Source: an uncultured Verrucomicrobiota bacterium (GTDB lineage Bacteria > Verrucomicrobiota > Verrucomicrobiia > Palsa-1439). From it: a DNA stretch of 33,785 nt. A program made the position numbers and the translations under genes. This document shows positions 1-33,785 of the stretch, in pieces. Every line of letters begins with the position of its first letter. Position 1 is the first letter of the stretch. The stretch covers positions 1 to 33,785 of the forward strand of contig CAINDI010000014.1 in the NCBI GenBank assembly GCA_903847335.1. The letters run 5' to 3'. The notes beneath the pieces were generated by a model, which saw only the letters and a list, made by a program, of their open reading frames with translations, was not told the DNA's origin and made no database searches.

Positions 1-161
1 AGAAAACTTTTTGTGTACATTGGCGCCGCTAAACCAACAAAATCATCCGCCTCGAGTTTTTCGAGCTTATCGATTTTGATTTTGGTGACGCGCGCCACAT
101 CTTCCAATGACACTTTCTTAGTGTGCCGCGCTGTCCGTAAAGTTTCGCCGATGGATTCCAT
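1..161 (-). CDS. RodZ-like helix-turn-helix protein, N-terminal part (runs off window)
   Basis: The minus strand from an ATG at 161 reads 53 codons to the window edge. The sequence begins MESIGETLRTARHTKKVSLE and continues with a TKIKIDKLEKLEADDF segment and PMYTKSF. This matches the N-terminal Cro/C1-type HTH domain of RodZ/YmfM proteins, where an IGxxLRxAR start and a LEALE-(D/N)-F...PVYxxGF end are typical. RodZ links the MreB cytoskeleton to the membrane in rod-shaped cells. The membrane segment and periplasmic domain would lie beyond the window, so other HTH_25 proteins are possible. It diverges from ribD with 82 bp between start codons. A weak promoter (TTGAGC, 17 nt, GATACT; 171-199 minus) would give almost no leader. 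The frame stays open upstream of the ATG, so an earlier start cannot be excluded. Confidence 0.62.
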   Translation of the reverse strand, partial: MESIGETLRTARHTKKVSLEDVARVTKIKIDKLEKLEADDFVGLAAPMYTKSF

Positions 162-243
162 GTCGGGCACAGTATCATCAGACTGGCCGCGTTGCTCAAG
201 AAAAAAGCTCGCAACCCAATGCCGAGCCGGTATCTTAGCCGCG

Positions 244-1299
244 ATGAAGTTTAGCCCACAGGACGAATCTTTCATGCGCCGTGCACTCGCGCTAGCTCGA
301 TGCGGCATCGGCAAAACCAGCCCAAATCCCGCAGTCGGCGCGGTGCTCGTTCGTGACGGTAAGATTGTCGGCGAAGGCTGGCACAAACGCGCCGGCGGGC
401 CGCACGCAGAAATTTTCGCAATCGCCACCGGTAACGCTCGCGGTGCAACTTTATACGTCACGCTCGAACCATGCGGCACTCATGGCCGCACACCGCCGTG
501 CACAGACGCCATCATCGCTGCCGGTATCCGCCGTGTTGTTGTCGCCGCGCGTGACCCAAATCCCCGTCACAACGGTCGCGGTCTCGTTGTTTTGCGCCGG
601 GCCGGAATTCAGTGCGCGACCGGCTTGCTGGCGGACGAAGCGACCCAACTGAATTCCGCTTTTAATAAATGGATTACCACCGGCAAACCGTTAGTCATCG
701 CCAAAGCGGCGCTCAGTCTCGACGGCAAAATGGCGACGCGCACCGGTGACTCAAAATGGATCACCAGCGATGCCGCTCGCCGTGAAGCTCACAAGCTCCG
801 TGCCGGTGTGGATGCGATTATGGTCGGAGCCGGCACCGTCATCGCCGACAATCCAAGGCTAACGCTCCGGCACGGAATCCGCGGCCGGCAACCGTGGCGC
901 GTCGTCGTGGATTCGCGCGGCCGGTCGCCACGCACGGCAAACTTATTTACCGATGCGCAATGCCACCGGACTATCGTTTGCACCAGCAAACTCGCACCGG
1001 TGAAATGGCGACACTCTCTTGCGCTACTCGGAGTCACTGTATTGGTGTTACCGGCGGAGAAGCTGCCGGTGCTGCTGGCAGAGCTTGGACGAATGGAAAT
1101 CACCAGCGTCTTAGTCGAAGGCGGCAGCGAATTACTCAATGCATTCTTTGATGCCGGGTTGGTGAACCAAGTCGCATTTTTCTTTGCACCAAAAATCATC
1201 GCCGGCGCACCGGCGATGTCGAAGGCATTGAACATTACCGGCGACTGGCGAAATATTGGTCAGTCGGAAATGCTTTTCACCGGCACAACTTGCCGGTAA
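244..1299 (+). CDS. ribD: bifunctional riboflavin biosynthesis deaminase/reductase RibD
   Basis: RibD performs the second and third steps of riboflavin synthesis: deamination of the pyrimidine made from GTP, then NADPH-dependent reduction of the ribose side chain. The deaminase domain (about residues 5-145) shows the zinc motif PHAEIF and EPCGTHGRTPPC, holding the His and two Cys ligands and the catalytic Glu. The reductase domain follows, with SLDGKMATRTGDSKWI and, near the end, LVEGGSELLNAFF. The 351-residue length fits the fused bacterial enzyme. I chose the ATG at 244 (MKFSPQDESFMRRALALA) because family homology begins there; the frame is open upstream to 13, but those 77 codons do not resemble RibD and overlap the rodZ-like gene. 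ribE follows 9 nt after the stop. No FMN riboswitch is apparent upstream. Codons are rich in CCGG-containing hexamers. Confidence 0.96.
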   Translation: MKFSPQDESFMRRALALARCGIGKTSPNPAVGAVLVRDGKIVGEGWHKRAGGPHAEIFAIATGNARGATLYVTLEPCGTHGRTPPCTDAIIAAGIRRVVVAARDPNPRHNGRGLVVLRRAGIQCATGLLADEATQLNSAFNKWITTGKPLVIAKAALSLDGKMATRTGDSKWITSDAARREAHKLRAGVDAIMVGAGTVIADNPRLTLRHGIRGRQPWRVVVDSRGRSPRTANLFTDAQCHRTIVCTSKLAPVKWRHSLALLGVTVLVLPAEKLPVLLAELGRMEITSVLVEGGSELLNAFFDAGLVNQVAFFFAPKIIAGAPAMSKALNITGDWRNIGQSEMLFTGTTCR

Positions 1300-1308
1300 G
1301 CTCTTTGT

Positions 1309-1905
1309 ATGTTTACTGGAATTGTTGAAGAACCCGGCGTGGTTGTACAGATTCGACCGGGGAAAAAATCCACCGAACTCACCGTCCGCACCGGCGCGGC
1401 TGGCAAAACGTTGCGTGTCGGCAGCAGCATCGCCGTCAACGGCACCTGCTTGACCGTGGTAAAGAAACGCGGTGCGCTGGTGTCGTTTGATGTTTTGAAT
1501 GAAACGCTGCGCTGCACAAACTTTGGCGAATTGAAGACCGGCTCGCTCGTGAATCTGGAACGTCCGTTGCGCGCGGATGGCCGACTGGATGGACATTTTG
1601 TGCAAGGTCATGTAGACGCCACCGGTGTGGTACGTCGCTGGGAACAGGTCGGAAAAGATTTTGTGTTGGAGGTGACGGTACCGGTCAGCCTTCGCAAATA
1701 CATTGTCGAAAAAGGTTCGATTGCGGTGGATGGCATCAGCTTGACGGTGGCGGCGGTTGGGTGCGATTGGCTGCGGATTTGGATTATTCCGCACACTCGC
1801 GCCATCACAAATCTCCGGACGCGGCGCGCCGGTGAGCAAGTGAATCTCGAAGCCGATGTTCTCGCCAAGCACATGGAACGTCTACTCGCCGGGCGGCGAA
1901 ATTAA
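1309..1905 (+). CDS. ribE: riboflavin synthase alpha chain
   Basis: This enzyme converts two 6,7-dimethyl-8-ribityllumazine molecules into riboflavin plus the pyrimidine co-product. The protein starts with the family hallmark MFTGIVEEPG and has the two homologous beta-barrel halves: first half with VGSSIAVNGTCLTVV and FDVLNETL, second with GHFVQGHVDATG, GSIAVDGISLTV and IIPHTRAITNL. It ends with VNLEADVLAKHMERL, the usual C-terminal trimerisation helix. The length of 198 residues is typical. It lies 9 nt after ribD, so the two are probably co-transcribed. No Shine-Dalgarno sequence is obvious before the ATG. The lumazine synthase gene (ribH) and ribA/B are not in the window; ribF is at 16832. 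Confidence 0.96.
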   Translation: MFTGIVEEPGVVVQIRPGKKSTELTVRTGAAGKTLRVGSSIAVNGTCLTVVKKRGALVSFDVLNETLRCTNFGELKTGSLVNLERPLRADGRLDGHFVQGHVDATGVVRRWEQVGKDFVLEVTVPVSLRKYIVEKGSIAVDGISLTVAAVGCDWLRIWIIPHTRAITNLRTRRAGEQVNLEADVLAKHMERLLAGRRN

Positions 1906-1911
1906 GACGGA

Positions 1912-2560
1912 ATGAAACTTTACCTTTCATCTTACCACCTTTGCAAAGAACCAGCCCGGCTATCATCCTTGCCTGCGAAGAACAAAAGAGTGGCTGTGAT
2001 TCGAAATGCTCTTGATCAATACACCGATGGCCCACGTTTGAAGGAAGGATTAGAACGAGAAATCAACGATCTCAGAGCAATCGGCTTGCGTCCAGAATCT
2101 CTGGACTTGCGTAATTTTTTTTGGAAAGACCGAAGACCTTAAAAAGCACATAAGCAAATTCGGCTTTATCTGGGTTACCGGAGGCAATTCATTTGTTCTT
2201 CGTCGGGCGTATGCACATAGTGGTCTCGACATCATCTTGAAAGATAAGCTTAGCGAAGATGATTTTGTCTACGCTGGTTATAGTGCCGGAATTTGCGTTG
2301 TTACGCCGACGCTGAAGGGCATTCATCTCGTCGATGAGCCCGAGGTAATACCTACCGGTTATGACAGGGAGACTATTTGGTCGGGACTGCGTTTTGTTTC
2401 TTTCTGCATTGCGCCTCATTATCGTTCTGACCACCCTGAATCAGCGCTCATAGAAAAGGTAGTTGAATATTTTGTAGAGCATAAAATGCCGTTCGTTGCG
2501 CTGCGCGATGGAGAAGCTCTACTCCTTGATACAAAAACTTCAGACCAGACGTTAGCTTAA
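1912..2560 (+). pseudogene. peptidase S51 (dipeptidase E-like) gene with a frameshift
   Basis: The two halves of one peptidase S51 / class-I glutamine-amidotransferase-like protein lie in different frames. The first (from ATG 1912) begins MKLYLSSYHLC and runs to LDLRNFF at about 2121. The second resumes directly after an 8-T run (2115-2122) as GKTEDLKKHI, then FIWVTGGNSFVLRRAY, the nucleophile motif GYSAGI and CIAPHYRSDHPES with the expected catalytic His. Removing one T would restore a continuous protein of about 215 residues, close to the family length. Without correction, translation ends at 2142. Family members cleave Asp-X dipeptides or act on short peptides in the cytoplasm. There is no other lesion, so this is a very recent mutation, a sequencing error or slippage. 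The stretch is more A+T-rich than its neighbours and nearly lacks the RCCGGY hexamers common around it, which hints at transfer. Confidence 0.8.
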
Positions 2561-2609
2561 TCGCCGATACAATCTTGGTTCTTACCGGCCTCCGCGCTGG
2601 GCGTCGGAG

Positions 2610-2639
2610 TTGACAAGATGCGGGGGTCGCCGTTACACT
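2610..2639 (+). promoter_or_regulatory. sigma70-type promoter for the zinc-ribbon gene
   Basis: TTGACA (2610-2615) and TACACT (2634-2639) are separated by 18 nt, and the ATG of the next gene is at 2656. This would give a leader of about ten nucleotides. The -35 box is a perfect consensus and the -10 box matches 4 of 6. Confidence 0.55.
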
Positions 2640-2655
2640 TGGCGCACGTGATTTC

Positions 2656-3363
2656 ATGTTGGAAACCTTACAACAACTACTCGTCGTTCAAGACCGCGAC
2701 TGTCGCCTCGCGCAATTAAAATCCGAAGCGGCGCGCATCCCGGTGGAAATCGCCGCCGCGCAAAAGCGTTTGGCGGATGAAGCCGCCAAACTCGAAACCG
2801 CCAAGACGGAACTGAAAAAGATTGAGTCGGCACGGAAGCAGTTGGAAGTGGATGTAGAGGCAAAGCGGCAACAGATTTTGAAGTACCGGACGCAGCTGAA
2901 TCAGATTAAGTCCAACACTGAATATCAGGCGTTGTTGAAGGAAATTACGAAAGCCGAAGCCGATATTCGCACGACCGAAGACGTGGAGCTTGAGTTTATG
3001 GATCGGCTAGACCGGCTCCAACCGGCACTCAAACAAGAGCAGGCGCAACTCAAGGAATTGACCGGCAAAGCCGAAACTGAGAAAACGGAATTGCAGAAGC
3101 GCGTGAAGCTGATTGAGACGGAGTTGACGCAGTTGCAGGGAGAGCGCGCCCAACTCGTGACGGCGGTGGACGCGGATTTGTTGAGCCGGTACGAACGGCT
3201 CCTCCGGAGTAAAGGCGATCAAGCGATTGTGGCGATTAAACACGGCAATTGTGGCGGCTGTCATTTAAATTTGCCGCCGCAAATCGTGCATACAGCTAAA
3301 GGCGAGCAGGAGTTGGCGAGTTGTAGTTATTGCGGACGGATTTTATATTGGCAGGCAGAATGA
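2656..3363 (+). CDS. coiled-coil protein with C-terminal C4 zinc ribbon (CT398/CdsZ-like)
   Basis: This 235-residue protein has a long charged coiled coil (about residues 15-180, rich in Lys, Glu, Ala, Leu), with the conserved turn YRTQLNQIKSNTEYQALLKE, followed by a C4 zinc ribbon: HGNCGGCHLNLPPQ, then CSYCGRILYW. This is the domain order of the widespread C4-type zinc-ribbon family (zf-RING_7), whose chlamydial member is CT398/CdsZ. The cellular role is not well defined; the chlamydial protein has been linked to sigma-54 and type III secretion components, and that should not be transferred here without more evidence. The family often sits beside rnpB in PVC genomes, and here the rnpB 5' end begins within a few bases of the stop codon. 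A strong promoter lies at 2610-2639. The ATG at 2656 fits the family start. Confidence 0.85.
   Translation: MLETLQQLLVVQDRDCRLAQLKSEAARIPVEIAAAQKRLADEAAKLETAKTELKKIESARKQLEVDVEAKRQQILKYRTQLNQIKSNTEYQALLKEITKAEADIRTTEDVELEFMDRLDRLQPALKQEQAQLKELTGKAETEKTELQKRVKLIETELTQLQGERAQLVTAVDADLLSRYERLLRSKGDQAIVAIKHGNCGGCHLNLPPQIVHTAKGEQELASCSYCGRILYWQAE
3321..3349 (+). promoter_or_regulatory. possible internal promoter for rnpB
   Basis: TTGTAG (3321-3326), a 17-nt spacer and TATATT (3344-3349) lie inside the last codons of the zinc-ribbon gene. A start near 3356 would suit an RNase P RNA 5' end at about 3363-3368. The -10 box is good (5 of 6) and the -35 box weak (3 of 6). Transcription from the promoter at 2610 is the alternative. 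Confidence 0.42.
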
Positions 3364-3365
3364 TG

Positions 3366-3700
3366 TTGGGAGGGCGGATAGCCGCTGCGGCGCAAGCCGT
3401 GGAGGAAAGTCCAGACTCCGTAGGGCGCGATGCCCCATTCACTTGGGGGCGGCCGGAGTAATCACCGGTCGACGGACAGTGCCACAGAAAAGATACCGCC
3501 GGACGCAGGTCCGGTAAGGGTGAAATGGCGAGGTAAGAGCTCACCGCGTCGGCAGTGATGCCGTCGGCAGGGAAAACCCCATCGGGAGCAAGACCAAATA
3601 GGCAGCGAGATGCGGCCCGTGTCCAGGAAGCTGCGGGTTAGGTCGCTTAGATAAATGGCTATCAAAAACAGAATCTGGCTTACAACCCTTCCGACTAACA
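3366..3700 (+). ncRNA. rnpB: RNase P RNA, bacterial class A
   Basis: This is the catalytic RNA that removes 5' leaders from tRNA precursors. Conserved blocks are visible in order: GGAGGAAAGTCC near 3401, the GGTAAGAGCTCACCGCG-like block around 3530-3548, GGGAAAACCCC near 3570, and the 3' core AGATAAATGGCT with CAGAATCTGGCTTA (3650-3682). The terminal helix P1 can be drawn as GGGAGGG (3368-3374) pairing with CCCTTCC (3686-3692), which sets the ends within a few bases. The gene starts almost at the stop of the zinc-ribbon gene and is followed, 43 nt on, by the siroheme dehydrogenase gene. The long open frames across it on either strand are not genes. Confidence 0.93.
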
Positions 3701-3732
3701 CGCGGGGGCGGGACTAATCTCTCGCCTCCGCG
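3701..3732 (+). terminator. 13-bp hairpin after rnpB (possible terminator or leader structure)
   Basis: CGCGGGGGCGGGA (3701-3713) pairs with TCTCGCCTCCGCG (3720-3732) over 13 bp, including two G-U pairs, with a 6-nt loop. No T-run follows (CCAATTTC), so it is a weak candidate for an intrinsic terminator. It ends 11 nt before the next start codon and could instead affect translation of that gene or protect the rnpB 3' end. Confidence 0.45.
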
Positions 3733-3743
3733 CCAATTTCACC

Positions 3744-4181
3744 ATGCGTTACCCATTATTTCTTGAACTCACCGGCCAGCCGGTCGTCGTCGTCGGCGCC
3801 GGTAAGGTCGCGACGCGCAAAGTCCGAACTTTACTCGCCGCCGGAGCCAAAGTGACCATCATCGCGCCAGTCGCCACGCCGGCTTTGCGACGACTCAAAA
3901 AAATAAAATTGATTTGCCGCCGGTATCAAACCGGCGATTTACGCGGTGCTCGGCTCGCCGTCGCTGCGACTGACGATCTGGCCGTGAACCGAAAAGTCTG
4001 CGCGGAAGCCCAACGCCGCCGGCAGCTCGTGAATTGCGCCGCACCGCCGGACGCTGGGAACTTCATCGTCCCGGCGATTGTCCGTCACGGCGCATTCACC
4101 ATCGCAATTTCCACCGGGGGTGCCAGCCCGTCCGCAGCAAAGGCACTCCGGCAAAAACTCGAAAGGAGTTTGCAGAAATGA
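3744..4181 (+). CDS. precorrin-2 dehydrogenase / siroheme synthase N-terminal domain protein
   Basis: This is a 145-residue Rossmann-fold protein of the CysG N-terminal/Met8p/SirC family, which oxidises precorrin-2 to sirohydrochlorin with NAD+ and, in some members, inserts iron. It shows MRYPLFLELTGQPVVVVGAG with the dinucleotide-binding glycines, then VATRKVRTLLAAGAKVTIIAP, VAATDDLAVNRKV, NCAAPPDAGNFIVPAI and the substrate-site motif TGGASPSAAKALR. It lacks the C-terminal helical domain and the SUMT domain of full CysG. It is the first gene of a tetrapyrrole operon and overlaps the next gene by ATGA, so it may also be bound up with heme synthesis. It is dense in RCCGGY hexamers (about seven in 438 bp). 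Confidence 0.88.
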   Translation: MRYPLFLELTGQPVVVVGAGKVATRKVRTLLAAGAKVTIIAPVATPALRRLKKIKLICRRYQTGDLRGARLAVAATDDLAVNRKVCAEAQRRRQLVNCAAPPDAGNFIVPAIVRHGAFTIAISTGGASPSAAKALRQKLERSLQK

Positions 4182-4975
4182 CCGACCGTTATTTTCTTTG
4201 GATGGCATTTGTATTTTACGTTGGAGCTAGCGCACTCACACTCTGGCGTTTGCGGAGCGAACGCTCGCAATCCTGGTTGCACCACATCAACGTGATCTTA
4301 ATCGTCGTCGGATTCTTAATGCAACTGGTTGGCTTGATTTTGCGTGGACAAAATCTTCACCGCTGTCCCCTCACCAATCCATTCGAAGTGACGGTGTTCA
4401 TCGTCTGGGCGCTGGTTTTATTTTACCTGGTCATCGGCCCGTCCTATCGCGTCTCATTTCTCGGCGCGTTCACCGCACCGGTGGTAACGCTGATATTGTT
4501 AACCGGCCTACTGACAGCAAGCGACGCGCCACACGCGCTAGTGCTGAAACACAGTCCGTGGGTCGAATTTCACGCCGGCATTGGCATCCTTGCTTGTGGC
4601 GCTTTCGCGTTGGCGTTTGTCGTTGCGGCAATGGATTTAGTGCAAAACCGGCAACTCAAATCACATCACCCCAGCCCGACGTTTCGCCTCTTACCGGCCG
4701 TGGAACAACTCGGCGTCATTGGAGTGCGATTGCTGATGCTGGGATTTATTTTACTGACAGTCGGAATGATTGGCGGAGTGATTTCCGACAAACTAGTCGA
4801 AGCTTGGCCGTGGCAAAAAGTGGCGTGGGCTTGGACGACATGGTGGGTATATGCGGCATTGTTGGCAGCGCGAACCATCGGGAATTGGCGTGGACAGAAA
4901 GCATCGGTAGCAACGATGGCTGCGTTTATATTTTTACTGACGGCATACTGGGGAACAAGTTGGCTGGCGCGATGA
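4178..4975 (+). CDS. HemX/CcsA-like multi-spanning membrane protein
   Basis: A polytopic protein of 265 residues with about eight hydrophobic segments. The order and motifs (NLHRCPLTNPFEVTVFIVW, SFLGAFTAPVV, HAGIGILACGAFALAFVVAAMDL, GMIGGVISDK) match the HemX/CcsA family of heme-handling membrane proteins. In many bacteria hemX lies directly before hemA and its product lowers HemA amounts; here it also sits between the siroheme gene and hemA. The tryptophan-rich WWD segment that marks true cytochrome c synthetases is degenerate (AWPWQKVAWAWTTWWVY, without the WDPKE core), which supports a HemX-like rather than a heme-ligation role. Start ATG 4178 has AAAGGAG eight bases upstream and overlaps the previous stop (ATGA). 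The end overlaps hemA in the same way. Confidence 0.82.
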   Translation: MTDRYFLWMAFVFYVGASALTLWRLRSERSQSWLHHINVILIVVGFLMQLVGLILRGQNLHRCPLTNPFEVTVFIVWALVLFYLVIGPSYRVSFLGAFTAPVVTLILLTGLLTASDAPHALVLKHSPWVEFHAGIGILACGAFALAFVVAAMDLVQNRQLKSHHPSPTFRLLPAVEQLGVIGVRLLMLGFILLTVGMIGGVISDKLVEAWPWQKVAWAWTTWWVYAALLAARTIGNWRGQKASVATMAAFIFLLTAYWGTSWLAR

Positions 4976-5994
4976 ATCTGGTAATTATCGGCCTCAACCA
5001 CTGCAGTGCGCCGGTCGCTGTCCGCGAACGCGTGGCATTTCCCCGTGCTCAACTCGGTGCGGCAACCTGCGAATTACTCAGCGCGGCACCGGTGACAGAA
5101 GTGGCAATCCTCTCCACTTGCAACCGTGTGGAAATTTACGCGCTCGCCGCCGCCGCCGGTCAAGCGGCGTTGGCTTTACGACGGTATCTGCACTCGTATC
5201 ACAAACTTACCGAACCCATTGACGTTCATCTTTACGAACGCCACAACCGCGACTGCATCGCCCACTTGCTGAATGTCGTCTGTGGTCTTGATTCGATGGT
5301 CTTGGGCGAAACAGAAATTCTCGGCCAAGTCAAAGATGCTTACGCCGCCGCCCAAACCGCCGGTGCGACCGGTGCGGCACTCAACCGGCTTTTTCAGAAA
5401 GCGTTTGCCGCCGCCAAACACATCCGCTCCACCACCGCCATCACGCGTGGCTCCACTTCCGTTGCCAATGTCGCTGTGGAACTCGCCGAAAAGATTTTCC
5501 GCGACCTCACGCAAAGTACCGTCATGGTCATCGGCACCGGTGCGATGAGTGAAGCTACCGCCAAGGCGTTGCGCAGTCGTGGTGCCGGCAGTATTTTAGT
5601 TTGTGGTCGTGACCGCGAACGCTCCGGTGCCCTAGCCGGACAACTGGGCGGACGCGCGATTCATTACGACGACTGGCCGGTGGAGTTTCCAAAAGTGGAT
5701 ATCGTCATCAGCGCAACCGCCTCACCGCATCCGATTGTCACGCGAGAGAAATTAATTCCATTGATGAAGGAACGCCATCAACGTCCGTTGTTTCTCATCG
5801 ACATCGGCGTTCCGCGCGACATCGAAACCGCCTGCGATGAATTAGAAAATGTTTACGTTTACAATATGGATGACATGCAGCAAATCGCGAAAGAAAACCT
5901 CGCCGCTCGCGAACGCGAGATTACCATTTGCCGGGAACTCATCGCCGAACGTGTCGCACGATTGGCAGAATGGTTGGAGGAACGCTACAAATGA
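4972..5994 (+). CDS. hemA: glutamyl-tRNA reductase, short form
   Basis: HemA reduces glutamyl-tRNA to glutamate-1-semialdehyde, the first committed step of C5-pathway heme synthesis. The catalytic domain begins MNLVIIGLNHCSAPVAVRER and contains the active-site Cys in LSTCNRVEIYA, then GLDSMVLGETEILGQVKDAY. The NADPH domain has VMVIGTGAMSEATAKALRSRG, and near the end IDIGVPRDIE and VYNMDDMQQIAKENLAAR. The protein stops at WLEERYK after 340 residues, where most homologues (about 400-430) continue into the C-terminal dimerisation domain. That domain is missing and the next gene starts at the stop codon, so no hidden continuation exists. The ATG at 4972 overlaps the stop of the HemX-like gene (ATGA). 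The frame is open further upstream, but without homology. Confidence 0.95.
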   Translation: MNLVIIGLNHCSAPVAVRERVAFPRAQLGAATCELLSAAPVTEVAILSTCNRVEIYALAAAAGQAALALRRYLHSYHKLTEPIDVHLYERHNRDCIAHLLNVVCGLDSMVLGETEILGQVKDAYAAAQTAGATGAALNRLFQKAFAAAKHIRSTTAITRGSTSVANVAVELAEKIFRDLTQSTVMVIGTGAMSEATAKALRSRGAGSILVCGRDRERSGALAGQLGGRAIHYDDWPVEFPKVDIVISATASPHPIVTREKLIPLMKERHQRPLFLIDIGVPRDIETACDELENVYVYNMDDMQQIAKENLAAREREITICRELIAERVARLAEWLEERYK

Positions 5995-6884
5995 ACCCAC
6001 TCATCATCGGCAGTCGCGGTAGTCCGCTAGCATTGGCGCAAGTTGCGTTGATTAAATCACTCCTACCCGGCACGCCGATCGAAACCGTTATTATCAAAAC
6101 CAGTGGCGACAAGTTCCTCGGAGTCTCGCTCGCCGCCGCCGGTGGCAAAGGTTTGTTCACGAAAGAAATCGAAGACCAACTTCTTGCCGGGACGATTCAC
6201 CTCGCCGTTCACAGCTTGAAAGATTTGCCGACTGAATTACCGGCCGGTCTCACACTTGCCGCCGTCCCGATTCGTGAAGATGCGCGTGATGTGTTCGTCT
6301 CCCGCCGGTATGGTTCGCTGGACGAACTTCCGTCCGGCGCGCATGTCGCCACTAGCAGCATCCGCCGAAAAGCGCAATTACTCGCCTGCCGTCCGGATTT
6401 GAAAATTTCAGAAATTCGCGGCAACGTCGCCACTCGTTTACAAAAACTCACCGACTTCGACGGCACACTCCTCGCCGCCGCTGGTTTGAAACGGCTCGGA
6501 CTCTGGCAAAATGTTCCCGGTTACCGGTGGCAACTCCTCGACATCGAAACAATGATTCCCGCCGTCGGCCAAGGCATCATCGGCTGCGAAATTCGTCAAG
6601 CCGACGCCGCCACGCGCCAAATTCTAAACCAATTTAACGATACCGACACTTTCGCGTGTGCCACTGCCGAACGTGCATTTCTAAAAACCATCGGCGGCGG
6701 CTGCCAATTCCCCTACGCCGGCCACGCCACGATTACCGGCAATCAGCTCAAACTCATTGCCGGTGTTTTCAGTCCGGATGGCCGGCAAGCGAACCTCATC
6801 GAAGTTACCGGAACAAAATCAGAAGCGTTTACACTCGGCGAGCAAGCGGCACGGACATTAAAACCCAAACTGCGCGATTTTTAG
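5991..6884 (+). CDS. hemC: porphobilinogen deaminase (hydroxymethylbilane synthase)
   Basis: HemC links four porphobilinogen molecules into hydroxymethylbilane. The 297-residue protein has the expected motifs: IIGSRGSPLALAQ, GGKGLFTKEIEDQLL, AVHSLKDLPTELP, ATSSIRRKAQLL, EIRGNVATRLQKL and AVGQGIIGCE. The cofactor-binding Cys is present in IGGGCQFPY. GGAGG lies about ten bases before the ATG at 5991, and the start overlaps the hemA stop (ATGA). It is the last gene of the tetrapyrrole operon; its stop overlaps, tail to tail, the stop of the convergent ccsA gene (6881-6884). hemB, hemD and later genes are not in this window. Confidence 0.96.
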   Translation: MNPLIIGSRGSPLALAQVALIKSLLPGTPIETVIIKTSGDKFLGVSLAAAGGKGLFTKEIEDQLLAGTIHLAVHSLKDLPTELPAGLTLAAVPIREDARDVFVSRRYGSLDELPSGAHVATSSIRRKAQLLACRPDLKISEIRGNVATRLQKLTDFDGTLLAAAGLKRLGLWQNVPGYRWQLLDIETMIPAVGQGIIGCEIRQADAATRQILNQFNDTDTFACATAERAFLKTIGGGCQFPYAGHATITGNQLKLIAGVFSPDGRQANLIEVTGTKSEAFTLGEQAARTLKPKLRDF

Positions 6885-8833
6885 TTTGATCTGACGGATT
6901 GTTTGGGTGTGAAATTCTTAAAACTTTTCCACCGGTGCAACGGCAGAAAGCCGAGCAGGATGAAAAGCACTTGGCTGGCGTTGAAGAGCATAAGCCACTT
7001 GAAGGCTGAGTCCATGAATCCGTAGCTATGCAAGCCGATACCGAGCATGTTCACGCCGAACCATGAGAACGCCGTGACAATGTTGCCGAAGAGCGCAAGA
7101 TTCATTAAGCCGCGTTCGCCAACCAGTCGTCCCCAGCGAGCGTGCAGGATGAGCGAGTTCCAGATGACGATGAGTAGCGCGCCATTTTCCTTCGGATCCC
7201 AACCCCAAAAGCGACCCCACGATTGATCAGCCCAAATGCCACCGAGCACGGTTCCAATAAAACTAAACAGCGTCGCAAAGCAAACGATGGCATAGACCAT
7301 CTTAGTCAAGGCGTTGCCGAGTGTGATGTCGTGATCCGTGCCAACTTTTATTGAAAGCAACGGCGTGAAAATACCAAGGATGATATACGCCATCGCTAAG
7401 GTACCGGCGACAAACGTGGAGGCGTAACCAAGCGTGACCGTCACGACATGAGTGGCCAACCAGAAGTTTGTATCGAGAACAGCCCGGAGCATTTCCATTG
7501 TGTCACCGCCAAGTGCGAGATTATGTGCGATGAGCAGCGTGACAAAGCCGGCGAGTCCGGCCACGGTGCTACCGAGACCAATTTTATAAATCCGTTCCAG
7601 CACCCAGCCCAGCCCACACGCACCCCAACCGATGAAAATGGCGGACGAATATAGATTCGTCACCGGTGGACGGCCTTCGAGTACCATGCGGAAGATTAAG
7701 CCGAAAGTATGCACAACAAACGCCAGCCCGATGAGGTAATACGCCGAGCGGCGCAGCGATTCAGAAAGTTGCGGTGCCGGAGCGAATGTCAGCAATGCTG
7801 CACCGGCTAGCACGAAGGCGAAAATATAAATGATGGTCGCGTGCAGAAAAATTTTAATCTGATTGAAATAAAATTCTGCCCGGCCTTTCGCCTGTTCGCG
7901 AGCGAAATTCGGCGTCAGCCAATTCTTGTAACCGGCCACAGCGCTGTTGAATCCCGCCACATCGTCCTGCCGGTAAGCGGTCGCTATGCGAGCAAAACAG
8001 CTGACGGCGGGTTGAATCGCACCATCGCGAACGGAGTGGAGTAGACTTGCGCCAACGTTGACCCAGGCATCTTTATTCACTGGATCAATCGGCGGAACAG
8101 TCAGCGGTAAGGCGTATTTCGCAACGATTTCGAATTGTTGCGTGAGGATTGCCAACTTCCGGAGCGCCACCGCATCAGTTTTTTGACCCGCTTGTGTCGC
8201 CCGCGCTGCCGCAAGTCCCGCCGGCAATGCCGCTTGGTAATCGGTGATGAGTTCAACAAAGTTAGTCGCGCCTTCGGGCTGAATACTATTCTTAAGCTGT
8301 TGATATAAACTGATCGCGTTGGCGAGCTTCAGTACTTGCTTCTGGTACGTTGTCCGTTGCGCATCCTCAACGCTACTCGCCTTCCGGCCTTGCTCGGAAA
8401 TTTCATTTAAGACCGGTACGAGTTCAACAAACGTGTAGTAGCGCAAGCCAGATTTATCGATCCCTTTCTCACCGAGTTTCAATTCACTAATGAGATCCGG
8501 ATGGTGAATCAAGAAAATCGGTCGTGTGTCGGCAACGTCCGACCGGAAGAACACCTCCAGCAACCATGCGGTGGATTTCAATTTCTGCGGATGCTGCCAA
8601 AACTTCCACGCCGGGACCTCTTCGAGCGGCACATCACCGGTACTCCGAATTTGTAAGAGCGAATTCCGCGCGACGGAATCGAATGGTTGAATCCGTCCAT
8701 TCAGCAAAACCGGTAGTCGGCCGAACTCCGCAGTATGAAATTTGCTTTCCGGTTTCGGCAGTAGGACAACGACAATTTCCGTGGCAAATAATCCTAGAAA
8801 TAACCACGGAAGAATTTTAAGAAAAGATTTCAT
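6881..8833 (-). CDS. ccsA: cytochrome c biogenesis protein CcsA with large N-terminal extracytoplasmic domain
   Basis: The C-terminal half (from about residue 330) is a CcsA/ResC heme-ligation domain with many membrane spans, the WWD motif WADQSWGRFWGWDPKENG near residue 540, and histidines in AFVVHTFGLIFRM, THVVTVTLGYAS and GIGLHSYGFMD that fit heme coordination sites. The N-terminal part has one membrane anchor (about 5-25) and then about 300 residues predicted outside the membrane, starting with LPVLLNGRIQPFDSVARNSL. That motif is known from CcsA fusions of Bacteroidetes and Planctomycetes-type bacteria. The protein should attach heme to CXXCH apocytochromes together with ResB. Its ATG overlaps the resB stop (ATGA on the minus strand). 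At 650 residues it is about twice the size of classical CcsA. Confidence 0.93.
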   Translation of the reverse strand: MKSFLKILPWLFLGLFATEIVVVLLPKPESKFHTAEFGRLPVLLNGRIQPFDSVARNSLLQIRSTGDVPLEEVPAWKFWQHPQKLKSTAWLLEVFFRSDVADTRPIFLIHHPDLISELKLGEKGIDKSGLRYYTFVELVPVLNEISEQGRKASSVEDAQRTTYQKQVLKLANAISLYQQLKNSIQPEGATNFVELITDYQAALPAGLAAARATQAGQKTDAVALRKLAILTQQFEIVAKYALPLTVPPIDPVNKDAWVNVGASLLHSVRDGAIQPAVSCFARIATAYRQDDVAGFNSAVAGYKNWLTPNFAREQAKGRAEFYFNQIKIFLHATIIYIFAFVLAGAALLTFAPAPQLSESLRRSAYYLIGLAFVVHTFGLIFRMVLEGRPPVTNLYSSAIFIGWGACGLGWVLERIYKIGLGSTVAGLAGFVTLLIAHNLALGGDTMEMLRAVLDTNFWLATHVVTVTLGYASTFVAGTLAMAYIILGIFTPLLSIKVGTDHDITLGNALTKMVYAIVCFATLFSFIGTVLGGIWADQSWGRFWGWDPKENGALLIVIWNSLILHARWGRLVGERGLMNLALFGNIVTAFSWFGVNMLGIGLHSYGFMDSAFKWLMLFNASQVLFILLGFLPLHRWKSFKNFTPKQSVRSN

Positions 8834-9975
8834 GATGCGTTGTGTTTCGTGGCGAACTCAAAGAGGTGGCGTAGGAATTGCACCAGCAACCCCAATCCGA
8901 CTAAGATACAAGCGAAGTAGGGCGTGAGCCAGCTGGGATTATGGACAACTTGCAGGACTGTGCCTTGATTGTCTTGGTCGAAACTCGCTTGGTAATAGGT
9001 GTCACCGTCATAGCGCAAAGGATTATTCATATAGATTAAGACTTCACGATCTTCACCGGTATCCGGTCGCTGAACTCGCACGCGACTGGAAAAATTCTTA
9101 GGAATATCGGTCCCCGGATATTTATCGTGCCGGAATTCGACGAGGCGCAATTGAAACGGTTTGTAAAAACGCTCTAGCCGCAACCTCAACTCGTACCGGC
9201 GACCATTGAAATCCACCACCTGCGGTTGATTGAGATAGGCGGAGACGAGATAGCTTCCCAACGAACCTTGCGGCGTCAGCAGTTCCACGATTCCGGAAGG
9301 CATATCGCGGCGATCCATTTCAGCTTCACGCGGCAATTCTCGCCACCAAGCACCGGCACCGATACCGGCGGTAGCATTGATCTGCGTAAAACCTTCCTGC
9401 TCTTTTTCCGCCAGTGTCGAGTTATTGTAAAATGTATGAACGCGAATACTAAACGGCAAGTCCGCCTGGCGAATTTCTTCCTGACGTTGAAGCCGATCTT
9501 GAGGAATCGCAATAACGCGATCTGTGGTCGCCTCAGTTTTATCGACCACGGCAAGCTCGAAATGACTCGATGCCTCCGAGTAATTCTTCGTCTCACCATT
9601 GCGCAAGTGCAGCATACTTTCGGTCGAAAAAACATCGGTCAATAATTGCCCGATTAGTAACAACCCAACGCCGATGTGAATCGCTATAAGGCCAAGATTC
9701 CGTTTTCTCTCCTGATCAAAACGCAGGTTGTACACCACCAAATTCGCCAGCAGCATGCCGCCGATTAAATAGCCACCGGGGAAAATCGGAATTCGCCAGC
9801 CTGAATCCACCGGTGACCAGTAAATAAAAAAGCTCCGGAAGAATTCGTTCTGCGCTTGGTACAATCCGATTTGCACCTGCGCCATCGTTCCCCAAAACAC
9901 CAGCACCAGACCGAGCGCCAACAAGACAACCGTCAGTCTAAGCGAAGTGAAAAAAATGGCGAGCCGGTCGAGCAT
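8830..9975 (-). CDS. resB: cytochrome c biogenesis protein ResB/CcsB
   Basis: ResB (381 residues) is the partner of CcsA in system II cytochrome c maturation; it is thought to hold and chaperone apocytochrome. Three N-terminal membrane segments are visible (LTVVLLALGLVLVFWGTMAQ, IPIFPGGYLIGGMLLANLVV, LGLIAIHIGVGLLLIGQLL), then a soluble domain of about 220 residues ending in a ResB-typical YMNNPLRYDGDTYYQASFDQ, and a last membrane segment (YFACILVGLGLLVQFLRHL). It is shorter than many ResB proteins. AAGGAG lies 12 nt before the ATG. It follows the lipoprotein gene by one base and overlaps ccsA. Confidence 0.94.
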   Translation of the reverse strand: MLDRLAIFFTSLRLTVVLLALGLVLVFWGTMAQVQIGLYQAQNEFFRSFFIYWSPVDSGWRIPIFPGGYLIGGMLLANLVVYNLRFDQERKRNLGLIAIHIGVGLLLIGQLLTDVFSTESMLHLRNGETKNYSEASSHFELAVVDKTEATTDRVIAIPQDRLQRQEEIRQADLPFSIRVHTFYNNSTLAEKEQEGFTQINATAGIGAGAWWRELPREAEMDRRDMPSGIVELLTPQGSLGSYLVSAYLNQPQVVDFNGRRYELRLRLERFYKPFQLRLVEFRHDKYPGTDIPKNFSSRVRVQRPDTGEDREVLIYMNNPLRYDGDTYYQASFDQDNQGTVLQVVHNPSWLTPYFACILVGLGLLVQFLRHLFEFATKHNAS

Positions 9976-9976
9976 C

Positions 9977-11014
9977 TTAATACTTCACTCCTTGCACGAA
10001 CTGAATGAACGCCGTCTTCTGCGCCGCGACAACCTTCGCCTCCCCCATCAACTTGTAAAACCACATCTGCCCAGCTTGGGACACCATTGCGCCGACAAGC
10101 GCCGCCGGCTGACTCGTTCGCGCATCTTGCCCAACCATCTCAACGAGCGTAACTGGGCCGAGTGATTGCACGGACTTCGCTAATTCTTCGCCGGTGAGTT
10201 CGCTCAACCCAAGCTGTTTCCGCCACCGGTTCACGTTCGCCGCCAAACCGCCACCGTCGCTAGCCGACGAACTCACATTCACTCCCGCCTGTGCACCACC
10301 GGTACCGGTAATCACAAATTTCGCCACGAGAAACTGCCCACCGGAAACTTCCTGCCAACCTGTCGGCACGCTCCAATTCGGTTTGCCGTTACTCACCACT
10401 TCAGGAACTGCTACCGGCATTGTCTCGCCGGTTACAAATTGAACTGACTTGAGAAACTCCACAAACACCGGCTTCACCTGCGTTACGAGCGAACCGTCGC
10501 CGGTCATCTTGAAAAACCACACCGTGCCTTCGCGATGTTGAATTGCGGCCAGAATACAACCCGAGTCACCGACTGCTTCATAAAGTGCTCCCGGCTGACC
10601 GGCGATTTCGACAGGCTGAGTTAGCTTTGCAAATTCCTCTTCGGTGACCGGTGCCAAACCAACTTGACCACGCCACCGGTTCACATTGCTGAAATCACCA
10701 CCGGCACTGCCTGGTAATGGAATGACACTCACGTCCGCTTGCTTGCCATCCGCACCGGTAACTTTGAAAGACGCCACACGCATCGTGCCGGGGGGAATCT
10801 CTTGCCAGCCATCAGGTGTTTTCCATTTTAACTGCGTGCCGCTGGTCGGTGCAGCATGTTCCGGAACCGCTGACATCTCCGTCGGCGGTGCCGATTCTTT
10901 AGAAACGGTATATACCTTAATCCCATCCTGTCCGCATCCGATGGCGAGTCCCACACTCAGCAAAATGCCAGTGAGTTTTAGAAGACTGAGGGTATTAAGA
11001 AGCTTTCGACTCAT
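9977..11014 (-). CDS. putative lipoprotein with two tandem homologous domains, cytochrome c operon
   Basis: I do not recognise a named family. The 345-residue product starts with a signal sequence (MSRKLLNTLSLLKLTGILLS) and a lipobox-like LAIGC, making Cys27 the likely lipid anchor. Two related domains of about 140 residues follow. Domain 1 contains WKTPDGWQEIPPGTMRVASF, NVNRWRGQVGLAPVTEEEFA and GTVWFFKMTGD. Domain 2 repeats the pattern: WSVPTGWQEVSGGQFLVAKF, NVNRWRKQLGLSELTGEELA and GQMWFYKLMGE. Both end in KxxFxxFxxxVxF/Y. The start at 11014 is preferred over the upstream open frame because it gives a clean signal peptide and because a good promoter lies just upstream. It is first in an operon with resB and ccsA, so a periplasmic role in cytochrome c maturation is plausible, but this is inference from position. 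Confidence 0.8.
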   Translation of the reverse strand: MSRKLLNTLSLLKLTGILLSVGLAIGCGQDGIKVYTVSKESAPPTEMSAVPEHAAPTSGTQLKWKTPDGWQEIPPGTMRVASFKVTGADGKQADVSVIPLPGSAGGDFSNVNRWRGQVGLAPVTEEEFAKLTQPVEIAGQPGALYEAVGDSGCILAAIQHREGTVWFFKMTGDGSLVTQVKPVFVEFLKSVQFVTGETMPVAVPEVVSNGKPNWSVPTGWQEVSGGQFLVAKFVITGTGGAQAGVNVSSSASDGGGLAANVNRWRKQLGLSELTGEELAKSVQSLGPVTLVEMVGQDARTSQPAALVGAMVSQAGQMWFYKLMGEAKVVAAQKTAFIQFVQGVKY

Positions 11015-11028
11015 GAACGATGTGGCGA

Positions 11029-11056
11029 ATACTACCATTACCGGTGCGACTGTCAA
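11029..11056 (-). promoter_or_regulatory. promoter of the lipoprotein-resB-ccsA operon
   Basis: On the minus strand TTGACA (11051-11056) and TAGTAT (11029-11034) are separated by 16 nt. Transcription would start near 11022, about eight bases before the ATG at 11014. It lies back to back with the nusA promoter. Confidence 0.5.
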
Positions 11057-11072
11057 ATCTCCGGGAAAGAGC

Positions 11073-11101
11073 TTGACCACCCCGGAAGCTTTGCATATAG
11101 T
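11073..11101 (+). promoter_or_regulatory. nusA operon promoter
   Basis: TTGACC (11073-11078), a 17-nt spacer and TATAGT (11096-11101) form a near-consensus sigma70 promoter, with a start expected near 11108. The first coding sequence downstream is nusA at 11195, giving a leader of about 87 nt that contains an intrinsic terminator. Confidence 0.68.
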
Positions 11102-11131
11102 CCGCTCGTTGATTTTGGCGGCAGAGGGATT

Positions 11132-11158
11132 AAGTGGGTCAAAAACCCACTTTTTTGT
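11132..11158 (+). terminator. intrinsic terminator in the nusA leader (putative attenuator)
   Basis: AAGTGGGT (11132-11139) pairs perfectly with ACCCACTT (11145-11152) around a 5-nt loop, and the stem runs into TTTTTT (11151-11156) followed by G and TT. The T-tract is on the plus-strand side only. It sits between the nusA promoter and the nusA start codon, 40 nt before the ATG. No plus-strand gene ends upstream, so it is not an ordinary gene-end terminator. Confidence 0.72.
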
Positions 11159-11194
11159 TCCCTTGAACACCCCGCCTGACGGAAAACGAAACGC

Positions 11195-12472
11195 ATGAAC
11201 GGTGAATTAATTGCAGTTTTAGAATATTTGCAGCGCGAAAAAGGCATCGACAAGGAAATCTTGCTGAAAGCCGTCGAAGAGGCTTTGTTGCAGGCGTCCA
11301 AAAAGTCGGTTGGCCCAGCCCGTGAACTCCGCATCGACATTGACCGGAAGACCGGAGCCATCCGCGCCATCGCTTCTTTGATGGTCGTTGAAAATGTTGT
11401 CAATAAACATGACGAACTTTCTCTCAACGACGCCCGCAAACGAAGACCGAACGCCCAAATCGGTGAAGCGGTTGATGTCGAAGTTACCCCTGCCAATTTC
11501 GGTCGTATCGCGGCGCAAACCGCCAAGCAAGCGATGCTCCAAAAAATTCGGCAAGTCGAAAAGAACATGGTCTTCGAAGAATTCAAAGGCCGCGCCGGTG
11601 ATATTTTAGCTGGTACCGTTCGCCGTTTTGAACGCAGCGATGTAATCGTTGACCTCGGTCGCCTTGAAGCAGTCCTGCCCAGCCGAGAGCGAGTTCCGAC
11701 GGAAGAATATCAACCCGGCGACCGCATCCGCGCGTTCGTTCTCTCCGTGGCCGAGTCCGGTCATGGCACTGACATTATTCTTTCGCGCAGTCATCCGGAT
11801 TTTGTCAAAAAACTTTTCGCACTCGAAGTTTCTGAGATTGCCGACAAAACTGTCGAAATCAAAGGCATCGCCCGCGAAGCTGGCTTCCGGAGCAAGCTCG
11901 CTGTCTGGTCTCGCGACGAAAAAGTTGATCCGGTCGGCGCGTGCGTCGGCATGAAAGGTTTGCGCGTCAAAAATATCGTTCGCGAACTGAGCGGCGAAAA
12001 AATCGACATCATCCGTTGGGATCCCAATGTCCGGCAATTTGTGGCTAACGCTCTTGCGCCGGCAAAAATTAAAAATCTCACTCTCAACGAAGAGCGACAT
12101 TCTGTAAAAATCATCGTGGATGCCGATCAACTTTCATTGGCCATCGGCAAAAAAGGCCAGAATGCCCGGCTGACTTCGAAGTTGACCGGCTGGAGCATTG
12201 ACATTGAGAAGGAAGAATCTGTCGAACTCGGCTTTGAAGGCAAAGTCGCTCGCGCAGTGAAAGAGCTGTCTGCGATTCCCGGTATCGAAGCGGAAGTGGC
12301 ACAGTTGCTTGTGAAATCCGGCTTCCATTCCTTCGAAGGATTGCTAACCGTTGATGTCGCAGATTTAGCTGAAATTGTCGGTGCAGATAAGGCGGACGCC
12401 GTCTCGAAGGCGGCAATTGCCGAACAAGAACGCCGCGAGGCTGCCACCGGAGGCGAACCCACACCTGAATGA
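11195..12472 (+). CDS. nusA: transcription termination/antitermination factor NusA
   Basis: NusA binds RNA polymerase and modulates pausing, intrinsic termination and antitermination. The 425-residue protein has the N-terminal polymerase-binding domain (about 1-125, starting MNGELIAVLEYLQREKGI), an S1 domain (about 135-200, GDILAGTVRRFERSDVIVDL), and two KH domains (about 205-345) with REAGFRSKLAVWS, DPVGACVGMKGLRVKNIV and LAIGKKGQNARLTSKLTGW. A short C-terminal helix-hairpin-helix-like repeat (about 360-410, IPGIEAEVAQLLVKSGFHSF) follows. The acidic-repeat region of enterobacterial NusA is reduced. It heads the nusA-infB-rbfA operon and overlaps infB (ATGA). There is only a weak Shine-Dalgarno sequence (GACGGAAAA). 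A terminator in the leader suggests feedback control. Confidence 0.97.
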   Translation: MNGELIAVLEYLQREKGIDKEILLKAVEEALLQASKKSVGPARELRIDIDRKTGAIRAIASLMVVENVVNKHDELSLNDARKRRPNAQIGEAVDVEVTPANFGRIAAQTAKQAMLQKIRQVEKNMVFEEFKGRAGDILAGTVRRFERSDVIVDLGRLEAVLPSRERVPTEEYQPGDRIRAFVLSVAESGHGTDIILSRSHPDFVKKLFALEVSEIADKTVEIKGIAREAGFRSKLAVWSRDEKVDPVGACVGMKGLRVKNIVRELSGEKIDIIRWDPNVRQFVANALAPAKIKNLTLNEERHSVKIIVDADQLSLAIGKKGQNARLTSKLTGWSIDIEKEESVELGFEGKVARAVKELSAIPGIEAEVAQLLVKSGFHSFEGLLTVDVADLAEIVGADKADAVSKAAIAEQERREAATGGEPTPE

Positions 12473-14769
12473 GTATCCGCGTCCACGATTTAGCAAAGCA
12501 TTGCGGTCTCTCCGGTAAGGAGATGATCGAAAAGCTCAAGGCCATGAACTATCCGGTTAAGAGCGTTTCCAGCACCGTGGACAACATCACCGCCGAAGCC
12601 ATTGAAAAAGAATATGGCTACGTCGTCGCGCCGGAGGTAAAACCGGAACCACCGCCAGTGGTCGTCGTTCCACCACCGGCACCGGTTGCTCCCCCACCGG
12701 CACCGCCGAAAGTCGTCAAGCCGGCACCCGAAAAGCCGGTCACCATCGAATCTCCATATTCGCGACCGCTCCCAAAACCGATTGTGGCTGCACCTTCGAA
12801 TTTCACCTATCAACGCCAGACTCCAACGCCAGTCAAGGCCGCACCGGTCAAAACGCCACCGGCAACAGCAAAGCCGGCTCCAGTGATTCCATCGGCACAG
12901 AAACCGATTGCGAAACCACCGGCACCGCGACCAGTGGCGCCACCACCAGTGCCGTTTACCGGACCACTTTTTACAGTGAACGACGCCGGCCAAAAAGTTA
13001 TCACGATGAAACCACCAATCGTGGTTCGTGACTTGGCGCAACGGCTCAGTAAAAAACCGCATTTACTCCTAGCAGAACTGATGGAGCTAAATGTTTTTGC
13101 CAATCTTAACGAAACCATCGGCGAAGACGCGGCCCGCAAAGTTTCCGAGCGTAGTGGTTATGTTTTTGAATTAGAAAAACGCGAACGTGGTGCCTATGCC
13201 ATTCACACGCCGAAGCCAGCGGAAACTCCACCGCCGGGCGTTAAGTCCGAAGATTTAATTCCACGACCACCGGTGGTCACTGTCATGGGGCACGTCGATC
13301 ACGGCAAAACTTCGTTGCTCGATGCGATTCGAAAAACCGATGTGGCCGCGCACGAAAGCGGTGGAATCACACAGCACATCGGCGCGAGCATCGTTCGCCT
13401 GCCGGACGGCAAACAGATTTCCTTCCTCGACACTCCTGGTCATGCGGCGTTCACGAAAATGCGCTCTCGTGGCGCGAACGTCACCGATATTGTCGTGCTG
13501 GTAGTTGGTGCTGACGACGGCGTGATGCCACAAACATTGGAGGCGCTGAACCATGCGCGCGCCGCCAAAGTTCCGATTATCGTCGCCGTCAATAAATGTG
13601 ATTTACCGACGGCGAATCCGGACCGGATTAAAAAACAATTACAAGAACACGGCTTAAATCCCGAATCGTGGGGTGGCGATACGATTACCGTCGATGTCTC
13701 CGCTAAGACAAAGAAAAATCTCGATCTACTGCTCGAAATGATTCTATTGCAGGCTGACATTTTGGAATTGAAAGCCAGCTCGAAAGCGACTGCCAAGGGC
13801 AACGTCATTGAGGCGCAAGTTGAACCCGGTATGGGGCCGACGGCAACGGTGCTTGTCCGACAAGGAACGCTCAAAGTTGGCGATGCAATCATCGTTGGCC
13901 CGCACGGTGGTAAGATTCGCGCATTAATTGACGACCGAGGCAAGCGTGTGAAAGAAGCTGGGCCGTCGATTCCGGTGAAGATTGTCGGCTTGTCGGGCAT
14001 ACCGGAGGCCGGCGCAGAATTTACGGTGATGAAGAATGAGAAGGAAGCGCGCGAGCTTTCCGAACAACGCAAACTCGAAGAGCGAACGCAAGCGACTGGC
14101 TCAAATAAGCGCGCCACGCTCGAAGATTTGATGGGGCAAATTGGCGATGGCGAGAGGAAGAAACTTAACATCGTTCTCAAGGCCGATGTGCAAGGCTCGC
14201 TCGAAGCGATTTCCGATTCGCTCAGCAAAGTCAAAAGCGACAAGATTGAGATGGAACTCATTCACGCCGCCGTAGGCAACATCACAGAAAACGATGTCCT
14301 ACTCGCCACTGCGTCGCACGCCGTTTTGTTTGGTTTCCGTGTCAAAGCCGAGAGTGGCGTCACCGACATGGCCGCCCACGAAGGCATTCAGATTAAGCTG
14401 TACACAATTATTTACGAATTACTCGAACAGGTTGAAGATGCGCTGACCGGCCTCCTCGAACCCGATGCCAAGGAAATGATCGTTGGCCACGCCGAAATTC
14501 GGAAGGTGTTTGAACTTTCAGCCGGACCGAAAGTTGCCGGCTGTTACGTCACCGACGGTCGCATCACCCGGTCGGGTCGCGTTCGCTTACTCCGCCGGCG
14601 CGCCGCGCAATACGAAGGTCGCATTGGCAGTCTCAAACATTTTCAAGACGATGCGAAGGAAGTCAAAGCCGGTGGCGAATGCGGGTTACGACTGGAAAAT
14701 TTCCAAGACTACCAAGCCGGCGACATTATTGAGTGTTACACGATTGAGAAAGTCGCCGCTTCGTTGTAG
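12469..14769 (+). CDS. infB: translation initiation factor IF-2
   Basis: IF-2 is the GTPase that brings initiator fMet-tRNA to the ribosome. The 766-residue protein begins with an IF2_N domain (about 1-52, SIRVHDLAKHCGLSGKEMIE), then a flexible Pro/Ala/Lys-rich linker (about 57-170) and a second IF2_N-like domain (about 183-240, IVVRDLAQRLSKKPHLLLAE). The G domain starts near 265 with GHVDHGKTSLLD (G1), DTPGHAAF (G3) and NKCDL (G4). Domains II-IV follow to the C-terminus, where CYTIEKVAA is typical. The linker region is GC-rich and built of PPAP-type repeats, and it produces shadow frames. Overlaps nusA by ATGA; rbfA begins 12 nt after the stop. Confidence 0.98.
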   Translation: MSIRVHDLAKHCGLSGKEMIEKLKAMNYPVKSVSSTVDNITAEAIEKEYGYVVAPEVKPEPPPVVVVPPPAPVAPPPAPPKVVKPAPEKPVTIESPYSRPLPKPIVAAPSNFTYQRQTPTPVKAAPVKTPPATAKPAPVIPSAQKPIAKPPAPRPVAPPPVPFTGPLFTVNDAGQKVITMKPPIVVRDLAQRLSKKPHLLLAELMELNVFANLNETIGEDAARKVSERSGYVFELEKRERGAYAIHTPKPAETPPPGVKSEDLIPRPPVVTVMGHVDHGKTSLLDAIRKTDVAAHESGGITQHIGASIVRLPDGKQISFLDTPGHAAFTKMRSRGANVTDIVVLVVGADDGVMPQTLEALNHARAAKVPIIVAVNKCDLPTANPDRIKKQLQEHGLNPESWGGDTITVDVSAKTKKNLDLLLEMILLQADILELKASSKATAKGNVIEAQVEPGMGPTATVLVRQGTLKVGDAIIVGPHGGKIRALIDDRGKRVKEAGPSIPVKIVGLSGIPEAGAEFTVMKNEKEARELSEQRKLEERTQATGSNKRATLEDLMGQIGDGERKKLNIVLKADVQGSLEAISDSLSKVKSDKIEMELIHAAVGNITENDVLLATASHAVLFGFRVKAESGVTDMAAHEGIQIKLYTIIYELLEQVEDALTGLLEPDAKEMIVGHAEIRKVFELSAGPKVAGCYVTDGRITRSGRVRLLRRRAAQYEGRIGSLKHFQDDAKEVKAGGECGLRLENFQDYQAGDIIECYTIEKVAASL

Positions 14770-14781
14770 GTTGCCGGGACA

Positions 14782-15135
14782 ATGAGCCATCACCGTATCG
14801 TCCGCGTTTCGGAATTGGTCAAACAACAAATCGGCGAAGTGTTGCAAGAACTCAATTTGACCGACTGTGGTTTCATCACCGTCACCTCTGCATCCATCGC
14901 TCCCGATTTGAAAGACGGTCGGATTTACGTTAGCGTCATCGGTAATGACGAACAAAAAAAGCGCGCAATCTCCATGTTGGAACTCCGCCACGGCCATATT
15001 CAGCACGAGCTGGCAAAACGCATTGTCTTGAAATACACCCCACGCCTAAAATTTCTTCTCGACGAAACCGAAGCTCACGCGCAGCGCATCGAAACCTTAA
15101 TCGCCACCTTGAATCCACCGGAATCTAATGACTGA
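14782..15135 (+). CDS. rbfA: ribosome-binding factor A
   Basis: RbfA is a KH-fold protein that binds immature 30S subunits and helps 16S rRNA 5'-end processing. The 117-residue sequence has the family start HHRIVRVSELVKQQIGEVL, then DCGFITVTSASIAPDLKDGR with the DLK/DG turn, IYVSVIG, and the end LKYTPRLKFLLDETEAHAQR. Length is typical. It is positioned between infB and nrnA as in many operons, and its last 8 nt overlap the start of nrnA. Confidence 0.95.
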   Translation: MSHHRIVRVSELVKQQIGEVLQELNLTDCGFITVTSASIAPDLKDGRIYVSVIGNDEQKKRAISMLELRHGHIQHELAKRIVLKYTPRLKFLLDETEAHAQRIETLIATLNPPESND

Positions 15136-16111
15136 TCTTTGCCACGAAATTGCCGACATCATGCGCCGGGAACAGTCATTTCTCATCCTGACTCATTATC
15201 GTCCCGACGGCGACGCCATTGGTTCTCAACTGGCACTCACGCTCGCCCTCCGCGACCTCGGCAAAACTGTCGAAGCTTGGAACGACGACGAAGTACCGGC
15301 AAAGTTCAAATTCTTGCCCGGCGTTAATCTCATCACCAAGCCACCGGTAACTCCGAAAGCATTTGATGTCGTGATCAGCATTGATAGTTCGACTTGGCAG
15401 CGCGTTGGCACCAGCGCCGACAAGATTGCCAGTAAGAAATACTTCATCAACATTGACCATCACGTTAGCAACGAGAAATTCGCGCAGCTAAATTGGATCG
15501 TCACCGAATCGCCGGCCTCCGGTCAAATCGCCTTCGATCTCATTAAACGCGGGGGCTTCAAACTCACTTCCGACATCGCTCAATGTCTTTTCGCGGCAAT
15601 CTCGACCGATACCGGTTCATTCATGTTTGGCAATACCACCGCGACCTGTCTCCGCGCTGCCGCTGAGTTAGTTGAAACCGGCATCAACGTCGGCGAACTT
15701 TCCCGGCACGTCTACGAAAGCTATCCCTACGCCCGGTTGCGGATCCTCCAAATGGCACTCGCCGATCTGAAACTGACCGATCACAAACACACTGCCTATT
15801 TTTGGGTCACAAAAGATATGTTCGCGACCTCCGGAGCCAAACGCGAAGACACCGAAGGCTTGATTGATTTTGCACGCTCCATCGAAGGCGTCGTTGTTGC
15901 GCTTCTATTTGAAGAGATGGAAGAAGATGGCAAATTCCGCGTCAGTTTCCGCTCCAAAAATTCAAAAGTGGACGTCAACAGCATTGCCCGGCATTTCGGC
16001 GGTGGCGGCCACCGCGAAGCCGCCGGTGCGCGCCTCACCGGCTTACCGCAAGATGTTGAGACCAGAGTTCTCGCTGCCGTTACCACTGCACTTCAAACTG
16101 CCGGTATCTGA
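15128..16111 (+). CDS. nrnA: DHH/DHHA1 phosphoesterase, NrnA-type oligoribonuclease/pAp phosphatase
   Basis: Members degrade short RNA oligonucleotides from the end and hydrolyse pAp, and the gene commonly lies between rbfA and truB. The N-terminal DHH domain shows ILTHYRPDGDAIGSQLAL (metal ligands H and DxD), VVISIDSSTWQRVG, the signature NIDHHVSN and AAISTDTGSF. The C-terminal DHHA1 domain has FRVSFRSKNSKVDVNSIA and the substrate-binding FGGGGHREAAGARL. 327 residues is the normal length. It overlaps rbfA by 8 nt, and truB follows with a 1-nt gap. Metal-dependent cytoplasmic activity is inferred from intact motifs. Confidence 0.93.
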   Translation: MTDLCHEIADIMRREQSFLILTHYRPDGDAIGSQLALTLALRDLGKTVEAWNDDEVPAKFKFLPGVNLITKPPVTPKAFDVVISIDSSTWQRVGTSADKIASKKYFINIDHHVSNEKFAQLNWIVTESPASGQIAFDLIKRGGFKLTSDIAQCLFAAISTDTGSFMFGNTTATCLRAAAELVETGINVGELSRHVYESYPYARLRILQMALADLKLTDHKHTAYFWVTKDMFATSGAKREDTEGLIDFARSIEGVVVALLFEEMEEDGKFRVSFRSKNSKVDVNSIARHFGGGGHREAAGARLTGLPQDVETRVLAAVTTALQTAGI

Positions 16112-16112
16112 C

Positions 16113-16832
16113 ATGCTTCCACAACTCACTCCTTTTGACGGCGTCCTCCTCGTAGACAAACCGGCGCGCCTCACCTCGCACGATGTCGTGGATTACATTC
16201 GCCGGCATTTCGGTTTCAAAAAAGTTGGCCACTGCGGCACGCTCGATCCGGCGGCCACCGGTTTGCTCGTTATCGTTCTCGAACGCGCCACGAAATTGCA
16301 AGACCGGTTAATGTCCGCCGACAAATCTTATGAAGGCACAATGCTTCTTGGCATCACAACCGATTCGCAAGATGCCGACGGCAAAGTGCTCGCCAAAAAA
16401 CCGGTTCCACCACTGACCGGTGATGACATCGAAGCTGTCATTGCCAAATTTCGCGGCGACATTCAACAAATTCCACCGATGGTCAGCGCAAAGAAAATTG
16501 ACGGCCAGACACTCTACAAACTCGCTCGCAAAGGCAAAACCGTCGAACGCGAGCCACGCCTTGTTCACATCTACGACTTCCGCGTTTTGAAAATCGATTT
16601 ACCGAGAATTGAATTTCGCGTCACCTGCACCAAAGGAACTTACGTTCGCACGCTCTGCTATGACATCGGCGAACTCCTCGGCTGCGGCGCGCACCTTGCC
16701 GCGTTACGCCGCACTCGCTCCGGTAAGCTTGATGTGCAAAATGCCCACCGGCTCGAAGATTTGCTTAAATTAAAACGCGACGAACTTGTGCCGCTGATCA
16801 TCCCAGTCCTGAAACTTCTTAAGCCCGACTGA
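16113..16832 (+). CDS. truB: tRNA pseudouridine(55) synthase TruB
   Basis: TruB isomerises U55 in the T-loop of tRNAs. The 239-residue protein begins MLPQLTPFDGVLLVDKPARL, followed by the catalytic motif VGHCGTLDPAATGLLVI with the active-site Asp, then KSYEGTMLLGITTDSQDADG, IQQIPPMVSAKKIDGQTLYK and FRVTCTKGTYVRTLCYDIGE. The C-terminal PUA-like extension of some TruB proteins is short or absent. Start ATG 16113 was chosen because family homology begins there; the frame is open upstream inside nrnA. TGA and the ribF ATG share a base (TGATG). Confidence 0.96.
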   Translation: MLPQLTPFDGVLLVDKPARLTSHDVVDYIRRHFGFKKVGHCGTLDPAATGLLVIVLERATKLQDRLMSADKSYEGTMLLGITTDSQDADGKVLAKKPVPPLTGDDIEAVIAKFRGDIQQIPPMVSAKKIDGQTLYKLARKGKTVEREPRLVHIYDFRVLKIDLPRIEFRVTCTKGTYVRTLCYDIGELLGCGAHLAALRRTRSGKLDVQNAHRLEDLLKLKRDELVPLIIPVLKLLKPD

Positions 16833-17746
16833 TGCGCATCCTCCGGACACTCGCCGAACTCGCTACCGAAAAAAGTTCTGTCTATCTCGCGATCGGCGTT
16901 TTCGACGGCGTGCACCTCGGCCACCAACGCGTCATCGCCCAAGCACGCGATGTCGCCCGACAAGCCACCGGCATCTCCGTCGCGCTGACATTCGATCCCC
17001 ACCCCATTCGCGTCTTACGCCCGGACCAAGCACCGGTCTTACTCACTTCCACCGCCCACAAACTCGCACTCATTCAGCAACTCGGCGTGGACGCTTGCGT
17101 CCTCATCAATTTCGACAACGCCTTTGCCACTACGCCGGCGGAAAAATTTATCGAGCAAATTGCTTTCTGCCGGCATGTCTGCGTCGGCACCCGATTCCAT
17201 TTCGGCCACAACCGTACCGGTAACCCGGCTTTACTTGAACAGCTTGCTCCCCGGTGTGGTTTCACCGTCACGGAAATCAAACCCGTTCTCACACCTGACG
17301 GCGAAATGATCAGTTCTACCGCTGTCCGGCAACACATCCTCACCGGTAACCTCGACCGCGCCGCCGTGATGTTGGGGCGACCATTTTCAATTCTTGGAAC
17401 CGTCGAAAAAGGTGACGGCGTTGGCCGGCAACTCGGCTTCCCTACTGCCAACCTCAATTCGCACCACGAAGCATTTCCGCCGGATGGCGTATATGCCACA
17501 AATGTGATTGTCGCCAGTCAAACTTTTACCGGTGTCATCAACCTCGGTCGCCGTCCCACATTCGAAGGCCGCAGCCACCAGCGCGTCCTCGAAGTTCATA
17601 TCCTCGACTTTGACCGGGACATCTACGGACAAGAAATTGAAGTTATTTTCCATCAGAAACTCCGAGGCGAACAGAAGTTTGAGTCTGTTGCCGCCCTTAA
17701 AACACAAATCACTGCGGATATTGCCACCGCTCGCAGCTTACGGTAA
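16832..17746 (+). CDS. ribF: bifunctional riboflavin kinase / FMN adenylyltransferase
   Basis: RibF phosphorylates riboflavin to FMN and adenylates FMN to FAD. The N-terminal nucleotidyltransferase domain (about 1-175) has AIGVFDGVHLGHQRVI, LTFDPHP, and the ISSTAVRQHI motif. The C-terminal kinase domain (about 180-304) has GVGRQLGFPTANL, PPDGVYATNV, GVINLGRRPTFEG and VLEVHILDFDRDIYGQEIEV. At 304 residues it is full length. It is the last gene of the nusA-type operon; the next gene begins 11 nt downstream, so read-through into the glycan genes is possible. Confidence 0.97.
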   Translation: MRILRTLAELATEKSSVYLAIGVFDGVHLGHQRVIAQARDVARQATGISVALTFDPHPIRVLRPDQAPVLLTSTAHKLALIQQLGVDACVLINFDNAFATTPAEKFIEQIAFCRHVCVGTRFHFGHNRTGNPALLEQLAPRCGFTVTEIKPVLTPDGEMISSTAVRQHILTGNLDRAAVMLGRPFSILGTVEKGDGVGRQLGFPTANLNSHHEAFPPDGVYATNVIVASQTFTGVINLGRRPTFEGRSHQRVLEVHILDFDRDIYGQEIEVIFHQKLRGEQKFESVAALKTQITADIATARSLR

Positions 17747-17757
17747 ATGAGTGCGTT

Positions 17758-18516
17758 ATGAAAAATAATCTACCGGTTTTGACTAATGATCGCCAACCCC
17801 GCAATCTGCGTGATGGCTGGATCCATAACACGATGCGCCTTTTGGTGGTTTCCCCGCATCCTGATGACTTCGATGCGATTGGGAGTACTCTTAAATTCCT
17901 CGCCGGTAACGGCAACCCTTTACGGGCAGTTGTTACACACGGCGGTAGCGGCATTGAAGATTCTTATCGCCCCGGCGCAACACTTGCAGAAAAACGGGCG
18001 CTACGAGAAAACGAGCAACGGAACAGTCTGCGGTTCTTCGGCCTTCCAGAGAATTGTTTGACTTTTTTTCGCTCAAATAGTGATACAGACGATCAACCGA
18101 TGGACGAGATGGAGAATCTTTCCACACTAGAAGCGCTTGTTCGACAGAAGACGCCGGATATCATTTTTTTACCGCACCACAATGACAAAAACAACGGTCA
18201 TCGGGTGATATATTCCCTAGTTCGACAGATCGCAATTCGCTCAAAACTCCCGCTTGCGCTACTACTCAACAGCGATCCTAAGACCATCTCTATGCACACC
18301 GATTTCTATTTCGCATTTGATGAAGATGAGGCCGCTTGGAAGGCTAAATTGCACCGGTTTCATGACACGCAACACCAACGGAATCTAAACACACGTGGAT
18401 ACGGCTTGGATGAGCGAGTTCTCCGCCACAATCGACACCTTGCCCGGGAGCTAGCACTCACCGAACCTTATGCCGAGGCTTTTGAGCTCGAGACTTACAA
18501 TTATTCAACTCAATAA
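17758..18516 (+). CDS. PIG-L/LmbE family deacetylase
   Basis: PIG-L enzymes are zinc-dependent N-deacetylases acting on GlcNAc-containing substrates. The zinc-binding motif SPHPDDFDAIG lies near residue 32, followed by VVTHGGSG, LAEKRALRENEQRNSLRFFG (the conserved R..E....LG pattern) and the distal FLPHHNDKNNGHR with the third metal His. The length of 252 residues fits. An alternative start at 17833 (MRLLVVSPHPDD) would trim 25 residues and is equally plausible; neither has a good Shine-Dalgarno sequence. It lies 11 nt after ribF and its stop directly abuts the GT87-like gene. The substrate is unknown; context points to a surface or secreted glycan. Confidence 0.88.
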   Translation: MKNNLPVLTNDRQPRNLRDGWIHNTMRLLVVSPHPDDFDAIGSTLKFLAGNGNPLRAVVTHGGSGIEDSYRPGATLAEKRALRENEQRNSLRFFGLPENCLTFFRSNSDTDDQPMDEMENLSTLEALVRQKTPDIIFLPHHNDKNNGHRVIYSLVRQIAIRSKLPLALLLNSDPKTISMHTDFYFAFDEDEAAWKAKLHRFHDTQHQRNLNTRGYGLDERVLRHNRHLARELALTEPYAEAFELETYNYSTQ

Positions 18517-19800
18517 ATGATGAAGCTCGATGAAAGAATAATCCGCCGGATTTTATGGTGCGTTGCCATTACATTTGTTATCGGCTTAGGCGTGAGTACG
18601 GTTTACCGTTCTGGGCCGCATAAGTTATGCGGACACGAATGGGGCTCGCGATTTCATCGGACTGATTTTACTGTGTACCAAGCAGCCGGCCGCGCAGTAT
18701 TGGACGACCGGAATATCTATACCGCCCAGAATCCTCGCGGGTGGTTGTATATGTACTTACCGGTAGTCGCAGTCGCGATGATGCCGTTTGCACTGTTAAA
18801 TGTGTTTTGGGCATCGTTACTTTGGTACCTCTTATCAGTGGCAGCAGTGGCGCATGCACTATGGATCTCGGTGCAGCTAGCCCGCCGGTTCTGGCCGGAC
18901 TGTCGATTGGCAAACCACTGGCTATACACATTAGTGGTAATGCTAATTCTATTACCAACTATATCGGGGCTCGCACGAGGGCAAGCGTCGTTAATCATCT
19001 CGTATCTAGTCATCGCTTCGGTCTGGTACTACATGCAACAGTGCGAATGGTGCGCCGGACTTTGTCTTGCCGGTAGCATTGCGCTGAAGGTTTTTCCGAT
19101 TTTATTTGTCGTTTATTTTCTCGCAAAACGACGCTGGCTAATGGTTGTAACGACAAGCCTCTGGTTATTCGCATGGGTAATCATTGCGCCAAGTGCAGTA
19201 TGGGGCGTCCGTGGTAATTCCGAATTACTCCACCAATGGTTGACGACCATTGCCATGCCAGCCACGAATCCAGATCAGTCTCTGCCCAATGCGCGCTACA
19301 AAGACATGATTGATCCGCGCATCACTCGTAATCAATCAGTACAGGCAGTGACAATTCGCTGTTATGCGGGTCATGATCAATCCACGGCGGTACCGGCACG
19401 AGAACCGGCCGCCCGACGAATTGCACTGATACTCAATCTAATCTTATGCCTCGCAACTGCATTCGCCTGCCGGCACGGCAGCGCAGCAACTAATGAACGC
19501 CGGACCGTATCCCAACTTTGCCTCGTTGCGATGTTGATGTTATTTTTGGCACCGGTGGCTTGGGTACACAACTTTTCACTTTTTATACTTACACTTGCCT
19601 TCGCATTAGCGGCTGCGTTTTCCATCGATCAAAAGTCATACCTCTGGCACATCGGCTTGATCGCATTTGGGACAGGAATTTTGCTGACCTCTATTATTCC
19701 TGTATTGGAAGCGTTTGGGGTGTTCTTGCTCGGTGCACTAATATTGTGGACGGCCTTTCTCTTCACCAATAAATCAAACTATTCTAGTAATATAATATGA
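18517..19800 (+). CDS. GT87 (DUF2029)-like polyprenyl-phosphate glycosyltransferase
   Basis: This is a 427-residue integral membrane protein with about 9-10 hydrophobic segments. It begins with a membrane helix (ILWCVAITFVIGLGVSTVYR) followed by an extracytoplasmic loop HRTDFTVYQAAGRAVLDDRN and IYTAQNPRGWLYMYLPVVAV, the pattern of GT87/DUF2029 mannosyltransferase-like enzymes, including the acidic residue after the first helix expected to be catalytic. Family members use polyprenyl-phosphate sugars outside the cytoplasmic membrane. It starts immediately after the PIG-L stop and overlaps the next gene (ATGA), which suggests one transcript. Base composition is more A+T-rich than in the housekeeping genes. 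Confidence 0.82.
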   Translation: MMKLDERIIRRILWCVAITFVIGLGVSTVYRSGPHKLCGHEWGSRFHRTDFTVYQAAGRAVLDDRNIYTAQNPRGWLYMYLPVVAVAMMPFALLNVFWASLLWYLLSVAAVAHALWISVQLARRFWPDCRLANHWLYTLVVMLILLPTISGLARGQASLIISYLVIASVWYYMQQCEWCAGLCLAGSIALKVFPILFVVYFLAKRRWLMVVTTSLWLFAWVIIAPSAVWGVRGNSELLHQWLTTIAMPATNPDQSLPNARYKDMIDPRITRNQSVQAVTIRCYAGHDQSTAVPAREPAARRIALILNLILCLATAFACRHGSAATNERRTVSQLCLVAMLMLFLAPVAWVHNFSLFILTLAFALAAAFSIDQKSYLWHIGLIAFGTGILLTSIIPVLEAFGVFLLGALILWTAFLFTNKSNYSSNII

Positions 19801-20915
19801 AAATGCGTTTCACATCAGAAGTCATCTCGCTAATAATTTTTGCTGGTATCAATCTAACTGGCTGGTGTGAGTCGAACCCTATAATCAATATTCCGACGGA
19901 ATCTAAGACAATCGGTTTTACCAAAAAGATTGTCTGGGTTTGGGGGCTTCCACGAAAGACAATTCAAGATGCCTATGCAGAAGTTGATCTTGTCAAACGC
20001 ACTGGTTTTAACACAATCGTGACCGACGGGCGGGGACCACAGAGCCAAGCATATCTAAAAGCTGCAATTGAATACGCTCATAATCAGAATATTGGCGTCT
20101 GGACGCTCGTCAGTCCAATCTATGGAGAATGGGGCTGGCAGAAAGCCCCCGGTGTTTCGATACCGGAGGGCTGTTTACAGGAATATCCGTCAGAGACTTT
20201 AGCAACCCTAGACAATCCGCAAGATCCAGATCGTGTTCAATACTCAGGACCATGGATGTGTATTGACCGACCTGAAGTCCGCCGGTATGCCATTGACCTA
20301 TCGGTGAGTCGGCTCGCATCAAACGCTTTTGATGGAATCGCTTTAGACTTTGTCGGATACAAAAATTATCGTGGTTGCCAATGCACCTACTCAAGCAATC
20401 TGCGAGCCGCCTACGCGAAGACCCATCGGGAACTTTCCGGTGGAGAGATCGAAAGGCGCTTTTCTCTTTCGATGCTGCAATTGTTTTATCAGGAAGTTCG
20501 CGATGCCGTCAAAAAACAGTTTCCAAAAGCAGAAATCGCTTGTCATGCTTACCCGCAATTTGATCCAGAACCAATTAACGGACCGCTACTCCCGGTCGAT
20601 TATCCGGGCGATACAGTCGCCTGGTTCTTCAAGCCGCATTGGTCACTGGAAAAGATTGCCGCCCAATGTCGTGAAATTAAAAATAAAGAACACCAAGCCC
20701 ACAATTATGTTACCGGGACTGCGTTGATGGGCATTGGGACAGATGCTCAAAACGGGAAAACACCTGAACAAATCCGACAGGAAATCCAAACCATTAAACA
20801 AGCTGGAATCCAAGCAATCATGATTGTTGGCGATGATTCTTTTTTGAAAAAAACCAATATCGTTAAAGTTTTAACGGAAGAATTAACCACGACCAATGCG
20901 ATGGCGGTGAGATAA
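19797..20915 (+). CDS. secreted TIM-barrel protein, putative glycoside hydrolase-like
   Basis: The 372-residue protein has an N-terminal hydrophobic export signal (FTSEVISLIIFAGINLTGWC; Cys24 could be a poor lipobox). The rest looks like a (beta/alpha)8 barrel of the GHL10-like glycosidase group: AYAEVDLVKRTGFNTIVTDG, AIEYAHNQNIGVWTLVSPIY, CIDRPEVRRYAIDL, then FDGIALDFVGYKNYRGCQC, where the Asp of LDF is a candidate catalytic or substrate-binding residue, and QAGIQAIMIVGDDSF at the end. I cannot assign a substrate or a CAZy family. It is last in the PIG-L/GT87 group and ends 8 nt from the convergent mutL. It has few RCCGGY hexamers and lower G+C, unlike neighbouring housekeeping genes. Confidence 0.72.
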   Translation: MKMRFTSEVISLIIFAGINLTGWCESNPIINIPTESKTIGFTKKIVWVWGLPRKTIQDAYAEVDLVKRTGFNTIVTDGRGPQSQAYLKAAIEYAHNQNIGVWTLVSPIYGEWGWQKAPGVSIPEGCLQEYPSETLATLDNPQDPDRVQYSGPWMCIDRPEVRRYAIDLSVSRLASNAFDGIALDFVGYKNYRGCQCTYSSNLRAAYAKTHRELSGGEIERRFSLSMLQLFYQEVRDAVKKQFPKAEIACHAYPQFDPEPINGPLLPVDYPGDTVAWFFKPHWSLEKIAAQCREIKNKEHQAHNYVTGTALMGIGTDAQNGKTPEQIRQEIQTIKQAGIQAIMIVGDDSFLKKTNIVKVLTEELTTTNAMAVR

Positions 20916-20923
20916 GTAAATCG

Positions 20924-22642
20924 CTAGACTTTCCGCCCAAACTTTTTTTCCAACTCGGCATAGCTCATTTGAATCAGCGTCGGACGACCATGCGGGCAGG
21001 TATACGGTAGGTCACACCGGTGCAACTGTTCTAATAAACCGCGCAGTTCTTCGCCTCGCAATGGGTCGTGCGCCTTAACCGCGTGCCGGCACACCGTCGT
21101 CGCGATTTTATCTTCACCGAGCCGGCGAGCGTGAACTTGCTCGCCAGTTTGACGAAGCTCATCCACAATGTCGCGGAATGTTTGCGCGAGATTGTCTAAT
21201 TGAAAATACGGTGGTACGGCGTCAATCAGAAATGTTCGCTCACCAAATTCGCTAACGCCAAGACCTAATTTGTGCAGCGTCTTGAGATTGCCGCGTAAAA
21301 AATCTGCATCGCGCGCCTCCAACTCCAGCGTGACCGGCAATAACAACTTCTGCGATGGTGCGGATTCCACCGTCAATTCCCGGAGCATCTGCTCAAACAA
21401 CACTCGTTCATGCGCCGCATGTTGATCCATCAGCACGAGACCTTCCGGTGATTCGATCAAAACATAAAGTTGCCCAATCACACCAAGCACGCGCCAGCGA
21501 CCTTCTTCGGTTTGAACTTCCGCCGGAGCAACCGGCAACGATGTTTGCTCATAGGAACGATTCACCGGAACTGCCACTTCCGATGAGAACGGCGACGAAT
21601 AATCGAGCGGCTCATTCTTACTGGCAGTCGGCCAACCGACATTTGTGACTGGTTGAAATGTCGGCCCCGCCGGTGCAAGAGCTTGTCGCACGACATCAAT
21701 CACCGATTGCCGGACTGCGTATTCATCGCGAAATCGCACCTCACGTTTGGCCGGGTGAATGTTCACGTCCACCGCTGCCGGATCAATCTCGATAAATAAA
21801 AATGTGACTGGAAATCGGCCTTTCATCAACCCAGTATGATAGCCTTCCATGAGCGCGTAATTGATACCTTTGCTTTCCACTGGACGACCGTTGACAAAAA
21901 TATGCTGCTGGCTCCGGTCCGCACGACTAATTCCAGGCTTGCCAACAAAACCGTGAATCCCCTGCCCCTCCAGCGGCAACAATTGCGCAACGAGTTGATG
22001 ACCGTAAAGTTCCCGGAGTCGCCCGGCTAAGTCAGTTGCCGGCGCGAGATCAAAACGCGTCCGTTCGTCCACAACTAACCGGAACGCCACCGCCGGATGC
22101 GCCAGAGCGCAGAGCGTGACGATGTGCTCGATGTGCGCTGTTTCGGTTTGTTCTGACCGGAGAAATTTACGCCGTGCCGGTAAGTTGAAGAACAGATTTC
22201 GCACCTCCACCGTCGTGCCTTCGGCGGTCCCAACATCATTGACAGAGAGAATTTTACCACCAGCAATTTCAATTTGGGTACCGGCCAGTGCGCCACGTTC
22301 CCGACTTGTAAGCGTAAACCGCGACACAGCGGCAATACTCGGCACCGCTTCGCCGCGAAACCCAAGTGAACGGATGCTGTGCAAATCTTCGGCCGTGGTA
22401 ATTTTACTAGTGGCATGCCGTTCGAGCGCAAGCAACGCATCATCCCGGCTCATCCCAAAACCATCGTCGTTCACAATCACCGCTGAACGCCCACCCGCTT
22501 TAATGGTGACGGTAATGCGCTGAGCATCGGCATCGAGCGCATTTTCCAAAAGTTCTTTGACGACTGACGCCGGACGCTCCACCACCTCGCCGGCAGCGAT
22601 TTGGTTTGCGACATGTTCAGAAAGTAAACGGATTCGGTTCAC
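20924..22642 (-). CDS. mutL: DNA mismatch repair protein MutL
   Basis: MutL is the ATPase that connects mismatch recognition by MutS to strand incision. The N-terminal GHKL domain shows VANQIAAGEVVERPASVVKE, NALDADAQRI, VNDDGFGMSRDDA and RHATSKI...LGFRGEA, followed by the transducer domain with NGRPV and DVNIHPAKREVRF. The C-terminal domain contains DQHAAHERVLFEQ, the metal-binding endonuclease motif (DQHA-X2-E-X4-E), plus TTVCRHAVKAHDPL and CPHGRPT, so this is a nicking-type MutL as in MutH-less bacteria. At 572 residues it has a short linker. The start codon is GTG at 22642, where family homology begins. Its promoter region overlaps that of the divergent tRNA-His. Confidence 0.96.
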   Translation of the reverse strand: MNRIRLLSEHVANQIAAGEVVERPASVVKELLENALDADAQRITVTIKAGGRSAVIVNDDGFGMSRDDALLALERHATSKITTAEDLHSIRSLGFRGEAVPSIAAVSRFTLTSRERGALAGTQIEIAGGKILSVNDVGTAEGTTVEVRNLFFNLPARRKFLRSEQTETAHIEHIVTLCALAHPAVAFRLVVDERTRFDLAPATDLAGRLRELYGHQLVAQLLPLEGQGIHGFVGKPGISRADRSQQHIFVNGRPVESKGINYALMEGYHTGLMKGRFPVTFLFIEIDPAAVDVNIHPAKREVRFRDEYAVRQSVIDVVRQALAPAGPTFQPVTNVGWPTASKNEPLDYSSPFSSEVAVPVNRSYEQTSLPVAPAEVQTEEGRWRVLGVIGQLYVLIESPEGLVLMDQHAAHERVLFEQMLRELTVESAPSQKLLLPVTLELEARDADFLRGNLKTLHKLGLGVSEFGERTFLIDAVPPYFQLDNLAQTFRDIVDELRQTGEQVHARRLGEDKIATTVCRHAVKAHDPLRGEELRGLLEQLHRCDLPYTCPHGRPTLIQMSYAELEKKFGRKV

Positions 22643-22652
22643 AGGTTACCGT

Positions 22653-22680
22653 ACGATAGCTTGACCCTCTCCGCTTGCAA
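22653..22680 (-). promoter_or_regulatory. weak candidate promoter for mutL
   Basis: On the minus strand TTGCAA (22675-22680), 16 nt, TATCGT (22653-22658) could drive mutL with a leader of only about five bases. Both boxes match 4 of 6. It overlaps the plus-strand tRNA-His promoter. Confidence 0.28.
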
Positions 22681-22689
22681 TGCTAAAGT
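22661..22689 (+). promoter_or_regulatory. promoter of tRNA-His
   Basis: TTGACC (22661-22666), a 17-nt spacer and TAAAGT (22684-22689) lie 18 bases before the tRNA. The -35 box is identical to that proposed for nusA. Confidence 0.55.
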
Positions 22690-22706
22690 CGCATTCGCTT
22701 TTGGGT

Positions 22707-22784
22707 GGTGGCCGTAGCTCAGCCTGGTAGAGCTCCAGATTGTGGATCTGGCTGTCGCGGGTTCAAATCCCGTCGGTCACCCCA
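22707..22784 (+). tRNA. tRNA-His (GTG anticodon), CCA encoded
   Basis: The cloverleaf is complete: acceptor GTGGCCG (22708-22714) with CGGTCAC (22774-22780), including one G-U pair; D arm AGCTCAGCCTGGTAGAGCT; anticodon arm CCAGA-TTGTGGA-TCTGG with anticodon GTG; T arm GCGGG-TTCAAAT-CCCGT. The extra G at 22707 faces C73 at 22781, the G-1:C73 identity pair of tRNA-His. CCA follows at 22782-22784. Confidence 0.97.
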
Positions 22785-22808
22785 CCTACCCTTTGCAAGA
22801 AAGTCGCG

Positions 22809-23640
22809 CTAGAATCGGAATCCGACGCCACCGTTCACACTTTGCGAGGAGTATCCGGCGCGACCAACCTCCGTCGCATAGTTCAAGAAAGTTCCGACGG
22901 TCGGCGTCCATTGCACAGAGACACCGGCGCTAGTTGTCAAACTATCGCTCCCAATTGTCGGACCATACGAGGTGAATGTATTCCCGGCCCCATTTACAAA
23001 TCGCGCGTCCACGGAAGCACCCCGGTTAAGGTATTCGTGTTGCCATGCAACATTAAGCTCCGGTGTGACGAGGATGCTACGCCCCACTGTTTTGTTGAAA
23101 CCCACTCGACCGCCGAGTCGTGATTGCAGTGATTCTTGGCTTTGTGAGTCAATGTGCAATGGCGCCAACGATCCGCTCTCGTTAAAGGAACTCGTGTCAA
23201 CGCGCTTGTATTGCAAACCAAGTTGCGGACCAAAACTCCAATTGCCTTTCTGCCAATCGTACCCGCCACCAAGGAGACCGGTGAATTCTGTTCCGTCGGT
23301 GTGACCCACGGCCGGTTGTCCAAAGACAATCCGCCGAGTGTTGTAGGAATTGTACCCACCGCCCACTAAACCTTCCATATGCAGGCCCTCTTTGAACCAC
23401 GTGGCGTATAAACTCACTTGGCCGTTATCCACATCCATCTTGCCGTCGTTGTCGAGGTTGCCAAGCATATCGGCGTAACCGACCATCACGCCAACGACCA
23501 ACTCCTTGCCAAGTCGACGATCAATTCCGAGGGTAAAGCCACTACTGGTCAGGTGATAACCACTCGCGTTGGCATCCCCGTGCACGTTCACAAATTCACC
23601 GTTGCCTTCGACATACACCCCCCATGGATTGTCGGCCGTC
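22809..23640 (-). other. autotransporter C-terminal beta-barrel domain
   Basis: About 275 residues starting at NPWGVYVEGNGEFVNVHGD and ending FRF. Alternating amphipathic strands are visible (SGFTLGIDRRLGKELVVGVM, GQVSLYATWFKEGLHMEGLV, GGYDWQKGNWSFGPQLGLQY, SILVTPELNVAWQHEYL). The length fits a 12-stranded outer-membrane pore of the Va type. Confidence 0.9.
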
Positions 23641-26600
23641 GGATTGAGTGGGTCATCGGCCCGCATTGCATAGATTTGACCGGCATCGGCGGTGACGGCA
23701 ATCGGTTGGAGCGATTGGCCGGGGCCGTTGGGGTCGCTCAGGCTCAGGCGGTTGGCGCTGAAGCCGTGACTACCGGAGCGAAGTTCATTAACGCGGTTAA
23801 GGAAGTTGTATCCGCGAGCATCGAGACCGGCTAGACGGATGTCGTGCATCGCGGTGAGTGTGGCCGGTGAAAGCTGATCCAACGCCGCCGGGAGTTGGTT
23901 TGTGGGGAGCGAGGAAAGATAGGCAATCAAAAGACTCAGGCGCGGGTCACTGCTGGCGCCATCCAGGTTCCGTGCTAACCCATGTTGATTGGGGGTGTGC
24001 GCCAAGGGCGAGAACAATGTTGTCGCCGACAACCAAGTAAGGTCGACATAGCCCGGTAGATAAATCAACTTCGGTTTTAAGCCGGTTGCGATTTCATTCG
24101 TGAAGGTACTAAACGTGCCGGTCACAGTGCCGGCAGTGACGATTTTTTGCGTGTCACCAATGCTAGGCGTGTAGCCGTTGGACGGCAGAATATAGAGAGT
24201 GCCATTCAGACTCGCAGCACCTACGACGCTGAGGTAGCCATACTGGTTGGTCAAGATCCCGCCAATCGCCAGTTGCAGGGTGGCGGTGAAAGTTTGGGTG
24301 TAAGTCCCGCTGACGTGAACGGCGGAGAGCGGATCAATCCGTAGCGTACCGGCGTTAACCGTCAGGTTGCCGGCATGAACCGTGCCACCGGCTAAAACAT
24401 TCAGCCGGTTATTGCCGCCGTTTAATCCGATAAACAATGCACCACTATTATCCCACGTAGAGCCAGCACCGGTAACCGTGACCGTGTTGTTGCTGGAACC
24501 GCTGTTGGCGCCGATGTAGCCATTGACGCTGAACACAGCGCCACCATTGGTAATCGTCAGCGTGTTACCGGAGTTGACATACCCGATAGTCAAGTCATTG
24601 CGATTGCTCCAAATGGAGCCGGTACCGGTGACCGTCACGGCATTGTTGGAGCCGGTGGGAATAACCTCATCATCAATGAAGCCGTAAGCGTTCAATACCT
24701 TCCCGCCGTCAGCGATGGTTAACGTGTTGCGACTGCCATCAAAACCAACAAAGAGGTTGCCACTATTATTCCAGATTGAGTTCGTACCGGTAACGAGGAC
24801 GGAGTTGTTATCCGCCCCGGTACTATAGCCGATGTAGCCAGTGGTGTTGAATACGGTGCCGTTAGCGGCGATGGTCAGCGTGTTGCCGGAACTGTTATTG
24901 CCGACATAGAGATCGCCGCTGTTGGTCCAGACCGAGCCGGGGCCGGTCACGGTGACGCTGTTATTGCTGGCGCTGGCGTTGTCGCCAATGTAGCCATAGT
25001 TGTTACTTACGAAACCGCCGTTGGTGACGAGCAGTGTGTTGGCGTAACCATTTTCTCCTAGATAGAGGTCATGGTTCAGCCATTTCGAGTTGGGGCCGTC
25101 TACAGTGATGGTGTTGTGACCGCCGCCAGAATTGGCGACATAGACGTCGTTATTACTGACCACGCCGCCGTTGCGAATGGTCAGAGAGTTGCCGCTACCA
25201 AGATCACCAAAGTCAATGTCGGCGTTTTGCCAGCGCGAACCGGTGCCATCCACAATGATGGTGTTGTTGCTTGCCAAGGCGGACGCACCGACAATGGCCA
25301 TCGTGTTAATGACAACACCGCCATTGGTAATAATCAGCGAATTGCCAGGGCCGCCGTTACCGACGTAAAGGTAGCCGGTATTTTCCCAAACGGAGCCAGC
25401 ACCGGTGACGGTGACCGTGTTGTCGCTGGCCCATCTGTTTCTACCAATGATGCCGCTGACGTTGTACACCGTGCCGCCATCGGAGATGATCATGGAGTTG
25501 CTGGCACCGGAGTTGCCGACGACGAGGTCGGTGCTGTTGCTCCAGACGGAACCGAAGCCGGTGACGAGGACGGAGTTGTTGCCGGAGCCGGCGGTGAAGC
25601 CGATGGTGCCGCAATTGCTGAATACTTTGCCGCCGTTGGAGATAATCAGGGAGTTGTTTTGGCTTTGCCAATAGCCGACGAATATGCCTTGTACCATGGT
25701 ATTACTCCAGACGGAGCCGGCACCGGTGACGAGGACGGAGTTGTTGTTGGCGCCGGCAGGATTTAGGTTGCCATTATTGTCGCCGATGTAGCCGCTGGCG
25801 CTGAACACGGTACCGCTGTTGGCAATGGTCAGCGTGTTGAAAGAGCTAGCCGCGCCAATCGAGAGATAATACTGGTTCTGCCAGAGTGAGCCGGCACCAG
25901 TGACGAGGACGGCATTGCTGTTGGCACCGGCGTTGGAGCCGATTTCGGTGCCGGCGTTGGTGACAATGACGCTGCCGCCGTTGGCAATGGTCAATACATT
26001 ACCGGAGCTATCTGAGCCAATGCTGAGACCACTGCTGTTATTCCAGACGGAACCAGCGCCGGTCACGGTGACGGCGTTGTTGCTGGCGCCGGTGGTGCAA
26101 CCGATACTACTCGAGCCGGTGCTGTACACGGCACCACCGTTGGTGATAGTCAAACTGTTTCCAGAACCCCAGACGCCGATAAGCCCCCCGCTATTACTCC
26201 AAACTGAACCGGCGCCGGTGACGAGGACGGAATTATTGCTGGCGCTCGTGTCATTGCCGATGTAGCCGAGTAAGCTGAATACGGTGCCGCTACTGGCAAT
26301 CGTCAGCGTGTTGCCGGCCCCAGAGTTACCAACGACCAGGTTACCGCTGTTATTCCAAACCGAGCCGGCACCGGTGACGAGGACGGAATTATTACTGGCG
26401 GCAGAACTATTACCCACATAGCCATGAACATTAAAAACGGCGCCGCTGTTAGCAATCGTCAGCGTGTTTCCGGAACCGATGAAGCCGATGTAGAGGTCAG
26501 AGCCGTTACTCCAAACGGAGCCGGCACCGGTGACGGTGACGGTGTTGCTCGTACCGGTGTAACCGATGAAGCCATAGCGTGTATTGAATACCGTGCCGCT

Positions 26601-29600
26601 ATTAGAGACGACTAGCAAGCTACCAGAACCGCTAGCACCAACGTAGAGATCGCCATTGTTGTTCCAGACAGAATTGCTACCGGTGACCGTGACGGAATTA
26701 TTGGTCGCGCTCGCTTGAGCCCCAATGGAGCCGTTGGCGTTGAACACGGTGCCGCCATTGCTAATCGTCAGCGTGTTACCGGAGCCAAAGTCACCAACAT
26801 AGAGTTCGCTACTGTTGCTCCAAACCGAACCGGAGCCGGTCACAGTGACGGTGTTGTTGCTGGCGCCGGTGTCGAAGCCGATGAAACCGTAAGTATCAAA
26901 TACTTTCCCACCGGTGGCGATGGTCAGTGTGTTGCCAGCGCTATGGCAGCCAACCTCAACAATGCCGCTGTTATTCCAGACGGAACCAGCGCCGGTCACG
27001 GTGACGGAGTTATTACTGGAGATTGCGTCCCAACCGATGTAGCCAGTGGCGTTATACACGGTGCCGCTGTTGGCAATCGTCAGCGTGCTGCCCCAACCCC
27101 ATTTTCCAACGTAGAGGTCACCGGTGTTGTTCCAGACGGAGCCAGCGCCGGTCACGGTGACGGAATTACTGTGACCACCAGACCCGAAGCCAATGACGCT
27201 ATCGTAGCCGTTGCCAACTATGACGGTGCCGCCATTGGTAACGGTCAGACTGTTGTAAGAACCATCCCTGCCAACGTTAAGTTCGCTGCTATTATTCCAA
27301 ACCGAGCCCGCGCCGGTCACGGTGACGCTGTTGCTGTTGGCATCGGTGACAAACCCGATGAAGCCTTCGATGTTATACACCGTGCCACTATTGGCAATCG
27401 TCAATGAGTTACCGGAGCCGTAGATGCCGACAGCCAGACTACTATTGTTATTCCAGGTCGCGCCATTGACGATCACGGCATTGTTGCTGGCGGTACTCTG
27501 GCTGCCAATTACTCCGTTGAAGTTGTTGACAGTGCCACCATTGGAAATGGTCAGCGAGTTAGCGGAACCAGAGTAGCCAATATTAAGATCGCCGCTGTTG
27601 CTCCAGACGGAATCCGAACCGCTAACGGTCACGGTATTGTTACTGGCTTCCGCTTCGTAGCCGACGTAGCCGTTGACGTTGAAGACCGCACCGCTGTTGG
27701 TGATAACCAAGGTGTTGTTGATACCGTGATACCCCACGTAGAGATCGTTGCCGTTATTCCAAACCGAACCGGAGCCATTGACGTTGACGGCATTATTATT
27801 CCCATTGGAACCAATGTACCCGGTGGCGTTGTACACCGTGCCGCTATTGGCAAAAGTCAGGGAGTTACCGGAAGAGTTACTCCCGATTAACATATCGCCA
27901 GTACTCACCCATAACGAACCAGCGCCGATGACAGTGATGGTGTTGTTGGAGCCGACAAAACTAGCTGTGGCAAATACTTGGCCGCCGTTGGAAATAGTCA
28001 GCGTATTACCGTACCCACCGTTCTCACCAATATACAGATTACCAGAATTGCTCCAGACCGAACCACTACCGGTGACAGTGACCGCGTTGCTATTCTCACC
28101 GACGTTATTGCCGACGTAGCCATTGACGTTGAACACCGTGCCGCTGTTGGCAATCGTCAACGAGTTGTAAGACGCATTGGTTCCAATGTACAGGTTACCG
28201 GCGTTAATCCACGTGGAGCCGGCGCCGGTGACAATGACGGCATTGTTGCTCGCACTCACATTCGCGCCGATGTAGCCGTTGGTATTAAATACGGTGCCAC
28301 CATTGGAAATAATCAAGGTGTTCGCAACTCCATGAGCGCCGACGATGAGGTCGCCGTTGTTCGTCCAAGTGGAACCCGAACCCGTTACCGTTACGAGATT
28401 GCTGGAGCTATTGAAACCGGGACCATCCACAAAACCATTGGCATCCAACACGGTTCCACCGGCGGCAATCGTGAGTCGGTTGCTGGAGCCTTGATACCCA
28501 ACATAGAGATTCCCGCTATTATTCCAAACCGAGCCGGGACCGGTGACGAGGGCCGCGTTACCCTTCGCCGCGCTGTTGCTGCCGATGTAACCGGTGGCAT
28601 CGTACACGGTGGCGGCATTGCTGATGATGAGCGCGTTGCCGCCGCTTAAGTTACCGATGACGAGGTCATTTTGGAAAGAATGCGTGCCGCCGTTGGCGAT
28701 GAAGGTCGCATTGCCGCCGGTGTCGCCGACGACGAAGCTTGAGCCGTTGCTGACGGTGGTGCCTTGGGAGTTGATTGTGCCGCCGTTGAAGGTGATGACG
28801 CCACCGGCGTTGGTGGTGATGAGTTGCTGGACCAACACTGTGCCACCGGAGATGTTCAACTGAGCGGAGCCGCTAGCGCCGGCGGCGTTGACCGTCAGCG
28901 TGCCGTTAGTCACGGTCAACTGGCCGCCGCTGATGTTCAGGACGTTGTTGGAGGCGCCGGCAAGGGCGCTGATCGTCATATTGCCGTCGACGTTTACCGC
29001 GCCGCTGTTGGTGATGGTCAGCGTGTTGCCGGAGCCGAAAAAGCCGACATTGAGGCTGTCGCTGGTCTTCCAGACGGAGCCGGTGCCGGTGACGGTGACG
29101 GCGTTGTTATTCGCACCAGCCTGATTACCGATATAACCGTACCCGTTAAACACGGTACCGCCGTTGGTGATGGTTAGCGTGTTGCCGGAGCTAAGGTTGC
29201 CGACGTAGAGTTCGTCGCTGTTGCTCCAGACGGAGCCGGTACCGGTGACGAGGACGGCGTTGCTGTTGGCGCCATATTGTTTGCCGATGTAGCCGGCGAT
29301 GTTGTAAACCGTGCCGCCGTTGGCGATGGTCAGCGTGTTGCCGGACCCGCCAGTACCGACATAGAGCAGGTCGCTATTGTTCCAGATTGAGTTCGTGCCG
29401 GTGACTGTGACGGAGTTGTTGTTGGCGCCCGCCCAAAACCCAATGTAGGCGATGGAGTTTACCACTTGGCCGCCATTGGAGATAACGAGCGAGTTGCCGG
29501 AGCCGGTCTTGCCGACGTAGAGTTCGCTGGAGTTGTTCCAGACGGAACCAGAACCGGTGACGGTGCCGGCATTGTTGTTGGCGGAAATACCGATGGAACC

Positions 29601-32600
29601 GATCGCGTCGAACACTTGGCCGCCATCGGCGATGGTCAGCGTGCTGCCGGACTCGCCAGTGCCGACGGACAGATTGCTGGTATTGCTCCAGACGGAGCCG
29701 GCGCCGGTGACGGTGCCGGCGTTGTTAAGGGCGTAAAAACCGATGGAACCGGAAGTGTCGAACACCTGGCCGCCATTGGCGATCGTCAGCGTGTTATTGG
29801 AACCGTACACGCCGATACTGAGGTCACCGCTACTGGTCCAGACGGAGCCGGCCCCGGTCACGGTGCCGGCGTTATTGCTGTTGGAGTTGCTGCCGATGTA
29901 GCCGTACCGGCTGAACACCGCGCCGCCGTTGGTGATGATCAGCGTGTTGCCGGAACCATACTCGCCGACGAAGAGGTCATTGGAGTTTCGCCACACGGAG
30001 TTAGTCCCAGTGACGGTGGCGGTGTTGTTGTTGGCAGTTTCACGGTAGCCGATGTAGCCATACCGGCTGAACACGCTGCCACCGTCCGCGATGGTCAGCC
30101 GGTTGCCGGAACCGCTCGCGCCGACGTAGAGATCGTAGCGGTTGGAGCACACGGAACCGGCGCCGGTGACAGTGACGGTGTTGTTGCTGGCGCAGTCGAA
30201 GTCACCGATATAGCCGTAGTTGTTGATCACGGCGCCGCCATTGGCAATGGTCAGACTGTTACCAGAGCCGTAATCGCCGACGACGAAGCCGCTGCTATTC
30301 CAGACGGAGTTACTGCCGGTCACGGTCACGGCGTTATTGATAGAGTTAGTCCGGTAGCCGATCCGGCTTAGAGAGTCGAACACGGTGCCGCCGTTGGCAA
30401 TCGTCAGCGTGTTACCGGAGCCATAGTCGCCAACAAAGAGGTCGCCACTGTTGGTCCAGGTGGAGCCGGTACCGGTGACGAGGACGGCGTTGCTGTTGGC
30501 ATTGGCATTGTCGCCGATGTAACCGTTGACGCTGAACACGTTGCCGGCATTGGAAATGGTCAGCGTGTTGAAGGAACCACGGGAATCGGTGCCGCCGACA
30601 TATAGGGCGCTGCCGTTGCTCCAAACCGAACCGGCGCCGGTGACGAGGACGCTGTTGTTCGTGCCGTAATCGCCAATGTAGCCGTAGCCGTTGGTCACTA
30701 CGCCGCCGTTAGCAATCGTCAGTGTGTTGCTGGAGCCTTTGTAGCCGACGTAGAGAGTGCCAGTGTTGTACCAAGCGGAGTTGGTGTCAGTCACCGTCAC
30801 GGTATTGCTGTTGGCACCAAGCTTGTAGCCGATGTCGGCTTCGCCCGTGTTGTACACCTTGCCGGCATTGGAAATGGTCAGCGTGTTGAAGGCACCACGC
30901 GAGCCGGTGTCATAGCCACCGACATAGAGGTCGCTGCCATTACTCCAGACGGAACCGGCGCCGGTGACGAGGACGCTGTTGTTCGTGCCGTAATCGCCAA
31001 TGAAGGTGTAGTTTCCGTTGGTCACCACGCCGCCGTTGGCAATTGTCAGCGTGTTACTGGAACCTGTGAGGCCGATGTAGAGCCAGCCGTTGTTGTACCA
31101 AGCCGAATTGGTACCGGTCACGGTCACCGTGTTGCTGTTGGCACCGGTGGACTGACCGATGGAGCTGCCAGTAGCACTGAACACTTTGCCAGCGTTGGAA
31201 ATGGTCAGCGTGTTGAAGGCCGCAGCGGGGCCGCCGACGTAGATGTAGGCATTGCTCCAAACCGAACCTGGTCCGGTGACGAGGACGCTGTTGTTCGCGC
31301 CGGGGGAGCCAATGTAGCCGGTGCCGTTGGTCACCACGCCGCCGTTGGCAATCGTCAGCGTGTTGCTGGAACCAGATTTGCCGACGTAGAGGTCGCCGGC
31401 ATTATACCAAGCGGAGTTGGTGTCGGTCACCGTCACGGTATTGCTGTTGTCACCGGCGGAGAAACCAATGTAGCTGGAGCCCACGCTGAATACTTTACCG
31501 GCATTGGAAACTGTTAGCGTGTTGAATGAACCGGCAGAAAAAAAGCTGAAGCTGCCGACGTAGAGGCTGCTGCCGTTGCTCCAAACCGAACCTGGTCCGG
31601 TGACGAGGACGCTGTTGTTCGTGCCGTAATCACCAATGACGCCGTAGCCGCCGTTGGTCACCACGCCGCCGTTGGCAATCGTCAGCGTGTTGCTGGAACC
31701 GTAGTTGCCGACGTAGAGGTTGCCGCTGTTGTACCAAGCGGAGTTGGTGTCGGTCACCAGCACCGTGTTGCTGTTGGCACCGGCATTGAATCCGATGCTA
31801 CTGCCCGTGCTGAACACTTTGCCGGCATTGGAAACTATCAGCGTGTTGAAGGCACCGGCGGACCCGCCGCTGTAACTGCCGACGTAGAGGCTGCTGCCGT
31901 TGCTCCAGACGGAACCGGCGCCGGTGACGAGGGCGCTGTTGTTCGTGCCGTAATCGCCAATGTCGCCGGTGGTGTTGTTGACCACTTTACCGCCGTTGGC
32001 AATCGTCAGCGTGTTACTGGAACCGGATGCACCGACGTAGAGGCTGGTGTTGTACCAAGCGGAGTTGGTGCCGGTCACGGTCACGGTATTGCTGTTGGCA
32101 CCGGCAAGGTAGCCAATGTAGCTACTGCCCACGCTGAACACCTTGCCGGCGTTGGAAATGGTCAGCGTGTTGAAGGAACCACGGGAATCGGTGCCGCCGA
32201 CATATAGGGCGCTGCCGTTGCTCCAAACCGAACCGGCGCCGGTGACGAGGACGCTGTTGTTCGTGCCGTAATCGCCAATGTAGCCGGCACCGTTGGTCAC
32301 CACGCCGCCGTTGGCAATCGTCAGCGTGTTGCTGGAACCAGAGTAGCCGACGTAGAGGTTGCCGCTGTTGTACCAAGCGGAGTTGGTGTCGGTCACCGTC
32401 ACCGTGTTGCTGTTGGCTCCGGCACTGAAACCGATGATGCTACCGAACGCGCCACCCGTGCTGAACACCTTACCACCATTGGAAATGGTCAACGTGTTGT
32501 AGGAACCGGCAGAATCGTAGCCTCCGACGTAGAGGCTGCTACCGTTGCTCCAGATCGAACCGGCACCGGTGACGAGGGCGCTGTTGTTCATACCGAAATC

Positions 32601-33785
32601 GCCAATGTAGCCAGTGGTATTGGTCACCAGACCGCCGTTGGCAATCGTCAGCGTGTTGCTGGAACCTATGTAGCCGACGAAGAGATCGCCATTGTTGTAC
32701 CAAGCGGAGTTGGTGTCGGTCACCAGCACCGTGTTACTGTTGGCACCGATGAGGTCGCCGATGTAGCTACTACCCACGCTGAACACTTTGCCGGCATTGG
32801 AAACTGTCAGCGTGTTGAAGGCACCACGGGACGCGCCGCTGTAACTGCCGATGTAGAGGCCGCTGCTGTTGCTCCAGACGGAACCGGCGCCGGTGACGAG
32901 GACGCTGTTGTTCGTGCCGTAGTTGCCGATAATACCGGTGCCATTGGTCACCAGACCGCCGTTGGCAATCGTCAGCGTGTTGCTGGAGCCTTTGTATCCG
33001 ACGTAGAGAGTGCCGTTGTACCAAGCGGAGTTGGTGCCGGTCACCGTCACGGTGTTATTACTAGCCCCGGCGTTATAGCCGATGTAGCTCATGCCGGTGT
33101 TGAACATCGTGCCGGCGTTGGTAATGGTCACGCTGTTGCCGTAACCATCGACGCCGAGTTTCAGAGTATCACCACCGCCATTGGAGTTGTTCAAGAGCGA
33201 GTTTGTACCGGTGACCACGATGCTGTTGCTGGTGTCGCCGGCACTGGAGCCGATTTGGGAGATAATGGCGAACACCTTACCGCCGGCGGCAATGGTCAAG
33301 TTGTTACTGGAACCGCCGTAGCCAACTTCGAGGAAGAAAGCGTTACTCCAGACCGAGCCGGCACCGGTCACCAGCGCGCTGTTGTTTTTGCCGCCATTGC
33401 CGATAACGCTCCAATTGCTGCTGTTGAATACTTTGCCGCCATTGGAAATGGTCAGCGTGTTAAAGGCGCCGAAGTTGCCGACGTTGACAGCACCGCTATT
33501 ACTCCAAACTGAGCCGGGGCCGGTGACGAGGACGCTGTTGTTGGTGCCATAATAGCCGATGGAGCCGCTGGAGTTGGTCACCACGCCGCCGTTGGCAATC
33601 GTCAGCGTGTTACTGGAACCGGAGTAGCCGACGTATATGTCGCCGGCATTGTACCAAGCGGAGTTGGTGCCGGTCACCGTCACGGTGTTGCTGTTGGCAC
33701 CGGTGGCATAGCCGATATAGTTGGTGGTGTCGTACACTTTGCCGCCATTGGAAATGGTCAACGAATTGAAGGCACCATTGGTGCC
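22809..33785 (-). CDS. giant autotransporter adhesin-like protein, T5SS/PEP-CTERM-associated repeats (5' end outside window)
   Basis: One frame runs from the window edge to TAG at 22809-22811, more than 3,650 codons; it is still open at 33785, so the signal peptide and N-terminus are missing. From N to C: about 30 repeat units, a non-repeat beta-helical insert (28660-29005), about 28 more units, a cap region (about 24040-24400, with GTYTQTFTATLQLAIGG), a helical linker with LPAALDQLSPATLTAMHD, and a C-terminal beta-barrel of about 275 residues ending in GGVGFRF with the terminal Phe used by the BAM complex. Each unit carries GNTLTIANGG.V, a Y/S-IG turn, VTVTG.GS.W and LYVG, the pattern of the T5SS/PEP-CTERM-associated repeat. 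A type Va self-exported surface protein with a beta-helical passenger is expected. Cys is nearly absent. Ligand and function are unknown. Confidence 0.93.
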   Translation of the reverse strand, partial: GTNGAFNSLTISNGGKVYDTTNYIGYATGANSNTVTVTGTNSAWYNAGDIYVGYSGSSNTLTIANGGVVTNSSGSIGYYGTNNSVLVTGPGSVWSNSGAVNVGNFGAFNTLTISNGGKVFNSSNWSVIGNGGKNNSALVTGAGSVWSNAFFLEVGYGGSSNNLTIAAGGKVFAIISQIGSSAGDTSNSIVVTGTNSLLNNSNGGGDTLKLGVDGYGNSVTITNAGTMFNTGMSYIGYNAGASNNTVTVTGTNSAWYNGTLYVGYKGSSNTLTIANGGLVTNGTGIIGNYGTNNSVLVTGAGSVWSNSSGLYIGSYSGASRGAFNTLTVSNAGKVFSVGSSYIGDLIGANSNTVLVTDTNSAWYNNGDLFVGYIGSSNTLTIANGGLVTNTTGYIGDFGMNNSALVTGAGSIWSNGSSLYVGGYDSAGSYNTLTISNGGKVFSTGGAFGSIIGFSAGANSNTVTVTDTNSAWYNSGNLYVGYSGSSNTLTIANGGVVTNGAGYIGDYGTNNSVLVTGAGSVWSNGSALYVGGTDSRGSFNTLTISNAGKVFSVGSSYIGYLAGANSNTVTVTGTNSAWYNTSLYVGASGSSNTLTIANGGKVVNNTTGDIGDYGTNNSALVTGAGSVWSNGSSLYVGSYSGGSAGAFNTLIVSNAGKVFSTGSSIGFNAGANSNTVLVTDTNSAWYNSGNLYVGNYGSSNTLTIANGGVVTNGGYGVIGDYGTNNSVLVTGPGSVWSNGSSLYVGSFSFFSAGSFNTLTVSNAGKVFSVGSSYIGFSAGDNSNTVTVTDTNSAWYNAGDLYVGKSGSSNTLTIANGGVVTNGTGYIGSPGANNSVLVTGPGSVWSNAYIYVGGPAAAFNTLTISNAGKVFSATGSSIGQSTGANSNTVTVTGTNSAWYNNGWLYIGLTGSSNTLTIANGGVVTNGNYTFIGDYGTNNSVLVTGAGSVWSNGSDLYVGGYDTGSRGAFNTLTISNAGKVYNTGEADIGYKLGANSNTVTVTDTNSAWYNTGTLYVGYKGSSNTLTIANGGVVTNGYGYIGDYGTNNSVLVTGAGSVWSNGSALYVGGTDSRGSFNTLTISNAGNVFSVNGYIGDNANANSNAVLVTGTGSTWTNSGDLFVGDYGSGNTLTIANGGTVFDSLSRIGYRTNSINNAVTVTGSNSVWNSSGFVVGDYGSGNSLTIANGGAVINNYGYIGDFDCASNNTVTVTGAGSVCSNRYDLYVGASGSGNRLTIADGGSVFSRYGYIGYRETANNNTATVTGTNSVWRNSNDLFVGEYGSGNTLIITNGGAVFSRYGYIGSNSNSNNAGTVTGAGSVWTSSGDLSIGVYGSNNTLTIANGGQVFDTSGSIGFYALNNAGTVTGAGSVWSNTSNLSVGTGESGSTLTIADGGQVFDAIGSIGISANNNAGTVTGSGSVWNNSSELYVGKTGSGNSLVISNGGQVVNSIAYIGFWAGANNNSVTVTGTNSIWNNSDLLYVGTGGSGNTLTIANGGTVYNIAGYIGKQYGANSNAVLVTGTGSVWSNSDELYVGNLSSGNTLTITNGGTVFNGYGYIGNQAGANNNAVTVTGTGSVWKTSDSLNVGFFGSGNTLTITNSGAVNVDGNMTISALAGASNNVLNISGGQLTVTNGTLTVNAAGASGSAQLNISGGTVLVQQLITTNAGGVITFNGGTINSQGTTVSNGSSFVVGDTGGNATFIANGGTHSFQNDLVIGNLSGGNALIISNAATVYDATGYIGSNSAAKGNAALVTGPGSVWNNSGNLYVGYQGSSNRLTIAAGGTVLDANGFVDGPGFNSSSNLVTVTGSGSTWTNNGDLIVGAHGVANTLIISNGGTVFNTNGYIGANVSASNNAVIVTGAGSTWINAGNLYIGTNASYNSLTIANSGTVFNVNGYVGNNVGENSNAVTVTGSGSVWSNSGNLYIGENGGYGNTLTISNGGQVFATASFVGSNNTITVIGAGSLWVSTGDMLIGSNSSGNSLTFANSGTVYNATGYIGSNGNNNAVNVNGSGSVWNNGNDLYVGYHGINNTLVITNSGAVFNVNGYVGYEAEASNNTVTVSGSDSVWSNSGDLNIGYSGSANSLTISNGGTVNNFNGVIGSQSTASNNAVIVNGATWNNNSSLAVGIYGSGNSLTIANSGTVYNIEGFIGFVTDANSNSVTVTGAGSVWNNSSELNVGRDGSYNSLTVTNGGTVIVGNGYDSVIGFGSGGHSNSVTVTGAGSVWNNTGDLYVGKWGWGSTLTIANSGTVYNATGYIGWDAISSNNSVTVTGAGSVWNNSGIVEVGCHSAGNTLTIATGGKVFDTYGFIGFDTGASNNTVTVTGSGSVWSNSSELYVGDFGSGNTLTISNGGTVFNANGSIGAQASATNNSVTVTGSNSVWNNNGDLYVGASGSGSLLVVSNSGTVFNTRYGFIGYTGTSNTVTVTGAGSVWSNGSDLYIGFIGSGNTLTIANSGAVFNVHGYVGNSSAASNNSVLVTGAGSVWNNSGNLVVGNSGAGNTLTIASSGTVFSLLGYIGNDTSASNNSVLVTGAGSVWSNSGGLIGVWGSGNSLTITNGGAVYSTGSSSIGCTTGASNNAVTVTGAGSVWNNSSGLSIGSDSSGNVLTIANGGSVIVTNAGTEIGSNAGANSNAVLVTGAGSLWQNQYYLSIGAASSFNTLTIANSGTVFSASGYIGDNNGNLNPAGANNNSVLVTGAGSVWSNTMVQGIFVGYWQSQNNSLIISNGGKVFSNCGTIGFTAGSGNNSVLVTGFGSVWSNSTDLVVGNSGASNSMIISDGGTVYNVSGIIGRNRWASDNTVTVTGAGSVWENTGYLYVGNGGPGNSLIITNGGVVINTMAIVGASALASNNTIIVDGTGSRWQNADIDFGDLGSGNSLTIRNGGVVSNNDVYVANSGGGHNTITVDGPNSKWLNHDLYLGENGYANTLLVTNGGFVSNNYGYIGDNASASNNSVTVTGPGSVWTNSGDLYVGNNSSGNTLTIAANGTVFNTTGYIGYSTGADNNSVLVTGTNSIWNNSGNLFVGFDGSRNTLTIADGGKVLNAYGFIDDEVIPTGSNNAVTVTGTGSIWSNRNDLTIGYVNSGNTLTITNGGAVFSVNGYIGANSGSSNNTVTVTGAGSTWDNSGALFIGLNGGNNRLNVLAGGTVHAGNLTVNAGTLRIDPLSAVHVSGTYTQTFTATLQLAIGGILTNQYGYLSVVGAASLNGTLYILPSNGYTPSIGDTQKIVTAGTVTGTFSTFTNEIATGLKPKLIYLPGYVDLTWLSATTLFSPLAHTPNQHGLARNLDGASSDPRLSLLIAYLSSLPTNQLPAALDQLSPATLTAMHDIRLAGLDARGYNFLNRVNELRSGSHGFSANRLSLSDPNGPGQSLQPIAVTADAGQIYAMRADDPLNPTADNPWGVYVEGNGEFVNVHGDANASGYHLTSSGFTLGIDRRLGKELVVGVMVGYADMLGNLDNDGKMDVDNGQVSLYATWFKEGLHMEGLVGGGYNSYNTRRIVFGQPAVGHTDGTEFTGLLGGGYDWQKGNWSFGPQLGLQYKRVDTSSFNESGSLAPLHIDSQSQESLQSRLGGRVGFNKTVGRSILVTPELNVAWQHEYLNRGASVDARFVNGAGNTFTSYGPTIGSDSLTTSAGVSVQWTPTVGTFLNYATEVGRAGYSSQSVNGGVGFRF
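24400..28660 (-). repeat. C-terminal array of about 28 monomeric T5SS/PEP-CTERM-associated repeats
   Basis: Counting the GS.W core gives about 28 units averaging some 50 residues (about 150 bp). They differ in sequence more than the units of the N-terminal dimer zone and show no alternation. Plus-strand reading frames across this stretch are antisense shadows produced by the repeated codons. Confidence 0.85.
28660..29005 (-). other. non-repeat beta-helical insert separating the two repeat arrays
   Basis: About 115 residues without the GS.W core: NVDGNMTISALAGASNNVLN, ISGGQLTVTNGTLTVNAAGA, LNISGGTVLVQQLITTNAGG, then a SNGSSFVVGDTGGNATFIAN segment. The strand-turn pattern is still beta-helix-like and resembles the PATR-type strands of other autotransporters. 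Confidence 0.65.
30550..30684. repeat. 135-bp perfect direct repeat, copy 1
   Basis: Base-for-base identical to 32152-32286, 1602 bp away (offset divisible by 3). Encodes, on the minus strand, the segment from GDYGTNNSVLVTGAGSVWSN through GSALYVGGTDSRGSFNTLTI. Confidence 0.9.
32152..32286. repeat. 135-bp perfect direct repeat, copy 2
   Basis: Second copy of the 30550-30684 segment. The sequences diverge at both ends immediately outside the 135 bp. Confidence 0.9.

Follow-up and report, generated by a model that had tools for sequence, protein, structure and literature searches.

The contig analysed here raises the question of how an array of paired repeat units arose within a giant surface protein of an uncultured Verrucomicrobiota bacterium, and how long ago. 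A preliminary description of this DNA had proposed a recent expansion by in-frame duplication of two-unit blocks at the surface-distal end of an N-terminal passenger. The window is the whole contig (G000:C14), 33785 bp long, from a genome assembled in 177 contigs. Its minus strand carries a very large gene whose frame is still open at position 33785, inside a partial B-like repeat unit (33702-33785). Because the contig ends within the repeat array, the true N-terminus and the total copy number lie outside it, and a search of every other contig of the same genome recovered neither the missing 5' part nor further A/B units. The array does belong to an autotransporter passenger, but it is N-terminal only with respect to the assembled part; its surface-distal position is reasonable from how autotransporters work, although the real N-terminus lies beyond the contig. 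The N-termini of related genes look signal-peptide-like when judged by eye; the corresponding end of the window gene is outside the contig.

Sequence matches identify the protein as a T5SS (type Va) autotransporter, with both the barrel and the repeat family well above their curated cut-offs. The barrel scores 203 bits against PF03797 and 106.6 bits against TIGR01414, and the protein terminates in VGFRF, with the C-terminal Phe expected of a type Va barrel. The passenger matches TIGR04393 (rpt_T5SS_PEPC) with 1666 bits in 54 stretches, against a curated cut-off of 23 bits. The window protein therefore shares both repeat unit and barrel with the TIGR04393/PF03797 autotransporters; the family model covers single units, and the two-unit arrangement lies outside it. 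The string TIGR04393 was not found in the literature searched. A Pfam XLF match in the repeats was judged compositional noise, and PDB sequence matches to GAPDH were judged chance. Across the genome, 74 TIGR04393 unit matches are spread over two genes. The second family autotransporter (L026, G000:C125:10456-15207; 1866 aa) shows a weaker two-unit alternation, of 52- and 56-aa units.

Cutting the whole passenger gave 57 units (u00-u56), mostly 49-59 aa long (Table 1). The higher-order array consists of eight dimers of about 107 aa, each pairing an A unit (TNSAWYN core, 49-51 aa) with a B unit (GSVWSN, 53-59 aa); most B units have an additional loop. The hexamer CCAAGC, which the preliminary description had used as a marker, is the reverse complement of GCTTGG, which on the minus strand codes for Ala-Trp within TNSAWYN. 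Its eight reported positions (33021, 32700, 32373, 32055, 31734, 31407, 31098 and 30771) are all exact, as are the seven spacings (321, 327, 318, 321, 327, 309 and 327 bp), all in frame, and B units do alternate with A in all eight dimers. There is also a ninth in-register copy, 633 bp from the next with three other units in between; the hexamer also occurs at 30817, where it does not represent the marker. Tandem Repeats Finder gives 8.1 copies of a 324/327-bp period between 30531 and 33138 (score 2603). At the contig-end side, the order is the partial B-like unit, A-type u00, B-type u01, the irregular u02 and u03, and then the dimers. At about 28572-28960, the monomeric array is interrupted by a stretch of other beta-helix-like sequence without TIGR04393 units.

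Table 1. Features of the autotransporter gene and its repeat arrays in the window.
Feature	Coordinates	Strand	Basis
Giant autotransporter gene, 3658 aa, 5' end missing	22809..33785	-	Frame open at contig end (33785)
C-terminal autotransporter beta-barrel	22812..23633	-	PF03797 E=9e-60; TIGR01414
Barrel-proximal monomeric array u20-u56, 37 units of ~52 aa	24339..30503	-	Unit cutting, lag identity, divergence
Higher-order array, eight A/B dimers u04-u19	30504..33068	-	TRF, unit cutting, lag identity, shuffle test
A unit 1 (u04)	32922..33068	-	Unit cutting, lag identity
B unit 1 (u05)	32748..32921	-	Unit cutting, lag identity
A unit 2 (u06)	32598..32747	-	Unit cutting, lag identity
B unit 2 (u07)	32421..32597	-	Unit cutting, lag identity
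A unit 3 (u08)	32271..32420	-	Unit cutting, lag identity
B unit 3 (u09)	32103..32270	-	Unit cutting, lag identity
A unit 4 (u10)	31953..32102	-	Unit cutting, lag identity
B unit 4 (u11)	31782..31952	-	Unit cutting, lag identity
A unit 5 (u12)	31629..31781	-	Unit cutting, lag identity
B unit 5 (u13)	31455..31628	-	Unit cutting, lag identity
A unit 6 (u14)	31305..31454	-	Unit cutting, lag identity
B unit 6 (u15), shortest and most diverged B	31146..31304	-	Unit cutting, divergence
A unit 7 (u16)	30993..31145	-	Unit cutting, lag identity
B unit 7 (u17)	30819..30992	-	Unit cutting, lag identity
A unit 8 (u18)	30669..30818	-	Unit cutting, lag identity
B unit 8 (u19)	30504..30668	-	Unit cutting, lag identity
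B-type u01 and irregular u02, u03, breaking register	33069..33551	-	Unit cutting
Ninth A-type unit u00, outside regular array	33552..33701	-	CCAAGC at 33654
135-bp tract identical to 30550-30684 (u08/u09 vs u18/u19), conversion-like	32152..32286	-	
135-bp tract identical to 32152-32286	30550..30684	-	

The two-unit order is real and tidy. In a codon alignment of all units, mean nucleotide identity across u00-u19 was 0.756, 0.774 and 0.773 at lags 2, 4 and 6, whereas lags 1, 3 and 5 gave 0.606, 0.611 and 0.618. Same-type units thus share 74-77% of their bases at every even lag, compared with about 61% at odd lags, and individual same-type pairs are 67-93% identical in DNA. This is the excess at offsets of about 320 bp over those of about 160 bp that the preliminary description had predicted. 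Random reordering of the units never reached the observed contrast (0.206, with a null maximum of 0.112). The barrel-proximal units u20-u56 are 0.60-0.62 identical whatever the lag, so the earlier view of that array as monomeric and more diverged holds as well.

To place these units in a fold, we used an AlphaFold model of u08-u11 (two dimers), built from an alignment of 23 four-unit blocks, which reached a mean pLDDT of 93.2 and a pTM of 0.91. Each unit in the model contains six short strands, forming two coils of three, with the triplets about 25 aa apart. The spacing from coil to coil follows a recurring series of about 26, 23, 30 and 27 aa. The passenger is accordingly modeled, that is, predicted, as a three-stranded beta-solenoid in which a unit makes two rungs and a dimer four. 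Foldseek searches against the PDB and viral models returned nothing at E<=0.001, and since no solved structure was matched, the solenoid rests on prediction. The classical beta-helix passengers antigen 43 and EspP were among the weak Foldseek matches, all with E>0.04; the window protein shares with them a predicted three-stranded solenoid and a C-terminal barrel, but no significant structural or sequence match (Foldseek; PDB sequences). Beta-solenoids rise by 4.8 angstrom per rung, and at this usual rise each dimer would add about 19 angstrom. The extra B residues follow the third strand of a rung and precede the first strand of the rung after it, in a region of lower model confidence. These loops, between YVG and FNTL, are fixed in place but variable in length and sequence. 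In the B units of u05-u19, the number of residues between YVG/YIG and FNTL/YNTL is 5, 7 or 9, always odd, perhaps reflecting two-residue steps that keep the strand alternation; the independent copies are few. We infer a role for the passenger as a stalk or adhesive fibre.

We then asked how old the array is, using Nei-Gojobori counts with the Jukes-Cantor correction applied to the mean. Silent divergence (dS) is about 0.39 between A units, about 0.49 between B units, 0.88 for A against B, and 1.3 for the monomers; same-type units differ at 31% of silent sites in the case of A and 36% in the case of B. Compared with the monomeric array, the dimer array is younger, but it is not recent on the scale of strain-level change, and the word "recent" in the preliminary description is not supported.

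Stepwise growth, in which intact two-unit blocks were recently duplicated next to one another, would account for the two-unit periodicity, the in-frame spacing and an identity above that of the monomeric array. It agrees poorly with silent differences at 31-36% of sites, and the similarity of units does not clearly fall with their distance in the array: over all sites the correlations were r=0.17 and -0.17, although A third positions taken alone gave r=0.41 (p=0.03). Stepwise growth also predicts that A and B units record the same history. The A-unit and B-unit similarity matrices were uncorrelated in the AB phase (r=0.00, p=0.51) and in the BA phase (r=0.19, p=0.31), with third-position values of r=-0.38 and 0.27, respectively. 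In simulations of stepwise dimer duplication, the median A/B correlation was 0.93, and 0 of 400 runs fell at or below 0, while a simulated rapid burst gave a median near 0; these simulations were neutral and ignored selection. We therefore regard stepwise growth as unlikely. The in-frame two-unit structure proposed earlier stands, but block duplication is not supported as the latest process. An older amplification burst, followed by divergence and short-tract copying, fits the data.

Alternatively, the alternation might be kept by selection on rung packing or loop spacing with little recombination, the likeness of the units then reflecting constraint. dN is indeed below dS within A (0.14/0.39) and within B (0.21/0.49), and the B loop keeps its place while varying in sequence and length. 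Protein constraint nevertheless leaves unexplained why silent sites are similar as well (dS of 0.4-0.5 within a type, compared with 1.3 for monomers), and it offers no explanation for the exact 135-bp tract. Selection as the sole cause is thus about as unlikely as stepwise growth; constraint may act in addition to recombination.

The 135-bp tract is the longest exact repeat in the array, and its two copies lie five dimers apart. A run test over polymorphic sites, applied across whole dimers, found it significant (p=0.001); the next-best dimer pair was borderline (p=0.045), and the remaining pairs were not significant. Inside single units, the same kind of test was not significant for A (p=0.18) or B (p=0.05). 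The tract shows later copying between distant dimers. Continuing exchange between dimers is weakly shown, because one copied tract is clearly significant and the second is borderline. Taken together, the silent divergence, the A/B incongruence and the 135-bp tract indicate that the array has a greater age, and has been reshuffled by recombination to a larger extent, than had been supposed.

The same tract bears on a technical explanation, namely that a short-read assembly of metagenome type produced the array by collapsing or misjoining repeats. The assembly is fragmented (177 contigs), and this contig breaks off within the repeats, so that collapse or misjoining may have occurred; the likeliest place for it is the 135-bp tract, at the inner edge of the dimer array. 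The longest other exact repeat is 53 bp, however, so most units can be distinguished by ordinary short reads, and the same kind of higher-order array occurs in other assemblies. An artefact of this type could alter the copy number but could hardly invent eight distinct dimers, and we consider it highly improbable as the origin of the array.

In our judgement, the locus probably encodes a type Va passenger solenoid shaped by in-frame A/B amplification, followed by divergence and short-tract recombination. The passenger would form one continuous three-stranded beta-solenoid projecting from the cell surface. In the lineage of the window, in-frame amplification would have brought a neighbouring A and B pair to at least eight copies, after which the array diverged and short stretches were probably copied between same-type units by recombination. 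Both amplification and exchange may have proceeded via homologous recombination or slippage. Since each unit comprises complete rungs, gain or loss of a dimer would make the solenoid four rungs longer or shorter and leave it unbroken, which shows a way for a beta-solenoid surface protein to lengthen while keeping its fold. As most B units carry an extra loop between rungs, the array would display one variable loop per four rungs. One could go further and view the dimer array as a recombination cassette that, in a little-studied and uncultured lineage, continually makes new surface-loop combinations, the B loops being reshuffled by tract copying and by copy-number change in whole rungs; we find this extension doubtful. 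Amplification followed by divergence is otherwise ordinary tandem-repeat evolution in a known autotransporter family, and a common growth route for stalk-like proteins.

To set the array in context, we examined related genes. A barrel alignment search returned 10 loci, all from Verrucomicrobia or uncultured bacteria, the named ones being uncultured Verrucomicrobia metagenome assemblies, and a close barrel was present in 32 of 384 genomes of the class. The two-unit contrast was significant against shuffled order in 8 of 30 long repeat frames, a count that includes the window and one duplicate pair; the 30 frames contain at least two pairs that are the same gene fetched twice (about 28 proteins), and the p values are nominal per frame and bounded at 0.005. 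Array designs differ, with 50- and 48-aa units alternating in G002:C61. In the genes that were resolved rung by rung, each repeating block comprises only complete rungs, either three or four. What looked like dimers in G013 and G020 (L030/L053) is in fact an 86-aa, three-rung period, or one and a half family units. Frames of 7302 aa (L029/L090, G020:C45) and 6410 aa (L031, G028:C16), with about 75-96 units, showed no significant two-unit pattern. In G008:C7 (L028), the homologous gene occupies two open frames of 2184 and 1126 aa, the split probably being due to a frameshift or to faulty assembly.

TNSAWYN is absent from all other fetched proteins, and nearly all array units match their own protein best, the exceptions being irregular and flanking units. 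Within the fetched proteins, these comparisons point to independent, lineage-specific amplifications. A contig search with the dimer protein gave no match, its patterns being too specific.

A natural copy-number event is recorded in the homologous genes of two related species, G013:C14 and G020:C107, which are about 90% identical over their 3' part and carry 258-bp repeats. Repeat E1 of G020 is a hybrid of D1 and D2: over its first 120 bases it departs from D1 at four positions, and beyond base 134 it is identical to D2. Repeats E2 and E3 are the counterparts of D3 and D4 (92% and 90%). The net change is 258 bp, one whole repeat period, and the hybrid is a clean record of one copy-number event. 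It gives direct support for whole-period recombination in the family, in this gene and not in that of the window. Given this one-period difference between species, strain-level copy-number variation, which the preliminary description had raised, is plausible.

Arrays of this kind have parallels elsewhere. In alpha-satellite higher-order repeats, multi-monomer blocks are more alike than neighbouring monomers are, and a diverged monomeric flank is present. The window array resembles them, by analogy, in block likeness and monomeric flank; alpha-satellite arrays are non-coding and far larger, whereas that of the window is coding, in frame and only eight dimers long. Periscope Proteins (SasG, Aap, Rib; inverse autotransporters) are long repetitive surface stalks in which repeat number varies, SasG being counted in E-G5 two-domain repeats; their repeats are individually folding, highly identical domains, and length varies between strains (PMC9704523). 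The window array is instead a continuous predicted solenoid of units roughly 80% identical, and falls outside a definition based on highly identical, individually folding repeats. Repeat-number variation in passengers has already been documented for the Orientia Sca autotransporters (PMC6168176).

Finally, we looked at the surroundings of the gene. The gene is followed on the same strand by mutL, about 166 bp downstream. This neighbourhood is not found in G001 (same genus, MutL 81% identical to that of the window), G002, G010 or G003, and none of the 8 relatives examined has a repeat gene directly at mutL. Unlike in the window, a different gene precedes mutL in G001, G010 and G003 (L093, L095, L097), a conserved one with a QVDIEHRRTL or similar motif; comparison with window 20924-22809 places the autotransporter in the position of this gene. 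A plasmid search gave only weak matches, below 60% identity and mostly rhizobial. Among the parts of the gene, third-position GC content of codons is highest in the dimer array (0.78), followed by the monomeric array (0.72) and the barrel (0.58).
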